Below are positions 1 to 64,000 of a stretch of DNA of 64,000 bases, piece by piece. Position 1 is the first letter of the stretch. Each line of letters begins with the position of its first letter. The DNA is from Sandaracinaceae bacterium (GTDB lineage Bacteria; Myxococcota_A; Polyangia; Polyangiales; Sandaracinaceae): NCBI GenBank assembly GCA_019637095.1, contig JAHBWG010000008.1:1-64000 (forward strand). The letters run 5' to 3'. A program made the translations under genes and the position numbers. Under the pieces are notes generated by a model, which saw only the letters and a list, made by a program, of their open reading frames with translations, was not told the DNA's origin and made no database searches.

Positions 1-226
1 CGAGCGCATCGCGCGCCGCGTCCCGACCGCGCGCCTCCTCGACGCGCGCCGCGCGCTCGCGCAGCGCCTCGAGCGAGGGCGTGTCCTGCGCCACAGCGGG
101 CGCCGCGGCGAGCGCGACGAGCGCGACGAGGCCGAGCGCGGCGACGACCCGCGACCACGGCTCGACGCGACGAGCGCGCTTCGCGGCGGGCGCGCCGATG
201 CCCCGGCACCGAGGCGGATGAGTCAT
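1..226 (-). CDS. Secreted protein, N-terminal fragment (runs off left edge)
   Basis: The gene starts at an ATG at 226 and reads leftwards off the window, so only about 75 residues are visible. A basic N-terminus (MTHPPRCRG, then KRARR) is followed by a hydrophobic stretch rich in Val, Ala and Leu that ends in APAVAQD, a good signal peptidase I site. The mature part begins with a charged, helix-prone segment (LRERAARVEEAR). It is exported to the periplasm or envelope. The family cannot be told from this fragment. Confidence 0.6.
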   Translation of the reverse strand, partial: MTHPPRCRGIGAPAAKRARRVEPWSRVVAALGLVALVALAAAPAVAQDTPSLEALRERAARVEEARGRDAARDAL

Positions 227-239
227 CCGACGCGGCCCC

Positions 240-719
240 TCAGCCCCGCGGCTTGCCTTCCTCGGTCAGCGCGCGCGCCGCCTCGACCACGAGCGAGTTG
301 AACGCGCGCCACCACGACGCGTCCGGCGCCTGCCGCTTGCGCAGCTCGCCCGCGCGCTCCTCGAGCCACGCGCGCCGCTGGCTCGACAGCGAGAAGCGCA
401 GCGCGAGCCGGTCGAGGACCTGGGTCTCGGCGGGGTCGACCACCTCGTCCGCGAACGCCATCCACGACGCGCACAGGAAGATCAGCTCGCGATCGCGCTG
501 GTTGAGGCCGGCGACGTCGAGCCGCTCCGGCGGGATCGGCTTGCGGTCGGGCGAGGTCAGGTCGCCATCGCCCGGCTGCACGAGCCCGAGCCCCATCGCC
601 GCCGCCTGCGCCGCCTTGCGCTCTTCGTCGGCGAGCGTGCGGTCGGCCCAGGCCACGCTCATCAAGGCCTCGAGCAAGACCTCGCGGGCCTGCGTGCTGA
701 TCGCGTCGAGCGCTCCCAT
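240..719 (-). CDS. TerB-like (tellurite resistance TerB-fold) protein
   Basis: The protein has 159 residues, no signal peptide and no membrane segments. It is all-helical by composition. The N-terminal stretch LLEALMSVAWADRTLADEE, with a second acidic helix (WMAFADEVVDPAE) about 65 residues later, matches the TerB fold, in which pairs of acidic residues in helix-loop turns bind metal. The TerB family is linked to membrane-associated stress and metal responses; the substrate here is unknown. The gene lies 13 bases from the start of its secreted neighbour on the same strand, and its start faces that of the membrane-protein gene at 773. Confidence 0.65.
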   Translation of the reverse strand: MGALDAISTQAREVLLEALMSVAWADRTLADEERKAAQAAAMGLGLVQPGDGDLTSPDRKPIPPERLDVAGLNQRDRELIFLCASWMAFADEVVDPAETQVLDRLALRFSLSSQRRAWLEERAGELRKRQAPDASWWRAFNSLVVEAARALTEEGKPRG

Positions 720-772
720 CGTCCCTCCGGCGCGACAGCATAAACCCTCCGGGCCGTGCTAGGCCACGCCTC

Positions 773-1348
773 GTGGTCGCGAAGTGCGGGACACACCCGG
801 ATCGGGACGCGGACGGGGGCACCTGCGCGCGCTGCGGGACGTTCGTCTGCGCCGAGTGCGTGGCGCCCGGCGGCGCCGCGCCGGTCTGCACGAGCTGCCT
901 CGCGCACCTCGACCGGGGCCCCCACGTCCGGCACCTGCGGATCCTCGCGATCCTCTTCATGGTGCACGGCGGCCTGCTCCTCGCCGCTGGCGTCTCCTAT
1001 CTGCTGTTCGGCGGGCTCATGCTCGACGAGCTCGCGCGGATGCCCGCCGACCCCGGCTCCCCCGAGAGCGAGGTCCTCCCCGAGCTCGTCGGCGTGTTCG
1101 CCGCGGCGATGGGGCTCGGGCAGCTCGCGCCGGGCGTGGTGCAGGCGTTCGCCGGCTGGCAGCTGTTCCGCTACCGCGGCCTCGGGCTGGCCTGGGCGGC
1201 CGCGATCGGCGGCCTCTTCGCCGTGCTCGGCTGCTACTGCGCCCCGACCGCCCTCTTGCTCGGTGGCTACGCCGCCTACGTGCTGAGCCGGCCCGACGTC
1301 CGCGCGCGGTTGGCGCTCGGCGTCCCACCTGCTAGCCACGGCGCATGA
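773..1348 (+). CDS. B-box/zinc-finger-like membrane protein
   Basis: The 191-residue product starts at GTG 773. Residues 4-45 hold an ordered set of Cys and His (CGTHPDRD, CARCGTFVCAEC, CTSCLAHL), like the B-box-type zinc finger found at the N-terminus of many bacterial membrane proteins. Three or so hydrophobic segments follow: about 55-80, 108-130 and 142-172. It probably sits in the inner membrane with a cytoplasmic zinc domain. The stop overlaps the ATG of the next membrane-protein gene by 4 bases, so the two are probably cotranslated. Specific function unknown. Confidence 0.7.
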   Translation: MVAKCGTHPDRDADGGTCARCGTFVCAECVAPGGAAPVCTSCLAHLDRGPHVRHLRILAILFMVHGGLLLAAGVSYLLFGGLMLDELARMPADPGSPESEVLPELVGVFAAAMGLGQLAPGVVQAFAGWQLFRYRGLGLAWAAAIGGLFAVLGCYCAPTALLLGGYAAYVLSRPDVRARLALGVPPASHGA

Positions 1349-1959
1349 CGAACGACTCGGTCACGCGCCCGCCCGGCCTCTGGGCCGTCGCCATCCTCGC
1401 GCTCGTCTTGGGCAGCCTCGGGAGCTGCGGCGGCGTCCTGGGCCTCGTCAACGTCGCGCTCCAGGAGAGCATGGTGCAGATGCAAGAGACCTTGCAGCAG
1501 CACGAGCCCAACCCGGCCATGCGCGAGATGAACGCCCAGATCCAGCGCCGCTCACTCGAGATCGCGAGCGCCTGGCGCGTCCCGATGATCGCGGGCCAGG
1601 GCGTCAACGTGCTCGGCTCGCTGCTGCTCCTCGTCGCGGGGATCCTCCTCTTCCGCTGGCACCCGCAGGCGCCGACGATCTTCTTCGTCGCGGTCGCGCT
1701 CTCGATCGTCGCGGACCTCCTGGTCGGCGGGGTCGGCCTGATCGTCCAGCGCCAGACCGTCGCGGCGCTCACCGAGGTCACGGCGAACCTCTCGGGCAGC
1801 GGCGATCCCGCCGCCGAGCGGATGATGGGGAGCGTCCTGCGCGCCTCGGGCACCTTCGGCTTCTGCTTCGCGATCGGGTGGCTCGTCGCCAAGCTCGGGA
1901 CGTACGTCGGCTCGGTCGTGTACCTGCGCAAGGAGCCGGTCCGCGCGCTGTTCGGCTGA
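1345..1959 (+). CDS. Hypothetical four-helix membrane protein
   Basis: This 204-residue protein has hydrophobic segments near residues 11-38, 82-103, 109-132 and 170-192. Between the first and second lies a polar, helical loop rich in Gln, Glu and Met (about 40-75). No enzyme motif is visible. It overlaps the zinc-finger membrane protein upstream by 4 bases, so the pair probably works together. The first of a run of hairpins begins seven bases after its stop and may end transcription. I do not recognise the family. Confidence 0.6.
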   Translation: MTNDSVTRPPGLWAVAILALVLGSLGSCGGVLGLVNVALQESMVQMQETLQQHEPNPAMREMNAQIQRRSLEIASAWRVPMIAGQGVNVLGSLLLLVAGILLFRWHPQAPTIFFVAVALSIVADLLVGGVGLIVQRQTVAALTEVTANLSGSGDPAAERMMGSVLRASGTFGFCFAIGWLVAKLGTYVGSVVYLRKEPVRALFG

Positions 1960-1965
1960 GTTCTC

Positions 1966-2103
1966 GGAGGGGTTGTCCCAACCCCTCCCCCCATGCGGCA
2001 AAGCCGCATGGGGCCCGCCCGAGACGAACGCGGCGGAGCCGCGTTCGACCCCATCGCGCGGCGATGGGGCCTCTCGACCAACGCCCGTCGCCGCGCGACG
2101 GGC
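1966..2103. repeat. Array of five consecutive short-loop hairpins
   Basis: Five perfect inverted repeats follow one another. They are 1966-1974/1980-1988 (9 bp), 1989-1999/2003-2013 (11 bp, loop AAA), 2026-2034/2038-2046 (9 bp, loop GGA), 2049-2057/2061-2069 (9 bp, loop GCG) and 2083-2091/2095-2103 (9 bp, loop CGC). They fill most of the gap between a membrane-protein gene and the MoxR-vWA operon. The first could act as a terminator. The rest look like a REP-type intergenic array. A related pair of hairpins lies at 45513-45560. Confidence 0.8.
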
Positions 2104-2209
2104 TGGTCTCGATGGTCCGCTCGACCGCGTGGGTGCTCGATCGCTCGACAGCCCTCGAGCGAGCCGGTGCGCCTACCCGAGCGGCCCGGGCCCTGATAGG
2201 GTCGCGCTC

Positions 2210-3730
2210 GTGCTCGAACGTGCGGCGCTCCACCAGACCCGCTTCCGCACACCGGGCGTCAGCCCCGACGCGCGCGGGGTGGTGCTCGGGCAGCGCGGCG
2301 TCGTGCTCTTCGCCTCGCTCGATCGGCTCGTCGCGTTCCTGCGCGCCTACGGAGAGGAGGGCTCGCTCGACGAGCTGTTGACCAGCCTGAGCCTGCGGCG
2401 CGTGGTCACCCCGCTCAAGACGCGCGAGGTGCTGCTGAGCTGCGCCGCGGAGTCGAGCTACCGCATGGACCGCATCGCCGCGGTCGCGAAGCTGACCGGC
2501 GGCCTCGTCTTCACCGGCACCTCCCGGCACTTCGTGAAGTACCGCGACGCGGCCTCGCCGCTCGGCTACGACGTCGAGGAGCTCCTCGACGAGCGCGCCG
2601 ACCTCATCCTCTACCACGACAGCTTCCGGCAGGCGTACGACCACGAGCGCGAGATCGCCTTCCGCGAGCTCGTGCTCAAGCTCGAGCCGATGCGCGTGCC
2701 GCCCTCGGAGCGGCACACCCCGACGCGCCTGTTCGCGACCGCGGAGGTCGGCATCGGCGGCGCGCTCGTGGGCTACCTCTTCCGCTGGCAGGTGCGCGCG
2801 CGCGCCGCGTTCGCCGAGTGGCCGAGCGACTCCGCGTTCGACGACGGAACCCGCCGCCTCTACGTCTTCGACGTCGACGAGGCGCCCGAGCGCATCGTCG
2901 ATCTCATGCGCGCGCTGCCCGGCGTGCACGTGTTCGAGCCGCTCGGCGCGAGCTTCGCCGTCGAGCTCGGCTTCCGGCACCCGATCGCGCTCGAGAGCTG
3001 CCGCAGCATCTTCGACGGTGAGGCGCTCACGCTCTTCCGCGGCGACGGCCACGTGGTGATCGTCGACCCTGCGCCGCCGTTCGCGCCGGTGCGCTCGCTC
3101 GTCAAGAACGAGCTCACGCTCGAGCGCGCGGCGCAGCTCCACACCGGCGGTCCGGGGCGCGGCGATCTGCGCTTCGAGCTCCCGCTCAAGCTCGACGCGA
3201 CGATGGCGCCCTGGCGTCAGGTCGTCGCGACCGTCGTGCCCGGCAGCCAGCGCGAGTGGCTCGCGCGCATGCTCTACGCCTTGCCGCCGCGCACGCTCGC
3301 GCCGCTGCGCATGGCGATCGCGGACGACCGCGTCTACCTCGTCGACCGCGGCGGCATCGAGGGCGTGCCGCTCGGCACCTTCTACTCGGAGATCGCCGAG
3401 CGCATCTACGTGCCGAGCGGCATGACGCTCGTGCCCGCCGTCGCGCCGCAGGTGCTCTCGGACCTCCTCGCCGACGCCAAGGGCGGCCACGTCTTCTTCG
3501 AGCCGGACAGCCCGGTCCCGCGGGTGGTCCCCGCGAGCGCGTTCGGCCCCGTCGCGCGGCAGGTGCTGCGCGACGTCGCCGCGCTCACCGTGCACGCCGG
3601 CGCGCCCGATCGCGTCGACCCGCCGCTGCCGCTCATGCAGTACGGCAGCGAGCGCCGCTTCCCGCTCTGGGGCGTCCCGGGCAAGGACCTCCCGGTCGCC
3701 GCGCGCGAGCCGGACGACGAGCCACGATGA
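2210..3730 (+). CDS. MoxR-vWA operon protein 1, unrecognised (506 aa)
   Basis: This opens a five-gene operon. I chose GTG 2210 because the protein-like sequence begins there (VLERAALHQ) and the upstream in-frame stretch reads through the hairpin array. The product is about 506 residues, cytoplasmic and mixed alpha/beta, with no signal peptide, transmembrane helix or catalytic motif that I recognise. Repeated short beta-strand-like segments alternate with acidic loops. Its stop overlaps the next ATG by 4 bases. By position it could be one of the accessory (bpX-type) components described for MoxR-vWA ternary systems, but I cannot assign it to a family by eye. Confidence 0.65.
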   Translation: MLERAALHQTRFRTPGVSPDARGVVLGQRGVVLFASLDRLVAFLRAYGEEGSLDELLTSLSLRRVVTPLKTREVLLSCAAESSYRMDRIAAVAKLTGGLVFTGTSRHFVKYRDAASPLGYDVEELLDERADLILYHDSFRQAYDHEREIAFRELVLKLEPMRVPPSERHTPTRLFATAEVGIGGALVGYLFRWQVRARAAFAEWPSDSAFDDGTRRLYVFDVDEAPERIVDLMRALPGVHVFEPLGASFAVELGFRHPIALESCRSIFDGEALTLFRGDGHVVIVDPAPPFAPVRSLVKNELTLERAAQLHTGGPGRGDLRFELPLKLDATMAPWRQVVATVVPGSQREWLARMLYALPPRTLAPLRMAIADDRVYLVDRGGIEGVPLGTFYSEIAERIYVPSGMTLVPAVAPQVLSDLLADAKGGHVFFEPDSPVPRVVPASAFGPVARQVLRDVAALTVHAGAPDRVDPPLPLMQYGSERRFPLWGVPGKDLPVAAREPDDEPR

Positions 3731-4893
3731 GCGAGCGCGAGAAGCTCCAGCGGCGCTACGACGAGCTGATCCGCGACTTCGTCGCGCCGCTCCTCTGTGG
3801 CGGCACCGCGCGCATCGAGCAGCCGCACGCGCCGGGCGCGATCGGCTACTACGAGCACGCCAACTCGAGCCACGCCGACGCGGACAGCGCGATCTTCGAC
3901 GCGCTCCACCGCCACGCGGCCGCGATCGCGCCGCTCGAGACGGTGCCTTGGCCGGACCGCGACCTGCTCCTCATCGCGATGGCCGCGGTGAACCTCGTGC
4001 ACGTCACCGACCCGGCGCTCGATCGCGTCTTCGCGCGCGGCGCGCGGCGCCGCGTGCTGAGCTGGGTCGACGAGATCCTCGCCGCGATCGCGCCGCCCTC
4101 GACGCGCGGGGACGCGCTCGCGCGCCACGCGCTGCTCGATCCGCTGCCGTCGCTGCGGCGCAAGGACGTCGTCGCCAAGACGTGGGCGTACACGTACCGC
4201 TTCATCGGGCGACCGACGGACTCGAGCCTCCTGTCGCGCCCGGTGTTCGGCAAGTTCCGCGAGCAGCAGAGCTTCCACGACGTCGTGTCCCTGCTCGGCC
4301 AGCTCGACGCGAGGAGCGGCCTCGGCGCCGAGGGGCGCCTGCGCGAGCTCATCGCGCGCAGCCCCGTGACCGAGCTCGTGCGGCTCGACCTCTGCGAGTC
4401 GTTCCGCTTCGGCCTCGCGACGCTCTCGGTGCTGAGCGACGACGCGCTGCGCGGCGGGATCGCGCGCGAGATCGTGAGCCGCGGCGAGTGGAAGGCGGCG
4501 CCGCGGCTGGGCCGCGCGCTCGGCGACCCGGTGCTCGTCCACGCGCCGCCGGCGCACCTCTACTTCGCGCTCGCGCTCTGCTTCGAGGTGCAGATGACGG
4601 CGACGCTCGACGTGCCCGGCCCCGCGCTGCCCGCGCAGCTCGACCTGTCCGACCCGGACACCGCGCGCTACGCGGCGGTCCTGCCGGCGTTCTTCGACGA
4701 CGAGACGATGCTCGACGAGATCCGCGCGTTCGACGACTCGGACCGCGGCGTCGTGCAAGAGCGCTGCGCGCGGCTCGCGGGCGCGCTGCCCGACGGCATC
4801 GCGCAACAGATCGCCCCTCTGGTCCGCCGCTGCGAGCGACCGAGGGGCACCCAGGCTTCGACGAGAGACAACCGAGGGGAGGTACGGCCGTGA
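3727..4893 (+). CDS. MoxR-vWA operon protein 2, helical, unrecognised (388 aa)
   Basis: The second operon gene starts at ATG 3727 inside the previous stop (ATGA) and ends inside the GTG of the MoxR gene. The protein is mostly helical and soluble. It has no visible enzyme motif. A segment near residues 130-175 carries conserved-looking aromatic and basic residues (KTWAYTYRFIGRPTDSS), followed by Leu-rich helices. Strict translational coupling with the ATPase implies a fixed stoichiometry or a shared complex. Family unknown. Confidence 0.65.
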   Translation: MSEREKLQRRYDELIRDFVAPLLCGGTARIEQPHAPGAIGYYEHANSSHADADSAIFDALHRHAAAIAPLETVPWPDRDLLLIAMAAVNLVHVTDPALDRVFARGARRRVLSWVDEILAAIAPPSTRGDALARHALLDPLPSLRRKDVVAKTWAYTYRFIGRPTDSSLLSRPVFGKFREQQSFHDVVSLLGQLDARSGLGAEGRLRELIARSPVTELVRLDLCESFRFGLATLSVLSDDALRGGIAREIVSRGEWKAAPRLGRALGDPVLVHAPPAHLYFALALCFEVQMTATLDVPGPALPAQLDLSDPDTARYAAVLPAFFDDETMLDEIRAFDDSDRGVVQERCARLAGALPDGIAQQIAPLVRRCERPRGTQASTRDNRGEVRP

Positions 4894-6068
4894 GCATGGC
4901 GGCGACCCAGACGATCCAGCGTCTTCAACAGGTGGCTCGGCAGCTCGAGGCGACGTTCCTCGGCAAGAGCGAGCCGGTGCGGCTGATGCTCATCGCGGCG
5001 ATCGCGGGCGAGCACATGGCCCTCATCGGCCCGCCGGGCACCGCGAAGAGCGCGCTGATCCGCATGTACGCGAAGCTGATCGACGCGATCTACTTCGAGT
5101 ACCTCCTGACGCGGTTCACCGAGCCCAACGAGATCTTCGGCCCGATCGACATCCAGGCGTTCCGCGCGGGCGAGTACCAGCGCCGCATGGAGGGGATGCT
5201 GCCGCAGGCCGAGATCGTCTTCCTCGACGAGGTGTTCAAGGCCAACAGCGCGATCCTGAACTCGCTCTTGAGCGTGCTCAACGAGCGCGTCTACACGGTC
5301 GGCGGACGCGTCTTCAAGGTGCCGCTGATCAGCGCGTTCGGCGCCTCGAACGAGGTCCCCAACGACGAGGACCTGATGGCGGTCTTCGACCGCTTCCTCC
5401 TGCGCGTGCGCAGCGACAACCTCGACAGCTACCACTTCCAGGATCTGCTCTCGAAGGGGCTCGCGCACGAGGTCGGCAAGCTCTCGGGCAGCTACGACGC
5501 GACCCAGCCGCTGCTCACCTCGCAGGCGCTGCACGACCTGCGGGGCGTGTTCGCCGCGCGCATGCGCGCGTTCCCGGAGGACTTCCTGAGCACGTACAAG
5601 GGCCTCGTCTTCCAGATCCGCGCCGAGGGCGTCTCGATGTCGGACCGGCGCGCGATCAAGATGCTCAAGCTGTTCGCGGCGAGCGCGATGCTCGACGGGC
5701 GGCCCGCGCCCGACAACTCCGATTTCTTCGTGCTGCGCCACACCTGGAACAACCTCGACCAGTCCGAGATCCTCGACGGCATCGTCGGGCCGGTGCTCGA
5801 AGCGCACTACCGCGAGCACCCGGAGGCGCGGCGCTTCGGCGCGGCGGACGTCGGGATGGACGCGCTCGTCGCGGAGATCAACCGCATCCGCGAGCTCCTC
5901 GTCGGCGACCGGCCGCTGAGCGACATCCAGCTCTTCAGCCAGCTCAAGGCGCTCAACGAGATCAAGGCCGCGCTGCAGGCGATCGGCACCCAGCCGGCGC
6001 GCGAGGCGATCGCGCGCGTCGACCAGCTCCTCGGGCACGTCTTCCAGAGCGGCAAGTTCAGCCAGTAG
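4890..6068 (+). CDS. MoxR/RavA-type AAA+ ATPase
   Basis: This is a 392-residue AAA+ ATPase of the MoxR class. Walker A is GPPGTAKS (about residue 47) and Walker B is VFLDEVFK (about residue 109). The RFTEPNEIFGP stretch between them and the NSLLSVLNER sensor region are typical of the RavA branch, as is the GASNEVPNDEDL segment. MoxR ATPases act as chaperones that insert cofactors or remodel partners, usually with a vWA protein, and the vWA gene is next downstream. I chose GTG 4890 over ATG 4896 because the AGGGGAGG ribosome site ends 7-8 bases before it, and the GTGA overlap with the upstream gene is kept. Confidence 0.92.
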   Translation: MSMAATQTIQRLQQVARQLEATFLGKSEPVRLMLIAAIAGEHMALIGPPGTAKSALIRMYAKLIDAIYFEYLLTRFTEPNEIFGPIDIQAFRAGEYQRRMEGMLPQAEIVFLDEVFKANSAILNSLLSVLNERVYTVGGRVFKVPLISAFGASNEVPNDEDLMAVFDRFLLRVRSDNLDSYHFQDLLSKGLAHEVGKLSGSYDATQPLLTSQALHDLRGVFAARMRAFPEDFLSTYKGLVFQIRAEGVSMSDRRAIKMLKLFAASAMLDGRPAPDNSDFFVLRHTWNNLDQSEILDGIVGPVLEAHYREHPEARRFGAADVGMDALVAEINRIRELLVGDRPLSDIQLFSQLKALNEIKAALQAIGTQPAREAIARVDQLLGHVFQSGKFSQ

Positions 6069-6076
6069 GCGCAGCG

Positions 6077-7603
6077 ATGCCGGTCCCGGTGCAGATGGCC
6101 TCGACGCCCGTCGGCCGCTCGATCGGCGGCATGGCGCTGAGCTGCGTGCAGATGGACAACCCCATGGCCATCCTGCGCGCGGCGCACTGGCGCAACGCGC
6201 TCTCGAAGGTCGGCCTGCCCGTCCCGTTCTTCGCGGTGCACGACCTCGGCGCGCTCGCCACCGCCGACGGCGGCGCCTCGCCGCTCGGCGTGCGCCGCGC
6301 GGCCGAGGCCAGCCGCCTCGCGCCGCCCGCGCGCCAGGCCCTCGAGGCGTGGCTCGACACGCTCAAGGAGATCGCCGAGTCCGAGGTGATGGAGAAGAGC
6401 CGGGGCTGGCGCCTCACCGACGACCTCATCAGCGTGCTCTTGCTGAAGATCCTCGGGCCCGTCTACGAGCGCCACCTCGGCCCGGGGCGGCGCCCGACCG
6501 ACGTGCCCTTGCCGCTCGATCCCGAGGTCTATCGCGACCTCGATCCGCAGCTGCCGAACCTCTTCGGCTCGCACGACCGCACCGACGATCTCGGCTTCCT
6601 CGCGCACCTCGCCGCCGACCGGCTGCGCATCATCACGAGCGTCGAGCAGATCGACCTCGACACGCTGCGCCTGCTCGGCATGTTCGGCGCCGAGGCGAAC
6701 GCCGCGAGCGCGCTCGGCATGCTCGACCTATTGAACGTGTTCGCCTCGCCGGAGGCGAACGACGTCGTGAACTTCAGCCTCGATCTCTTGCCGAGCGTGC
6801 TCGAGACCAAGCGCGCGAGCGGCCAGCAGACGTTCAGCGTCGACGGCTACTCGGGCCTGGCGCGGCGCGGCACGCTCGACTCGTTGATGCTCAGCGAGCT
6901 CGCCTTCGACGAGGACCTCTTCGACCAGCGCTTCATGGAGAACGAGGTCTTCTACTACGCGCGCGAGAAGCAGCACGAGGAAGACCGCCGGCTGCACTAC
7001 ATCCTCTGCGACGCGACCGCGTCGATGCGCGGGCAGCGCTCCGTGTTCGCGCGTGGCCTCGCGCTGACCCTGATCAAAAAGCTCAGCCTGCGCGGCGAGG
7101 ACGTCTACTTCCGCTTCTTCGACAGCCGGCTCTACGACACGCAGCACGCCCGCTCGCGGCACCGCACCCAGGATGCCGGCGTCAACGTCCCTTACGTGCT
7201 CTGCTTCAAGGGCGAGCACGGACGCAACTACGCCAAGGTCTTCGGCCTGCTCGCGAACGACCTCGCGCGCCTCGCGAAGCGCGAGCGTCGCACGCCGATC
7301 CTCTACCTGCTCACCCACGCGGAGTGCCACGTGCCGCTCGACACGATCGAGCGGCTGCGCTCGATCGCGCGGCTCTACGGTGTCTTCATGCTGCCCTCGC
7401 AGGGCCAGCTCGATCTCGAGTACCTGCCGCGGCTGCACACGGTGCAGGTCGTCGACGAGGCCGCGCTCACGCAGCGCGAGGCGCGCGCGCGACGCGCGAT
7501 GGACATCATCGACGACGCCGCCGGCGAGGACCGCCAATCGCTCTTGCCGCCCGAGCGCCGCCGCCGCGAGTCGCTCCCGCCCGAGGAGGAGGCGGCCGAG
7601 TGA
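6077..7603 (+). CDS. vWA-domain protein partnering the MoxR ATPase
   Basis: The product has 508 residues. The C-terminal third is a von Willebrand A-like domain: a hydrophobic strand leads to DATASMRG (MIDAS-like DxTxS, D312), then a helix, VYFRFFDSRLY, and the strand ILYLLTHAEC. The N-terminal 300 residues are helical and unrecognised. The MIDAS motif has Thr where Ser is usual, so metal binding is probable but not certain. In MoxR-vWA systems the vWA protein delivers or recognises the client of the ATPase. It lies 8 bases after the ATPase gene and overlaps the next gene by 4. Confidence 0.85.
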   Translation: MPVPVQMASTPVGRSIGGMALSCVQMDNPMAILRAAHWRNALSKVGLPVPFFAVHDLGALATADGGASPLGVRRAAEASRLAPPARQALEAWLDTLKEIAESEVMEKSRGWRLTDDLISVLLLKILGPVYERHLGPGRRPTDVPLPLDPEVYRDLDPQLPNLFGSHDRTDDLGFLAHLAADRLRIITSVEQIDLDTLRLLGMFGAEANAASALGMLDLLNVFASPEANDVVNFSLDLLPSVLETKRASGQQTFSVDGYSGLARRGTLDSLMLSELAFDEDLFDQRFMENEVFYYAREKQHEEDRRLHYILCDATASMRGQRSVFARGLALTLIKKLSLRGEDVYFRFFDSRLYDTQHARSRHRTQDAGVNVPYVLCFKGEHGRNYAKVFGLLANDLARLAKRERRTPILYLLTHAECHVPLDTIERLRSIARLYGVFMLPSQGQLDLEYLPRLHTVQVVDEAALTQREARARRAMDIIDDAAGEDRQSLLPPERRRRESLPPEEEAAE

Positions 7604-9399
7604 GGCCCGCGGCCACCGTCGACAAGCGCGACGCGCGGGCGCGCGCCGAGCGGGCGCTCCGCAGCGAGCAGCCCGCCGAGGCGCTCGGCTACCTCTGGCA
7701 GCTCGTCGATCGGAGCCACGTCGTCGACGAGGAGCTGTCCCGCTACCTCCACATGATGGGCCAGGCCTACGTGGCCCTCGGGCGCACGCGCGCCGCCGCG
7801 GCGGTCCTGATGTTCCTCGGGCGCGTGAACGACGCGCAGCAGCTCTGCCGCGACAACCCGCTCGACCTCGCGCGCTGCGCGCAGCACCGCGGCAGCCACG
7901 AGGCCGCCGCGCGCGCGTTCGAGGCGGCCGGATGGCTCGGCCACGCGGCGATCCACCTCGAGGACGCGGGCAACGCGCGCGCCGCGCGCGTGCTCTGGGA
8001 GCAGCTCGCGGAGGACTCGCGCCTGCGCGACCAGCCGTACGTGCAAGGCCTCGTGCGCTTCAACGTGGGGCGCGCCTGCATGACGCTCGACGACCGCGCC
8101 GCCGGCCGGCGCCACATCGTCTCGGCGATGCACCTGCTCGAGGCGGCCGCCGACGGGTTCGAGACGCAGGGCATGCGCGAGCGCGCGTTCGACTGCTACC
8201 AGATCCTCATGACCATCGGCAAAGAGGGCTCGTTCGAGAACCTCGCCGAGGGCTACTTGAATTGCATTCGTATTCTGCGCGAGGACAACCTCAAGTACTA
8301 CGTCCTGCAGTACTACGAGGACTTCCAACAGCTCGCGCTCTCGCGAGGCGAGCTGCACGCCGCGGCGACGCTCTTCCGCGAGGCCGCCGACTATGCGCGG
8401 CGCCAGGGCATGCCGTACGCCCGGCACTACCAGCACCGCGGCGCGCAGGTCCACGTCGACGCCGCGCGCCGTACGCTCGCCGACGGAGGCACCGCGGAGC
8501 TCGCCGAGAACTCCTACGCCGCGGCGATCGACGGCTTCAACGAGCTCGGCCTCTACTCCCGCGTGCGCGAGCTCTACGGCGCGCTCGCCCAGCTCCCGCT
8601 CTCCGACAAGCGCAAGGCGCGTTACACCCGCCTCGCCGCCCGCCTCGCCGAGATGCAGGACGACACGACCGCGATGAGCGGGTTCCCCGACTACCTGCGC
8701 ATGGAGACCGCGTACCCGGAGATCTGGCGCCTCGACGTGATCGAGTGGGAGCAGGGCGGCGACCCCGCCGAGACGATGGCGGAGGTGATCCAGGACCCGA
8801 AGTGGCCCGACTTCACGAGACGCCGCGCGCTCTTGTGCCGGCTCGCGCAGCTCGAGACGGCCGAGGCGACGCCGAGCGCGGCGACCCTCGAGCGGCTCGC
8901 CGCCTACCTCGGGCGCGTCGAGATCTACGCCGCGCTCGCCCCGCTCGAGGCGATGTACGAGAGCGAGTCGGCCGCGGTGCGCGCCGGCGTGCTGCGCGCG
9001 GTGCGCCAGCTCTTCTTCAAGCGCTCCTTCGGGCTCGTGATCCGCGGGCTCGCCGATCCGGACGCCACCGTGCGTCGCGAGGCGCTCGCGGCCGTCGCCG
9101 CGCTGCACTTCGGCCACGCGTTCGACCCGCTCAGCCGGATCTTCCGCGAGGCGAGCGACCCGGAGGTCCGCAAGACCGCGCTCGGCTCGATCGGCAAGAT
9201 CGCGAGCGTGCAGGCGGCCGAGCTGCTCATCGACGTGCTCCGCCACGGGGACCGCGCGGAGCGCGACCTCGCGCGCGACCTGCTCGTGCGCGCCGACCAC
9301 GCCGAGGTCACGCCGCTGCTCCAGCGCGCCGCCGCCGCGGAGTCCGGCGCCACACGCACCGAGCTCGACAAGGTCCTGCGCATGCGCGGCGCCACCTGA
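7600..9399 (+). CDS. TPR/HEAT-repeat scaffold protein of the MoxR-vWA operon
   Basis: The last operon gene starts at GTG 7600, overlapping the vWA stop (GTGA) with GAGGAGG just upstream. The product has 599 residues. The first 370 or so form TPR-like helical pairs (for example [27 protein letters not shown] and [17 protein letters not shown]). The last 150 carry HEAT repeats, clearest in LIRGL-like units such as [20 protein letters not shown] and the next unit around [17 protein letters not shown]. It is likely a binding platform with no enzyme activity. The repeat content suggests it recognises client proteins for the MoxR-vWA pair. Confidence 0.8.
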
Positions 9400-9430
9400 A
9401 CCGCCATCGAGCGGGTGGTATCGTCGCGCG

Positions 9431-10387
9431 GTGCACCAGGCCGCAGACCTCGAAGCGCACCGCGGCGTCCTCACGGCGCACTGCTACCGCATGCTCGGAT
9501 CGGTCGTCGACGCGGACGACGCGGTGCAGGAGACCATGGTCCGCGCCTGGCGCGCGCTCGAGCGCTTCGACGGCCGCTCGTCGCTGCGCACCTGGCTCAC
9601 GCGCATCGCCACGAACGTGTGCCTCGACCAGCTCGCGGCCGGGCGGCGTCGCGCCCGCCCGATCGAGGACGGCCCCGCCGGCACGAGCGAGGATCCGCTG
9701 GTCGCGCGCGAGCGCTCGCACTGGATCGAGCCCATCGCCGACGCCGTGATCGTCTGCCACGAGGCCGACCCGGCGCGGCGCGCGGTGCTGCGCCAGAGCG
9801 TGCGGCTCGCCTTCGTGGCCGCGCTGCAGCAGCTGCCGCCGAAGCAACGAGCCGCGCTGCTGCTCGCCGACGTGCTGGAGTGGTCGGCCGTCGAGGTGGC
9901 GGCGACGCTGGAGCTCTCGGTCGCCTCGGTGAACAGCGCGCTGCAGCGCGCGCGCGCCACGCTCGCGACGCGCGGGGTCGGCGCGGACGACGTCCCTTCC
10001 GCCCTCCCGGAGCACGAGGCCGACCTCGTCCACCGCTTCGTCGACGCGTTCGAGCGCTACGACGTCGACGCGCTGGCCGCCCTCTGCCGCGAGGACGTCG
10101 CCTTCTCCATGCCGCCGTTCGCCCTCTGGCTGGAGGGCCCCGCGACGGTGCGCGAGTGGCTCAGCGGCCGTGGCGCCGCGTGTCGAGGCTCGCTCGTCGA
10201 GCGCCTCGACGTGAACGGCGGGCCTGGGTACGCCCAGTACAAGCGTCGGGAGGACGGGCCCGGCTACACGGCGTGGGGCATCGGCACCCTCGAGCTCGAG
10301 GGGCACCGGATCGTTCGCTGGACCACCTTCCTCGACGTCGAGACCCTGTTCCCCCGCTTCGGGCTGCCCCTCGAGCGAGCCGCGTAG
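9431..10387 (+). CDS. ECF sigma factor with SnoaL-like C-terminal domain
   Basis: The product has 318 residues and starts at GTG 9431. Region sigma-2 is visible at residues 10-75 ([23 protein letters not shown] is its core) and sigma-4 at 128-180 ([24 protein letters not shown], then [13 protein letters not shown]). A tail of about 120 residues (from about 195, [16 protein letters not shown]) matches the SnoaL/NTF2-like domain found in ECF groups that regulate themselves without a separate anti-sigma factor. It starts RNA synthesis from its own promoter class. A VOC-family gene follows on the same strand and may be in its regulon. Confidence 0.9.
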
Positions 10388-10491
10388 GCGCCGCGCGCTT
10401 TTCTTCCGAGCGACCGATGATCGCCCGGCGCGCCGGCGGTCCAAGAGGGACGGCGCGCGCTCGCCGCGCCTCCACCCGAAAGGACCCCACC

Positions 10492-10923
10492 GTGACCTCC
10501 AGCACGTCCGTCAAAGGGCTCATCCCCCACCTCCACTTCTCCGGCGAGGCCGCGCAGGCGATCGCCCACTACGAGCGGGCGCTCGGCGCTCACACGGCGG
10601 CGCTCATGCGCTGGCGCGACCTCCCGGGCGGCGGCGTCGAGGGCGACGAGGCGGAGCGCGTGATGCATGCGCGGCTGCTCGTCGGCCCGGCGACCCTCCT
10701 CGTCGCCGACCGGGTCACGGGCAGCCCATCGGTCCCGAGCAACGGCACGATCCTGTTGGAGCTCGACGACGCGGACGAGATGGCGCGCCGCTTCGAGGCG
10801 CTCGCCACCGGCGGCCGCGTGACGATGCCGATCCACGACGCGTTCTGGGGCGCCAAGTTCGGCATCCTCGAGGACCCCTTCGGCGTCACCTGGATGTTCC
10901 ACCTCGGCTCGATGAACGACTGA
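10492..10923 (+). CDS. VOC-family protein (PhnB/glyoxalase-like)
   Basis: The product has 143 residues. I chose GTG 10492 because AAAGGA lies about 8 bases upstream and the sequence then fits the PhnB-like VOC family (LIPHLHFSGEAAQAIAHYERALGA near the start, ILEDPFGVTWMFHL at the end). An upstream in-frame ATG at 10417 would add a low-complexity Arg-rich extension. The two beta-alpha-beta-beta-beta modules of the VOC fold fill the whole protein. Enzyme activity and substrate cannot be told. It lies about 100 bases after the sigma factor gene. Confidence 0.85.
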   Translation: MTSSTSVKGLIPHLHFSGEAAQAIAHYERALGAHTAALMRWRDLPGGGVEGDEAERVMHARLLVGPATLLVADRVTGSPSVPSNGTILLELDDADEMARRFEALATGGRVTMPIHDAFWGAKFGILEDPFGVTWMFHLGSMND

Positions 10924-10925
10924 AG

Positions 10926-11096
10926 GACGGCGACATCCCCCACACCGACGAATCGACGCCGCACCGCCGGCTCACCTTCGCCAACGTCCTCGTGCGCGAC
11001 CTCCCTCGCGCGCGCGCCTTCTACGACCTCGACGGCCACCACTGCGAGCTCTTCCACATGGACCCCGGCGCGGTGCCTCCCGAGGTCGGCTCGTAG
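10926..11096 (+). pseudogene. Glyoxalase/VOC gene remnant with an internal deletion
   Basis: Directly after the VOC gene, one open frame gives the N-terminal strand of a VOC protein (LTFANVLVRDLPRARAFY). It is joined without a break to the C-terminal end of the same family (DLDGHHCELFHMDPGAVPPE), which stops at 11094-11096. The middle of the domain, perhaps 80 residues, is missing. No ATG or GTG starts this frame within the gap after the upstream gene. It is most likely a gene that lost its centre by an in-frame deletion. Confidence 0.7.
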
Positions 11097-11108
11097 TCGC
11101 GCCGCGCG

Positions 11109-11648
11109 CTACTCGCGGCGCTGGGGTTGGAGCGAGTCGAGGTGGCGGCGCACCTCCTCCTCGCTCGTGCGCGCGCCCGCGACGGGAGGCGGCGGCCGCT
11201 CGAACACCTCCACGAGCGAGGGGCGCGCGCTCGTCGGCTCGATCGTCACGTCGAGCTTCACGACGCCGCCTCGCACGCCCGTCGGCGCGGCGTCGACGTA
11301 GCGCACCCGGTCGCCCTCGTGATCGATCTGAAGCGTGAGCAGGCGCGGGCCGAAGTACTGCACGAGCTTCTGCGGCGGCACGTCCGAGTGGTAGACGTGG
11401 CGCCGCCCCTTCGAGAGCAGCCGGTCCGGCTCGAGCCCGCGCGGGAGGCGCAGCCCGGCGACGACCGTGTCCGACTCGCGCAGCCGACCCTCGGCGTCGT
11501 AGAGCGTCTCGCGCTCGCGCTCCGGCGGAGGCGGCTCCACGACCGGCGCGCCGAGCCCCTCCGTGCTCGGGATCACGTCCTCGCCGCACGCGACGCCGAC
11601 GAGCGCGGCGAGGAACGACCCGAGGGCGAGCGTGGCGGCCCGGCGCAT
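11109..11648 (-). CDS. Hypothetical lipoprotein
   Basis: I chose ATG 11648 because it gives a clean lipoprotein signal: MRRAATLALG, a hydrophobic core, and LVGVAC as the lipobox with Cys about residue 21. The mature part (about 160 residues) is polar, starts with a Pro-rich linker and includes QKLVQYFGPRLLTLQIDHEG, with several beta-strand-like stretches. It should be anchored to the inner or outer membrane. No family recognised. Its 3' end converges on the VOC remnant, and its start is divergent from the GH31 gene 89 bases away. Confidence 0.65.
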   Translation of the reverse strand: MRRAATLALGSFLAALVGVACGEDVIPSTEGLGAPVVEPPPPERERETLYDAEGRLRESDTVVAGLRLPRGLEPDRLLSKGRRHVYHSDVPPQKLVQYFGPRLLTLQIDHEGDRVRYVDAAPTGVRGGVVKLDVTIEPTSARPSLVEVFERPPPPVAGARTSEEEVRRHLDSLQPQRRE

Positions 11649-11737
11649 CGCCGAAACGTACCATCGCGCCGGGGCCGCGCGAACGCGAGAGCGGCCCGGC
11701 TCGCGCTTCCTCGCCACTCAGGTCAGAGTGTCGCCTC

Positions 11738-14623
11738 ATGCGCTACATGCTCCCCCTGTGTCTCGCCGCGCTCGCCGCGTGCGATCCGAGCCCGGCACCC
11801 GGCGACGCGGACGCGCTCGACGCCGCGACCGCGGGCGACGCGAGCGAGACGACGGCGGACGGCGGCCACGACGCCGCGCTCGCCGCGCCGTGCGGCGAGG
11901 TGCCGGGCGCGCCGGCGTGGGTCGAGCGCGCCGGGCATCGCCTGCTCGCGCGCGCGAGCTCGCGCCGCGTCGAGGTCACCGCGCTCGCCGGCGGCGTCAC
12001 GCGGCTGCGCTACCTCCCGCTCGACGCGGACGTGCCGGATCGATCGTTCGCACTCGTGACGCCGGCGAGCGAGCTCGCGCCGGCGGCGCGCGTCGAGGTC
12101 GGCGCGGACGACGGCGGCGAGACGCTCGTCGTGTGCACCGACCGCGCGACGGCGCGCGTCGCGCGCGAGGGCGGCCGCGTGGTGCTCGCCGACGCCGAGG
12201 GGCGCGTGCTGATCGAGGACGTCCTCGACCCCGACGCGCGCGCCGACGCGGTGCGCCGCGCGACGCCCGCGGGCGAGCCGTTCTACGGCCTGGGCGAGAA
12301 GACCGGCGGCCTCGACCGGCGCGGCCGCCGCTGGGTGTTCTGGAACACCGACGCGTACGACCCGGCGCTCGGCGGCTACCGGCCGGACCAGGATCCGCTC
12401 TACGCCTCGATCCCCTTCTTCGTCGCGCTGCGCGAGGGGATCGCGTACGGCGTCTTCACCGACGTCGCGTATCGCCTCGCGATCGATCTCGCGGCCGCGC
12501 GCCCGGACGAGTACCGCGTCGCCTCGGACGGACCGATCGTCGACCAGTACGTCTTCGCCGGCCCGCGCATGCAGGACGTCTTGCGAGAGTACACCGCGCT
12601 CACCGGCCGCGCGCCGATCCCTCCGCGCTGGGCGCTCGGCTTCCACCAATGCCGCTGGGGCTACTCGCCCGCCGCGCGCCTCGAGGAGGTCGGCGCGGAG
12701 CTGCGCCGCCGCGACATCCCCGCCGACGTGCTCTGGCTCGACATCCAGCACATGGACGGCTTCCGCAGCTTCACCTTCGACCCGGTCGCGTTCCCGGACC
12801 CCGAGCGCCTCGCGGCGGGCCTCGCCGGCGACGGCTTCCGGCTCGTGGTGATCGAGGATCCGGGCCTGAAGGTCGAGCCGGGCTGGGGCGTCTACGACCG
12901 CGCGCGCGCGGGCGGTCACCTCCTCGCCGACGCGGCCGGCCGGCCGTTCGAGGGCGTCGCGTGGCCGGGCGTGAGCAGCTTCCCCGACTTCACCGCGCCG
13001 GGCGCGCGCGCGTTCTGGGCCGACGAGATCGCGGCGCTCGGCCGCCGCGGCGTCGACGGCGTCTGGCTCGACGTCAACGAGCCGACCGTGTTCCCCGAGA
13101 GCGGCGGCGAGGCGGAGATCCCGTCGGAGCTGCCGGTCGCGGGCGACGGCGTGCCGACGACGATGGCCGAGGCGCGCAACGTCTACGCCCTGCATCAGGC
13201 GCGCGCGACCTTCGACGGCCTGCGCGCCGCGCACCCGGGGCGCCGCCCCTTCGTGCTCACGCGCGCCGGTTACGCAGGGATCCAGCGCTACGCGGCGATG
13301 TGGACGGGCGACGCGCCGAGCACGTGGGACAGCCTGCGGCAGGTGCCCGCGATGCTGATGGGGCTCGGGATCTCCGGGATGCCGTTCGTGGGCAGCGACA
13401 TCGGCGGCTACTCGGGCCACGCGAGCGCGGAGCTCTTCGCGCGCTGGATGGCGGTCGGCGCGCTCTCGCCGTTCGCGCGCGCGCACGTCACGAACGGCGT
13501 TCCCGGCCAGGAGCCGTGGGCGTTCGGGCAGGAGGTCGAGGACATCAGCCGCCACCGCCTGCGCGAGCGCTACCGCATGCTGCCGTACCTCTACGCGCTC
13601 TTCGCCGAGGCGAACGCGACCGGCGCGCCGGTCCTGCGCCCGCTCGTGTGGGAGCACCCGGACGAGCAGGCCCTGTGGCGCGTCGACGACCAGGTGATGC
13701 TCGGCCCGTTCCTGATGGCGGCGCCGATCCTCGAGCCGGGCGCGACCTCGCGCTCGGTGCGCCTGCCCGCCGGGCGGTGGTACGAGCTCGACTCGGGCGC
13801 GATCGTCGAGGGCCCCGCGACGATCACCGTCGGCGCGACCCTCGCCGCGGTCCCGCTGTTCGCGCGCGAAGGCGCGATCCTCCCGCGCGGGGGCTACGCC
13901 GCGCACACGGGCGCGATCGATCCGAGCGAGCTGCGGCTCGACGTCTACCCCGGCCCGCGCCCGACCGCGCTCACCCTCTACGAGGACGCGGGCGAGGGCG
14001 ACGGACCGTCGGCGCGCACGCCGATCACGCTCGAGCGCACCGCGTCGGGCGCGCGGCTCGCGCTCGGCGCGCGCGAGGGCGCCTACGCGCCGCCCGCCCG
14101 CACGCTCGACGTCTGGGTGCACCGCGTCGACGGCGAGGTGTCGGCCGTGCGCGTGAACGGCGTCGCGCTCGCGGCGCGGAGCGACGCGGCGGCGCTCGCG
14201 CGCGACGGAGGGTACTTCCGCGATCCGGCGGCGCGCGCGCTCCGCGTGCGCATCCCCGACGCCGCCCCGCTCGTGATCGAGCTCGACTACGACGCCGCGA
14301 TCACCGAGCTCACGCCGCCCGTCGAGGTCACCTTCACCGTCCTGGCCCCGCCGGGCACGCCGACGGACCGCGCCCTCGCGATCGTCACGAGCGCCGACGG
14401 CTGGACGGTGCACCACCCGCTCGCGTGGGTCGCCGAGGGCCGCGCGCAGGGCACCGTCGCGCTCCCGCGCGGCGAGTGGTTCGAGTACAAGATCACGCGC
14501 GGCGACTGGCTCACCGTCGAGAAGTGGGCGGACTGCGCCGAGGCAGAGAACCGCTACGGCTTCGCCGCCGCGCACCCCGCCCGCCTCGACACCGTCGCCG
14601 CCTGGCGCGACCGATGCGAGTGA
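11738..14623 (+). CDS. GH31 alpha-glucosidase lipoprotein with CBM20-like tail
   Basis: The product has 961 residues. It starts with a lipoprotein signal (MRYMLPLCLAALAAC) and an Asp/Ala-rich linker, so it is anchored on the cell surface or in the periplasm. The glycoside hydrolase family 31 barrel is clear: WLDVNEP holds the catalytic nucleophile (D445) and WTGDAPSTW the acid/base (D525). The FYGLGEKTG and RWALGFHQCRWGY segments are also typical. The last 100 residues (from about 863, VEVTFTVLAP and GEWFEYKITRG) look like a starch-binding CBM20. It should remove glucose from alpha-glucans such as starch or glycogen fragments. GH31 also includes alpha-xylosidases, so the exact bond is inferred. 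Confidence 0.9.
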   Translation: MRYMLPLCLAALAACDPSPAPGDADALDAATAGDASETTADGGHDAALAAPCGEVPGAPAWVERAGHRLLARASSRRVEVTALAGGVTRLRYLPLDADVPDRSFALVTPASELAPAARVEVGADDGGETLVVCTDRATARVAREGGRVVLADAEGRVLIEDVLDPDARADAVRRATPAGEPFYGLGEKTGGLDRRGRRWVFWNTDAYDPALGGYRPDQDPLYASIPFFVALREGIAYGVFTDVAYRLAIDLAAARPDEYRVASDGPIVDQYVFAGPRMQDVLREYTALTGRAPIPPRWALGFHQCRWGYSPAARLEEVGAELRRRDIPADVLWLDIQHMDGFRSFTFDPVAFPDPERLAAGLAGDGFRLVVIEDPGLKVEPGWGVYDRARAGGHLLADAAGRPFEGVAWPGVSSFPDFTAPGARAFWADEIAALGRRGVDGVWLDVNEPTVFPESGGEAEIPSELPVAGDGVPTTMAEARNVYALHQARATFDGLRAAHPGRRPFVLTRAGYAGIQRYAAMWTGDAPSTWDSLRQVPAMLMGLGISGMPFVGSDIGGYSGHASAELFARWMAVGALSPFARAHVTNGVPGQEPWAFGQEVEDISRHRLRERYRMLPYLYALFAEANATGAPVLRPLVWEHPDEQALWRVDDQVMLGPFLMAAPILEPGATSRSVRLPAGRWYELDSGAIVEGPATITVGATLAAVPLFAREGAILPRGGYAAHTGAIDPSELRLDVYPGPRPTALTLYEDAGEGDGPSARTPITLERTASGARLALGAREGAYAPPARTLDVWVHRVDGEVSAVRVNGVALAARSDAAALARDGGYFRDPAARALRVRIPDAAPLVIELDYDAAITELTPPVEVTFTVLAPPGTPTDRALAIVTSADGWTVHHPLAWVAEGRAQGTVALPRGEWFEYKITRGDWLTVEKWADCAEAENRYGFAAAHPARLDTVAAWRDRCE

Positions 14624-14725
14624 GCACGTGAGCGCGCCGAGCCCCCCACGCGCTCGAGCGCGCCAGGTTCGAGCGGCGGTCGTCTTCGACTCCCGCTCGG
14701 GACTCGTTCGAGGTAGAAGGTCCGC

Positions 14726-15610
14726 ATGCAGAGCCCGCCCACGGCAGGACCTATCGCGACGCGCCTCGTTCGCGCGATCCAGCGAACCAAGAGCGCGCCC
14801 GTGGTCGACCTACGTGCCTTCCGCGAGGGAATGGCGCGAGCTGCCGACATGCAGAAGACGGTCGCGACACGGGACGCCCTCGCCGACCTCCATCCCGCGC
14901 ATGCGTGTACGTCTCCGTCCTGAACCAGGTCTCGGTGCTGGCCGAGCAGCTGACGGCACTACGAGAGACCGCAAAGCTGGCCGACTGCATCGAGGCGGCG
15001 CAGGACGAGTACATGCCCAGCGGGCCGCCGATGAGCCCTCTGACGATGTCGTACTTCACGTGCTGGGCGTTCTTCGACGCCGCCGTCGGGCCGCGCCGTG
15101 AAACGCTGGGCACCTGCATCGTGGCCCTTGGCGAGTCGCTCGGTATGAGTCCCAGCTTCCTCGCGCTCGTGCAGGTCATGCAAGACTCCTGCATGAGCGT
15201 GTACGTGCACGAGGGCTCCCGTGGCGATGGCACGATCTCGTTGCGCGACCTCGTGAGCGGTGCGTGCGTGCCATGCATCGTCCCGAGTGGCTGGCGAGGC
15301 GCTCGAGGCGAGCTCTGGCTCGCCACGCATGCTGCCGCCTCCGCTCGGCGCCGCGGAGGTGTCGGTGGTCTTCACGACACCCTACGTACTCCGGGGAGCG
15401 AGCGAACGGGACTGGGTCGCCTACCTCGATCGCGCGCTCGGTGCCGCGAAGGGGGACGCCGACGAGACCGTCGCCGTCCTGAAGTACGGCATCGACTGGA
15501 GCGAGTACATCTTCGCTGGCTATGCGGGACACGTCACGGAGGCGATATCTCTCGAGGGGCTGCCCGACGTGCCGGCGTCGCTGCCTCACTACAGCCCGAG
15601 GACGCGGTAG
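14726..15610 (+). pseudogene. Hypothetical gene broken by two frameshifts
   Basis: Three frame segments join into one plausible protein of about 290 residues. Segment one runs from ATG 14726 to about 14900, segment two from about 14905 to 15327, and segment three from 15329 to TAG 15608-15610. The second join is precise: the reading ends in GELWLA, and one extra A at about 15328 shifts the frame, which then continues RMLPPPLGAAEVSVVFTTPY. The two shifts compensate. This is either a decaying gene or base errors in the assembly. The protein looks soluble and is of unknown function. The intact gene downstream starts three bases after its stop. Confidence 0.6.
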
Positions 15611-15612
15611 TC

Positions 15613-16278
15613 GTGGGCTGGCGCGACCGCGGCTGGGCGCCTTACCAGCCACGCCCGAAGGTGGCGAAGCTCTCTGCCGAGCAGCGCGAGCAGCTGCGGG
15701 ACACTGCGGTACGTTTCGTCGAGCGCTCGAAGGTGTTGGCCTCGCTCGTGGAGCGCGTGCAGCTGGCGCGCGGTCGCTTGTACGTCTGGCGCGACGAGAC
15801 CGACCTGATGGCGCGCATCACCCCGCTCTCGTCGGCGACGTTCCTCCTCGAGGCCCAGCGCCGAGGCGGGTGGTCCGAGCACGCTCGTGGCACCCTTCGC
15901 GTCGTCCTCAATGCGCTGGAGCGCGACGAGTTCGGCCGCTTTCACGGCCTCGGTACGCTCGCGAAGAAGCAGGGAGGGGGCAAGGCGAGCGTGCCCGCGA
16001 CCCTGCACGGCACGTTCGGAATCCCGCTCGCTGTGGTCGCCGAGCCGCGAGAGTGGTATGCGCTCCGGCGGCAACCAGAGATCGCCGAGCGCGACGCCAC
16101 GCGGGGGCGCGTGCTCGTCCGCTTCTGCGCCATCGGTCCGTTCGGCGGGTTCGGCGGAACGTGCCTCTATGCGCTTCGCGACAGTGAATGGGGTTGTTAC
16201 GTCATCAAGCCGAGCGCGGCGGGCTCTCTCGCGTCGGCAGAGGCCTGGCTCGACAAGCGATCGTGGCAGGGGTGGTGA
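15613..16278 (+). CDS. Hypothetical protein paired with the frameshifted gene
   Basis: The product has 221 residues and starts at GTG 15613, two bases after the TAG of the broken upstream gene, with GAGGA about 10 bases ahead. This implies translational coupling. The protein is soluble, with an N-terminal helix rich in Arg and Glu (about 25-55) and a mixed domain. The C-terminal third is rich in aromatic residues (PREWYALRR, GGTCLYALRDSEWGCYVIKPS). No motif is recognised. The two-gene layout would fit a protein and partner pair, but nothing shows the role. Confidence 0.55.
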   Translation: MGWRDRGWAPYQPRPKVAKLSAEQREQLRDTAVRFVERSKVLASLVERVQLARGRLYVWRDETDLMARITPLSSATFLLEAQRRGGWSEHARGTLRVVLNALERDEFGRFHGLGTLAKKQGGGKASVPATLHGTFGIPLAVVAEPREWYALRRQPEIAERDATRGRVLVRFCAIGPFGGFGGTCLYALRDSEWGCYVIKPSAAGSLASAEAWLDKRSWQGW

Positions 16279-16290
16279 AGGACGGCGACC

Positions 16291-19200
16291 TCAATAGTCC
16301 ACGGCGCCGGCGAAGGACTGCAGCGTCGTGAACGACTGCGGCATCGGCAGGGTCTCCTCCACCGTGCGGATCGCGCCGGTGGTGAGCGGATCGGCGACGC
16401 CGCCGCTGAGCTGCGCGGTCAAGACGAATTGACCCGTCGTGACCTCGCCCACGCGGTAGCGCGCCCCGATGTACGGGTCCATCTCCTCGGCGCCGCTCAA
16501 GCACGTCGGGCGCTGGGTGATCCCCACGCCGAGCGCGAGCTCGTTCACGAGCGGGCCGCGGAAGTGCTGGTCGAAGACCCCCGAACCGGCGATGCGCTCG
16601 AAGCGGCCCTCCGGGAACCGACCGCCCGCCACGTCGACGTAGCCCGACGGCGGGCCCGCGCCTGCGTCGAGGTAGTCCACCGCCCAGATGCGGCTCACGC
16701 CGAGCTCGCACGCGTTGCTCGTGTCCGCGTTCGACTCGAAGCTCGCGAAGTACACGTTGCTCTCGAACAGCTCGAGCGCGCCCGTGACCTGCTCGCCCGC
16801 CCGCAGCCGGATCTCCCAGTTGAGGGAGGTCGTGTACGTGGCGCGGCCCGCCGCGTTGTACGTGGCCTGCTCCGTCAGCGACACCACACGGTTGGCCTCG
16901 CGCGCGTCGAGCCGGTCGATGTCGCCGGTGGCCTGCACCACCACGAACTGCCCCTCGGAGTCGCTCGTGATGACCGGCGGGTTGTACGCCGGCTGGCCGA
17001 CCGTCGCGGCCGAGTCCCAGAAGATGTCGTGGAAGGGGCGCACGGCCCAGTCGGTCGTCCGTCGCGCGCTGAAGTCCGCCGCCCACATCACGCCGTCGGC
17101 GTCGGTGAAGAACGCGCGCTCCGCGACCTGGCCGACGTCGCCCGGCGCGAGCGCGACGCCACCGGTGAGGGGCGCGTTGAACGTGCGCGAGTCGAACGTC
17201 TGGATCACCTCGCCGGTCACGATGTCGATCCACGAGAGCGCGCGACCGACCGTCGACCAGCACCGTTGCCGCGAGCGCGCGTTGGTCGTGCCGCTCGTCA
17301 CCGGCGGCTGGCCGATGCCCCGGGCAGGGCAGCCGATCGGGCCCGTCGTGCGGCGGCTGTCCTCGTCGATCTCGCCCGAGCCGCCGGGGAGCAGCGCGAT
17401 CGCGCGCTCCTGCAGCGTGCCGCGGATGTCGACGAGGACCTGCCCGAGCGCGGGGGCGCCGTACGCGTAACCGAAGGGCGTCCCGGAGCCGGAGCGCCCC
17501 CGCGGCGCCTCCCCCACGTACTGCCAGAGGAACACCGGGTTCACTGGATCGGTGACGTCGAGCGCGAAGTAGCCGGGCGCGCCGGCGCGGAAGCCCATCA
17601 GGAGCACGGTGTGGTAGATGGTGCCGTCCGGCGTGTCACCGGGCAGGCGCCGATAGAACACGTCGCGGATGACCGGCGTGCCGTCGAGCATGATCTGGTG
17701 CGAGGTGGTCGCGGCCTCGAGCTTCTGGACGAGGATCGGCGGGATGAAGCCCCAGAGCTCCTCGCCGGCGCGGAAGGTCTGGCCGGTGATCGGGTTGGTG
17801 AAGTCCTCGACGACGAAGGCGTGCAGGATGCCGTCGTTGGTGCCGACGTAGACCACGGTCGGCCGGTTCGCGACCTGCGGGAGCTGGCGGAAGAGGTTGT
17901 ACGACTCGTCGGCGATGTCGATGCGGGGCGGGCCCACCGCCTGCGGCGAGGAGTGGTAGATGTCGCCCAGCCGCGCGTCGCGCCGGTCCGGCGTGTTGCC
18001 GTTCACCCACTCGACCACGTGGTTGCGCCGGGCGAGCCGATCGGAGGACGAGCCCGACGCGATCCCGAAGTAGCTCGGGTCGATCGAGGCGTCGAAGTTG
18101 CGGATCGACTGGTTCGAGACCGCGCCGCTCGGCGAGGACGCGCCGAGCGGGACCGCGGCGGCCTGGGTGCCGACGATGTTCCCGTCCATGTCGGCGGCGC
18201 GCGGGGTGACCACCGTGAGGAGCCGCCGCGGCGCGCTGCGCCGGTTGAGCTCCTCGTGGAACTGGATGCGCGAGGAGATGGGCTCGGCCGTGGGCGTGAG
18301 GTCGGTGCAGAGATAGCGCGCGCGCTCGAGCACGCCGGACCACGGCGTCGCCGAGTCGCCGACGCGGAAGCCGGCGTGGAACTCGAACTGCTGCGGCACG
18401 CCCGCGCTCTGGAAGGTGCTGCCGCCCGAGACGAACGCGGGCCGGCTGCGCGTGGTGTTGCCCGGCGCGGCGCGGTCGAGCACGTCCGCGATGCGGCGCG
18501 TGAGCTCGGCGCGGTCGCTCGCGCGCAGCGCGGCGCCGGTGCCGCCGAGCGCGGCGATCCGGTCGAGCTCGGCGAGCGCGGCCGCGTCCGACACGTCGAA
18601 CGCGACGACGAAGACGCCGTCGACGTCGCCGGTGCACTCGCCCGAGCCGCTCGAGTAGCGGCAGAGCGACTGCGAGTAATCGCTCGCGCGCTGGTAGGGG
18701 CAGCGGCCGCCCGCCTCGCAGTTGAAGCGCGCGTCGCGGAAGTCCTCGTCGGGCTGGCCGTCCGTCAGGAGCAGCGCGTAGCGCGGCCGGCACGCCGAGA
18801 ACGGGTCGTCGCTCGTCACCGACGGATGCCGGTCGACGTAGTACTGGAAGTCCGCGAGCATCGCGGCGATCGGCGTGCCGCCGAAGGGCCGCACGTTCAT
18901 GAGCTGCGTCTGGATCGACTGGTTGGTCGCCGTCACGTCGGCCTCGGTCGTCGCGACCGGCACGAGCGCGCCGCCGGGCGCGCTCTCGTTGCGCGCGCCG
19001 CTGTCGACCATGAACGTCGTCGGGCAGTCGATGTAGCGCAGCGGCTGCGGCTCGCCGTACGAGAACCCGCCGCGCAGCGAGACGTTGTCCGCGAGCCGCG
19101 CCATGAAGTCGGTCTGCGAGACGAGGAGCGGGTGCGCGTCGGAGAAGGTGTAGGTCGCGTCGAACGTCATCAGGCCGAACTTGATGCGGTCGAGGTACAC

Positions 19201-19587
19201 GTCGAGGATGCCGTCGTTGTTCTGCGTGCTCACCGGCGGCAGCCCGTGGTACGGCAGGTAATAGTTGTAGTCGGGCGACGCGGTCGGCAGCGTCGAGCGC
19301 GACACCGTGCGGCAGTAGTAGTTGGAGTCGCTCCACGTCCCCGTGAGCGACTCGACCATCATGTGCCAGCGGTTGCGCTGGTTGACGCCGGCGGTCGAGC
19401 CCGAGCACGACGGCAACGCCGCGTCCGCGCCGCCGTTCATGCGCTCCATCGACCCCGAGGTGTCGACGAGCAGCATCACGACGGGGCGAATGTTGCGGAT
19501 GTCCGGGTCCGTGACCTGCGCCGCCGCCGGGCCTGCGCCCAGGCCGAGCAGCAGCGTCGCGATCGAGAAGTACAGCGCCCTGTTCAT
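16291..19587 (-). CDS. pilY1: PilY1-like pilus tip protein with vWA domain
   Basis: The last gene of the minor pilin operon encodes about 1,098 residues. I prefer ATG 19587 (GGGAG 7 bases upstream) over ATG 19599. A signal peptide ends at PAAAQ. A vWA domain follows with an intact MIDAS start (DTSGS, about residue 42), with the later TDGQPDEDF strand. The C-terminal half, with VVYVGTNDGILHAF and LGDIYHSSPQAVG, is the beta-propeller typical of PilY1. PilY1 proteins sit at the tip of type IV pili and affect pilus extension, adhesion and surface sensing. In a myxobacterium they would serve social gliding. Confidence 0.92.
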   Translation of the reverse strand: MNRALYFSIATLLLGLGAGPAAAQVTDPDIRNIRPVVMLLVDTSGSMERMNGGADAALPSCSGSTAGVNQRNRWHMMVESLTGTWSDSNYYCRTVSRSTLPTASPDYNYYLPYHGLPPVSTQNNDGILDVYLDRIKFGLMTFDATYTFSDAHPLLVSQTDFMARLADNVSLRGGFSYGEPQPLRYIDCPTTFMVDSGARNESAPGGALVPVATTEADVTATNQSIQTQLMNVRPFGGTPIAAMLADFQYYVDRHPSVTSDDPFSACRPRYALLLTDGQPDEDFRDARFNCEAGGRCPYQRASDYSQSLCRYSSGSGECTGDVDGVFVVAFDVSDAAALAELDRIAALGGTGAALRASDRAELTRRIADVLDRAAPGNTTRSRPAFVSGGSTFQSAGVPQQFEFHAGFRVGDSATPWSGVLERARYLCTDLTPTAEPISSRIQFHEELNRRSAPRRLLTVVTPRAADMDGNIVGTQAAAVPLGASSPSGAVSNQSIRNFDASIDPSYFGIASGSSSDRLARRNHVVEWVNGNTPDRRDARLGDIYHSSPQAVGPPRIDIADESYNLFRQLPQVANRPTVVYVGTNDGILHAFVVEDFTNPITGQTFRAGEELWGFIPPILVQKLEAATTSHQIMLDGTPVIRDVFYRRLPGDTPDGTIYHTVLLMGFRAGAPGYFALDVTDPVNPVFLWQYVGEAPRGRSGSGTPFGYAYGAPALGQVLVDIRGTLQERAIALLPGGSGEIDEDSRRTTGPIGCPARGIGQPPVTSGTTNARSRQRCWSTVGRALSWIDIVTGEVIQTFDSRTFNAPLTGGVALAPGDVGQVAERAFFTDADGVMWAADFSARRTTDWAVRPFHDIFWDSAATVGQPAYNPPVITSDSEGQFVVVQATGDIDRLDAREANRVVSLTEQATYNAAGRATYTTSLNWEIRLRAGEQVTGALELFESNVYFASFESNADTSNACELGVSRIWAVDYLDAGAGPPSGYVDVAGGRFPEGRFERIAGSGVFDQHFRGPLVNELALGVGITQRPTCLSGAEEMDPYIGARYRVGEVTTGQFVLTAQLSGGVADPLTTGAIRTVEETLPMPQSFTTLQSFAGAVDY

Positions 19588-19606
19588 GGTGTCTCCCATC
19601 GCCGCC

Positions 19607-20260
19607 TCACTCCGGGAACGGTCCCATCTCCGCCATCGCTCGCGCGTTGGCCGAGGACTCGTGGTAGCTGCGCACGTCGCCCGCCGAGGTGAAGTCGCTC
19701 GGCGGCGCCGCGCGCCCGCGCGAGGTGAAGTTGATCCGCGCGTACATCATCGGGTTGCGCCCCGATTGATCGCGCCCGGCCTGCAGCCGCTGCGTCCGGT
19801 AGACGTCGGTGCCGTCCACCGTGAAGCTCGGCACGAGGTTGTTGCGCGGCCCGAGCGAGGGCGTGCGCGCGAGGTTGCGCTCGAGCGGCGGGCCGACCAC
19901 GTCGAAGCCGCCGTCGAAGTCCGTCATCTGGATGCGCAGCACGTTCGTCTCGCGGTTGAGCGTCGCGTGCGCGGGGGCGAGCGACGTGTTCGCGCGCACG
20001 CGCGTCCGCGAGTACTGCGTGAACGCGGCGCGCGCGCCGATCGCGTCGACGTACCCGAGCGCCGCGTAGGCGCCGCCCTCCGCGACGTAGTTCGTCTGCA
20101 TCGCGACGCGCGCGTAGCCCGCCGAGCGCATCTCCACCGTCGTCGCGTGCACGGCGAACGTCGCGGTCGCGGTGGTCATGATGAGGACCATCAGCACCAC
20201 GAGCATCGCGGCGCCTTCGCGCGAGGGCCTCGGGAGGGTTCGTCGCTTCGCCATCGCCAT
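19607..20260 (-). CDS. pilX: PilX-like minor pilin
   Basis: The product has 217 residues. The N-terminus has a basic start (MAMAKRRTLPRPSREG), then a long hydrophobic segment (AAMLVVLMVLIMTTATATF), which is the PilX-type form that lacks the usual Glu at position 5. The rest is a polar globular domain. It should be a low-abundance subunit of the priming complex at the pilus tip. The gene overlaps the pilW stop by one base (TGATG), and the pilY1 start lies 19 bases beyond its own stop. Confidence 0.8.
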   Translation of the reverse strand: MAMAKRRTLPRPSREGAAMLVVLMVLIMTTATATFAVHATTVEMRSAGYARVAMQTNYVAEGGAYAALGYVDAIGARAAFTQYSRTRVRANTSLAPAHATLNRETNVLRIQMTDFDGGFDVVGPPLERNLARTPSLGPRNNLVPSFTVDGTDVYRTQRLQAGRDQSGRNPMMYARINFTSRGRAAPPSDFTSAGDVRSYHESSANARAMAEMGPFPE

Positions 20261-21474
20261 CACGTCCCCGGCAAGAGGTTGGGGGTCTGGACCTCGGTCA
20301 CGAGCTGGCGCACGCGCGCCGCGCCGTCGCGATCCGGGAACACCTGGAAACGGTTGAGCGGCATCGTCGCGGGGCGACCGCCGCCGTACGTCCACGGGAA
20401 GCGCGGGTCCTGCTCCGGCGTGCGCGCCGCGAGCGAGACCAGCAGGCTGCGCACCTGCCACGGCGTCGCCTGGATCGCGTTCTGCGTCGCCGGCCCCTGG
20501 ACCGGGACGATGTTGGGCGGCAGACCGAGCGCGACCGTCGTGTTGACGTAAGCGTCGACGTTGAAGTCGACCGCGTACTCCAGCACCACGCGGCGCGAGA
20601 GCACCGCGCCGTTGCTCATGTCGAGCTCCTCTCGCACGAGCTGCGTGTTCGGCCCGACCACCTCGTTGGAGCGCGCCGCGAGGTTCGAGTCCGCCGGCGC
20701 GAGCTGGATCGAGTACTGCACCTCGCTGAGCGGCGTGACGAGCGTCCCGCGGCCGAGCCCCGACAGGCACGGGTTGTCCGCGCCGAGCCCGGGCGAGATC
20801 GTCACCGTCGCCGTGTTGCCCGTCGAGTCGATCGTCGCGTTGACGACGCGCGCGAAGATGTGCCAGCCGAACGCGGTCTCGAGGTGCAGCATGCGGCCGG
20901 CGCGGAACGTGTCGTCGAAGCGCTGCGTGTCGGCGACGGCGGCGCCGCCGCGCGTCGTGGTGAAGCTGCGGCGGAAGCCGAGCCAGTCCTCTTGCAGGTG
21001 CAGCACGTTGCCGGCCGCGCTCACCGAGTCGATCAGGTACTGATCACTGGTCGCGTAGTTGCCGATGAGCCGCAGCCGGTCCGCGCTGACGCCGTTGCGC
21101 CCGCGCTGCACCGCGTTGAGCGCCGCGTTGCCGTCCGAGTCGTCGTTGGCCAGCCACACCGCGGGCACCTCGCGAGGCAGCGCCGGCGTCGGGCACACCC
21201 GCACGAACGGCGAGCGGTTGCTCGGCACGTGCATGTAGCCCGCGCGCTGGATGTCGCGCGTGAGCCTCGACATCGCCATGCGCACCGCGCGCTGCGTCAC
21301 GCCGATGCGCTGCTGCTCCTGGAAGTGGCGCGAGCTCGCGCCGCCGATGCTGAAGACGGCGGCGACGACCAGCGCGCCGATCACCAGCGCGACCATCATC
21401 TCGACGAGCGTGAAGCCCGCCGCGCGGCCGAGCCGCCTCGAGCGTCGCGCGCGCGTCACGGCGTCGGAGTCCAT
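20260..21474 (-). CDS. pilW: PilW-like minor pilin
   Basis: The product has 404 residues. A basic leader ends in AAGFTLVEMM, the type IV prepilin peptidase site, with Glu at +5 and a following hydrophobic helix (ALVIGALVVAAVFSIGG). The large C-terminal domain of about 370 residues is beta-rich with few charges. ATG 21474 was chosen because it places the cleavage site about 25 residues in. It overlaps the pilV gene by 19 bases. The size and order fimT-pilV-pilW-pilX-pilY1 match the minor pilin clusters of type IVa pili. Confidence 0.85.
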   Translation of the reverse strand: MDSDAVTRARRSRRLGRAAGFTLVEMMVALVIGALVVAAVFSIGGASSRHFQEQQRIGVTQRAVRMAMSRLTRDIQRAGYMHVPSNRSPFVRVCPTPALPREVPAVWLANDDSDGNAALNAVQRGRNGVSADRLRLIGNYATSDQYLIDSVSAAGNVLHLQEDWLGFRRSFTTTRGGAAVADTQRFDDTFRAGRMLHLETAFGWHIFARVVNATIDSTGNTATVTISPGLGADNPCLSGLGRGTLVTPLSEVQYSIQLAPADSNLAARSNEVVGPNTQLVREELDMSNGAVLSRRVVLEYAVDFNVDAYVNTTVALGLPPNIVPVQGPATQNAIQATPWQVRSLLVSLAARTPEQDPRFPWTYGGGRPATMPLNRFQVFPDRDGAARVRQLVTEVQTPNLLPGT

Positions 21475-22067
21475 CGAATCACCGTCGACGCGTACGCCAT
21501 GCGCACGCGCCAGTCGTTCGTCAGCGTCTCGGGGTCGAGGCCGGGCGCGCACTGCCCGAGCGCGGCGCGGCTGAGGTCGGTGCCGATCCCGCCCTCGCGG
21601 CGCAGCCACCACACGCGCACGTCCGCGCGCATCGAGCGGCCGACGTAGAGCCACGTGAGCCGCGTGTTCGTGCAGAAGTGCATCTCGGTCGTGATCGCCG
21701 TGTCGCGGCCGTAGTAGTCGAAGTTCGCGCGGTCGGGCCCGACCGCCGGCGGCACCGGCACCACCCACGCCGCCGGCGTGCCCGGGTTGGGCACCGTCTG
21801 CAGGTACGTCGTGCGCGAGAGGATCACCGGGTTGAGCGAGCGCGAGCTCGCGGTCCAGTTGGTCGCGTCGCGGCGGAGCCGCTCGAGCCAGCGCTGCGCG
21901 AGCTGCGTGCCCGTCGCCATCTCGCGCGCCTCCATGTTGCCGCGCGTCGAGGCCTGCACCATCGCCATGATCCCGACGGCGCCGGCGGTCAGCACGCCGA
22001 GCGCCATCATCACCTCGATGAGCGTGTAGCCCGCGTTGCGGCGGGACCGCCTGCGGCGCGCGCTCAT
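21456..22067 (-). CDS. pilV: PilV-like minor pilin
   Basis: The product has 203 residues. The leader MSARRRRSRRNAG is followed by YTLIEVMMALGVLTAGAVGI, a standard prepilin cleavage site and helix. A short polar domain with two Cys residues (MHFCTNTRL and LGQCAPGL) follows and may hold a disulfide. The start ATG 22067 overlaps the fimT stop by 4 bases. It should enter the minor pilin priming complex with the FimT, PilW and PilX homologues beside it. Confidence 0.85.
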   Translation of the reverse strand: MSARRRRSRRNAGYTLIEVMMALGVLTAGAVGIMAMVQASTRGNMEAREMATGTQLAQRWLERLRRDATNWTASSRSLNPVILSRTTYLQTVPNPGTPAAWVVPVPPAVGPDRANFDYYGRDTAITTEMHFCTNTRLTWLYVGRSMRADVRVWWLRREGGIGTDLSRAALGQCAPGLDPETLTNDWRVRMAYASTVIRWTPTP

Positions 22068-22678
22068 CGCCGGATCCTCGGGCCCGCGCCGAACGGGAAG
22101 ACCACGAAGCGGTCCACGCCCTCCGGCGTGTTCTCCAGGAGCCGCTGCACGCGGAACTGCACCGCGTCGATCCCCGCGGGCGGGTTGGTGCCCCACAGCC
22201 CGCCGGCGCCCGCGTAGAAGTTGTCGCCGTTCGGCTGGAAGCAGATCGCCCCCGCGTTCGCGCCCTCGAGCCGCAGCCGCACCCGATGCGTCGGGTACGC
22301 GTACGCGCCCATGTCGAGCGACTCGATGCAGCTCGGGTTCCCCGCGCACGTCCCGGTGATGATCGTCGCCCAGTCGTTGGCGCTGCACCGATCGGCGCGC
22401 CCGCGCCACAGCTCCAGCCGCCCGTGGTTGCCGCCGGGCCCGCTCGAGTCCTCCGTGAACGTCATCACGTGCGCCCGCCCGTAGCCGATCGCCTCCGAGC
22501 GCCCCCGCGCCCCGATCCGCACCACCGCGTGCGCCGCCTCCGTCGCGCGTCGGTTCGCCATCGCGCTCATCGCCGCCGGCGCCGCGAGCGCCGTCCCGAT
22601 GGCGATCACCGCCACCACCGCCAGCGCCTCCACGAGCGTGAACCCGGCCTCTCCTCGACGTGTCTGTGAACGACGCAT
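22064..22678 (-). CDS. fimT: FimT/GspH-type minor pseudopilin
   Basis: This is the first gene of the minor pilin operon. ATG 22678 has AAAGGTG about 9 bases upstream and gives a leader with 13 residues before FTLVEALAVVAVIAIGTALA. An upstream in-frame ATG at 22741 would only lengthen the leader and has a weak ribosome site. The product has 204 residues with a beta-rich C-terminal domain. FimT/GspH subunits help start pilus or pseudopilus assembly. The gene lies nearly 190 bases from the divergent tRNA-Leu. Confidence 0.85.
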   Translation of the reverse strand: MRRSQTRRGEAGFTLVEALAVVAVIAIGTALAAPAAMSAMANRRATEAAHAVVRIGARGRSEAIGYGRAHVMTFTEDSSGPGGNHGRLELWRGRADRCSANDWATIITGTCAGNPSCIESLDMGAYAYPTHRVRLRLEGANAGAICFQPNGDNFYAGAGGLWGTNPPAGIDAVQFRVQRLLENTPEGVDRFVVFPFGAGPRIRR

Positions 22679-22866
22679 GGGACCGGCACCTTTGTCTGCA
22701 AGCGCCAGGCCGCCGGATCGCGATCCGATATACATAGTCATTTCCAGTAGTTGACGATGCCGGTGAGCCCGCAGCACCGCATCTCGTGCGTGGAGTATGA
22801 AATGTTTTCCGGGTCTTCCCCCAGTCCTTGACAGCCGGACTCGCGCACCGTATCCCACCCTGCCGC

Positions 22867-22950
22867 GCGGAAGTGGCGGAACTGGCAGACGCGCTGGATT
22901 CAGGTTCCAGTGGCCGAAAGGTCGTGGAGGTTCGAGTCCTCTCTTCCGCA
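22867..22950 (+). tRNA. tRNA-Leu (anticodon CAG)
   Basis: The acceptor arms GCGGAAG (22867-22873) and CTTCCGC (22943-22949) pair fully, and A22950 is the discriminator base. The anticodon arm is CTGGA-TTCAGGT-TCCAG, which gives anticodon CAG. The variable region is long (a class II tRNA) and the T-arm carries GTTCGAGTC. CCA is not encoded. Its 3' end faces the seven-gene operon, so it is a candidate integration site. Confidence 0.95.
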
Positions 22951-22960
22951 AAAACGAAGG

Positions 22961-22998
22961 ATCCCGGGTAGTTGCGAGAAATCGCAGCCACCCGGGAT
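22961..22998 (+). terminator. Hairpin after tRNA-Leu (GAAA tetraloop)
   Basis: A 9-bp outer stem (ATCCCGGGT at 22961-22969 with ACCCGGGAT at 22990-22998) encloses a 3-by-3 internal loop. Inside is a 5-bp stem (TGCGA/TCGCA) capped by GAAA, a GNRA-type loop. It begins 10 bases after the tRNA. No T-run follows, so it may end transcription weakly or protect the 3' end of the tRNA precursor. A hairpin of the same architecture lies at 39746-39787. Confidence 0.7.
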
Positions 22999-23130
22999 TC
23001 GGCGTTTGGGGCCTCGGAGCGATGGCGTGTAGCCGGTATGCATCCGTTGTTCGGTCGAGGCGGCGGTGCGTCTCTGATCTAAGGGCGCACGTGACACGCC
23101 GGTGCCAGGTGATCGCGTCCTCCCGATCGG

Positions 23131-24018
23131 TCAGGCGAAACCCGCGACGAAGCGCCGGGGCAGCCGGAGCCGGTCTTGGCCGCCCGAGACGGTTCCGACC
23201 TCGCAGGTGACGGCCGAGATCGCGTGCGCTGCGACCTTCGCGGCAACGCGGTCGTCGAAGGCGCCGTCCGGATAGGCGAACGTCGCGGGTTGCCCCAGCG
23301 GCGAGAGGACGGCGATGGACTCGCTCACCTCACGGTGCAGCGCATCATCGGGCAACAGCGTGAGGCGGGGATGCGTGAGCGAATGCGCGCCGACCCGCAT
23401 GCCGCTATCGGCGAGCCGCTGCCAGTCGCCGGGCGCGAGGTAGAGCTGAGCGGCGAGGTCCGCGGGGAGTTCACACTCTGCCGAGGCCGCGAGCTCGCGC
23501 AGCATCGCGGCCTGATCTGCGGCGCTCGCGCCCAGGAGCGCACGCTTCGCGCTGCCGACCACCCACGCGAGCTTGGCCTCGCGCGTATCGCAGCGGGCCA
23601 CGAAGGCGTTGCCGCCAGGGAGCCGCACGCGAAGCTCGGGCCGCTGCGCGTGATCGAGGGTCCAGTACCAGGCATCGACGACGGCGACCTGCCGGCCCCC
23701 GCCGTGGATGTCGGTCATCAAATAGAACGTCGCGCTCATCCCGCGCGCTCGCAGCAGCGGCACCACGACGTCGAGGTGCTCGCGGTAGCCATCGTCAAAC
23801 GTCAGCACGACGCCGGGTGGCGGCGCGACACCGGCAAGCAGTGCGTTCTCGACCGCGCCGAGCGGGACGACGGCGGGAGCGGCGTCGAGTTCGTGCTCGA
23901 GTTCCGCAGGCGTGAGCGCGGTCCCGCGAAGCCGGTAGCTGCTCGGCAGGCCGAACGCAGTGGGCTCATCCGGCACGACGCGGTGGAACATCAGGATGGT
24001 CGTCGAGTCAGAACCCAC
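23131..24018 (-). CDS. Polysaccharide deacetylase (NodB-like)
   Basis: The last gene of the seven-gene operon encodes about 295 residues. NodB motifs are present: MFHRVV near the start, TFDDGY (metal-binding Asp pair), HSLTHPRL (two metal-binding His) and FAYPDG. There is no signal peptide, so it acts in the cytoplasm, perhaps on a sugar-containing intermediate. GTG 24018 was chosen because GAGG lies 6 bases upstream; it overlaps the LOG gene by 11 bases. Family members remove N-acetyl groups from amino sugars. The substrate here is not known. Confidence 0.85.
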   Translation of the reverse strand: MGSDSTTILMFHRVVPDEPTAFGLPSSYRLRGTALTPAELEHELDAAPAVVPLGAVENALLAGVAPPPGVVLTFDDGYREHLDVVVPLLRARGMSATFYLMTDIHGGGRQVAVVDAWYWTLDHAQRPELRVRLPGGNAFVARCDTREAKLAWVVGSAKRALLGASAADQAAMLRELAASAECELPADLAAQLYLAPGDWQRLADSGMRVGAHSLTHPRLTLLPDDALHREVSESIAVLSPLGQPATFAYPDGAFDDRVAAKVAAHAISAVTCEVGTVSGGQDRLRLPRRFVAGFA

Positions 24019-24559
24019 GGCTCGCCTCGCGACTCCCGGCCAGCGAGACAGCCAGCGCGACCGCGGCCTCCGCCGACTCGGCGCGGTGGAGCAGGTCTTC
24101 GCGCCGGTGGTCGAGCCTCTCCCCTGCGAGTCGAGCGCTCCACCCCTCGCCGAGATCGACGGCGACGATGGGCCTGCCGTGGTGCCACGCATGGGCGATC
24201 TCGCTGAGCGTGCCCGAGCCGCCGCCCACCGCGATCACCACGTCGGACATCGCGACGACGATGATGTTGCGGGCATGGTTCATCCCCGTCGGTACGACCA
24301 CGTCGACGAACGGGTTTGCGTCCGCGGCCACGAGCCCAGGCAGCACCCCGATCACACATCCGTCCGTCCAGGCTCGAGATGATCGCGCACCTCGTGAGGC
24401 CGCGGTCATCACACCTCCGAGGCCGCCCGTGACCACGCGGAAGCCGGCATCCACGAGCCCCCGGCCAACGTCTTCGGCGGCAGCGAGCACCGCGGCGGAC
24501 GCGCTGTTCGCACCGACGACGGCCGCAACGCGACGGCGGGGCTGGTGGCTCGTGCTCAT
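24008..24559 (-). CDS. LOG-family/TIGR00725-type Rossmann protein
   Basis: The product has 183 residues with a Rossmann-like start (VAAVVGANSAS), TGGLGGVM and the signature GGGSGTLSEI, which corresponds to the PGGxGTxxE motif of the lysine decarboxylase-like (LOG) superfamily. LOG enzymes release sugar phosphate from nucleotides. TIGR00725 relatives have no firm function, and their usual Arg-Glu pair is replaced in part here (NHARN). The gene overlaps its upstream neighbour by 4 bases and the deacetylase by 11. It may process a nucleotide-linked intermediate in this pathway. Confidence 0.8.
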   Translation of the reverse strand: MSTSHQPRRRVAAVVGANSASAAVLAAAEDVGRGLVDAGFRVVTGGLGGVMTAASRGARSSRAWTDGCVIGVLPGLVAADANPFVDVVVPTGMNHARNIIVVAMSDVVIAVGGGSGTLSEIAHAWHHGRPIVAVDLGEGWSARLAGERLDHRREDLLHRAESAEAAVALAVSLAGSREASRGF

Positions 24560-25578
24560 GCCGAGTCCTCGAGCGGGATGATGCTGTACAGCTTGCTGTG
24601 GCGCTCTCGGTCGGTGAGCTCGACGCGCGCAAGGAGCCGACCATCGTGCCGATCGAGAAGGAGCACGCTCGTCTCGCTTCCGTCCGGATCGTGATCAGCC
24701 CATCGATGGCGAGGTAGCCGCTCGCGACGCACCTCGGTCAGACCGACGAGCAGGTGGTCACCGCGAACGGCGAGCCCGCGACACCAGCCACGGCGTCCGG
24801 TGTCGAACACCTGGAGCTGACTCCGAACGGAGAACGTCGTCGCGTCCAGCTCGATCACCGCCCCGTCGATCGCGGTGAGCCAGAACGAGGCGCCGTCGAC
24901 CACACCGTCGTGGACGAACGCGCCCGGACGCCGCCAGAGGAGCTCGAACTTGCCGATCTCGCGCAGCGAGCCGTCGGCAAAGCAGGTCGCGATCATGCGG
25001 TCGCCATCGCTCGTGACGTGGTTCACGTGCAGATGATCGCGGACCTTGCGCTGGTGGAAAGGCGCCGCGAGGTCGCAGGAGTAGTAGGCGTCGCCGGCTG
25101 CCGCAGGCCACGCAGTCGGTGCCGACCCGGTCCAGCCCGCGTCGAGCACGCCGGCCCAACGGTCAGGCGGTTCGCTCCCACTCATGCGCCACGCAGTGGT
25201 CCATCCGGGGATCAGCGCGTGACTGCCGACGAACACGCCATCGAGACCGAACACGTCGACCGAGCCGAGCCCGGTGTTCGAGACGACCAGCCGCTCGCCG
25301 AGGACGGAGACATGGTGCAGGTCGTTCATGCAGGGCTGGTGCAGGACCCCAGTCACGTTCGCACGAGCGAGGTCGATGCGCACGATCGCCGCGTGCGCGG
25401 CGGCGTACAACGTATCGTCGTGAAGGCTCGCCCCTGCTAGCCCTTTCGCCGGAAGGCGCAGATGAGCGGGGGGCTGCCAGCGGAGGAGCACGTCCGAGCG
25501 ACCAGACGCGAGGTCGACCAGCCAGACGATTCCATCGCCGCAGTCGTCGAAGTAGCCGCCGGTCACGAGCGCCTTCAC
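24556..25578 (-). CDS. Beta-propeller-like protein (TIGR03032/DUF4915-like)
   Basis: The product has 340 residues, no signal peptide and a pattern of repeated beta-strand blades (VWLVDLASG, IVRIDLARANV, LVVSNTGLGSVDVFGLDG, AVIELDATTFSV, VLLLDRHDGRLLARVEL). The fold is probably a six- or seven-bladed propeller, resembling the uncharacterised TIGR03032-type proteins that occur in biosynthetic loci. No catalytic motif is clear, though WCRGLAV and NDLHHVS could line a pocket. It overlaps both neighbours by 4 bases, so it belongs to the pathway. Confidence 0.65.
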   Translation of the reverse strand: MKALVTGGYFDDCGDGIVWLVDLASGRSDVLLRWQPPAHLRLPAKGLAGASLHDDTLYAAAHAAIVRIDLARANVTGVLHQPCMNDLHHVSVLGERLVVSNTGLGSVDVFGLDGVFVGSHALIPGWTTAWRMSGSEPPDRWAGVLDAGWTGSAPTAWPAAAGDAYYSCDLAAPFHQRKVRDHLHVNHVTSDGDRMIATCFADGSLREIGKFELLWRRPGAFVHDGVVDGASFWLTAIDGAVIELDATTFSVRSQLQVFDTGRRGWCRGLAVRGDHLLVGLTEVRRERLPRHRWADHDPDGSETSVLLLDRHDGRLLARVELTDRERHSKLYSIIPLEDSA

Positions 25579-27824
25579 CAGCTCGCCCTCCAGTGCGCGA
25601 CCGCTGCGGGCAGCAACTCGAGGAATCGCTGGAGCTCGGCCGCATCCGTTGGCACCGGCGTCGAGAGCTCGAGGATTTCGTCGAGAGCCGCGAGCGCGGC
25701 GAGCGCCTCCGACGCGACCTCCGCAACGTCGAAGTCCGGCGCCTTCGAAAGACGCTCGATCGACTCGGCGAGGCGAGCAACATCGTGGCGCGCTTCGACG
25801 CGATGCTCGCGGACGCGCGCCTCGCGCTCGCGGAGCCGAGTCCCAACTGGCTCGGCACCGGAGAGCGCGCGAGCCATCGCGACGCCCCGAACCTGTGCGG
25901 CGGTCTCGGCCCGAGCGTCGGCGACCGACAGGCGCTGGCCCGTCCGGTCGTGGTGGAGCGGCAACGTGACCTCGGCGATCGCTCGCGGATCTTCGCGTTG
26001 CGCGAGAGCGGCCCAGAGCGTGTCTGCTCGACGTGTCACGACCCCGTCACTGCAGGCAACGACGGGGGTCGGCCACCGGAACAGCGCATCGAGATCGAGG
26101 AACACGGTATTGCCTCCGCGGCGCAGCGAAGCGTGCGGTTCTCGATCCGTTCCGTCCCAGCCCAGTGGCCGCGTAATCTCCTTGCCCTCGAGCAGTCGGG
26201 GGACGTCGCGGAGCAAGCGCTCCGCCGTGTCGTGAACTGATGCACCGGCGGGTGAGGGGTAGAGGCGAGGCGCAGCTCGGCTCGGGCTCGGCGTCTCGGA
26301 GAGATCGTAGTACGCGTCCCACGACTCGGGCGCGGACCGATCGGGGCTCCAGACCGCCGCGGGCCCGAGCGCGAGCATCCGCTCGACGCTGGCCGTGAGG
26401 TCGCGGAGCTGGCCCCTCAAGCAGTCGAGCGCGGGCACTGGTGGGTCGCCGGTGAAACCGCCGAGCACGACGGAGCACCGGGGAAGGGACGACCACAGAT
26501 GCGCGACGCGGAAGAAGAGATCGGTCCTGTTTCGCACTTCGCCCGCGTCATCGAGCTGGGCGAAGCGAACGTCGTCGTCGACCATCCAGAACACGGTCGG
26601 GTGTTGGGCAGGATGGGGAAGTCCGCCCACGGGGGCTACGAGGTGTCCATGGATCGCGGCGAGCTGCGCCTCGCGCGCGACGCCGATGGGCACGGAGCGC
26701 AGCCGGTCGAGCTGTGGGACGACTCCGGTCGCGGCGGACGTGCGGAGCCGCGATGCGACCTCGGCGATCGCAACTCGATGCACGGGGATCGACGGGGCAG
26801 GAAGCGGGACCGGCTCGGCGGGCGCGTCCAGATCGATCACGAGCAGGCCGACGTGGCCCCGATAGCCCGAGCGGCGCACCTCGGCTTCGAGGCTCTCGAC
26901 CATGCGGCAGAACGGCTCCGCACGGGCCCGGCGAGTCGCGCAGCTCACGAGGACGTCCGGCACGTCGGCTCGCCCGACCGAAGTCGACGACACGATGCGC
27001 GGCGCCGACGAGATCACGGCGGCTGTTCTGCGCGTCGCTACGTCGAGCGCGCGCTCGATGAGCGCGCTCGGCAGTGAGAACCGCTCGACGAGAACGGCGC
27101 CCAGCGCATCGCGCCCCGCGACTCGGCGTACCGAGCGGCCGAACCGAGAGTCCCGCGCGTACTCGGCATCGCGCAGCGTGAGCACGACGTCGCCGTCCAG
27201 GCGCGCGGCGCGCAGGCCCGTCAGGAAGGGTCCGAAGGCAGGCTGCGTGTAGTGGGCTTCGACGATCCCAGTGAAGTCCTCGTACCGGCGCGGCGTTGGA
27301 TCGACGACGTAGACCGTCTTCCACCCGGCGTCCCCGCGCCAGCGACTCAAGGTGGGCCCACCGGGAGCGTCCGGATCGAACCGGAATCGCCACCCGTGGT
27401 GCTCCTGCTCCTGCGGGGCTCCGCCGAGGCGCCAGGGCCGGAGGTAGGGATGCCCGTTGCCGACGTCGACCACGTGCCGCTCCCCGTTCAGCTCGACCAC
27501 GCAGACGAAGTGGTCACCAGGCGCGCGCACGCGCGCTGCCGCAAGCGCGGCATCGAAGCCGAGCGCGGAGAGGAGCACGGCGAACGCTGGCGTCGTCCGG
27601 TCGCAGTTGCCGCCCAGCCCCTCGATCGCAGCGTCGACGACCTCGAGCAGCGGGGGGAGCGGACGCGACCGACCGTCGTTCGCGAGGAGGATCAGGTTGT
27701 GGAACGGCACGGACCGGAGATGCGCGCGCTGGAGCGCCGCGAGCCCATCGAGGTGCGTTTCGACGTCGGTCACGCCGAGACGTGCAAGGTATGCGTCGAC
27801 GCGGGCCGGCGCGAGCAGGGTCAC
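25575..27824 (-). CDS. Fusion of arylamine N-acetyltransferase-like domain with glycosyltransferase-like domain
   Basis: The product has about 749 residues from GTG 27824, which overlaps the peptidase stop by 4 bases. Residues 1-260 match the NAT fold: GGNCDRTTPAF holds the catalytic Cys, GDHFVCVVEL the His and VVDVGNG the Asp, so the triad is complete. A second part (from about 290) opens with VLVSCATRRARAEPFCRMVESL. It carries a VDDDVRF motif like the DxD motif of GT-A transferases, followed by GGNTVFLDLDALFRWPTP and LPLHHDRTG. The last 130 residues are charged and helical. NAT-fold enzymes form amide bonds from acyl thioesters, so this may join an acyl group to an amine and add a sugar. 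I know of no such fusion. Confidence 0.75.
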   Translation of the reverse strand: MTLLAPARVDAYLARLGVTDVETHLDGLAALQRAHLRSVPFHNLILLANDGRSRPLPPLLEVVDAAIEGLGGNCDRTTPAFAVLLSALGFDAALAAARVRAPGDHFVCVVELNGERHVVDVGNGHPYLRPWRLGGAPQEQEHHGWRFRFDPDAPGGPTLSRWRGDAGWKTVYVVDPTPRRYEDFTGIVEAHYTQPAFGPFLTGLRAARLDGDVVLTLRDAEYARDSRFGRSVRRVAGRDALGAVLVERFSLPSALIERALDVATRRTAAVISSAPRIVSSTSVGRADVPDVLVSCATRRARAEPFCRMVESLEAEVRRSGYRGHVGLLVIDLDAPAEPVPLPAPSIPVHRVAIAEVASRLRTSAATGVVPQLDRLRSVPIGVAREAQLAAIHGHLVAPVGGLPHPAQHPTVFWMVDDDVRFAQLDDAGEVRNRTDLFFRVAHLWSSLPRCSVVLGGFTGDPPVPALDCLRGQLRDLTASVERMLALGPAAVWSPDRSAPESWDAYYDLSETPSPSRAAPRLYPSPAGASVHDTAERLLRDVPRLLEGKEITRPLGWDGTDREPHASLRRGGNTVFLDLDALFRWPTPVVACSDGVVTRRADTLWAALAQREDPRAIAEVTLPLHHDRTGQRLSVADARAETAAQVRGVAMARALSGAEPVGTRLREREARVREHRVEARHDVARLAESIERLSKAPDFDVAEVASEALAALAALDEILELSTPVPTDAAELQRFLELLPAAVAHWRASW

Positions 27825-29128
27825 ATCGACTCTCGAGCCACGCGATCGACCCACCGGAAGACGACGTCGAGCTCGGCTCGATGCAGCTCGATCGTCCATG
27901 TCGGGATCGACTCGTCGGGGGCATGGATACGCGCTCGTGAGTCGTTCACCCCGAGCGCCACATAGCGAGCGCCGAGCGGTAGGTTCCGGTTGAACGGGCA
28001 GCCGCCCTCGACGACGTTCTTGTTGAGGCCGCGTTGCTCGTGCCGCGCGCCCACCCCCCACCGCGAGGCGAGGCCGGCGAGCCCTCGAAGGAGGTCCTCG
28101 TACTCGCGACCGACAGGTGCGCTCGTATCGTCTGGACCGATCGTTCGCGCGAGGAGACGCAGCGTACCGTCCTCATGGTCGTGGTAGCCGGTCTCGTCGA
28201 GCCAGAGCTCGGCCTGCAGGGAGGCCATCACGTCCGGCAGCACGGCGTGAGCGATCGGCGATCCAGTCTCTTCTTCGCCCTGGATGATCCACGTCAGCGC
28301 CGGCGCCGCCGTCAGGTCGTGCAGCGCCGCGATACGAACGGCGAGGGGTCCCTTGTCGTCCGCCACGCCGCGACCGAAGAGCCGGCCTTCGGTCTCGGTG
28401 AGCTCTTCCGGCGGATGGGTCCAACGATGCGTCGGCCCGAGCGCGGTCACGTCGTAGTGTCCGTAGAGGACGACGTGGCCCGTCAGCCCGCGTGCAGGCC
28501 TTCGAGCGACGAGCACTGGGTGCGCAGTCGAGGCGGCGAGCCGAGCGACGTCGAAACCGAGCGCACGGAGTTGCCGCTCGAGCCATTCGACGCAGCGGGT
28601 GTGGCACCCGCCGGCCCGGCTCGTGTTGAACCTCATGAGCTCGCGCAGCCGGTCCACGACGCTCGAGGGCGCGCGGACGTCGCTCCTGGACCTCGGTCCC
28701 TCGCCTAGCGAGCGACCATAGCGCTCGATCACGGCTCTCCCGAAATCGGCGCACACCAGGTCCCATAGCCGCTTGTTGCTCGCGCCGTAGACGTCGCGCC
28801 CGAGGTGCGTGCGGTGGGCCCGCCCACTGATGATCGCTGCGCGGAAGGCATACTGGATATCGTCGTGGCTCAGCGGCGCGAGCCCCAGGCCCACACGTGC
28901 ATCATCGAGCATGCCCCTCGCCTCATCGCGCCAGTAGACCTCCGCGAGCGCCTCCAGCCCGAGTCGGTGCTCGCGCGCCAGCTCACGCTCTGCGTCGCCG
29001 AGCACCGACCACCATCGCTGCGTCTCGCCCGGTCCCCACAGGTGGGTCAACGCATGCGCGACGGCGAGCGCTCGATGGAGCCCGTGCTTCAGATCGTTCG
29101 AGCTCGAGTACATCTCGATCTGGTTCAT
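27821..29128 (-). CDS. M20-family metallopeptidase with extra N-terminal domain
   Basis: The product has 435 residues from ATG 29128. Residues 1-135 are a helical domain that I do not recognise (NDLKHGLHRALAVAHALTHL). The rest is an M20 peptidase with all metal-binding residues visible: LYGHYDV (His), RGVADDKGPLA (bridging Asp), IIQGEEETGSP (Glu pair), WLDETG (Asp) and ARIHAPDE (His near the end). M20 enzymes cut dipeptides or N-acyl amino acids. In a biosynthetic operon such enzymes can trim a peptide or act in reverse. It overlaps both neighbours by 4 bases. Confidence 0.85.
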   Translation of the reverse strand: MNQIEMYSSSNDLKHGLHRALAVAHALTHLWGPGETQRWWSVLGDAERELAREHRLGLEALAEVYWRDEARGMLDDARVGLGLAPLSHDDIQYAFRAAIISGRAHRTHLGRDVYGASNKRLWDLVCADFGRAVIERYGRSLGEGPRSRSDVRAPSSVVDRLRELMRFNTSRAGGCHTRCVEWLERQLRALGFDVARLAASTAHPVLVARRPARGLTGHVVLYGHYDVTALGPTHRWTHPPEELTETEGRLFGRGVADDKGPLAVRIAALHDLTAAPALTWIIQGEEETGSPIAHAVLPDVMASLQAELWLDETGYHDHEDGTLRLLARTIGPDDTSAPVGREYEDLLRGLAGLASRWGVGARHEQRGLNKNVVEGGCPFNRNLPLGARYVALGVNDSRARIHAPDESIPTWTIELHRAELDVVFRWVDRVARESM

Positions 29129-29892
29129 CGCGGCCGTCGGCCTCCGAGCACCGGGAAGGCGTCCTCGTTGAAGACCGCTCCCGGCGCGACGGTCACCCGA
29201 CCCGTCATTGGGTGCCAGCGGGCACGCGACGGATCGAACGTGCAGGTCGCGTCCAGGTAGACCGTGATGTACGCGCGACGCCAGCGGCTCGAACGATTGG
29301 GCGGGCTGGTGTGCCAGGAGAGGCAGTGGTGGAAGATCGTGCTCCCCGCGCGGACGGGCACGGCGACGGCGTCCGCTTCTCGCGACCCCCAGGCCTTCTG
29401 CTCGCTCAGGAAGTCGATCGAGCGCGTGATCGGCTCGGTGTGAGCGCCCGGCATGAACCACAGCGCGCCGGCTTCGATGGGCGCATCATCGAGCGCGAGC
29501 CAGCAGGACACAGCGCGAGCTTCAGCCACGGGCCAGTTCGGGAGGTCGCGGTGCCATGGGATCGTCGCGCCCCCGTGCGGGGGCTTGGCAATGAGATGGT
29601 CGTGGAACACGCGAACACGGTCGCAGTCGAGGAGTTCCGCCGCGATCGCCGCCGCGCGGGGGTCGCGAAGCTGTTCGGCGAACGCCGTGTTTCGCTCCCA
29701 CACGTTCATCCATTGCGAGACGATGGACAGGTACTCCTCGACCGTCGTGGCGATCTCGGCGGCCCACTGGGCTGCCTGCGCCTCGAACGCGGCGCGAAGC
29801 CGTGTCACCTGCACATCGGAGACGACGTCATCGACGACGAGGTGGCCGTCTCGCCGGAACCGCTCGACTTGCTTGGTGCTGAGCTCAGCCAT
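29125..29892 (-). CDS. Phytanoyl-CoA dioxygenase-family (PhyH) enzyme B
   Basis: The product has 255 residues from ATG 29892. The iron-binding facial triad is visible: WHRDLPNWP supplies His and Asp, and the distal His lies in FHHCLSWHTSPPN, with the 2-oxoglutarate-binding Arg following in RSSRWRRAY. It is an Fe(II)/2-oxoglutarate-dependent oxygenase that would hydroxylate or halogenate-like modify a small molecule or peptide. The substrate is unknown. It shares 8 bases with the upstream dioxygenase gene and 4 with the peptidase gene. Confidence 0.88.
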   Translation of the reverse strand: MAELSTKQVERFRRDGHLVVDDVVSDVQVTRLRAAFEAQAAQWAAEIATTVEEYLSIVSQWMNVWERNTAFAEQLRDPRAAAIAAELLDCDRVRVFHDHLIAKPPHGGATIPWHRDLPNWPVAEARAVSCWLALDDAPIEAGALWFMPGAHTEPITRSIDFLSEQKAWGSREADAVAVPVRAGSTIFHHCLSWHTSPPNRSSRWRRAYITVYLDATCTFDPSRARWHPMTGRVTVAPGAVFNEDAFPVLGGRRPR

Positions 29893-30658
29893 CCCTGCGC
29901 TCCTGGATCTTCGCACCATCGACGGTGCGACGGCACACGGGATGGTTGGGCGCGCGTGCGTGCTGCCACCGAACCGTCGCGGACAGGAACACGCAGGACC
30001 ACGCGATGCGCTCTCCGTCGCGCAGCCTCGGGGGCGACGAGTGGAACGTAAGCGGCGAGAACGCGACTGCATCGCCGGCTCGGTACGCCGGCGCGAAGAT
30101 GGGGAACGCTCCCGGGCTGAACCCGAGTTCGGCGTCGGCGCTCTGGGGCTGCCCATCGTGCAGGTCGACGACTGGCCGAGCGCCGAGCCGATGACTGCCG
30201 ATCGCAAACCGCAGGGCGCCGGACTCCGCGTCGGATTCGTCGAGAGGGATCCAGAGGACGATCCCGTCTGGTCGATCGACGGGCCAGAAGCCGAAATCCT
30301 GGTGCCACGGGAACTCCTTATGGCCGCGACGCTTCACCAAGAGCAGGTCCTGGAACAGCACCGGGTCGTCGAGGAGCTGCCTCACGACGGGGCGCATCGC
30401 GTCGGCCGCGCCCCCCGTCGAGCACGCGTCACGATGCTGATGCGGGTTCAACCACTGCTCGATGATGGCGGACAGCGGTGGCCGCCCCGGCGGCGGAGCA
30501 CCGTGCGTATAGAGCACCTGCTTGCTCATCGGTAGCTCGTTCCTCTGGCACGCCTCGGCAGCAGCTCGCAGCCCAGCGAGTGTGGCTCGGCCGACGACAT
30601 CCTCGAGCAAAGCCACGCCGTCTCTCTCGAGGCCAGTGAGGGCATACGCGACGTCCAC
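29885..30658 (-). CDS. Phytanoyl-CoA dioxygenase-family (PhyH) enzyme A
   Basis: This is the first gene of the operon. GTG 30658 has CGAGGAA 6 bases upstream. The 257-residue product has the iron triad in FPWHQDFGFWP (His, Asp) and SPLTFHSSPP (His), with Arg in GERIAWSC as the likely 2-oxoglutarate ligand. It is similar in layout to the second dioxygenase downstream but not close in sequence, so the two may carry out successive oxidations. Upstream lies about 230 bases without a gene, which must hold the operon promoter. Confidence 0.88.
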   Translation of the reverse strand: MDVAYALTGLERDGVALLEDVVGRATLAGLRAAAEACQRNELPMSKQVLYTHGAPPPGRPPLSAIIEQWLNPHQHRDACSTGGAADAMRPVVRQLLDDPVLFQDLLLVKRRGHKEFPWHQDFGFWPVDRPDGIVLWIPLDESDAESGALRFAIGSHRLGARPVVDLHDGQPQSADAELGFSPGAFPIFAPAYRAGDAVAFSPLTFHSSPPRLRDGERIAWSCVFLSATVRWQHARAPNHPVCRRTVDGAKIQERRDG

Positions 30659-30884
30659 GTGATTCCTCGGCGCGATCGAGTGTAGGGCATCCGGCGCACG
30701 CCCGTCATCCGCTCCGCGACGAGCGCCCGCTGGCGCAATCCGCGACGCCACCCTGGCGGGGCTGCTCGTCACCGAGACGAAGATACCGCCTACCGTCGGC
30801 GACGACGACAAGCATGTGCGGATCGAGGGCCGCTTCGGCCCGGCCGAGGGACGAGGACGAGGAGCAGGGATCCGACGTCACGCA
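30659..30884. other. Gene-free stretch upstream of the seven-gene operon
   Basis: This stretch separates the start of dioxygenase A from the end of the decayed zinc-ribbon frame. It should contain the promoter of the leftward operon, but I see no clear -35/-10 pair. A block resembling the sequence after tRNA-Leu begins just past its right end (30892-30914). Confidence 0.4.
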
Positions 30885-31010
30885 CTACGCGTTCGGCGTT
30901 TCTGGGGCCTCCGGCGAGATCATCGCACAGGCCGCCGGCGGCGCGCGGGGATGCCGGAGACCTGGGTCGACGGGGCGTTCCCTGGAGTGCACGCTGCCGT
31001 CTCGCGTTGC

Positions 31011-31190
31011 CTCCGAGCGGACGCGGTGTCCGCAGCGCTCGCACTCCAGGTCGGGATCACCGGCTCCGACCATGCACCCACCGAGCACGACCTCACGACG
31101 CTGCGCCATGCGCTCGGCCGCGGGCTCGGGCTCGCCCCACACGATCGGCAGCCAGCGCTCCGAGCCGCACGCGGGGCACGGCGGGCGAAG
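31011..31190 (-). pseudogene. Zinc-ribbon gene relic without start codon
   Basis: In one frame the text reads CPACGSERWLPIVWGEPEP, then VVLGGCMVGAGDPD and CERCGHR. This is the pattern of a common small bacterial zinc-ribbon protein of about 60 residues with two CxxC knuckles. No ATG, GTG or TTG stands before the first Cys pair in this frame, and after GHR the frame runs on without the usual stop. The region also overlaps the end of the endonuclease-like pseudogene. It is best read as a decayed gene. Confidence 0.5.
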
Positions 31191-32126
31191 CCGTCTCGCG
31201 CAGCACGCACGCGGTGACGCGCTCGAACGCGAGGTAACGATCCACGAGCTCGGCGCACCACCTCGCGCTCCGATCCGCGGCGAAGGGGCGCACGACGTCC
31301 TCGAGCGTCCAGGACGCGAAGGTCGAGTCGTTGGTGAGGAGCCGACGGTACCTCTCGACCGCACGTCGGCAGGCGACGTTCGCCTCGGGCGCGAGGAACA
31401 CGAAGACGCCCTCGTCGTAGCCGACGTCGGCCGCCACGAGCGCGGCGGCGAGCAGGTGATCGCGCCAGATCTGCTGGAGCGGCGGTGACCGAAGGGCAGC
31501 GCGCTCCGCGGCGAAGCAGCCCATCGCCTCGGCGAGCTCGTCGTAGCGCGGGCGGTGCTCGGCGGCGGGATCACCGAGCGCCTCGTGGTACTTCACCTCG
31601 ATCCCGAGGAAGCCGCGCCGCCCGGTCGGCGAGACGTACTCGACGAAGACGTCGAACGCCGAGCGGTCGCCGGTGAAGCGGAGGTCGCCGCGGCCCGGAG
31701 AGTGCTCGAAGCGGATCGCCGTCACGCGCCGGACGCGCTCCGGCGCGAGGTGCCGGAACATCGTGGTCGCGAGATCGAGGTCGAGCGCAGCTTCGCCGAA
31801 GGCGTTGAAGCACAGCGGCTGGCTCGAGAGCAGGTTCGAGAAGAGCGGTCCTCGTCGATGAGCTGATCCGAGGTTCGTCCGGCGCCGAGCACGGCGTGCC
31901 GGACGACGTCGCGGATCCCGTCGGTCAGGAAGTTGGCGAGGGTGTCGCGGGCGAAGCGGGCCTCGATGCGCGAGCCCAGCGGCTTCTCGCGACGGAGCCC
32001 GACGGGGTACCCACGCTGTTCGCGCCAGAGCGCCTGGAGGAGCCGCGCCTCGCGCTGGAACGCGTTGTCGGAGCCAACGCGAACGTCGTGTCGCTCGAGG
32101 ACCTCGTCGGGGATTCGCCGCCTCAC
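31093..32126 (-). pseudogene. PGN_0703-type putative restriction endonuclease, frameshifted
   Basis: GTG 32126 opens a frame reading RRRIPDEVLERHDVRVGSDN up to DQLIDEDR. The frame is then lost at about 31855, and the text continues in the next frame as LFSNLLSSQPLCFNAFGE, RRVTAIRFEHSPGRGD, FTGDRSAFDVFVEY and GFLGIEVKYHE. The last piece has the Asp and Glu-x-Lys pattern of a PD-(D/E)XK nuclease. One missing C at the join (CGCTC for CGCCTC) explains the shift. Such proteins are predicted nucleases. It is either a decayed defence gene or an assembly error; the unclear 3' end supports decay. Confidence 0.65.
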
Positions 32127-32262
32127 GCCGCTGCCAGACCGCCGAGGCTATCGCGAACTGACACCGCACCGGCCGGCGTTCGGCGCCCTTCGGCGCGCGC
32201 TCGCGCCGCGCGCCTGCGCGGCCGCACGACGGCGAGCCCCCGCGTTGCTATGGTCAGGGACG

Positions 32263-34413
32263 GTGTCCGAGCCTCTCGACGATGAAGAGTCGGAGCGCCT
32301 CGCGCAGGGCACGGTGCTGGGCGAGCGGTACCGCATCGAGGGCGCGCTCGGGGACGGAGGGATCGGGTGGGTGTACCGCGCCGAGGACCTCGAGCTCGGG
32401 CGGATGGTGGCGGTCAAGACGCTCCAGCCGCAGTACGCCGACCACGCGCCGATGCGCTCGCGCTTCGAGCGCGAGGCGAAGGCGCTCGCGTCGCTCGATC
32501 ACCCGCACATCGTCTCGCTCTTGGGCTTCAGCATCGCGGACGGGCGGCCGTACCTGGTCATGGAGCTCCTCGAGGGGCACACCCTCGCCGCGCGGCTCGA
32601 GGACGGGCCGCTCGAGGAGGAGATCGTGCGCGACATCGCGCGGCAGACCCTCGACGCGCTGGCCTACGCGCACGCCCAGGGCTGTGTGCACCGCGATCTC
32701 AAGCCGGCCAACATCTTCCTCTGCGAGCGCCCGACGAGCCCGCACCACGTGAAGATCCTGGACTTCGGGTTCGTGAAGCTCGTCGCGGGCGACGATGTGG
32801 GAACACAATCGGTGTTGACACGCTCGGGCGTCGCGTTCGGCACGCCGGGCTACATGTCCCCCGAGCAGGCGGTCGGTGGCGTGACGGACGCGCGCTCCGA
32901 CCTCTACTCGCTCACGGTGGTGCTCTTCCACATGCTGGCGGGACGCCGGCCGTTCGTCGGCTCGCTGCCCGAGGTCGTGCGCCAACACCTCACCGAGCCG
33001 GTGCCGGACCTGAGCGTGGGCGGGCGGGCGCTGTGCGCGTCGATCGGGCTGCGCGAGCTGCTGCACCGGGGGATGGCCAAGGAACCGGGCGATCGCTTCC
33101 AGAGCGCCGAGGAGATGCGTGACGCGCTGCTCGCGCTGCCGGCGCCGCTGACGCGACCCGCGGCGCTCGGCGAGGCGCCGACGATGCCCGCGCTCTCGCT
33201 GGCCGCGCACGAGCCCACGCGACCGCAGCGGCCGGTCGCGCGCTCCGGCAGCAGCTCGGGCGCGCGCCCGCGCGGGGCGGCGACCTCGAGCGGGAGCCCC
33301 GAGACCGACGCGAGCGGCGACCCCGACGAGACCGACGACGGGCTCGCAGCGCCGCCAGCCGCGCGGCGGCGGCTGGGCCGCGCGGCCGTCGTCGTGGGCG
33401 TCGGGCTCGTCGCCGCGGTCGGCGTGTGGCTCGGAGCGGGCAGGGCCGAAGAGGAGCTCGAGCGCCTCGGCGCCGCACCCCGAGAGCTGCGCGCGGACGA
33501 CACCGCCGCCGCGGCGCGGACCGGCCCGGCGCCCGACGAGCGCGTCGAGCCGCGGGAAGGTCCGACGCCGGGGCACGACGTCGCGCGCGAGGCGCCAACC
33601 GCAGACCCGACCGAGGACGCGGACGAGGACCGAGCCCCGGCGGTGGACGGCGACGACGCGGACGGCGACGACGCGGACGGAGACGACGCGGACGGAGACG
33701 ACGCGGACGGAGACGACGCGGACGGAGACGACGCCTCGCTCGAAGCGCGGGACGACGGTCCGTCGCGCTCGGACGAGCCACCCCCCGGCGAGGACGCGGA
33801 CGGCGAGGGCGAGCCGTTCGGTCCGAGCCCGTGGGAGACGCGCCCGCCGAGCCCGCAGCTCGCGCGCGCGCGCCGTCAGGTGCTCGCGGGCCGGCCGCTG
33901 ACCCCCGACGAGGACCGCGGGCTGCGCGTCCTCGCGCGCGCGGACCGAGGCGACCCGCGCCCCCACCTCGTGCTCGCGCAGAGCTTCGTCGCCGCCGGCC
34001 AGGCCGGGCCCGCGCTCGCGCGCTACGAGCTCGCGCACCGCGTCGACGACTCGGCCCGCGCCGATCCGCGGATGCTCTCCGACCTCGTCCGCCTCGCGAC
34101 GGAGAGCGAGGCGCGCGAGCGCGCCGCGCGCGTGCTCGAGCGCGTCTACGGCGAGGAGGGCCTGGAGCACGTGCGCGGCCTGCTCGAAGACGCGGCGCTC
34201 GAGCCCGCGCGGCGCGGCGCGCTCGTGGCGCTGCGCGACCGACTCGAGCGAGGGCCCGACGAACCGTCCGCCGCGCAGGCGCCCGCGCGCCGCGCCGCGC
34301 GCGCCGGCCGGGCGCGGCGCCCTGGCGCCCGCGATGGGCGCGCGAGCCGAGGAGGGCGCGGCGCCGCGCGCCGAGGCCACCGCGGCGCGACCCGACGCCG
34401 CCACGGCCGCTAG
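32263..34413 (+). CDS. Ser/Thr protein kinase with TM segment and acidic repeats
   Basis: The product has about 716 residues from GTG 32263. The Hanks-type kinase domain (about 20-290) has the glycine loop GDGGIGWVY, VAVKTL (catalytic Lys), HRDLKPAN (catalytic Asp), LDFGF (metal-binding Asp) and GTPGYMSPEQA. A linker leads to one membrane helix (about 375-395). Outside or beyond it lies an acidic stretch of six GDDAD repeats (about 462-491) and a C-terminal helical, TPR-like part. The protein is a membrane receptor kinase typical of myxobacteria. Signals and targets are unknown. Confidence 0.9.
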   Translation: MSEPLDDEESERLAQGTVLGERYRIEGALGDGGIGWVYRAEDLELGRMVAVKTLQPQYADHAPMRSRFEREAKALASLDHPHIVSLLGFSIADGRPYLVMELLEGHTLAARLEDGPLEEEIVRDIARQTLDALAYAHAQGCVHRDLKPANIFLCERPTSPHHVKILDFGFVKLVAGDDVGTQSVLTRSGVAFGTPGYMSPEQAVGGVTDARSDLYSLTVVLFHMLAGRRPFVGSLPEVVRQHLTEPVPDLSVGGRALCASIGLRELLHRGMAKEPGDRFQSAEEMRDALLALPAPLTRPAALGEAPTMPALSLAAHEPTRPQRPVARSGSSSGARPRGAATSSGSPETDASGDPDETDDGLAAPPAARRRLGRAAVVVGVGLVAAVGVWLGAGRAEEELERLGAAPRELRADDTAAAARTGPAPDERVEPREGPTPGHDVAREAPTADPTEDADEDRAPAVDGDDADGDDADGDDADGDDADGDDADGDDASLEARDDGPSRSDEPPPGEDADGEGEPFGPSPWETRPPSPQLARARRQVLAGRPLTPDEDRGLRVLARADRGDPRPHLVLAQSFVAAGQAGPALARYELAHRVDDSARADPRMLSDLVRLATESEARERAARVLERVYGEEGLEHVRGLLEDAALEPARRGALVALRDRLERGPDEPSAAQAPARRAARAGRARRPGARDGRASRGGRGAARRGHRGATRRRHGR
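33646..33735 (+). repeat. Six 15-bp tandem repeats inside the kinase gene
   Basis: Six in-frame copies of GACGGMGACGACGCS (15 bp) encode repeated Asp-Gly-Asp-Asp-Ala units. The first two copies have GGC and the next four GGA as the Gly codon, so the last four are almost identical and look recently amplified. The repeat lengthens an acidic linker after the membrane helix. Copy number may vary between strains without breaking the frame. Confidence 0.9.
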
Positions 34414-34824
34414 AGCGCCGATCCGCTTGGAGAGCCGAGAAGTCTCGGAGCGCGACGGGTTTCCGGCGTGGTCCGAGGCGACGAGGCGATGCAGCACAGC
34501 GTCGAAGAGCGGCGGGCCGCGCCGGGGACCTGTTCCGCCCGCGAGCTCCGGCGGCTTCGAACGAATCTCGAAGACTGCGGAATCATCGAGCGCCCGCGCG
34601 GTCGAGCGCCCGTCGAGGCGTCTGCGCCGAGAACCTTCCCCCGGCGCCGCAGGCGCACGCTCCTCGCCTCCGGGTCTCGTCGCCTCCCGTTTCTTCACGG
34701 GACACGAAGAGAGGCGGAACGAGGAGGGTTGGAACGTTGGCGCGTGCTCCTCCGGCCTCGGAGGTCGGTCACGCGCGCGAGGGTTTGTGCAGCCCGCGGG
34801 CATGAGGCAAAGTGATCGAGCGCC
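34414..34824. other. Gene-free stretch between kinase and TPR-like gene
   Basis: About 410 bases without a convincing gene. Frames crossing it lack a ribosome site or a protein-like composition. A small inverted repeat (TCCCGT with ACGGGA, near 34686-34703) is present. The promoter of the following gene is probably in the right-hand part, but no clear motif is visible. Confidence 0.4.
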
Positions 34825-35952
34825 ATGACCCGGGCCGCCGTCGTCGTCGTGTTGCTCGCGCCCGCGCTCGCGGCGGCGCAGGCCGACGACGAGACGCCGA
34901 GCCTGACGTGGGCCCTCGAGCGCGCGCGCAGCCTCGACGCGCAGGTGGACTACGAGCCCGCGGCGGAGCTCTACGAGGTGTACGCGGACGCGTGTCTCGC
35001 GACGCCGACCGCGGCGCTCGAGCGCGGCGCGCCGTGCGCGCACACCGGCGAAGCGCTCGGGCGGGCGTTCGAGCTGCGGCGCGCGCTCGGACACTCCGCG
35101 CGCGCGGCGACGAACGCGGCGCGCTTCCGCGAGCACTTCCTCTACGCCGAGCCGCGGCGCGCGCTCGAGATCGCGTACGGCGTCGTGCAGCTCCACGTCG
35201 AGGCGGGGCGCACGGACGAGGCGCTCGCGCTCCTCGACGCGCTCGACGAGACGGCGGCCGGGCCGCGGCAGGCGATCGTGACCGACGGGCTGCGCGCGAC
35301 GATCGCGGCGGCGCGCGGGGAGGCGGGGCTGGCCGCGCACCGCTGGCGGCGCGTCGAGCGGCGCTGGCAGGCGGAGCGCGCGGCGCTCGAGGCGGAGGGG
35401 CCGATCCCGCTCGAGTGGGTCCGCGCGACGGTCGCCGAGGGCCGGCTGGCGCGCGCGCGCCCCGCGGTGGAGCGCTACTTCGCGACGCGCGCGCCTCACC
35501 TGCGCGGCGTGCGCTCCGACGCGGTGTGGTGGACGCGGGTGTCGAGCTGGGCGACGCGCAGCCGGCGGCGGCTCGTCCTGGCGCGGCTCGCGCTCGAGCA
35601 GGTCTACGAGCTCGGCTCGGTGCGCCACAGCGTGATCGCGGCGGCGACGATCGGCGAGATGTACGGACGGCAAGCAGAAGTGCACGGGTCGTTGTCGATC
35701 CCCGCGGACGAGGCGCTGCTCGCGCTCGCGCGCGACGGCGAGCACCGGCCCGGCTACGTCGAGGCGCGCTCGCACCTCGAGGTGTGCGTCGCGTGGGCGG
35801 CGCGCGACGGCGTGGCGCCGGCGTGGGCGGAGCGCTGCGCGGCGCGGCTGCACGCGCTCGACCCCGAGGCGTTCCCCGACGCCGCCGAGCTCCACGGGAG
35901 CGCGGCGCTCCCCGCGCTGTCGCCGGCGCTGCCCCCCGGGATCGAGGAGTAG
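34825..35952 (+). CDS. Secreted TPR-like helical protein
   Basis: The product has 375 residues with a short signal peptide (MTRAAVVVVLLAPALAAAQ) that should be cut before ADDE. The mature part is built from Ala- and Arg-rich helix pairs in TPR-like phase (YEPAAELYEVYADACL, RALEIAYGVVQLHVEAG, EALALLDALDETA) and ends in a Pro-rich tail. It is probably periplasmic and may work in protein interactions. It lies 9 bases before a Ser/Thr kinase gene on the same strand, which suggests a shared transcript. Confidence 0.65.
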   Translation: MTRAAVVVVLLAPALAAAQADDETPSLTWALERARSLDAQVDYEPAAELYEVYADACLATPTAALERGAPCAHTGEALGRAFELRRALGHSARAATNAARFREHFLYAEPRRALEIAYGVVQLHVEAGRTDEALALLDALDETAAGPRQAIVTDGLRATIAAARGEAGLAAHRWRRVERRWQAERAALEAEGPIPLEWVRATVAEGRLARARPAVERYFATRAPHLRGVRSDAVWWTRVSSWATRSRRRLVLARLALEQVYELGSVRHSVIAAATIGEMYGRQAEVHGSLSIPADEALLALARDGEHRPGYVEARSHLEVCVAWAARDGVAPAWAERCAARLHALDPEAFPDAAELHGSAALPALSPALPPGIEE

Positions 35953-35961
35953 CGCGCGCGC

Positions 35962-37812
35962 GTGGCCGTCTCCCTGCGCGAGGTCCTGTCGTTCGGACGC
36001 TACGAGCCGCTGTTCCGCATCGCGTCGGGCGGGATGGCGGAGGTGTACGCCGCGCAGATCCAGGGCGAGGCGGGCTTCCAGAAGCTCGTCGCGGTCAAGC
36101 GCATGCACCCGCACCTCGCGCACGACCCGAGCTTCGTCGACATGTTCCTCAACGAGGCGCGGCTCGCGGCGCACATCGCGAGCCCGCACGTCGTGCAGAC
36201 GCTCGACCTCGGCCGCGGCAGCGACGGCTCGCTCTACATCGTGATGGAGCTCGTCGTCGGCATCTCCCTCGCGACGCTCGAGGTGACGCTCGAGTCGGCG
36301 CTGCCGGTGCCCGTCGCGCTCGAGCTCGTCGCGCAGGCGGCGCAGGGCCTCGACGACGCGCACGAGGCGGTGACGCCCTCGGGCGAGCAGCTCGGCTTGA
36401 TCCACCGCGACATCTCCCCGCACAACATCCTCGTCGGCCTCGACGGGCGCGCGCGCGTGACGGACTTCGGGATCGCGCGCGCCGTGCACGCGCCGCGCGC
36501 GGAGACGAACGCGAAGGAGCTCAAGGGCAAGTTCGCGTACATGTCGCCCGAGCAGACGCGGATGCACCCGCTCGACCGGCGCTCCGATCTCTTCAGCCTC
36601 GGGATCGTGCTCTGGGAGGCGCTCGTCGGGAAGCGGCTGTTCGCGGTGCGCGACCCCGCCGAGTGCATCCGCAACGTGCGCAAGCGGCACGTGCCGCCGC
36701 CGCACGAGCTCGACCCGCGCATCCCGCCGGCGGTCTCGAAGGTCGTGCTCACCGCGCTCGAGCGGATGCCATCCGCGCGGTTCCAGACCGGCGCCGACTT
36801 CGCCGAAGCGCTGCGCCGCGTCGGGCGTGACGAGCTCGGACGCCTGCCGGACCGGCGCACGATCTCGGCGTTCGTGAAGGACGCCGGCGGCGAGGAGCTC
36901 GCGCGGCTGACGCGGCTGATCCGCCTCGGGAGCGAAGGGGCGCCGCCCGACGCGATGGAGGAGGTGCGGCCCGGCTCGACGATGGTGCTCGGCGCGGACG
37001 GCTCGGGCGTGGCGCGGATCGGGACGACGCGCACCGACGAGATGGACCCCGCGTCGCTGCCGAAGATCGCGACGGTGATCCTGATCGAGGAGGAGGACGA
37101 CGCGGCGGCGACCGCGACGGAGGCCGATCTCGACGACGCGGACCTCGAGTTCCTCGCGCTCGCGGAGCACCAGACGCCGCTGCTCGATCCGAGCGTCGAG
37201 CAGGTGATCCCCCCAGACGACGCGGACGAGGACGGCGAGGAAGGAATCGACGAGGACGACGAGCGGCTGCCGACGGGGCAGTTCCGCAAGCTCGTCGCGC
37301 CGATCGCGCCGCCGACGTCGACGGGTGAGCGCGCGCTCGCGGCGCGCGCGCGGACGCGCTCGCGCGCGTGGCTGATCACGCTCGGGGCGCTCGCCGTCGC
37401 GGGGCTCGCGGCGGTCGCCGCGGCGGCGTCGTGGCGGCTGGCCTCGGAGCCCCCCGCCGCCGTGCTGCCGAGCTCGGCGCCCGCGGCGCGGATCGAGCCC
37501 CCGGCCGTCCGGAGCGAGAGCCGGCCCGCAGCGCCGGCGAGCGTCGAGCGCCCGAGCGAGCCCGTGCGCGACGAGGCCACCGCGCCTCGCGACGACGCGC
37601 CCGCGCCGAGCGCGGAGGACCCCGCGGCGCGCCGTCGCGGCGCCCGCCGCGGCGGAGCCACGCGCGGGCGCGAGGCACCCGCGACCGAGCCCGCCTCCCG
37701 GCCGACGCGCCCGCGCCCGAGCGAGCCGGCGAGCGCGCCCGCCGCGCGCGACGCGCGTCCGTCGCGGCCCGTGCTGCTCGACGTACGCGCGTTCGATCAG
37801 GTCGCGCCCTGA
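35962..37812 (+). CDS. Ser/Thr protein kinase with C-terminal TM segment
   Basis: The product has 616 residues, starting at GTG 35962. The kinase domain (about 12-280) has the loop ASGGMAEVY, VAVKRM (catalytic Lys), HRDISPHNIL (catalytic Asp, with Ser in place of the usual Lys two residues on), TDFGIAR and FAYMSPEQ. The HRDxSPxN form is common among myxobacterial kinases. A long acidic linker, rich in Asp and Glu, leads to one membrane helix (about 470-491) and a Pro/Ala/Arg-rich tail. It probably spans the inner membrane and passes an outside signal to the kinase. Confidence 0.9.
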   Translation: MAVSLREVLSFGRYEPLFRIASGGMAEVYAAQIQGEAGFQKLVAVKRMHPHLAHDPSFVDMFLNEARLAAHIASPHVVQTLDLGRGSDGSLYIVMELVVGISLATLEVTLESALPVPVALELVAQAAQGLDDAHEAVTPSGEQLGLIHRDISPHNILVGLDGRARVTDFGIARAVHAPRAETNAKELKGKFAYMSPEQTRMHPLDRRSDLFSLGIVLWEALVGKRLFAVRDPAECIRNVRKRHVPPPHELDPRIPPAVSKVVLTALERMPSARFQTGADFAEALRRVGRDELGRLPDRRTISAFVKDAGGEELARLTRLIRLGSEGAPPDAMEEVRPGSTMVLGADGSGVARIGTTRTDEMDPASLPKIATVILIEEEDDAAATATEADLDDADLEFLALAEHQTPLLDPSVEQVIPPDDADEDGEEGIDEDDERLPTGQFRKLVAPIAPPTSTGERALAARARTRSRAWLITLGALAVAGLAAVAAAASWRLASEPPAAVLPSSAPAARIEPPAVRSESRPAAPASVERPSEPVRDEATAPRDDAPAPSAEDPAARRRGARRGGATRGREAPATEPASRPTRPRPSEPASAPAARDARPSRPVLLDVRAFDQVAP

Positions 37813-37816
37813 CGCG

Positions 37817-38089
37817 CTACAGCGCGCGGAACGTGTCGAGGGGCAGAGACGTCGGATCGCTCGTCCCGGCGCCCGACACCATGCCGTCCGCGTCGATCGT
37901 GGCGGCGTGGATGAGGAAGTACACACCGTCGCCGCCAGCCACGATCACCAACGCGCGCCCCGTCGGGTAGCGCTGCTCGACCCAGAGACACTGAACGTCG
38001 CTGGGCGAGCGGAGCTCATCGCTCCTGGGATGGCGCGACCCGTCCTCGGTGGCGTAGTAGCGTACCCCGGTGCGCGCCCTCAGCTTCAT
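37817..38089 (-). CDS. Small hypothetical protein (90 aa)
   Basis: The ATG at 38089 begins a protein-like frame of 90 residues (MKLRARTGVRYYATEDG). It is polar with a hydrophobic central strand pair (GRALVIVAGG, VYFLIHAATIDADG), so it may be a small beta-sheet domain. Longer frames upstream lack a ribosome site. The 3' end converges on the kinase gene, 4 bases away. Family unknown; the codon pattern supports it as real. Confidence 0.5.
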   Translation of the reverse strand: MKLRARTGVRYYATEDGSRHPRSDELRSPSDVQCLWVEQRYPTGRALVIVAGGDGVYFLIHAATIDADGMVSGAGTSDPTSLPLDTFRAL

Positions 38090-38238
38090 GGCCTCGCCTG
38101 CCTCCGCAGCCGCGTCCACCACGCCACTCGCCGAGGCGGTGCCCTGTCGATGCAACCGTTCGAGGCGCGGATGAAGAACGACACGGGCCGGATCCCGAGA
38201 CCCATCGTATTCGAGGACGGTTCGTGCGGCCAGGGCGC

Positions 38239-38285
38239 CTCCCACTGACCGGGACCTCGAAGGGGCTCTTTCGAGCAGGTGGGAG
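38239..38285 (-). terminator. Possible terminator hairpin after a lipoprotein gene
   Basis: Outer arms CTCCCAC (38239-38245) and GTGGGAG (38279-38285) flank an inner pair CTCGAA/TTCGAG. The structure lies just beyond the stop of the leftward lipoprotein gene that ends at 38292. The loop sequence is long and there is no clear T-run. Confidence 0.4.
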
Positions 38286-38291
38286 CCGCGC

Positions 38292-38873
38292 TCAGGGGGC
38301 CTCGCAGAAGTGGGTGCCGTCGGCGCGGCAGTGCATCACCGCGTCGCCGTCGCGGCAGCGCACGTCGCAACGCTCGATGCGCGTGGGCTCGGGCGCGGGG
38401 CTGATCGGCACGGTGTCCACGCACACGCGCGCTTGCGTGTACCGGCCGCGGTAGAACACGCGCTCGAGCTCGACGCGGGCCTCCGGCGCGAGCGCGTCGC
38501 GCGCGCTGGTGCACGCGTCGTCCTCGCAGAAGCGGGCGCGCACGCGCAGGGGGCGCGCGAAGTCGTCTTCGTCGCCGAGCACGCTCACGACCATCGAGCA
38601 GTCCGGCGCGAGCTCGCGCACCTCGCACGCCGGCGGCCGCAGCGGGCGCGCGCACGTCGCTCGCAGCGCGACGCCGTCGAGGCGCTCGAGCGGCGCCCAG
38701 TCCTCGTCGAAGCCGCGGTCGTTCGCGACCTGGATCACCACGAAGAGCGGCACGACGGACACCGGCTGCGGCGGCAGATCGAGCTCGAGCTCGAACACGG
38801 CGTTGCGCGCGCAGCCGCACGTCGCGAGGGCGAGCGCGAGCGCGAGCCGACGAGCGCGCTGGCCACGGGTCAC
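38292..38873 (-). CDS. Hypothetical lipoprotein, Cys-rich
   Basis: GTG 38873 overlaps the upstream stop by 4 bases (GTGA). The product has 193 residues with a signal segment (RRLALALALATCGC) that would place the lipid on one of two Cys, although the lipobox is not canonical. The mature part has ten or so Cys residues, mainly toward the C-terminus (IERCDVRCRDGDAVMHCRAD, FCEAP), which suggests several disulfides. It should be a periplasmic or outer membrane lipoprotein that works with the TPR protein encoded upstream. Confidence 0.6.
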   Translation of the reverse strand: MTRGQRARRLALALALATCGCARNAVFELELDLPPQPVSVVPLFVVIQVANDRGFDEDWAPLERLDGVALRATCARPLRPPACEVRELAPDCSMVVSVLGDEDDFARPLRVRARFCEDDACTSARDALAPEARVELERVFYRGRYTQARVCVDTVPISPAPEPTRIERCDVRCRDGDAVMHCRADGTHFCEAP

Positions 38874-39622
38874 GGCAGCTCCAGGACGAAGGGGGTCCGC
38901 GGCCCGAGCTGCGCCTCGGCGTCGAGCACGACGCCGACGACGATCGCGACGAGCACGAGCACCGCGCCGAGCGAGACGCCGACGCCGACCCAGAGGCCGG
39001 AGTCGTCGGGCGCCGCCGGGCGGTCGCGCTCGCGCGACGTCGGCTCGAGCTCGACGCGCAGGTCGAGCGCCTCGCCCGCGCCGACGCGCCCCGTCCACGT
39101 GAAGGGCTCGGCGCCGTGCCGCTCGACGACGAGCTCGTGCGGGCCGGGCTCGACGATGACGGTGCTCGCCTCGCCCTCGAGCCGCCGCGGCGGCTCGAGG
39201 TCCACGCGGCACGTCGCGCCGTCGAGGGCGCCGCGCAGCCGCAGCCGCCCGACGCGCGCGGCGACCTCCGCGTACATCGGCTCGGCCTGCGCGCGCACGC
39301 TCGCCTCGAGCCCCGCGTCGGCGAGCAGCCGCTCGAGCGCCTCCGCCGCCTCGCGGTGCCGCTCCAGCGAGCGCAGCGTCGAGGCCAGGTTGAAGAGCGC
39401 GACCGGCGAGCCGCTCAGCGCGTAGCTGTGCACGAACTCACGTCGCGCATCCTCGAAACGCTGTTCACCCGCGAATTCCATGCCTCGGAGGAACGCCTCG
39501 CGGGCGCGCAGCACGTCGGCGCGCGGCGCGTTGGGCGGCGGGTCCGGGAGCTGCGCGCGCGCGCTCGCGAGCGGTCCCGAGAGGACCGCCGCGAGGAGCG
39601 CCATCGTCCGGATCGCCTGCAT
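38870..39622 (-). CDS. Secreted TPR and PEGA-like membrane protein
   Basis: The product has 250 residues. A signal peptide (MQAIRTMALLAAVLSGPLASARAQ) is followed by TPR-like helices (FLRGMEFAGEQRFEDARREF, ALFNLASTLRSLERHREAA). A PEGA-like beta domain comes next, with GATCRVDLEPP and EPGPHELVVERHG. A membrane helix lies near the C-terminus (VGVGVSLGAVLVLVAIVVGVV). This layout is common in myxobacterial envelope proteins. The gene overlaps the lipoprotein downstream by 4 bases. A terminator-like hairpin stands just upstream of its start. Confidence 0.75.
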   Translation of the reverse strand: MQAIRTMALLAAVLSGPLASARAQLPDPPPNAPRADVLRAREAFLRGMEFAGEQRFEDARREFVHSYALSGSPVALFNLASTLRSLERHREAAEALERLLADAGLEASVRAQAEPMYAEVAARVGRLRLRGALDGATCRVDLEPPRRLEGEASTVIVEPGPHELVVERHGAEPFTWTGRVGAGEALDLRVELEPTSRERDRPAAPDDSGLWVGVGVSLGAVLVLVAIVVGVVLDAEAQLGPRTPFVLELP

Positions 39623-39642
39623 TCTCGGGGATGAATAACAGA

Positions 39643-39668
39643 AACCCGCCGGTGGCGGCCGGCGGGTT
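39643..39668 (-). terminator. Intrinsic terminator on the minus strand
   Basis: A perfect 10-bp stem (AACCCGCCGG with CCGGCGGGTT) has a 6-base loop. Read leftwards it is followed by TTTCTGTTATT, a T-rich run, which is the form of an intrinsic terminator. It would end transcription from the methyltransferase gene, or it could act as an attenuator, since the TPR gene starts only 20 bases farther on. Confidence 0.7.
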
Positions 39669-39745
39669 CCTCGATAAGCAAAGCGTCAATGGTCGGAGAT
39701 CGGAACTGTGCGGCGAGCCGCTCGGGTCGCCCAGAGCGCCTCAGC

Positions 39746-39787
39746 CCCGCCTACCCATAGGCGAAAAATCGCCTCGTGGGTAGCGGG
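39746..39787. repeat. Double-stem hairpin with AAAA tetraloop
   Basis: An outer stem (CTACCC with GGGTAG, extended by CCCG/CGGG past a bulged C) encloses a small internal loop. An inner 5-bp stem (GGCGA/TCGCC) is capped by AAAA. It sits in the gap after the methyltransferase gene. The design, though not the sequence, matches the hairpin after tRNA-Leu at 22961. Confidence 0.6.
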
Positions 39788-39908
39788 ACTTGCGCTCGAC
39801 GGGTCGGCAGCGGCTGCTTCGCATCGTGCGCATCCCCTACGCAGCCCGTGTGCCAGGGCCCGCCGGTGAGGCTTCGCGGAGCGGTCGCCCCCGGAAGTGG
39901 CTGCTCGA

Positions 39909-40781
39909 TCAGCCGCCTTCGGCGCGCTTGGCTCGCTTGGCCGCCACCCGCGGCGGCAGCTCGACGCTCGCGAGGAGGTACGCGTTCCAGCCGGGGTCGT
40001 TGTCCGCGTGCTCGCGCGGCTTGAACGTCCCCGTGCCCTGGCCGACCTCGTCCTCCTCCTCCCACAGCACCTCGACGTGCCCGAAGCCCGCCTCCGCGAG
40101 CAGCTCGCGCAGCTCCGGGATCGTCCAGAGGCGCCACTCGTACGTGAACGCCTCCTTGAGCTTGGTGCCGTCGGCGAAGCGGAAGTGGATGTGCGCGCGG
40201 AAGTCGCTGGTGACGGGATCGAAGTGCGCCTGGTCCCAGACGTACGTGAAGTCCTCGACCGCGCGCTTCTCGAGGAGGATCTGCTGCGACTCCCAGCCGC
40301 CGAAGAGGTCGAGGAAGAAGAGCCCGTCGGGGCGCAGGTGCTCGCGCACCGTGGCGAAGTAGCCGCGCAGCGTGTCGCGCGTCTTGAAGCAGAAGTACGA
40401 GTAGTTGAGCGCCATCACGACGTCGTGGCGCTCGGGGTGGTGGTCGCGCACGTCGCCGTTCACCGTCGTGACGCGCGCGCGCTCGCCCTCGTCGAGCGCC
40501 GAGAGCACGTGCTCGGTGCCCCACGCGAGCACGCTCGGGTCGATGTCGACGCCGAGCGCGGTGCGGCTCGGGTGGCTCTTGACCCACTCTGCGCACAAGA
40601 GCGCCGTGCCGCAGAAGTCCTCGCGCAGCGAGAGCGGCTCGCGGCCGACGCGGCGCCGGAAGTAGCGGTTCGCGAGGTGCACCTCGAACGCCGGGTCCTG
40701 GACCGAGAGCTGGTAGAGGGCGTGCTTGTCCGCCGTCTTCGCCGTCCGTCGCTTCTGCTTCTTGCGCTGCTTCTGGCCCAT
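39909..40781 (-). CDS. Class I SAM-dependent methyltransferase
   Basis: The product has 290 residues. After a very basic start (MGQKQRKKQKRRTAK), the Rossmann methyltransferase core is visible: REDFCGTALLCAEWVKS (motif I region), ALGVDIDPSVLAWG (acidic end of strand two) and NYSYFCFKTRDTLRGYF. LRPDGLFFLDLFGG is the usual post-motif segment. The basic N-terminus suggests RNA or ribosome binding. The target is not known. A terminator lies about 240 bases past its stop. Confidence 0.85.
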   Translation of the reverse strand: MGQKQRKKQKRRTAKTADKHALYQLSVQDPAFEVHLANRYFRRRVGREPLSLREDFCGTALLCAEWVKSHPSRTALGVDIDPSVLAWGTEHVLSALDEGERARVTTVNGDVRDHHPERHDVVMALNYSYFCFKTRDTLRGYFATVREHLRPDGLFFLDLFGGWESQQILLEKRAVEDFTYVWDQAHFDPVTSDFRAHIHFRFADGTKLKEAFTYEWRLWTIPELRELLAEAGFGHVEVLWEEEDEVGQGTGTFKPREHADNDPGWNAYLLASVELPPRVAAKRAKRAEGG

Positions 40782-40815
40782 CGCGGCGCGGCCTTAGCAC
40801 CTCGCGCCGGCCGCG

Positions 40816-41589
40816 TCACTCGACGTCCGCGCGGAGCTCCTTGGCGACCTCGGGAGAGACGCTGCGCAAGTGCAAGGCAAGTTGCGGGAACGGGATCTCG
40901 ATCCCCTCGCGCTCGAGCGCCGCGTGCACGCGTACGGCGAGGCGGCTCTCGATCTGGATGGCCTCGCGGTAGCCGGCGGTCCACGCGCGGATCGCGAAGT
41001 CGACCGAGCTGTCGCCGAAGCCGACGCAGATCACGTCCGGCGGCGGGTCGTGGAGCACGCCCGGCGGCGAGGACGCGACCTCGAGCAGCAGCGCCCGCGC
41101 GCGCTCGGGCGAGCCCGCGCGCAGCTCGTGCCGACGAACGAGCTCGAGCCGCCGGCGCGCGTCGGTCAGCGTCCAGTTCACGAGCCGGCCGCTGATCAGG
41201 TCGGCGTTCGGGACGATGACCTCGGCGCCGTCGAGCGAGGCGACCGTGCTCGAGCGGATCCCGATCCGCCGCACCGTGCCGACGAGCGGCCCGAGCTCGA
41301 TGATGTCGCCGACCTCGATCGGGCGCTCGGCCACGAGGATGAGCCCCGAGGCGAAGGTGCTCACGACGTTCTGGAGCCCGAAGCCGATGCCGACGCCGAG
41401 GGCGCCGCCGCGCGGCGCGAGCCGCTCCGGCCCGACCCCCGCGACGCCGAACGCGAGCACCACACCGATCGCGCACGCGGCCGGGGACGCTACGCGGACC
41501 CGACGGGGGCGTTCGGGATTTCGGGGTGTGACCCGGCGGTAACCGGGGCGAGCCAAGATCTCGGCCCGTGCGCGCGTACCACGGGCCAT
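40816..41589 (-). CDS. MscS-type mechanosensitive channel, N-terminally truncated
   Basis: The pore helix and beta domain of MscS are intact (GGALGVGIGFGLQNVVSTFASG, RPIEVGDIIELG, VIVPNADLISG, VNWTLTD), up to the C-terminal alpha/beta domain. The first membrane helices are missing: only one weak hydrophobic stretch (CAIGVVLAFGVAG) precedes the pore helix. Before it lies an Arg/Pro-rich, non-membrane sequence. The only ATG (41589) overlaps the ATG of the divergent gene at 41588. It is probably a relic that lost its 5' half, although a short working form cannot be ruled out. Confidence 0.55.
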   Translation of the reverse strand: MARGTRARAEILARPGYRRVTPRNPERPRRVRVASPAACAIGVVLAFGVAGVGPERLAPRGGALGVGIGFGLQNVVSTFASGLILVAERPIEVGDIIELGPLVGTVRRIGIRSSTVASLDGAEVIVPNADLISGRLVNWTLTDARRRLELVRRHELRAGSPERARALLLEVASSPPGVLHDPPPDVICVGFGDSSVDFAIRAWTAGYREAIQIESRLAVRVHAALEREGIEIPFPQLALHLRSVSPEVAKELRADVE

Positions 41590-42085
41590 GCGCACCCTGA
41601 AGCTCGTCCTGGCCTTGGCCCTCAGCGGTTCGGCGTTCGGCGCGCTCGGCGCCGGCTTCGTCTGGAGCCTCGACGCGAGCCCGCCGGTCGCGATCACGGC
41701 CGAGCCGGCGGGGGAAGCGCCCGCGCGCGCCGAGCCGGTCGTCGCGGCCATCGTCGGGCATCGGGCGGAGCCGGCACCGGAGCCGACGCCGGTGGCGGAG
41801 CCGGCGCCCGAGGCCGAGGGCGAGCCGTCCGTCGCGCCGAGCCCCGCCGCGGACCTCGTCGAGGTGCCGGCGCTGACGAGGCTGACCGGGCTGCGCGCGT
41901 TCCGGCGGCTCCGCGCGCTCGGGCTCGTGCCCGAGCTGCGCGACGCGCGCGGCCGGCGCGTCGCGCCGTGGGAGCGGATGTACCGCAGGGTCGAGGGGCA
42001 GTCGGTCGCGGCGGGCGAGCGCGTCGAGCCCGGCTCGACCGTCGAGGTGATCGTGGCGGCGCCCCCGATCGCCTCGGGGTACTGA
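41588..42085 (+). CDS. Secreted PASTA-domain protein
   Basis: The product has 165 residues. An N-terminal hydrophobic segment (LKLVLALALSGSAFGALGAGFVW) could be a signal or a membrane anchor. A Pro/Ala/Glu-rich linker (about 45-90) leads to one PASTA-like domain (about 92-160), with VEVPALTRLTGLRAFRRL at its start and VEPGSTVEVIV at its end. PASTA domains bind peptidoglycan or beta-lactams, so it may sense the cell wall. The hydroxylase gene starts 3 bases after its stop. Confidence 0.65.
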   Translation: MRTLKLVLALALSGSAFGALGAGFVWSLDASPPVAITAEPAGEAPARAEPVVAAIVGHRAEPAPEPTPVAEPAPEAEGEPSVAPSPAADLVEVPALTRLTGLRAFRRLRALGLVPELRDARGRRVAPWERMYRRVEGQSVAAGERVEPGSTVEVIVAAPPIASGY

Positions 42086-42088
42086 GCG

Positions 42089-42883
42089 GTGCTCGAGGAG
42101 TCGCTGCGCGCGCTCGCCTATGCGGCCCTCGTCGGGCTCGCGTTCGCGCCGCTCGAGCGCATCTTCTCCCTGCGCGCGGAGCGCCGCACCCGCTGGACGA
42201 CGGACCTCCTGTTCGCGACGGTCGGCCACGTGGGCACGCGCCTGCTGCTGCTCTACGGGCTGGGCGCCGCGCTCCTGCTCTCGCAGGAGCTCGCGACCGA
42301 CGCGGGGCTCGGCGCCGCCTCGCCGCTCGCCGAGCTCCCCACGGCCTTGCGGCTGCCGCTCGGCCTGCTCCTCTTCGAGGTCGCCGGCTATGGCTACCAC
42401 CGCCTCGCGCACCGCGTGCCGTGGCTCTGGCACCTGCACCGCGTCCACCACTCGGCGCCGACGATGGACTGGCTCGCCTCGTTCCGGCAGCACCCGCTCG
42501 AGATCGGGCTGATGACGCTCGCGCAGAACCTCCCGCTCGTCCTGCTCGGCGTGCCGCTCGGCGAGCACGCGGTGGTCGTGCTGCTGCTCGCGCTCAACAC
42601 CGTCTTCGTGCACGGCAACTTGCGCACCCCGCGCTGGCTCGAGCGCGTGATCGCCACGCCGCGCTTCCACCACCGCCACCACGACGCGCACGCGCGCTCC
42701 GCCAACTACGCGACGCTGTTCCCCTGGCTCGACCGGCTCTTCGGCACGCACGACGCCGCCGACGCGGGCACGGTCGGCCTGCCCGACGGAGACGACCCGG
42801 GCTTCGTCGCGCTGCTGCTCGCGCGCGCCCCTCGGCGGGAGCCCGACGGGACCCCCGAGCCCGCGTCCGCGCCTCCGGTTTGA
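42089..42883 (+). CDS. Fatty acid hydroxylase/sterol desaturase family membrane enzyme
   Basis: The product has 264 residues, starting at GTG 42089. It has four or more hydrophobic segments and the three histidine boxes of the di-iron fatty acid hydroxylase superfamily: HRLAH, HRVHH and HHRHHD. The family hydroxylates or desaturates lipids or sterols in the inner membrane. In a myxobacterium the target may be a membrane lipid. It lies 3 bases after the PASTA gene, and rimO starts about 30 bases downstream. Confidence 0.9.
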   Translation: MLEESLRALAYAALVGLAFAPLERIFSLRAERRTRWTTDLLFATVGHVGTRLLLLYGLGAALLLSQELATDAGLGAASPLAELPTALRLPLGLLLFEVAGYGYHRLAHRVPWLWHLHRVHHSAPTMDWLASFRQHPLEIGLMTLAQNLPLVLLGVPLGEHAVVVLLLALNTVFVHGNLRTPRWLERVIATPRFHHRHHDAHARSANYATLFPWLDRLFGTHDAADAGTVGLPDGDDPGFVALLLARAPRREPDGTPEPASAPPV

Positions 42884-42915
42884 ACGCGGACGGAAAACCT
42901 TCCACCCTCCGCGGC

Positions 42916-44334
42916 GTGAGGACCATCCACTTCATCTCCCTCGGCTGCCCGAAGAACCGGGTGGACACCGAGGTGATGCTCGGCGTCTCGGACGAGCGCG
43001 GCTTCGCTCTCGTCGAGCGGCCCGAGGACGCGCAGGTCATCGTCATCAACACCTGCGGGTTCATCGACGCGGCCAAGGAGGAGTCGGTCAACACCATCCT
43101 CGAGATGGGCGCGCTGCGCGAGAGCGGCTCGTGCGAGAAGCTCGTCGTCGCCGGGTGCCTCTCGCAGCGCTACCCCGAAGAGCTCGCCCGCGAGATGCCC
43201 GAGGTCGACCACTTCCTCGGCTCGAGCGACATGCTCAAGCTCGCGGACGTGCTCGCGGAGGGGGCGCCGCGCATGCTCGTCGGCAACCCCGCCGAGCACA
43301 CGATGCGCGCGACCGACCCGCGCCGGCTCAGCCAGGGCGCGCACAGCGCCTACGTGAAGATCGCCGAAGGGTGCAATCGAAGTTGCGCCTTCTGCACCAT
43401 CCCGAGCTTCCGCGGCAAGCAGCGCTCGCGCCCGATCGGCGACGTCGTCGACGAGGTGCGCCGGCTCGTCGACCAGGGCGCCGTGGAGATCAACCTGATC
43501 TCGCAGGACACGATCGCGTACGGGCGCGACCGGGCGGACGACGCGGACCTGACCCGGCTCGTGGAGCGCATCGCGGACGTCGAGGGGCTGCGGTGGCTGC
43601 GCCTGTTCTACCTCTATCCCGAGACGCTGAAGGACGGCCTCTACACGCTGCTCGCGGAGCACCCGCGCGTCCTGCCGTACGTGGACATGCCGCTCCAGCA
43701 CGCGAGCGACGCGATGCTGCGGCGGATGAAGCGCGGTCACGGCGGCGCGCGGCTGCGGCGCGTAGTGGAGCGCCTGCGCGATCGCGTGCCCGACCTCGTG
43801 TTCCGCACCGCGTTCATCGTCGGACACCCGGGCGAGACGGAGGCGGACTTCGAGGAGCTGCTCGACTTCGTGCGCTGGGCGCGCTTCGACCGCGTCGGCG
43901 TGTTCCGCTACTCGGTCGAGGAGGGCACCGCGAGCGGCGCGATGGGCGGGCTCGTCGAGCCGAAGGTGATCGCGTCGCGGCACCGGCGCCTCATGGCGGC
44001 GCAGCGCCCGATCAGCCGCGAGCGGATGCAGGCGATGCTCGGCGCGAGCGTCGAGGTGCTCGTCGAGGGCGTGAGCGAGGAGAGCGACCTGTTGCTCCAA
44101 GGCCGCTGGTGGGGCCAGGCCCCGGAGGTCGACGGGCACGTGCTGCTCGCGAACGGCTCCGCGCGGCCCGGCGAGCTGCGGCAGGCCTACGTGACGCACG
44201 CCGCCGACTACGATCTCGTCGCCGATCTGTACGCGCCCGACGGCTCGCTGCCCGAGCCGCCCCCCGGCGCGGAGGACCGGCCGCCGGCGCGGCGCGCCGA
44301 GGCGGCGCCGAAGATGCGACTCCGAGTCGTATAG
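42916..44334 (+). CDS. rimO: Ribosomal protein S12 methylthiotransferase RimO
   Basis: The product has 472 residues from GTG 42916. The N-terminal UPF0004 domain has the three cluster Cys (LGCPKNRVD, NTCGF, AGCLSQ). The radical SAM motif is CNRSCAFC, followed by IPSFRGKQRSRP, a RimO hallmark. YVDMPLQHASDAML and GHPGETEADF follow, and the C-terminal part forms the TRAM domain. RimO adds a methylthio group to an Asp of ribosomal protein S12. The protein is complete and somewhat long at the C-terminus. Confidence 0.96.
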   Translation: MRTIHFISLGCPKNRVDTEVMLGVSDERGFALVERPEDAQVIVINTCGFIDAAKEESVNTILEMGALRESGSCEKLVVAGCLSQRYPEELAREMPEVDHFLGSSDMLKLADVLAEGAPRMLVGNPAEHTMRATDPRRLSQGAHSAYVKIAEGCNRSCAFCTIPSFRGKQRSRPIGDVVDEVRRLVDQGAVEINLISQDTIAYGRDRADDADLTRLVERIADVEGLRWLRLFYLYPETLKDGLYTLLAEHPRVLPYVDMPLQHASDAMLRRMKRGHGGARLRRVVERLRDRVPDLVFRTAFIVGHPGETEADFEELLDFVRWARFDRVGVFRYSVEEGTASGAMGGLVEPKVIASRHRRLMAAQRPISRERMQAMLGASVEVLVEGVSEESDLLLQGRWWGQAPEVDGHVLLANGSARPGELRQAYVTHAADYDLVADLYAPDGSLPEPPPGAEDRPPARRAEAAPKMRLRVV

Positions 44335-44432
44335 CATTCTATCGGTAGCATCGCCGATCGCCCTCGGGTCCGCAGAATTCCTGTGATTGCACGGGAGAAC
44401 TGCCGGCATGAGCGCTGCAGAAGGACGTCGTC

Positions 44433-45504
<1,072 letters not shown>

Positions 45505-45512
45505 GCTTGCCG

Positions 45513-45560
45513 AGGGGTGCTTCGCACCCCTGCCCCGCCGCGGCGAAGCCGCCGCGGGGC
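45513..45560. repeat. Two short-loop hairpins, related to the array at 1966
   Basis: An 8-bp stem with loop TTC (45513-45520/45524-45531) is followed at once by a 13-bp stem with one mismatch and loop GAA (45532-45544/45548-45560). About 80 bases further on, the text GGTCTCGATGG occurs, which also occurs just after the hairpin array at 1966-2103. Both loci therefore appear to carry the same type of intergenic element. Confidence 0.65.
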
Positions 45561-45642
45561 GGCCTGGCCTCGACTGGTGCGGTCGGCTGTGTGCGCGCTC
45601 CATCGCGGCCCCTCGGCCGACACGCGTCACGGGCGGGTCTCG

Positions 45643-46362
45643 ATGGCGCGCGCGGCGGTGGCCCGAGGGCACGCGATTGGGGCAGCCTTCGTGGTGGTGA
45701 GGCACGCCGCTCCGTTGGCTCTCGCGCTCGCGCTCTCGAGCGGCTGCGCGCCGGCGTTCCCGAGCTTCGCGGGCGGGCGCACGGTGCCGGTCGGACGCAG
45801 CGACGTGCTCGTCGGCGCCGCGGTCCGGGTGCCGGTCGGCGACCTCGCCGACGCGCCCGCGCTCAGCCAGAGCGCCCCGGGCGGCGTCGCGCCCGCCGTC
45901 GCGGTGCGACACGGGCTCGCGCGTGACGTGGACCTCGGGCTCGAGGCGAGCGGGCTCGCCGCGCGCGCGATGCTCCGCGGACAGCTCGCCACGGGGATGC
46001 TGCGCTTGCTGGCGGGCATCGCGCCGCACCTCGGGCTCGCGCACGAGGGCGGCGGGCTGTGGCGCGGCGGCGCGACGCTGCCGGTCGTGCTGTCGATCGA
46101 TCTCTTCAGCCTCTACGAGGTGTGGATCGGCGCGCGCGTCGCGGTCGAGCACGTCGGCGGGGACGCCGACGGCGTCGGCGTGTCGCTGACGGGGCTGCGC
46201 ACCGGCGGGGTGGTCGGCCTCGGCGTCGGGTTCCGCCGCTTGCTCGTGCTCGTCGAGCTCGGGATCGACCACGAGCTCTGGACCGGCACGGTCGCTGATA
46301 CGTCCATCGAGCGGAGCGGCCTCGTGCTCACGCCCGCGTTCGCGGTGCGGCTACGACTGTGA
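45643..46362 (+). CDS. Hypothetical outer-membrane-like lipoprotein
   Basis: The frame starts at ATG 45643 (GTG 45697 is an alternative that would give a tidier signal). A hydrophobic stretch (PLALALALSSGCAPAF) ends in a lipobox-like SSGC. The mature part has many alternating hydrophobic/polar strands with Gly turns (LLAGIAPHLGLAHEGG, VGLGVGFRRLLVLVELG), as expected for a small beta-barrel or beta-sandwich. It ends in AFAVRLRL, an outer-membrane-like end. Function unknown. Confidence 0.6.
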   Translation: MARAAVARGHAIGAAFVVVRHAAPLALALALSSGCAPAFPSFAGGRTVPVGRSDVLVGAAVRVPVGDLADAPALSQSAPGGVAPAVAVRHGLARDVDLGLEASGLAARAMLRGQLATGMLRLLAGIAPHLGLAHEGGGLWRGGATLPVVLSIDLFSLYEVWIGARVAVEHVGGDADGVGVSLTGLRTGGVVGLGVGFRRLLVLVELGIDHELWTGTVADTSIERSGLVLTPAFAVRLRL

Positions 46363-46479
46363 GACCCGCGCACGCCTCGCGACATCCGGTTCACGTCGCT
46401 CACCGATCATGATAGACATATCTCCTCGCGTCGCCGGTGGCACGCGTCGTGATCGAGGCCTGGGGCGGAGGTGTTGGTG

Positions 46480-47277
46480 ATGACGCGTTCGAGCTTCTCT
46501 TCTTCTCGTTGGGCGGTCCTCGCGGTGGTCGGGGCGCTCGCGCCGCTCAGCATGGGCGCGCGCGGGTGTGGTGCCGTCTCCTCGCGCACGCCGGCGCCGG
46601 ACGTCGACGGCCGCTGGGCCCTCGCCTACGACGACCGCCTCGACGTCACGGTTCGGATCGGCGGCGCGGTCTACGAGGCCACCCTGCCCGCGGCCGGGGG
46701 CACCGTCGAGGTCGAGCACGGCGGTGTGCGGATCCCATTCACGCTCGACTGCGCGCGCCCCGAGATCGTGTGCCCCTCGGAGGCGTGGCCACGCGAGGTG
46801 ACGATCGAGCAGCGCGAGAGCGCGTACCCGCACCGCATGTGGGTGCGGATCCCCGAGCAGGTCTGCATGGGTCGCACGGTGCCGGCCAGCCAGGAAGCAT
46901 GCGGGCCCGACACCTTGAACCCCGACTGCGAGGACGTCTGCGACGGGGAGCTCACCACCACCCTGCACGACCGGTTCGGCGTGATCGACGAGCCGGGGCG
47001 GCGCTTCGACCTCTTGCTCGGCGCGGGGGTCGCGACGAACGGGCTCAACTGCGCGCTGCTCGGCGTCAGCTCGGCGCACGCCGACATCGAGAGCACGGGC
47101 TCGGCGGAGACCGAGGACTGGACGGCGCAGCGCTTCGCGGACGGGGAGGTCGTCGTGGCCTACGGCGGCGGCTGCCTCTGGGCGGCGCGCGACTCCGAGG
47201 ACGAGGAGCTCCGCGCGCTGGTGCTCGGCGCGAGCGTCACGTTCCGCACCGGGTTCACCGGCGCGCGGGCGGAGTGA
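46480..47277 (+). CDS. Hypothetical exported protein, Cys-rich
   Basis: ATG 46480 has GGAGG about 9 bases upstream; GTG 46471 is in the same frame. The product has about 265 residues with an N-terminal signal (RWAVLAVVGALAPLSMGARGC). The mature part is polar and has nine or so Cys residues, several in close pairs (PDCEDVCDGE), implying disulfides. It is probably a periplasmic or lipid-anchored protein. The 3' end converges on the zinc-ribbon membrane protein gene, 7 bases away. Confidence 0.6.
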   Translation: MTRSSFSSSRWAVLAVVGALAPLSMGARGCGAVSSRTPAPDVDGRWALAYDDRLDVTVRIGGAVYEATLPAAGGTVEVEHGGVRIPFTLDCARPEIVCPSEAWPREVTIEQRESAYPHRMWVRIPEQVCMGRTVPASQEACGPDTLNPDCEDVCDGELTTTLHDRFGVIDEPGRRFDLLLGAGVATNGLNCALLGVSSAHADIESTGSAETEDWTAQRFADGEVVVAYGGGCLWAARDSEDEELRALVLGASVTFRTGFTGARAE

Positions 47278-47284
47278 GCGCGCG

Positions 47285-47854
47285 TCAACGACGTTTGCGA
47301 TCGGCCGGGCGACCGCGCGTGACGTCCTGGATCTTCTCGCCGAGGTAGGCGCCGAAGAGCGAGACCATGCCGCCGAGCAGCCCGCCGATCACGTAGGCCG
47401 GCATCGTGAGGCTGAAGCCGCCCCCGAGGTGCTCGGGGGCGGACGGCGTCGTGTAGACGATGTACCAGACGGTCGGCACCACCGCGATGAACGCGCCGGC
47501 GGCCGGCTCGAGGAACGTCTTGCCCGGCGAGACCCAGCCGATCAGCACGCCGCCGACGAGCCAGACCACGAGCGAGATCATCAGCGCGGAGAAGCCCTGC
47601 GGCTCGTACGCGTCGACGAGCAGGGGCAAGAGGGCGAGCGCGATCGCCTGCAGCACCAGGTGCACGACGAGCGCGATCCCCGCCCACACGATGGAGAAGC
47701 GATCGGGCTGCGCCTTCTTGCGCAGCTCCTCCTCCGCGGTGTACGCGCCGGCGAGCTCCTCGAGCTTGGCGCCGCACGAGACGCAACGCTCCGCCTTCGC
47801 GTCGTTCTTGAACCCGCAGACGTGACAGACGATCTGGTCCTTCTCGGCGGCCAT
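47285..47854 (-). CDS. Zinc-ribbon membrane protein
   Basis: The product has 189 residues. Two CxxC knuckles at residues 10-27 (CHVCGFKNDAKAERCVSCG) form a rubredoxin-like zinc ribbon. Four hydrophobic segments follow: about 55-80, 88-108, 116-136 and 148-168. This zinc-ribbon plus four-helix layout is common among uncharacterised bacterial membrane proteins. The start faces that of the GHKL-HExxH gene. Confidence 0.75.
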   Translation of the reverse strand: MAAEKDQIVCHVCGFKNDAKAERCVSCGAKLEELAGAYTAEEELRKKAQPDRFSIVWAGIALVVHLVLQAIALALLPLLVDAYEPQGFSALMISLVVWLVGGVLIGWVSPGKTFLEPAAGAFIAVVPTVWYIVYTTPSAPEHLGGGFSLTMPAYVIGGLLGGMVSLFGAYLGEKIQDVTRGRPADRKRR

Positions 47855-47921
47855 CGAAGCTCCCGTGAGGTCGGGGCATTGTCTCTGGACATGGTCCGCT
47901 CCGCAACCATCCGACAGGCTT

Positions 47922-47927
47922 TATACT
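47922..47927 (+). promoter_or_regulatory. Candidate -10 box for a nearly leaderless GHKL gene
   Basis: TATACT stands 9 bases before GTG 47936. If it is a -10 element, transcription would begin about 6-7 bases after it, almost at the start codon, and the message would be leaderless or nearly so. The -35 region is not clear (TCCGCA is about 17 bases upstream). This element favours GTG 47936 over ATG 47891 as the start. Confidence 0.4.
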
Positions 47928-47935
47928 CGGGGCAG

Positions 47936-49402
47936 GTGGACGAGGCGGATCGGCAGCGCCGGTGGTTCGAGGTCGCCGACGAGGGCTGGCGCCGGCTGAG
48001 CGCCGCCCGCCCGCTCGGACGGCTGCTCCTCGAGGCACTCCAGAACGCGTTCGACGAGGCGGCGCCGCTCGTGACGGTGACGCTCTCGCCCGAGCGCGTC
48101 GTCGTCGAGGACGACGGCCCCGGCGGCATCGTCGACGAGCGGCTCGTCTACACGATCTTCTTGAGCGACAAGCCCGACGACCCGACGCGGCGCGGGCGCA
48201 TGGGCCGCGGGCTCAAGGAGCTGCTCGCGTCGATGGACCGCGCGCGGGTCGAGACGGTGGGCCGCACGGTGACCTTCGACGAGGCGGGCCGCACGATCGA
48301 GGACAACCCGCGCGAGCGCGGGACGCGGCTCGTGCTCGAGCGCGGCTTCGACGACGGCGCGCTGAGCGAGGCGCGCGCGCTGCTCGGCCTGTGCATCCCC
48401 CCGCGGGGCACGCGCCTCTTGATCGACGGGCGCGCGGTGCGCCGGCCGCGCTCGGTGCTCGCGCTGAGCGGCTGCTCGCTCGAGACCGTCGTGGTGGCCG
48501 ACGGCGTCGAGCGCGCCGCGCTCGGGCAGACGACGTTGAGCGTGTTCGCGCCGCGCAAGGGCGAGGCGCCGCACCTCTTCGAGATGGGCCTGCCGATCGA
48601 GCCGTGGAACGTGCCGTGGCACGTCGACGTCGCGCAGCGGGTCCCGCTCAAGGAGGGCCGGGACTCGGTGCCCGATCGCTACAAGCTCGCGGTCAAAGCG
48701 GCGCTGCTCGAGGCGATGATCCACAGCTACCTCGACCGCAGCGACCTGCGCGGCGACTGGGTGCACGACGTGATCGCGGCGTGGCCGCTCTCGAGCTCGC
48801 TGCTCGACGCGTACGTCTCGCGCGTCTTCCCGCGCGGCTCGGTGCTCGGCGGGACGAGCCGCGCCAACGATCGCGCGCGCCAGCTCGGCGCGCACATCAT
48901 CGACGCGGCCGGCATCTCGCACGGCGCGTACGTCTCGCTCGCGCGTGTGCTCGAGACGAGCGACGACTACGTGCGCCGGCGCAGCCGCGAGTTCGGCGGC
49001 GAGGACGTGGAGCCGGACGAGGCGCAGCGGCGCTTCGCCGACGCCGTCCGCTGGATCGCGCGCGCGGCCGCGGGCCGCGTCGTGCGCGTGCGCTTCTTCG
49101 CGCGCGACCCGAGCGACGCGGGGCTGCTCGAGGACGCGGTGACCGACGTCGAGCGCCGCGAGATCGCCTTCAACGTGCGCGGCCCGCTGCGCTTCGAGGA
49201 CATCCTCGAGCCGATGACGCTCGGCGTGGTGCTCCACGAGATCGCGCACCTCGAGACACCCGAGCACGACCACCGGTTCATCGACCGGCTGCAGCACCTC
49301 GCCGGCAAGACCGCGCGCCTGCTCGCGGAGGGCGGGCCCGAGCTCGCCGCGAAGCTGCGCGCGGGTGACCCGGACCGCGGCGGACGCGAGCCGCGCGAAT
49401 GA
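47936..49402 (+). CDS. GHKL (Hsp90-like) ATPase with C-terminal HExxH metalloprotease-like motif
   Basis: The product has about 488 residues from GTG 47936 (ATG 47891 is an alternative). The N-terminal GHKL fold has LLLEALQNAFDEA (Glu and Asn of the N box), VVEDDGPGGI (G1 box) and GRMGRGLKELLAS (G2 box). The middle domain is of mixed type with a conserved-looking PWHVDVAQRVPLKEGRDSVPD. The C-terminus has VVLHEIAHLETPEHDHRFI, an HExxH zinc motif at about H434 with a further His 8 residues on. The pair suggests an ATP-driven switch coupled to proteolysis. I do not know a characterised family with this layout. Confidence 0.8.
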   Translation: MDEADRQRRWFEVADEGWRRLSAARPLGRLLLEALQNAFDEAAPLVTVTLSPERVVVEDDGPGGIVDERLVYTIFLSDKPDDPTRRGRMGRGLKELLASMDRARVETVGRTVTFDEAGRTIEDNPRERGTRLVLERGFDDGALSEARALLGLCIPPRGTRLLIDGRAVRRPRSVLALSGCSLETVVVADGVERAALGQTTLSVFAPRKGEAPHLFEMGLPIEPWNVPWHVDVAQRVPLKEGRDSVPDRYKLAVKAALLEAMIHSYLDRSDLRGDWVHDVIAAWPLSSSLLDAYVSRVFPRGSVLGGTSRANDRARQLGAHIIDAAGISHGAYVSLARVLETSDDYVRRRSREFGGEDVEPDEAQRRFADAVRWIARAAAGRVVRVRFFARDPSDAGLLEDAVTDVERREIAFNVRGPLRFEDILEPMTLGVVLHEIAHLETPEHDHRFIDRLQHLAGKTARLLAEGGPELAAKLRAGDPDRGGREPRE

Positions 49403-49423
49403 GCGGCGCGCACCCCGCGCGGG

Positions 49424-50992
49424 TCACGGGTGCGCGATCACGATCAAGCTCGGCGCGCGCTCGAGCACGACGCGCAGGCACCGTTCGAGGTTGACGGGGT
49501 CGAGCGCGGCGAAGCTCTCGTCGAGGATCCACACGCGCGTGCCCTCTTGCATGAGCGCGCGGGCGAGGAAGAGGCGGCTGCGCTCTCCGTGGCTGAGCTG
49601 CCAGCCCTGCTCGCCGACGACCTGCTCGAAGCCCGCGGGCATGCGATCGAGGACCGAGCCCAGCCCGAGCGCGTCGCAGACCTCGCGCAGCGCCTCGAGG
49701 TCGCCCGGCTCGGGCGGCCAGCCGCGCCCCATCAGGCCGTTGAAGCCGAAGCTCGCCGACAGCACGTGGTTCTCGTGGAACTGCGGGACGGTGACGACGC
49801 GCGCGCGCCACGCCTCCGCGCCGAGGCTGCGCGGGTCGAGGCCGTCGACGAGGGCGAGGCCGTGGGTCGGCTCGCGCAGCCCGCCCAGCAGCGCGGCGAG
49901 GGTGGACTTGCCGCTGCCCGACGCGCCCTCGAGCAGCACGCGGTCCCCGGCGGCGAGGCGCAGCGTGCAGCCCCGCAGGATCGGCTCGGCGCGCTCCGCG
50001 TAGCGGTAGCCGAGCTCGCGCGCCTCGAGCACCGGGCGCTCCGGGTCCGGGGGCGCCGCGGCGAGCAGCACGTCGAGCGCGCCCGCGGGCTCCTCGCGGC
50101 GCGCGGCCTCGAAGAGCGGGCGCACCGGCGCGAGGGCGATCGCCGCGTGCGCGAGCCGCTCGAGGCCGCCGCTCAGCGCGCCGAACGCCTGGCTCGCGAG
50201 CAACACGCCGCCGAGCGCGATCGCCATCGACGTCGCGTCCGAGCCCGCGACGAACGCCGGCGCGAGCGCGAGCACGCCGACGAGCATCCAGGCGCGCGGG
50301 AGCAAGCTCAGGCCGAGCAGCGCGCGGTCGAAGCCGCGGCTCTCTGCCAGGTACCCCTCGACGAACGCGTCCTCCTCCTCGTGCCACTGCGCCGGGGGCT
50401 CCTGCGCGAGCCGCGTGCGGTGACCGACCATGCGCTCGACCAGGTCGTGCGTCATCGCGAGCCGGCGCTCGGTCCACGCGCGCAGCCGCACGTAGAGCGT
50501 GCGCGCGGCGATCGCAGCGACCGCGACGAAGGCCAGGTACGACAGCACGTGCAGCGCGCCGGCGGCGCCCTGGGCGAGCACCCAGCCCGCGAGCGCGAGA
50601 TCGAGGACCGAGAGGCCGGCGGCGATCGAGCCGCCGAGCAGGAGCGAGCCGACCGCGCTCGACTCGAGCACGCGCGCGAGGACGCCGCCCGCGCCCTCGC
50701 GCCGGAACGCGTCGGGCGCGAGGCGCGAGGCGCCGGCGAGGAGCCGCTCCGCGAGCAGGCGGCCCACGGTGATCGCGACGCGGCCCGCCGCCCAGCTCGA
50801 GGCGGCGCTCGCCGGGATGGTGGTCGCGAGCGCGAGCGCCCACGCGAGGAGCCAGCCGGGCTCGAGGGTGCCGCCGAGCGCGCCGCGGCCGAGGAGGGTC
50901 CAGGCGCCGAGCACCGCCGCGAGCCGCGCGGCGTGCGCGGCGAGCAGCACGAACCGGCGCGCACCGCGCCTCCGGACGCGCCGCGACCCCAC
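49424..50992 (-). CDS. ABC transporter permease/ATPase (second peptide exporter subunit)
   Basis: The frame starts at GTG 50992 and gives 522 residues: a membrane domain (about 10-290) and an ATPase with GASGSGKST (Walker A), LSHGERSRL (signature, with His for Gly), VWILDESFAALD (Walker B) and VIAHP (His switch). In sequence it continues the C39-like frame upstream: only TGA 50996-50998 and one codon separate them in the same frame. It is the last gene of the leftward export operon. It probably pairs with the C39-ABC transporter, as in NHLP-type bacteriocin export systems. Confidence 0.85.
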   Translation of the reverse strand: MGSRRVRRRGARRFVLLAAHAARLAAVLGAWTLLGRGALGGTLEPGWLLAWALALATTIPASAASSWAAGRVAITVGRLLAERLLAGASRLAPDAFRREGAGGVLARVLESSAVGSLLLGGSIAAGLSVLDLALAGWVLAQGAAGALHVLSYLAFVAVAAIAARTLYVRLRAWTERRLAMTHDLVERMVGHRTRLAQEPPAQWHEEEDAFVEGYLAESRGFDRALLGLSLLPRAWMLVGVLALAPAFVAGSDATSMAIALGGVLLASQAFGALSGGLERLAHAAIALAPVRPLFEAARREEPAGALDVLLAAAPPDPERPVLEARELGYRYAERAEPILRGCTLRLAAGDRVLLEGASGSGKSTLAALLGGLREPTHGLALVDGLDPRSLGAEAWRARVVTVPQFHENHVLSASFGFNGLMGRGWPPEPGDLEALREVCDALGLGSVLDRMPAGFEQVVGEQGWQLSHGERSRLFLARALMQEGTRVWILDESFAALDPVNLERCLRVVLERAPSLIVIAHP

Positions 50993-50995
50993 TGT

Positions 50996-51541
50996 TCACG
51001 CTCGGCGGCTGTGCGCGCCAGCTGCGAACGGACCGCACGGCGCGTCGCCGTACGACTCGGCGGTCATCGCGCGCAGCGCCGCCGCGCGGCGGCTCGCGGG
51101 CACGCCCGCTTCGTCCAGGAGCGCGCCGAGCCCGCGCGCCTCGAGCCGGCGCGCGAGGGGGGCGCTCAGCGCCTCGACCAGCGCGGCGCGATCCACCGCG
51201 CGCACGTCGCCGTCGGGCCCGAGCACCCGCGCGCGGCGGCCGCCCGCGACGAGCGCGAGGAAGCCCGCGACGGCGCCCGCCTCGTCGCGCAGCGGCACGA
51301 GCGCCGGCCCGACGGAGTCGATCATCGCCTCGAGGTCGCGGTGGCCGCCGGAGATCGCCTCGGCCTCGAGCCCGAGCTCGCGGGCGCTCAGCGCGATCCA
51401 ACGCAGCGGGGGCGCGCCGTCGCGCGGCGCCGCGGTCCGCAGGCCCGGCCGCGCCGGCAGCCCGGCCGCGCGCGCGAGCTCGAGCGTGGCCTCGCCGAGG
51501 CGGCTCGTCGGCCACGCGAGCGCCTCGAGCGACGCGCTCAT
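50996..51541 (-). CDS. Degenerate C39-peptidase-like domain protein
   Basis: The product has 181 residues from ATG 51541. It resembles the C39 fold of bacteriocin exporters (RWIALSARELGLEAEAISGG, ALVPLRDEAGAVAGFLALVAGG). No Cys stands where the catalytic residue should be, and the motif before it is lost, so it is likely to bind a leader and not to cut. It stops at TGA 50996, in frame with the next gene, as though the two were once one transporter of about 705 residues. It overlaps the first C39-ABC gene by 4 bases. Confidence 0.7.
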   Translation of the reverse strand: MSASLEALAWPTSRLGEATLELARAAGLPARPGLRTAAPRDGAPPLRWIALSARELGLEAEAISGGHRDLEAMIDSVGPALVPLRDEAGAVAGFLALVAGGRRARVLGPDGDVRAVDRAALVEALSAPLARRLEARGLGALLDEAGVPASRRAAALRAMTAESYGDAPCGPFAAGAHSRRA

Positions 51542-54159
51542 CGCTCCTCCCCGAGCACGCCGTCCTCGAGGCGGAGCCGCCGCAGCCCGCGCGACCACAG
51601 CTCCTCCGTGAGCGAGCGCTCGGCCGCGAGGAGCTGCGCGAACGCCGAGCCCTCGTCGGCGGCGAGCGCGGCCGGCGCGCCGTCCTCGATCACGCGCCCG
51701 CCGTCCACGACGAGCACGCGGTCGAGGGCGAGGGCCTGCTCGACGTCGTGCGTGACGAAGAGCATCGTCGCGCCCGCGAAGCGCGCGCGCGCGACGGCGA
51801 AGAGCCGCCGGCGCGCGGCGCGGTCGAGCCCGCGGAAGGGCTCGTCGAACAGCGCCAGCCGCGCGCGCGAGCGCATCATCGCCCGGCCCAGGCGTACGCG
51901 CTGGCCCTCGCCGCCGGACACGAGCGCGCCTCCCTCGCCGAGCACCGTCGCGAGCCCCTCCGGGAGCGACTCGAGCACGCCGAGCAGCTCCGCCTCGTCG
52001 AGCACGCGCGCGAGCGGCGCCTCGTGCGCGGCGTCGCTGCCGTAGCGCAGGTTCTCGAGCAGCGAGCGGTTCCAGAGCTGGACGGCCGGGTCGAGCCACG
52101 CCGTCGCCTCGCGCAGCGCGGCCTGGCGCGCGGCGTCGAGCGGCGCGCCGTCGACGAGCACGCGGCCCGCGCTCGGCCGATGCCAGCCGAGCAGGAGCCC
52201 CACGAGCGTCGACTTGCCGGCGCCCGACGGACCCACGACCGCGACGTGCGCGCCCGGCGCGATCGCGAGGCTCACCTCGTCGAGGATCACGTGGCCGCCC
52301 GCGCGCACGCTCACGCCCTCGAGCGCGAGCCCGACCGCGCCCTCACCGGCGAGCGGCGCGGGCTCGGCCGGCGTCTCCTCGGGCGCGTCGAGGGGCTCGA
52401 TCAGGCGCAGCGCGACGTTGCGCACGTGCGGGTACTGCTGCGCGGAGCGGGCGAGCGCCTCGCCGAGCGCCGGGATGCGCAGCGCCCAGTACACGAGCAG
52501 CAGCGCGCCGCCGAGACCACCCTCGCCGGCGAGGTAGGCGAAGAGGAGCCACACCGTGAGCAGCACGCCGCTCGCCGCGGTCAGCGTCTCGGCGCTCACC
52601 GCGACGCGCAGCAGCCCGCGCGAGGCGCGCTCCCACTCGAGCAGGCGCGCCTCGTGCTCGCGACGCAGCGCGGCGTGCGCGCCGTGCGCGCGGAGCGGCG
52701 TGAGGCCGAGCAGCGCGTCGAGCGTGAAGCGCGCGAGCGCGCCCTCCTGGGTCTGCACGCGCAGATCGCGCTCCGACAAGACCGGCTGCAGCGCGAGCGG
52801 CACGGCGACCGAGAGCAGCGCGACCGCGACCACGAGCGGCGCGCGCGCCGGGTCGAGCCAGATGAGCCCGGCCGCGGTCGCGGCGAGCCCGAAGGCGCTC
52901 GTGGCGAGGCTCGCGCCGAGCCGCGGCAGCGCCCGCAGCGCCGGGATCGAGTGCGCGCGCTGCGCCATGTCGCTCGTGAGGCGGCTGTGGAAGTAGCGGT
53001 CCGCGAGGCGCGGGATCTTGCGGAGCAGCGCGAGCCGCAGCCGCGCCTCGAGGTGGCGCCCCATGCGCAACGAGGCCGCGCCGAGGGGGATCTGGACCAC
53101 GAGCAACAGGACGAGGAGCGCCAGGAGCGCGAGCCCGGTGAGCGCGCGCTGCTCCGGCAGGCGCACCAGCTCGCCGAGCTCGAGCGCGCCGCGGAAGACC
53201 AGCGCCTCGACGACCACGCCGACGGAGCTCGCGAGCGCGGCGAGCAGGACGAGCGCGGGCGCGAGCAAGCCGTCCTCGCGCAAGAGGCCCAGGAGGCGGA
53301 GCCCCGGGCGCGCGGGCGGCTCCGCGAGCGCGGCGGCGAGGTCGGCGGGCAGCGGCTCGCGCTCGAGCGACGCCTCCGGCGCGCGGCGCCCGCGCACGCG
53401 CACGAGCACGGCGCCGGTCACGAGGACCTGCGCGTCGGCGTCGCCGGCGCGCGCGGTCCAGTACTCGGGCGGGATGATGCTCGGCTCCACGCGAGCGCGA
53501 TCGCGAAGGCGCTCGACGAGCGCGCGCGCCTCGCCGCCGCGCGCGATCGCGCGCGCGCGCACGAGCGCCTCGACCATGCGGACCGCCGCGTCGAGCGCCG
53601 CGATCGTCTCGCAGCTCGGGTCGGCGAGCGCCTCGGCGAGCCAGCGCTCGCGCGCCGAGCCCGCGCCGAGCGCGTCGATGCGTCGCCCGAGCGGGCGCGT
53701 GAGCTCGGGGCCCCCTGCGTACTCGCGGAACGCGTCGGCGGGCAGCGCCATCGTGTGCGCGTAGAGCTCGGCCTCGAGGTGCCGCGCGGTGGTCCAGCGG
53801 CGACCGCCGGCCGGATCCATCACCTGCACGAGCGGGCCGTGTCGCCGCCAGATCACGACGAAGTGCGTGAACCCGTTCGGGAGCCGCACGACGGCGAGGG
53901 CGGGGAGCGAGCCGCTCGCCGCGTCGAGCACGTGATCGAGCGGCACGAGGACCTGCTCGGCGTCGAGCCCGAGCGCGACCGCGAGCTCCTCGAGCGTGTC
54001 GATCGAGGTGCCGTCGACGTCGGTCTGGCAGGCCTCGCGCAACCGCCCGTAGCTCACCGGGATCCCGAAACCCTCGAGCAGCGCCTTGAGCGCCGCGGGC
54101 CCGCAATCCATCGCCGAGGTCTGCACGACCTCGGGGACGAGCAGCGCGCGCGCGGTCAT
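51538..54159 (-). CDS. C39 peptidase-containing ABC transporter
   Basis: The product has 873 residues from ATG 54159. The N-terminal C39 domain has QTSAMDCGPAALKALLEG (catalytic Cys19), NGFTHFVVIW (His) and VQVMDPAGGRRW (Asp). A linker of about 140 residues is inserted before the membrane domain. The ATPase has GPSGAGKST, VSGGEGQRV, LALFDEPFRGLD and FVTHD. Such transporters cut a leader peptide and export the core through the inner membrane. The HlyD-type adaptor gene lies upstream with a 4-base overlap, and a small peptide gene is divergent. Confidence 0.92.
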   Translation of the reverse strand: MTARALLVPEVVQTSAMDCGPAALKALLEGFGIPVSYGRLREACQTDVDGTSIDTLEELAVALGLDAEQVLVPLDHVLDAASGSLPALAVVRLPNGFTHFVVIWRRHGPLVQVMDPAGGRRWTTARHLEAELYAHTMALPADAFREYAGGPELTRPLGRRIDALGAGSARERWLAEALADPSCETIAALDAAVRMVEALVRARAIARGGEARALVERLRDRARVEPSIIPPEYWTARAGDADAQVLVTGAVLVRVRGRRAPEASLEREPLPADLAAALAEPPARPGLRLLGLLREDGLLAPALVLLAALASSVGVVVEALVFRGALELGELVRLPEQRALTGLALLALLVLLLVVQIPLGAASLRMGRHLEARLRLALLRKIPRLADRYFHSRLTSDMAQRAHSIPALRALPRLGASLATSAFGLAATAAGLIWLDPARAPLVVAVALLSVAVPLALQPVLSERDLRVQTQEGALARFTLDALLGLTPLRAHGAHAALRREHEARLLEWERASRGLLRVAVSAETLTAASGVLLTVWLLFAYLAGEGGLGGALLLVYWALRIPALGEALARSAQQYPHVRNVALRLIEPLDAPEETPAEPAPLAGEGAVGLALEGVSVRAGGHVILDEVSLAIAPGAHVAVVGPSGAGKSTLVGLLLGWHRPSAGRVLVDGAPLDAARQAALREATAWLDPAVQLWNRSLLENLRYGSDAAHEAPLARVLDEAELLGVLESLPEGLATVLGEGGALVSGGEGQRVRLGRAMMRSRARLALFDEPFRGLDRAARRRLFAVARARFAGATMLFVTHDVEQALALDRVLVVDGGRVIEDGAPAALAADEGSAFAQLLAAERSLTEELWSRGLRRLRLEDGVLGEER

Positions 54160-55307
54160 GGCGCGAGCCACCCGCCGGCCGCGCGCACGAGGAGCTCGGC
54201 GGGGCTCACCTCCTCGACGACGACCTCGACCCGCCCCGGCAGCCCGTGCTCGAGGGGCGCCGGGAACGCGGCGCGATCGACGAGCGCGAGCTCGACGCGC
54301 ACGCCGCGATCGCTCGGCTCGTCCGCGACGCGACGCACGCGCGCGTCGAGCATGCCGAAGCGCGTCCACGGGAAGCCGTCGAGGCGCATGCGCGCGAGCT
54401 GCTCGGAGCGCAGCCGACCGAACGCGCGGCCGGGCTCGAAGTGCGCGACGATGACGAGCTCACCCTCGGGCAAGAGGCTCAAGAGCAGCGCGCCGGCGGC
54501 CACGAAGCGGCCCGCCGAGAGCGGCTCGAGGTGCGCGACGCGGCCCGCGACCGGCGCGGTGATCGCGCGGCGGTCGAGCTCCCGCGCGAGCCGCGTCGCG
54601 GCCGCCGAGGCCGCCTCGATCTCGCCCTCGACGCGGGCGAGCTCGCGGCGCACCGCCTCGACGCGCAGGCGCGCGTCGCTCTCCTGCACGAGGTGCTCCC
54701 AGCGCAGGCGCTGGATCGCGAGGGTGGCGGCCTCGGCCTCGGAGGCGGTGCGCGCCGCCTCGGCGCTCGCGGTCGCGCGCTGCTCCTCGCTGACGCCGCC
54801 CTGGGGCGCGAGCTGGGCGACGCGGCGCGAGCGGTCGTGCGCGAGCTCGGCCTGCGCGGCGGCGGCGCGGCTGCGCGCGCTCGCCTCGGACACGGCCCCG
54901 CGCGCGGTGCTCGCGCCGCGCTCGATCCGCGTGCTGGCCGCCGCGAGCTCGGCGCGCAGCGGGCCGAGCTGCGCCTCGAGCGCGCGCCGCCGCGCCTCGG
55001 CCTCGGCGAGCTCGAGGCGCTGCGCCTCCGACTCGAGGCGCACGAGCACGTCGCCGGGCGCGACCTCGTCACCGAGCGCGACGAGGATCTCGACGACGCG
55101 GCCGTCGATCGGCGCCTCGACGCGGTGCACCGGATCGATCGTCTCGAGCCGGGCGGTCGCGCTCGTCTCCACGAGGGGCACGCGCGCGAGCCCCGCCCAC
55201 GCCGCCCACGCCGCGAGCAGCGCGAGCGCCACGACCCCGCCGGCGATCGCGCCGCGATGAGAGTCGGTGCGCAGCGAGCGCAGCGAGCGACGAAACGGGA
55301 GTGCCAT
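54156..55307 (-). CDS. HlyD-family membrane fusion protein
   Basis: The product has 383 residues from ATG 55307. One N-terminal membrane helix (about 21-42) is followed by a lipoyl-like half (RVEAPIDGRVVEILVALGDEV). A coiled coil rich in Ala, Glu and Arg spans about 95-225. The second lipoyl half (ITAPVAGRVAHLEPLSAG) and a beta-barrel domain come next. It links the ABC exporters to the outer membrane or stabilises them. It heads the leftward operon, and its start faces the peptide gene about 235 bases away. Confidence 0.9.
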   Translation of the reverse strand: MALPFRRSLRSLRTDSHRGAIAGGVVALALLAAWAAWAGLARVPLVETSATARLETIDPVHRVEAPIDGRVVEILVALGDEVAPGDVLVRLESEAQRLELAEAEARRRALEAQLGPLRAELAAASTRIERGASTARGAVSEASARSRAAAAQAELAHDRSRRVAQLAPQGGVSEEQRATASAEAARTASEAEAATLAIQRLRWEHLVQESDARLRVEAVRRELARVEGEIEAASAAATRLARELDRRAITAPVAGRVAHLEPLSAGRFVAAGALLLSLLPEGELVIVAHFEPGRAFGRLRSEQLARMRLDGFPWTRFGMLDARVRRVADEPSDRGVRVELALVDRAAFPAPLEHGLPGRVEVVVEEVSPAELLVRAAGGWLAP

Positions 55308-55530
55308 CGAGACGACGGCGACGACGCTACCACGACCGCGCGGGGCTCGCCGGACGTCGCGCGCGCGACGATCGGCGTCGCGCGTGACGACGCCCGTCGT
55401 CGTCTTCTCTCGCTGCTTAATTCGAATCGCAGCCGCGGAACGCGGGTTGATCGCCGCGCACGCGATGGTCATGGTTGCTCTCGACCAACGACATGGACTA
55501 CGCAACCTTCGTTGACGCATCCGGCTACGA

Positions 55531-55598
55531 GGGAGGGTGCGATGAAGATGTCCAACAGGTTCCTTACGCGATTCGAGATGGAGGGTGCGATGAAGATG
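55531..55598 (+). repeat. Duplicated ribosome-site and start block in the peptide gene
   Basis: The text GGAGGGTGCGATGAAGATG occurs twice, at 55532-55550 and 55580-55598, 48 bases apart and in the same frame. Each copy holds a Shine-Dalgarno sequence, an ATG and a Lys-Met codon pair. This offers two equal start sites for one peptide frame and looks like a recent duplication. Confidence 0.75.
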
Positions 55599-55742
55599 AC
55601 GAAGATGGTGAAGACCGCGCAGACGAACGGGGCGAACGAGACGACCAAGGCGAACGACGGGAGCCTGCCCGTGCGCTCGGGGCTGCGCGCCGGGTTCCGG
55701 CTCTCGGGCTGGGGTGACGTCGGCTTCAAGCCGCGCCAGTAG
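55542..55742 (+). CDS. Putative exported precursor peptide (66 or 50 aa)
   Basis: ATG 55542 has a strong GGGAGGG site 6 bases upstream. The frame gives 66 residues; a second start at ATG 55590, with an identical ribosome-site block, would give about 50. The first half is Lys-, Met-, Thr- and Asn-rich and leader-like. The last 25 residues are LPVRSGLRAGFRLSGWGDVG followed by FKPRQ, Gly-rich and basic. There is no Gly-Gly pair; cleavage by the C39 domain after a single Gly (SG or AG) is possible. It lies divergent to the HlyD/C39-ABC operon, so it is the natural candidate for the exported peptide. Confidence 0.6.
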   Translation: MKMSNRFLTRFEMEGAMKMTKMVKTAQTNGANETTKANDGSLPVRSGLRAGFRLSGWGDVGFKPRQ

Positions 55743-55751
55743 TGATCGGGT

Positions 55752-55777
55752 CCTCGGCGCGCGGGATCGCGCCGAGG
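55752..55777. terminator. Hairpin downstream of the peptide gene
   Basis: A perfect 10-bp stem (CCTCGGCGCG with CGCGCCGAGG) with a 6-base loop stands 9 bases after the peptide stop. There is no T-run. It could end the peptide transcript or protect its 3' end. The remaining stretch to 56000 holds no convincing gene. Confidence 0.5.
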
Positions 55778-56000
55778 GCGCTCGCCGATCGCGCGGTTGG
55801 CCTCACGGGCGCGCCCGACGATCGGAGCGCCAACGGACGTTCGGTCGACCGCCGCCACCACGACCCGCCGCGTCGAGCCGCCGTGGCCCGCGCGGCGGGT
55901 CGTTCGTTCGCGGGCGTCTCGGAGGGCGCAGACGAACCGCTCGGGTGGTCTCTCGGGCAGAGCCTTCCCACCATGCCCCGCGCGCCTTACATGGCCCGCC

Positions 56001-57476
56001 GTGCCCACCCCCCTCGAGCGCGTCCGCGCGCTCAACGATCGCCCGATCGCGCCCGACGGAGCGCGCGTCGTCTACTGGATGGTCGCGACGCGCCGGCCGC
56101 GACACAACTTCGCGCTCGAGCGCGCCGTCGATCACGCGCGCGCGCTCGCCAAGCCGCTCGTCGTGCTCGAGCCGCTGCGCGCCGGCTACCTACACGCGTG
56201 CGATCGGTTCCACCGGTTCGTCCTCGACGGCATGGCCGACCACGCCGCGTTCTTCCGCGAGCGCCGCGTCGCCTACCACCCGTACGTCGAGCCCGCGCCC
56301 GGTGAGGGCGCCGGGTTGCTCGAGGCGCTCGCGAAGGACGCCTGCGTCGTCGTCACCGACGACTGGCCGTGCTTCTTCGTGCCGCACATGCAGCGTGCCG
56401 CCGCGGCGAAGCTCGGCGTGCGGCTCGAGGCGGTCGACGCGAGCGGCCTCTTGCCCGTCTCGCGCGCCGGCAAGGCGCTCGGGCGCGCGTTCGACTTCCG
56501 TCGCTTGCTCCACCGCGAGCTCCCGAGCGCGCTCGAGGACTGGCCGCTCGCCGACCCGACCGCGGTTGAAGATCTAGTGCCGGCCTCGATCCCGCGGGGC
56601 GTCACCTCGCGCTGGCCGCGCGCGTCGGCCGCGCTCCTCGCAGGGGCACACGACGCGCTCGCGGCGCTACCGATCCGGCACACGATCCTTCCGACGGGCG
56701 AACGGGGCGGCTTCCGCGCCGCCGAGGATCGACTCGCGCGCTTCGTCGAGGCCCGCCTCGATGGCTACGAGGAGCGGGCGCACCCCGACGCGGACGTCGC
56801 GAGCGAGCTGAGCCCGCACCTCCACTTCGGGCACCTCGGCCCGCACGCGGTGCTCGGCGCGATCGCCGCGCGCGAGGGCTGGTCGCCCGCGGAGCTCGAT
56901 CCGTCGGCGCGCGGCGCGCGCGCCGGCTTCTGGGGGACGCGCCCGGCGGCCGAGCAGTTCCTCGATCAGCTCGTGACGTGGCGCGAGCTCGGCTTCAACG
57001 CGTGCCGCTACGACGAGGCCTACGATCGGTACGCGTCGCTGCCCGCGTGGGCGCGCGCCACCCTCGCGGCGCACGCACGCGACCCCCGCCCACCGGGCTA
57101 CGACCTCGCGCGGCTCGAGGCGGCCGCCACCGACGACCCGCTCTGGAATGCAGCGCAGCGCCAGCTCGTCGAGAGTGGACGAATGCACAACTACTTGCGG
57201 ATGCTCTGGGGCAAGAAGATCGTCGGCTGGGCGCCGAGCCCCGAGGCGGCGCTCGAGTGGATGATCACCCTCAACGACCGCTACGCGCTCGACGGTCGGG
57301 ACCCGAACAGCTACTCGGGCATCTTCTGGGTGCTCGGCCGCTACGATCGACCGTGGGGCCCGGAGCGGCCGATCTTCGGGACGGTGCGCTACATGACGAG
57401 CGAGAGCGCGCGCCGGAAGCTGCGGCTGCGCGCCTACCTCGACCGGTGGGGCGACACGCCCGCGCTCTTCTCCTGA
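56001..57476 (+). CDS. Class II CPD photolyase (deoxyribodipyrimidine photolyase)
   Basis: The product has about 491 residues from GTG 56001. The N-terminal Rossmann-like domain (RVVYWMVATRRPRHNFALE) and the C-terminal FAD domain are both present. The latter has SPHLHFGHLGPHAV, FLDQLVTWRELGFNAC and RMHNYLRMLWGKKIVGWA, ending in RPIFGTVRYMTSESARRKL, which is typical of class II. The enzyme uses light to reverse pyrimidine dimers in DNA. The class II FAD motifs look complete. Its neighbours give no further hint of regulation. Confidence 0.94.
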   Translation: MPTPLERVRALNDRPIAPDGARVVYWMVATRRPRHNFALERAVDHARALAKPLVVLEPLRAGYLHACDRFHRFVLDGMADHAAFFRERRVAYHPYVEPAPGEGAGLLEALAKDACVVVTDDWPCFFVPHMQRAAAAKLGVRLEAVDASGLLPVSRAGKALGRAFDFRRLLHRELPSALEDWPLADPTAVEDLVPASIPRGVTSRWPRASAALLAGAHDALAALPIRHTILPTGERGGFRAAEDRLARFVEARLDGYEERAHPDADVASELSPHLHFGHLGPHAVLGAIAAREGWSPAELDPSARGARAGFWGTRPAAEQFLDQLVTWRELGFNACRYDEAYDRYASLPAWARATLAAHARDPRPPGYDLARLEAAATDDPLWNAAQRQLVESGRMHNYLRMLWGKKIVGWAPSPEAALEWMITLNDRYALDGRDPNSYSGIFWVLGRYDRPWGPERPIFGTVRYMTSESARRKLRLRAYLDRWGDTPALFS

Positions 57477-57517
57477 CGCGCTGGCCTCGCGCCGCGAGCT
57501 GGAGTAAACGGCCCGTC

Positions 57518-58234
57518 GTGCGCCGACTCGTCTCCACCGCCGCTCTCCTCTCTTGTCTCGCGATCGCCGGGTGCGACGCGGAAGATCCGCCCCACGACGC
57601 GGGCGCCGACGCCGCGCTCGGCACGGACGCCGGCGACGGAACGACCGACGCCGGCCTCACCGACGCGGGCGGCGCGAGCGACGCGGGCGGCGGGATGGAC
57701 GCAGGCGAGACCGACGCGGGCGAGACCGACGCAGGCGAGACCGACGCGGGCGAGACCGACGCGGGTGACTCGATGGACGCGGGTGACTCGATGGACGCGG
57801 GCGATCCGATCGACGCCGGCGACGCGTGTCACGCCCTCGCGTTCGGCCGCGACGCCGTCCCGCTCCGCCAGGTGACCGCGGGCGAGCTCCCGGCGCCGTC
57901 GGGCGGCGCGATCCCCGCCGGCACCTACGACGCCGTCGACGCGATGATCGCCGGCACCACCATGGGCTCCTTCCGCGCGACGTGGCGCGTCACCGCCGCG
58001 TCGGCGAGCGCGGGGACGATCGATCAGATCCAGCAGATCTCGCTCCCCGCCCCTGGGCCCGTCGTGCCGCGCACGTTCGGCTGGACGAGCGCGGGCGTGA
58101 ACCTGATGCGCAACGAGACGTGCCCGGGCACGGACTCCTTCACCAACGGCTACGCGGTGACGGAGGCAGCCGGCGTGACGCGGCTCACCCTGCGCCAGGG
58201 CATGATCGCGTTCGTGTTCGAGCGGCGCCCCTGA
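57518..58234 (+). CDS. DAG-repeat lipoprotein
   Basis: The product has 238 residues from GTG 57518. The signal peptide ends in LAIAGC (lipobox, Cys about residue 19). An Asp-Ala-Gly-rich linker of about 80 residues follows, with four GETDA repeats and DSMDAG pairs. The globular part (about 105-238) has CHALAFGRDAVPLRQ at its start and one more Cys (NETCPGTDSF), and is beta-rich. Such linkers hold domains away from the outer membrane. Function unknown. Confidence 0.7.
   Translation: MRRLVSTAALLSCLAIAGCDAEDPPHDAGADAALGTDAGDGTTDAGLTDAGGASDAGGGMDAGETDAGETDAGETDAGETDAGDSMDAGDSMDAGDPIDAGDACHALAFGRDAVPLRQVTAGELPAPSGGAIPAGTYDAVDAMIAGTTMGSFRATWRVTAASASAGTIDQIQQISLPAPGPVVPRTFGWTSAGVNLMRNETCPGTDSFTNGYAVTEAAGVTRLTLRQGMIAFVFERRP
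57707..57802 (+). repeat. Tandem repeats coding the DAG linker
   Basis: Four 15-bp units (GAGACCGACGCGGGC, with a few A/G or T/C variants) at 57707-57766 are followed by two 18-bp units (GACTCGATGGACGCGGGY) at 57767-57802. All are in frame and encode ETDAG and DSMDAG. The near-identity at the DNA level suggests recent slippage. Confidence 0.85.
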
Positions 58235-58358
58235 GCCGCGTGCGCCGCGAGGAGACCCGCCCTTGGGCGCGGACGGAGCCGCTGGTACGCTCCGCGCGGA
58301 TGGACGCGACCTCGCGCGCCGAGCTCCCAGCCCGCGTCGCGCGCGGCGCGAGGCGACG

Positions 58359-60179
58359 ATGAACGAGCCCCTCGAGCTCGTCTGCGAGGGACGCCGCGTG
58401 CAGGCCCAGCACGGGGTGATCGCCGGGCGCGACCCGAGCTGCGCGCTCGTGCTGCGCGCCGAGCGCGTGTCGCGCCAGCACTTCGTGATCGAGGTGGTCG
58501 ACGACGTCGTGTACGTGCGCGACCTCTTCTCTCGCAACGGGACGCGCGTCAACGGCGCGCCGATCGAGCGCGCGGCGCTCCGCGCGGGCGACCGCATCGA
58601 TGCGGGAGACGCCGTCGTGGACGTGCGCGCGGCGAACGCCGAGACGCCGGCGCCACCTGCGGCGGACGGATCGGGCGCGCTGCGCGTGCGCCTGCGGGCC
58701 GGCGAGGAGCGCTACTCCGTCGATCCGGCGCGCTGGGCCGACACCGAGCATCCAGACCGAGTGCTCCACGTGCCACCGCTGCTCGCGCGGTTCGAAGCGC
58801 TCTACCGCGGCTCGCTCCTGGGCGCCCAGGCCGAGGACGTGCCCGCGCTCTGCGAAGCGTTCGCCGCGCTCGCGCGCGAGCTCTTCGGCGCACGCGGCGC
58901 GTCGATCGTCCTGGCCGGGCCTCGCGGCCTGGCCGTCGTGGCCTCCTCGGGCGAGCGCCGCGAGGACGCGGTGACGCTCGCGAGCGAAGCGCTCGCCGAG
59001 GCCGCGAGCGCGGCGCGCACCGCCGGCTCGGGCGTGGCGCTGGTGGCGCTCGTCAAGACACGGGAGCGGCGCCTCGGCGCGCTCGTCGTTCACGTCGACG
59101 CGCTCGCGCGGGACCGCGCCGCCGACGAGCTCGAGCTGCTCGTCGCGCTCGCGCATCAGGCCGCCGTCTCTCTCGAGGCGCTGCGCCGGCGCGAGGGGCT
59201 GGCCCTCGAGAACGAGGCGATGCGCGCGCACCTCGGCGAGAGCGCCACCGAGCTCGTCGGCACCTCGCCCGTGATGGTGGCCCTGCGAGAAGCGATCGCG
59301 CGCTACGCGGCGGTGGACAGCGTCGTGCTCGTGTCCGGCGAGAGCGGCACCGGCAAGGAGCTCGTCGCGCGCGCGCTGCACGCGGCGAGCGCGCGCGCGG
59401 GCGAGCCGCTCGTGAGCGTGAACTGCGGCGGGCTCACCGATGCGCTGTTGACGAGTGAGCTCTTCGGGCACGAGCGCGGCGCCTTCACGAACGCCGATCG
59501 GCGGCACGTCGGCCTCTTCGAGCGCGCGCACGGCGGTACGCTCTTCTTCGACGAGATCGGCGAGCTCTCGCTCGAGGCGCAGGTGCGCCTGCTCCGCGTG
59601 CTCGAGTCGATGCGCGTGATGCGCGTCGGCGGCACCGAGGAGGTCGCCGTCGACGTGCGCGTGATCGCCGCGACGCACCGCGATCTGTCGGCGATGGTGC
59701 GCGAGGGACGCTTCCGGCAGGACCTCTATTACCGGCTCGACGTGCTGCGGCTCGAGGTGCCGCCGCTGCGGGCCAGGACCGAGGACGTGCCCGCGCTCGC
59801 CGCCGCGCTGCTCGCGCCGATCGTGGCGCGGATGGGTCGATCGATCCCGACCTTCACCCCGGCCGCGCTCGCGCGGCTCTGCGCGTACGGCTGGCCCGGG
59901 AACGTGCGGGAGCTGCGCAACGTGCTCGAGCGCGCGTGCATCCTCGGCTCGAGCACGATCGACGCGGGCGAACTGCGCGGGCTCGAGCCGGCGGAGGGCG
60001 TGAGCGCGAGCGACGCGGCCGACCCCGGCGGGACGCTGCTCGAGCTGGAGCGCCGCCACATCCAGCGGGTGCTCGACACCGTGCGCTGGAACAAGACGCG
60101 CGCGGCGGAGGTGCTCGGGATCACGCGCCAGACGGTGCACGAGAAGATCCGTCAACACGGCTTGCGAGCACCGGAGTAG
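58359..60179 (+). CDS. FHA-GAF-AAA+ sigma-54-dependent transcription activator (GAFTNA loop)
   Basis: The product has 606 residues from ATG 58359. An FHA domain (about 5-90) has GRDPSCALVL, SRQHFVIE and FSRNGTRVNG, which bind phosphothreonine. A GAF-like domain (about 135-280) follows. The AAA+ domain (about 305-540) has GESGTGKE, GTLFFDEIGE and GWPGNVRELRNVLERA. The sigma-54 contact loop reads GAFTNA in place of GAFTGA. A Fis-type helix-turn-helix is at the C-terminus (KTRAAEVLGITRQTVHEKI). FHA suggests control by a Ser/Thr kinase, such as those encoded nearby. Confidence 0.92.
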   Translation: MNEPLELVCEGRRVQAQHGVIAGRDPSCALVLRAERVSRQHFVIEVVDDVVYVRDLFSRNGTRVNGAPIERAALRAGDRIDAGDAVVDVRAANAETPAPPAADGSGALRVRLRAGEERYSVDPARWADTEHPDRVLHVPPLLARFEALYRGSLLGAQAEDVPALCEAFAALARELFGARGASIVLAGPRGLAVVASSGERREDAVTLASEALAEAASAARTAGSGVALVALVKTRERRLGALVVHVDALARDRAADELELLVALAHQAAVSLEALRRREGLALENEAMRAHLGESATELVGTSPVMVALREAIARYAAVDSVVLVSGESGTGKELVARALHAASARAGEPLVSVNCGGLTDALLTSELFGHERGAFTNADRRHVGLFERAHGGTLFFDEIGELSLEAQVRLLRVLESMRVMRVGGTEEVAVDVRVIAATHRDLSAMVREGRFRQDLYYRLDVLRLEVPPLRARTEDVPALAAALLAPIVARMGRSIPTFTPAALARLCAYGWPGNVRELRNVLERACILGSSTIDAGELRGLEPAEGVSASDAADPGGTLLELERRHIQRVLDTVRWNKTRAAEVLGITRQTVHEKIRQHGLRAPE

Positions 60180-60200
60180 CCCGGCCACGCGCGGCTCAGA

Positions 60201-61163
60201 TCAGAAGCGGCAGGCGACGCCGTCGAGGGTGGGGGCGCAGGCGCGCGCCGGTGCCGCCGGAGAGAGCGCCGCGACGACGAGCGCGACGAGCCCGGCGAGC
60301 CCGATGGCGCCCCCCACGACGAAGCCGGCGATCGCGAGGCCCTCCGCCGCGCGCCACGCGCCGGCAGGGCCCGGGCACTCCTCGTCCCTCGAGGGGCCCT
60401 CGAGACGATCGCAGCGGGCGTCGTCGTTCCAGACCGCGATCTGGTCCTCGCGCACCGCGAACGCGGCGCCGCCGAGCCCGAGGAAGACGGCCCCGGCGAC
60501 GGCTCCCGAGGCGCCGAGCACGAGCCACGGCGCGGGCTCGGCCGAGGCCGTCCCCGGCGCGGAGCGCCCTCTCGCGGGCGGCGCCTCGAGCGCCTCCGCG
60601 GCGAGCGGGACCGGTTCGAAGCGCTCGCGCGCCCTCTCGCGCGGCGCGACGAGCACGCGGCGTTGGATCGCGTGGTGGCCGTCGGCGAGCACCTCGACGA
60701 TCGCCGTGCCCGCGACCGCGCGCACCGGCCCCGGGAGCGGCGTGGTCCCGACCTCGCGCCGATCGACGAGCACGCGCGCGCCGTCCACCGCGCACTCGAT
60801 CACGAGCTCGCCGAGGCGGCCTCCCACCTCCGCGAGCGCCTCGACGAGGTGGGGCCGGTTCCGAGCGAGCCACTCGTCTTCGTCGCGCGCGAGCAGCGCG
60901 GTGAGCCGCGCGTCCGCCTCGAGCCAGCGGCCGAGGGCCTGGAGCGCCAAGGCGACTTGCGCATCGACACGCGTCGAGGGCTCGAGCGCAGCCGCGCGCT
61001 CGAAGAGCGCGAGCGCGCCCTCGTCGTCCTGCTGCGCGCGCAGCGCGAGGCCCTCGGCGAGGAGCTCCTCGGCGCTCTGCGCGCGCGCGGCCCACGGCGC
61101 GAGCCACGCGAGGAGCAACGACAGGCCACCCGCGAGGCGGGTCGATACGGCGCGGCGCGACAC
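60201..61163 (-). CDS. Secreted TPR and PEGA-like protein with two TM segments
   Basis: The product has 320 residues from GTG 61163. A signal peptide ends in ARAQ. TPR-like helices (LLAEGLALRAQQDDEGALAL, VALALQALGRWLEADARLTAL) lead to a PEGA-like beta domain (VIECAVDGARVLVDRREVG). A linker and two membrane helices follow (about 207-232 and 267-295). It resembles the envelope protein at 38870. The gene lies 3 bases after a Ser/Thr kinase gene on the same strand and probably shares its transcript. Confidence 0.75.
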   Translation of the reverse strand: MSRRAVSTRLAGGLSLLLAWLAPWAARAQSAEELLAEGLALRAQQDDEGALALFERAAALEPSTRVDAQVALALQALGRWLEADARLTALLARDEDEWLARNRPHLVEALAEVGGRLGELVIECAVDGARVLVDRREVGTTPLPGPVRAVAGTAIVEVLADGHHAIQRRVLVAPRERARERFEPVPLAAEALEAPPARGRSAPGTASAEPAPWLVLGASGAVAGAVFLGLGGAAFAVREDQIAVWNDDARCDRLEGPSRDEECPGPAGAWRAAEGLAIAGFVVGGAIGLAGLVALVVAALSPAAPARACAPTLDGVACRF

Positions 61164-61166
61164 GCT

Positions 61167-62567
61167 TCACTCCATCAGGATCAGCGCGCCATTCGTCCCT
61201 CGGACCGGGGCGAGGCGCGGCTCGTCGGCGGGCTCCTCGGGCGCGGCCGGCTCGGGGGCGGGCGGCGTCACGGCGCGGCGGCGGGCGCGCGGGGCGCCCG
61301 GCGTGGGCTCCGCGACGCCGTCCGGAGCGCGCTCGGGCGCGATCTGCGCGGCGCGGTCGAGGTGCGCAGGCGAGCTCGCCTCGTCGCGCGGCTCGTCACC
61401 GACGTGCACGCCGACGTCGGGTCCGCGGCGCTCCCCACCCGCCCCGTCGCGCGCGATCCCGGGCGGCGCGAGCTCGCTCGGCGCCTCCGGTGCGGCGACG
61501 CTCGCGGAGCGCGCAGGCGGCGAGGACGCCCCGCCGAGCGCGAGCGCCGCGAGGCCCGCGACCGCGAGCGCGCCCGCCATGACGATCGCGCCTCGAGCCC
61601 CGGCCGCGCGAGCGGGCGTCGGCCCCGAGGGGCCCGCGGTCGTCGTCGGGGCGGCGTGCGCCGACGGCGCGGCGGTCTCGTCGAGGAGCGCGGCGAGCGC
61701 GAGCTCGTCGGCCGGCGTCTCGTCGCGCCGCGCCGCGGCGGCCAGCTCCGCGCGGAAGGCGAGCGCGCTCGCGGGGCGCTCGGACGGATCGCGGGCGAGC
61801 CCGCGCGAGAGGACGGCGGCGACGGCGGCGCCGAGTCGCGGAGGGTCGGCGGCGAGCACGGGCGGCGGCTCGGTCAGGGCGCGCGCGCTCGTCGCCGCCG
61901 CCGTCGGCGCCTCGAAGGGCGCCTCGCCCTCGAGGCACGCGTACGCGAGCGCCGCGACCGACCACAGGTCGCTGCGCGCGTCGACCGGCGCGCCGCGCAG
62001 CTGCTCGGGCGCCGCGAACTGCGGCGTCCCGATCGGCGGCGCGCCATGGGTCACCGCCGGCCCGTCTTCGAGCCGCGCGATGCCGAAGTCGAGGAGCTTG
62101 GGTACGACGCGGTCGCCCTCGCGCGAGAGGAAGACGTTCGACGGCTTCACGTCGCGGTGCACCACCGCTGCGCGATGCAGGGTGGCGAGCGCGTCGAGCA
62201 GCGGCGCGACGATCGCGACGGTCTCTGCCGCGCCGAGGCGACCGTGGCGCGCGAGCACCCGCCCGAGATCTTCCCCGCGCAGCCGATCCATCACGAGGTA
62301 GAACGTGCCGTCGTCGGCGATCCCCACGTCGATCACGTCGACGACGTTCGGGTGCCGGACGCGCGCCGCCGCCTGCGCCTCGCGCAGCACGCGCGCCTCG
62401 CCCGCCGCGCACGAGGGCCGCACGAGCTTCACCGCGACCGCGCGCCCGCTCCAGGTGTGCGTGCCGGCGAGCACGTCGCCCATCCCGCCCCGCCCGATCA
62501 CGCGCTCGAGCCGGTACTTGCCGGCGAGGACGGTTCCGACCCGCTCTTCGGTAGTGAGGACGGGCAT
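61167..62567 (-). CDS. Ser/Thr protein kinase with C-terminal TM segment
   Basis: The product has 466 residues from ATG 62567. The kinase domain (about 10-275) has GRGGMGDVLAG, VAVKLV (catalytic Lys), VHRDVKPSN (catalytic Asp), LDFGIAR and GTPQFAAPEQ. A membrane helix lies at about 325-345 (AIVMAGALAVAGLAALALGG), followed by a Pro/Ala-rich tail ending in GTNGALILME. It should respond to an outside signal. It lies just before the TPR/PEGA gene and close to the FHA-containing activator, a plausible target. Confidence 0.9.
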   Translation of the reverse strand: MPVLTTEERVGTVLAGKYRLERVIGRGGMGDVLAGTHTWSGRAVAVKLVRPSCAAGEARVLREAQAAARVRHPNVVDVIDVGIADDGTFYLVMDRLRGEDLGRVLARHGRLGAAETVAIVAPLLDALATLHRAAVVHRDVKPSNVFLSREGDRVVPKLLDFGIARLEDGPAVTHGAPPIGTPQFAAPEQLRGAPVDARSDLWSVAALAYACLEGEAPFEAPTAAATSARALTEPPPVLAADPPRLGAAVAAVLSRGLARDPSERPASALAFRAELAAAARRDETPADELALAALLDETAAPSAHAAPTTTAGPSGPTPARAAGARGAIVMAGALAVAGLAALALGGASSPPARSASVAAPEAPSELAPPGIARDGAGGERRGPDVGVHVGDEPRDEASSPAHLDRAAQIAPERAPDGVAEPTPGAPRARRRAVTPPAPEPAAPEEPADEPRLAPVRGTNGALILME

Positions 62568-62651
62568 GCGAGGGCGCCGAGAACGGTAGCGTCCGCGCCA
62601 GCGCCCGTGCAACCAGCGGCTCGGCGCGACACGAGGCCGCTCCTGACGGGC

Positions 62652-62966
62652 GCGTCGCGATCCTCACGCGTTCCGTCGCCGAGCTGGCCGTCGTCGTTGC
62701 GGCCCACGCAGGCGACGCGCCACGCCGGTCCGACCCTCGACAGCTCGCAGGTGTGCTCCTCGCCGGCGTGGATGGAGAGCTCTTCGGCGTCGCGGGCAGC
62801 GCTCACGCGCACGCTCGGTGTGGGCCGGCCCTCCCGATCGCCGAGGCCGAGCTGCCCGCGGGCGCCTTCGCCCCGACAGCACACGGTGCCCTCGGAGGGC
62901 CTCGGTGGCCGTGCAGACGTGTCGCGCTCCGAGCGCGGCCGTCCGGGGCCGCGTCACCCCGGACAC
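62652..62966 (-). pseudogene. RCC1-repeat protein remnant with frameshift
   Basis: Two frames each hold part of an RCC1-type repeat protein. One gives LGARHVCTATEALRG (62895-62960), and the other continues with GARGQLGLGDREGRPTPS, GEEHTCEL and VACVGRNDDGQLGDGTRE. The last pieces are characteristic of RCC1-like beta-propeller blades in surface proteins. The frame changes at about 62890. The 5' part, including any signal peptide, is missing. It is a decayed gene. Confidence 0.6.
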
Positions 62967-63024
62967 CCCCGAAGGGTCGAGAGGGCGACGACGCGCGCAC
63001 TCAGGAGCGGCGCCCAGCGCGGTC

Positions 63025-63804
63025 TCAGCGGCAGCGCTGCCGGCGCATCTCCGTGTTCGACGTGCAAGTCGTGCCGCTCCGCGTGCACCCGGTGATGAAC
63101 GAGCCCTCGGCGCCGCACGCGACCGCCCCCGTGAACCCGGGGGTGTAGGAGCAGCTGGACCCGATCCCGGTGAGGCAGCGGCCGCCGCCGTCTCCGGGGT
63201 ACTCGCGCTCGGACGTCCCGTTGCAGTCGTAGTCGTAGCCGGTGCCGCCCACCTCCGTCGGGATCGCGAAGAACATCGTCTGACCCGGGAACGCGTTCAT
63301 GTTCCGATCGTCGCAGTCGAACCCCTCGCTCGCGGGCCGCATCGTCCAACCGCCGGGGAGGCTCCCGCAGAGCGTCGGTCGGCTCGTCGGTCGCTCGCAC
63401 GAGGAGATCGGCAGCTCGCTCCGGCCCCAGGTGTCGTTGTCGCAGTCCCCGTACCAAACGATCGGCGTGCACGCGTCGAGCGGGCCGGCGTCGATCGCCG
63501 GCTCCCCCGCGTCCATCGCCGGCTCCCCCGCGTCCATCGCCGGCTCCCCCGCGTCCATCGCCGGCTCCCCCGCGTCCATCGCCGGCTCCCCCGCGTCCAC
63601 CGGCACCGAGCCGCCGTCTTCGGGCGCAGGTCCCGCGTCGGTCGGCCCGCCATCGACGGCCGGCCCGCCCGCGTCACGACCGCTCTCGCCCGCGTCCACT
63701 GGGTCCGGCCCCGCGTCGGTGCCCGGGTCGGCGTCGCACCCGGCGACGAGGAGGAGCGAGAGGAAGGGAAGGAGGCGGCGCGAGCGGTTCGTGAGGGTGT
63801 GCAT
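63025..63804 (-). CDS. DAG-repeat lipoprotein
   Basis: The product has 259 residues from ATG 63804. The signal peptide ends in LLLVAGC (lipobox, Cys about residue 23). A linker rich in Asp, Ala and Gly spans about 25-110 and includes five exact MDAGEPA-type units. The globular part has eleven or so Cys and the segment YDYDCNGTSEREYPGDG. The similar EGFDCDDRNMNAFPG and YGDCDNDTWG segments resemble the calcium-binding motif of MopE-like surface proteins. It should be displayed on the outer membrane. Confidence 0.72.
   Translation of the reverse strand: MHTLTNRSRRLLPFLSLLLVAGCDADPGTDAGPDPVDAGESGRDAGGPAVDGGPTDAGPAPEDGGSVPVDAGEPAMDAGEPAMDAGEPAMDAGEPAMDAGEPAIDAGPLDACTPIVWYGDCDNDTWGRSELPISSCERPTSRPTLCGSLPGGWTMRPASEGFDCDDRNMNAFPGQTMFFAIPTEVGGTGYDYDCNGTSEREYPGDGGGRCLTGIGSSCSYTPGFTGAVACGAEGSFITGCTRSGTTCTSNTEMRRQRCR
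63497..63601 (-). repeat. Five 21-bp tandem repeats in a lipoprotein gene
   Basis: Five copies of a 21-bp unit (GCCGGCTCCCCCGCGTCCAT plus C on the plus strand) run from 63497 to 63601. The last copy differs by one base (ACC for ATC). Each codes for seven residues (MDAGEPA on the minus strand). Identity at this level shows recent amplification, and copy number is likely to differ between strains. Confidence 0.92.
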
Positions 63805-63874
63805 GGACGGCGAGCATCGGCACCTCGTGTGCCACCCGCGCTCGCGAGCCAGAGGCGCGCGCCGGCGGCCTCAC

Positions 63875-63914
63875 GTGTCGGCGATCCCGACGCGGTGTCG
63901 GCGATGCCGACGTT
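63875..63914. promoter_or_regulatory. Two tandem 20-bp dyads upstream of the lipoprotein gene
   Basis: GTGTCGGCGATCCCGACGCG (63875-63894) is followed by GTGTCGGCGATGCCGACGTT (63895-63914). Each contains a dyad (GTCGGC with GCCGAC in the second copy, imperfect in the first). The pair lies about 70-110 bases before the leftward lipoprotein start, and next to the stop of the partial gene at the window edge. It could be an operator pair or a terminator. No factor can be named. Confidence 0.45.
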
Positions 63915-64000
63915 CAGCGCCACTCGAACGCGAGGACGCGGCCTCGCCAGTACACCTCGCGACCCGAGGGCGGATCCCACGACACCTCGGCCTCGACGGG
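63914..64000 (-). CDS. C-terminal fragment of an unknown protein (runs off right edge)
   Basis: An open frame enters from the right edge and ends at TGA 63914-63916. It gives VEAEVSWDPPSGREVYWRGR followed by VLAFEWR. The short beta-strand-like end fits many folds. The codon bias and stop position suggest a real gene, but nothing about its function can be said. Confidence 0.45.
   Translation of the reverse strand, partial: PVEAEVSWDPPSGREVYWRGRVLAFEWR

What the first reader, a model, noticed from the sequence alone, without database searches (positions are those of the whole stretch)
23131..30658. Seven overlapping genes that look like an undescribed biosynthetic pathway
Two PhyH dioxygenases, an M20 peptidase, a NAT-glycosyltransferase fusion, a propeller-like protein, a LOG-family protein and a NodB-type deacetylase are read leftwards. 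Every junction overlaps by 4-11 bases, which implies one transcript and tight co-translation. The combination suggests oxidation of a substrate, amide bond making or breaking, addition of a sugar and removal of an N-acetyl group, as in a glycosylated peptide-like or acyl-amino-acid product. I know of no pathway with this set.
Basis: partly seen in the sequence, partly recalled or inferred. Interest (0 to 1): 0.85.

Follow-up and report, generated by a model that had tools for sequence, protein, structure and literature searches.

The report
Undescribed sugar-linked small-molecule gene cluster
Seven overlapping genes in a myxobacterium-like genome form a real, mobile biosynthetic operon whose parts recur together in scattered bacteria and, in reduced form, on a plasmid and in a phage; the best reading is that it makes a small molecule joining an amino sugar to a base cut out of a nucleotide, by a pathway I found no description of.

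Summary
In detail: seven leftward genes, junction overlaps of 8, 4, 4, 4, 4 and 11 bases, catalytic residues intact. Five other loci carry all eight activities within about 20 kb, three lack only one, and shorter versions occur in Myxococcota, Planctomycetota, Pseudomonadota, a plasmid and a phage contig. Protein distances of six core families correlate between loci.

The "glycosyltransferase" half matches no Pfam family; a confident model is a GT-A fold, nearest to GT75 pyranose mutases, then GalNAc-transferases. Of 36 loci with this half, 25 have the LOG-like gene nearby and 6 instead have GTP cyclohydrolase II plus NADAR; none has both. Both modules fit enzymes that cut a base from ribose-5-phosphate. 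Sugar-nucleotide genes and an intact deacetylase suggest a hexosamine; the NAT would acylate an amine; two dioxygenases would oxidise.

That this is a conserved pathway is well supported. The product class (amino sugar joined to a nucleobase or aminopyrimidine) is inference, about 0.4. A peptide-like product has no specific support. The operon looks horizontally acquired: it sits at a tRNA-Leu end and has lower GC3.

The parts
29885..30658 (-). PhyH1: Fe(II)/2-oxoglutarate dioxygenase, 257 aa
   Evidence: PhyH E 4e-21; His-x-Asp...His and 2OG Arg in 7 of 7 relatives
29125..29892 (-). PhyH2: second PhyH dioxygenase, 255 aa, next to M20 or NAT in type I clusters
   Evidence: PhyH E 3e-39; metal triad 9 of 9; neighbour map
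27821..29128 (-). M20-family metallo-amidohydrolase, 435 aa, with an extra ~150-aa N-terminal region and only a short stretch where the usual lid domain would be
   Evidence: Peptidase_M20 E 3e-13; two-metal ligands invariant in 16 sequences, catalytic Glu in 14
27030..27824 (-). NAT domain (residues 1-265): arylamine N-acetyltransferase-like N-acyltransferase
   Evidence: Acetyltransf_2 E 2e-22; PDB relatives include GdmF; Cys-His-Asp triad intact in 18 of 20
25575..27029 (-). GT-A-fold domain (residues 266-749) with WMVDDD, YYD, RGGN, RRAD and HxR motifs; sequence family not in Pfam
   Evidence: A7 alignment; model pLDDT 88.3; MtdL/GT75 Z 18.3, ppGalNAc-T2 Z 16.5
24556..25578 (-). beta-propeller with 29 residues invariant in 17 sequences, including four His (NDLH, HxNH, HD), and GWCRG
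   Evidence: A8; model pLDDT 89.8; propeller matches Z 27
24008..24559 (-). LOG-like (TIGR00725/LDcluster4) protein, candidate nucleotide phosphoribohydrolase
   Evidence: Arg97 and Glu120 invariant in 22 of 22, equivalent to CgLOG Arg99/Glu122
23131..24018 (-). NodB-type (CE4) de-N-acetylase, no signal peptide seen by eye
   Evidence: Polysacc_deac_1 E 5e-17; Asp-Asp and His-x3-His invariant in 20 of 20
22867..22950 (+). tRNA-Leu(CAG): its 3' end faces the operon; probable integration point
   Evidence: same tRNA beside the pil genes in four relatives

Best explanation
A horizontally acquired operon for a cytoplasmic, specialised small molecule. Inferred scheme: (1) the GT-A domain handles a nucleotide-activated N-acetylhexosamine and puts the sugar on a nucleobase-type acceptor, either the free base or the base of a nucleotide; (2) the LOG-like enzyme cuts the base from ribose-5-phosphate; (3) the NodB enzyme removes the N-acetyl group of the hexosamine; (4) the NAT domain acylates a freed sugar amine or an aromatic amine of the base; (5) the M20 enzyme hydrolyses an amide (trimming or proofreading); (6) the two PhyH enzymes hydroxylate or otherwise oxidise. 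The propeller's role is unknown. Shown here: conserved neighbourhood, gene fusions, intact active sites, GT-A and propeller models, LOG/NADAR exclusion, island signature. Inferred: every substrate, the order of steps and the product.
For: Neighbourhood: all eight activities within ~20 kb in L031, L040, L030 (Polyangium sp. 6x1), L035 and L074; all but LOG in Plesiocystis pacifica (L038); all but PhyH1 in L037 and L039. Fusions link the parts: NAT-GT in one frame in ten loci and separate in four; LOG in one protein with GT (L025), with a P-loop domain (L021), with a tetrapyrrole-methylase-like domain (L020), in one frame with NodB (L074); NodB in one frame with the GT (L070-L072). Pairwise distances of six families correlate, r 0.63-0.85, 0 of 500 permutations reach it. 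Base release: 25 of 36 loci with the GT half carry LOG, 6 carry GTP cyclohydrolase II + NADAR (L033, L044, L065, L069, L086, L087), 0 both; Uabimicrobium has no LOG of this type genome-wide at E 1e-10. LOG enzymes supply adenine in angustmycin biosynthesis (PMC8599513) and one is in the 8-azaguanine cluster (PMC7674941); YbiA-type NADARs cleave the N-glycosidic bond of riboflavin intermediates (PMC11543638). LOG catalytic Arg/Glu kept while base-contact positions changed (K100 to N98, E121 to S119). Sugar: epimerase and UDP-sugar dehydrogenase genes in some clusters; intact NodB; GalNAc-transferases among top structural matches.
Against: No substrate or product tested. The closest structural match of the GT half is a mutase, not a transferase. 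LOG's nearest solved relatives include molybdenum-cofactor carrier proteins that share the same Arg and Glu, so residue conservation does not prove hydrolysis. Plesiocystis lacks LOG on the whole 35-kb contig, having one elsewhere. Five of the 36 loci have neither module (two on short contigs, one a weak hit). The LOG-for-NADAR swap also changes the other partners (AsnB and a kinase-like domain appear, and five of six such loci lack NodB and the propeller), so the two variants may make different products. The NAT active site is lost in L028 and L029.
Confidence: 0.4

Rival explanations
1. The GT-A half is not a transferase but an NDP-sugar pyranose/furanose mutase like MtdL (GT75), and the sugar ends up as a furanose attached by another enzyme.
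For: MtdL Z 18.3 (284 residues, rmsd 3.9) and rice UAM2 Z 17.8 head the structural list, above GalNAc-T2 at 16.5. DDD, Arg-x-x-Asp and His-x-Arg motifs recur in the same order as MtdL D109-111, R257/D260, H287/R289. MtdL and Hyg20 serve antibiotics A201A and hygromycin.
Against: None of 18 members matches Pfam RGP. No invariant Arg lies between residues 154 and 286, where the autoglycosylated Arg159 of MtdL would fall by spacing. His360 is Gln in 3 of 29 and Arg362 is Gly in 5 of 29. In most type I clusters it is the only GT candidate.
Confidence: 0.2
2. A surface glycan, glycolipid or exopolysaccharide modification operon (deacetylation and acylation of a polymer).
For: NodB, GTs, epimerase and UDP-sugar dehydrogenase are typical of glycan loci.
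Against: No flippase, polymerase or ligase was recognised among the genes examined; NodB starts at its catalytic motif without a visible signal peptide (by eye); LOG, GTP cyclohydrolase II and NADAR have no obvious place in a polymer pathway.
Confidence: 0.13
3. A glycosylated peptide-like or acyl-amino-acid product.
For: M20 amidohydrolase and NAT handle amides; AsnB-type amidotransferase in type IV relatives.
Against: No peptide-bond-forming or amino-acid-activating gene recurs; does not explain LOG or its replacement by GTP cyclohydrolase II + NADAR.
Confidence: 0.12
4. LOG and NADAR do not release bases but bind or sense a nucleotide, pterin or molybdenum cofactor; the pathway makes a modified cofactor.
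For: Nearest solved LOG relatives include Moco carrier proteins such as 2iz5; GTP cyclohydrolase II products are pyrimidine precursors of flavins.
Against: LOGs in known nucleoside clusters act as phosphoribohydrolases; catalytic Arg and Glu invariant; no Moco synthesis genes seen.
Confidence: 0.1
5. A phage-related or defence-related nucleic-acid base modification system.
For: A 1799-aa phage-contig protein joins GT2, this GT, methyltransferase and LOG, beside a DNA methyltransferase-like gene; three of 18 GT members weakly match TET-associated glycosyltransferase (best E 0.0027); a PD-(D/E)XK nuclease lies beside the operon.
Against: PADLOC gives only weak LOG-fold hits; NAT, M20 and NodB act on small molecules; no DNA-binding domain recognised in the seven proteins.
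Confidence: 0.06

Closest known systems
Angustmycin cluster (agm, Streptomyces; AgmA LOG-type AMP phosphoribohydrolase)
   Same: A LOG-fold enzyme inside a biosynthetic cluster frees a base for attachment to an unusual sugar (PMC8599513).
   Different: Sugar attached by a phosphoribosyltransferase-type enzyme from a ketose phosphate; no GT-A, NAT, M20, NodB, PhyH or propeller among AgmA-F. Our LOG is TIGR00725-type.
8-Azaguanine cluster (LOG-like 8-AzgD with a GTP cyclohydrolase)
   Same: GTP cyclohydrolase plus proposed base-release enzyme in one small cluster (PMC7674941), like our type IV relatives.
   Different: Different cyclohydrolase type (I-like); the product is a free base without a transferred sugar.
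GT75 NDP-pyranose mutases MtdL (A201A) / Hyg20 (hygromycin)
   Same: Best structural match of the GT half; DDD, R-x-x-D and H-x-R motifs in the same order (PMC9937993).
   Different: No Pfam RGP match; an equivalent of catalytic Arg159 is not evident; here fused to NAT or in large multi-domain proteins.
Mycothiol-type logic (GT, de-N-acetylase, amide formation; from general knowledge)
   Same: Transfer of GlcNAc, deacetylation, then amide formation on the freed amine.
   Different: NodB-type rather than LmbE-type deacetylase, NAT-type acyltransferase, no Cys ligase; sporadic distribution.
Septacidin/spicamycin (recalled; paper not held)
   Same: Acylated amino sugar N-linked to adenine: a plausible type of product.
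   Different: Not compared at sequence level; a lead only.

Membership tests
LOG cytokinin-type phosphoribohydrolase | Catalytic Arg and Glu (CgLOG Arg99, Glu122) | tested here: met
   Arg97 and Glu120 in 22 of 22; mapping from PMC4979012
LOG cytokinin-type phosphoribohydrolase | PGGxGTxxE motif and adenine-contact Lys100/Glu121 | tested here: not met
   GGGxGTLSE-type motif; Asn98 and Ser119 instead; profile hit is TIGR00725. So LOG-like, not filed as a cytokinin LOG
LOG cytokinin-type phosphoribohydrolase | Hydrolysis of nucleoside 5'-monophosphates | not testable with these tools
   needs enzyme assay
GT75 (RGP/UAM/MtdL) | Sequence match to Pfam RGP | tested here: not met
   0 of 18 members at E 1
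GT75 (RGP/UAM/MtdL) | GT-A fold plus core and C-terminal helix domain | tested here: inconclusive
   Z 18.3 over 284 of 375 residues, but GalNAc-T2 at 16.5
GT75 (RGP/UAM/MtdL) | Nucleophilic, autoglycosylated Arg159 | tested here: inconclusive
   no invariant Arg at the expected spacing; no residue-level structural alignment available
NAT (arylamine N-acetyltransferase) | Cys-His-Asp catalytic triad | tested here: met
   present in the window and in 18 of 20 overall; lost in L028, L029
CE4 / NodB deacetylase | TFDDG and His-x3-His metal site | tested here: met
   20 of 20
M20 amidohydrolase | Two-metal site and catalytic Glu | tested here: met
   metal ligands 16 of 16, catalytic Glu 14 of 16 including the window
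M20 amidohydrolase | Inserted lid/dimerisation domain | tested here: inconclusive
   only ~50 residues between Glu312 and Arg366, so it looks absent; not modelled
PhyH Fe(II)/2OG dioxygenase | His-x-Asp...His iron site | tested here: met
   PhyH1 7/7, PhyH2 9/9
Nucleoside-type biosynthetic cluster | Product containing a base linked to a sugar | not testable with these tools
   needs metabolite analysis

The most novel reading that the evidence does not exclude
A previously unrecognised class of mobile pathways, shared by myxobacteria, planctomycetes, marine and sulfur bacteria, a plasmid and a phage, built on a new GT-A glycosyltransferase family that couples an amino sugar to a base freed from a nucleotide by interchangeable modules (LOG, or GTP cyclohydrolase II + NADAR).
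Probability: 0.35. Interest if true: 0.85.

Novelty: new variant of a known kind. Interest (0 to 1): 0.68.

Why it matters
It gives a sequence-defined family of clusters with no product assigned in anything I could search, in named organisms (Archangium violaceum Cb vi76, Hyalangium versicolor, Polyangium sp. 6x1, Plesiocystis pacifica, Pseudoalteromonas donghaensis). It also identifies a GT-A protein family without a Pfam model, and an exchange of two unrelated modules that makes the base-release idea directly testable. The four-gene type IV operon is small enough to express whole in E. coli.

Tried and rejected
Paper searches for TIGR03032, DUF4915, NAT-glycosyltransferase fusions and LOG + glycosyltransferase in nucleoside antibiotics found nothing describing this set; the septacidin and YbiA (Frelin) papers are not held. 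Phage and plasmid searches gave mainly ordinary NATs, apart from the Pseudoalteromonas plasmid and cyanophage LOGs. GT75 sequences for a profile-profile comparison could not be obtained. PADLOC and PHROGs gave only weak or generic hits. No att-like repeat of the tRNA end was found across the operon. TET-associated-GT similarity was judged too weak to file.
Full report
Observation. Pfam and NCBIfam confirm two PhyH dioxygenases, an M20 amidohydrolase, a NAT domain, a LOG-like TIGR00725/LDcluster4 protein and a NodB deacetylase. The propeller and the C-terminal half of the NAT fusion have no above-threshold family.

Structures. An 18-sequence alignment gave a confident model of the GT half (pLDDT 88.3, pTM 0.88). 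It is a GT-A fold; the best matches are MtdL, a GT75 NDP-pyranose mutase (Z 18.3, 284 residues, rmsd 3.9), rice UAM2 (17.8) and polypeptide GalNAc-transferases (16.5). Foldseek alone gave weak hits to GT-A enzymes. By order and spacing, its DDD, R333-x-x-D336 and H360-x-R362 resemble D109-111, R257-x-x-D260 and H287-x-R289 of MtdL (PMC9937993), but no invariant Arg stands where Arg159 should be. This is motif comparison, not a structural superposition. The propeller model (pLDDT 89.8) matches six-bladed YWTD/NHL-type propellers (Z 27, about 240 residues, rmsd 2.4), which says nothing about function.

Conservation. Searches of relatives, the phylum and named genomes found related loci. The GT half occurs in 17 of 379 Myxococcota genomes including the window's own and in 4 of 398 genomes of the phylum of the Parabeggiatoa genome, one of which was the search centre. 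Both are samples. Full-set loci: L031, L040, L030, L035, L074; Plesiocystis pacifica (L038) lacks only LOG locally; L037 and L039 lack only PhyH1. Gene order varies but overlaps recur. NAT and GT share a frame in ten loci and are separate in four. Other fusions tie LOG, NodB, M20 and GT together. Distances correlate between all pairs of six families (r 0.63-0.85, none of 500 permutations); this shows shared inheritance, not shared function.

Four architectures. Type I, the window type: PhyH2, M20, NAT-GT, LOG, propeller, NodB, with PhyH1, a P-loop kinase-like gene, a carbamoyltransferase or sugar-nucleotide genes in some. Type II: M20, GT, propeller, a GT-B-like gene of no Pfam family, GT2, sometimes a tetrapyrrole-methylase-like gene, LOG, NodB. 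Type III: GT2-GT-kinase-like-methyltransferase multi-domain protein with LOG and usually NodB; the phage contig L025 has a 1799-aa relative with LOG at its end. Type IV: GT2-kinase-like-GT, GTP cyclohydrolase II + NADAR, AsnB, NAT (Pseudoalteromonas donghaensis plasmid; L065, L069, L086, L087; and Candidatus Uabimicrobium amorphum, L033, which also has the propeller and NodB).

Base-release module. Of 36 loci with the GT half, 25 have LOG, 6 have GTP cyclohydrolase II + NADAR, none both. The count is mine, with duplicate loci from two collections merged; some loci are close relatives. The five with neither are L018/L038 (Plesiocystis, whole 35-kb contig), L024, two on short contigs (L026, L067) and a weak hit (L088). 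Uabimicrobium has no such LOG in its genome. The zinc-ligand pattern of GTP cyclohydrolase II is visible in the L044 and L033 sequences (by eye). LOG enzymes release adenine for angustmycin (PMC8599513), one is proposed for the last step of 8-azaguanine (PMC7674941), and YbiA-type NADARs cleave the N-glycosidic bond of riboflavin intermediates (PMC11543638). Our LOG keeps the catalytic Arg and Glu but replaces two base-contact residues with invariant Asn and Ser. The inference is that a base is taken from a nucleotide, though the Moco-carrier relatives with the same residues keep a binding-only role open.

Sugar and acyl steps. Epimerase genes in L020, L028, L029, L038 and dehydrogenase genes in L026, L038, with related ones in L025 and L033, resemble enzymes that make UDP-HexNAc derivatives; that identification rests on sequence reading and family hits, not on assigned specificity. 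NodB, NAT, M20 and PhyH active sites are intact in the window. NAT enzymes acylate aromatic amines, and the nearest solved ones include GdmF, which would suit an aminated base, but the acceptor is unknown. NAT is degenerate in L028 and L029.

Mobility. Operon GC3 is 0.82-0.86 against 0.93-0.98 in the four flanking genes compared. It lies at the 3' end of tRNA-Leu(CAG). The same tRNA lies next to the FimT gene in G001, G005, G006 and G012, and the loci fetched there show no match to the operon's PhyH1 or to the nuclease; in G005 only about 1 kb beyond the tRNA was available. The neighbouring PD-(D/E)XK nuclease gene is missing from 11 relatives.

Verdict. A real, conserved, mobile pathway (about 0.9). 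Specific product class about 0.4. Related in logic to nucleoside-type pathways but not a member of any that I could compare.

Noticed in passing
window 22867-32124: Lower-GC3 island between tRNA-Leu(CAG) and a Ser/Thr kinase gene; besides the operon it holds a PD-(D/E)XK nuclease (31096-32124, minus) absent from 11 relatives searched.
   Followed up: partly
L025 8990-14389: Phage-like IMG/VR contig (integrase, replication and ParB/methyltransferase-like genes) with a 1799-aa protein joining GT2, the DDD GT-A domain, a methyltransferase, a second GT2 and LOG, followed by a nucleotide-sugar dehydrogenase.
   Followed up: partly
L044 12748-19270; L065, L069, L086, L087: Compact four-gene operon (GT2-kinase-like-GT, GTP cyclohydrolase II-NADAR, AsnB, NAT) conserved across Myxococcota, Pseudomonadota and a mobilisable Pseudoalteromonas plasmid.
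   Followed up: partly
L028 3434-3769; L029 7677-8456: NAT domain fused to the GT has lost its catalytic Cys (and His in L028) in Archangium violaceum and Hyalangium versicolor.
   Followed up: no
L020 14447-15769; L041 14325-15068: Tetrapyrrole-methylase-like domain fused to or beside LOG in type II clusters.
   Followed up: no
L020 12505-13746, L041 12444-13583, L042 3451-4590, L028, L029, L033: Recurrent GT-B-like protein (motif CDSNPMCYGSSA in L020, L041 and L042) with no Pfam match.
   Followed up: no
L045 3623-5543 (Synechococcus phage S-B68): A LOG gene lies one small gene away from an 'N-carbamoyl-L-amino acid hydrolase' (an M20-type name) in a cyanophage.
   Followed up: no
window 27821-29128: M20 protein appears to lack the usual lid domain and carries an extra N-terminal region that in L020 is replaced by a methyltransferase domain.
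   Followed up: partly
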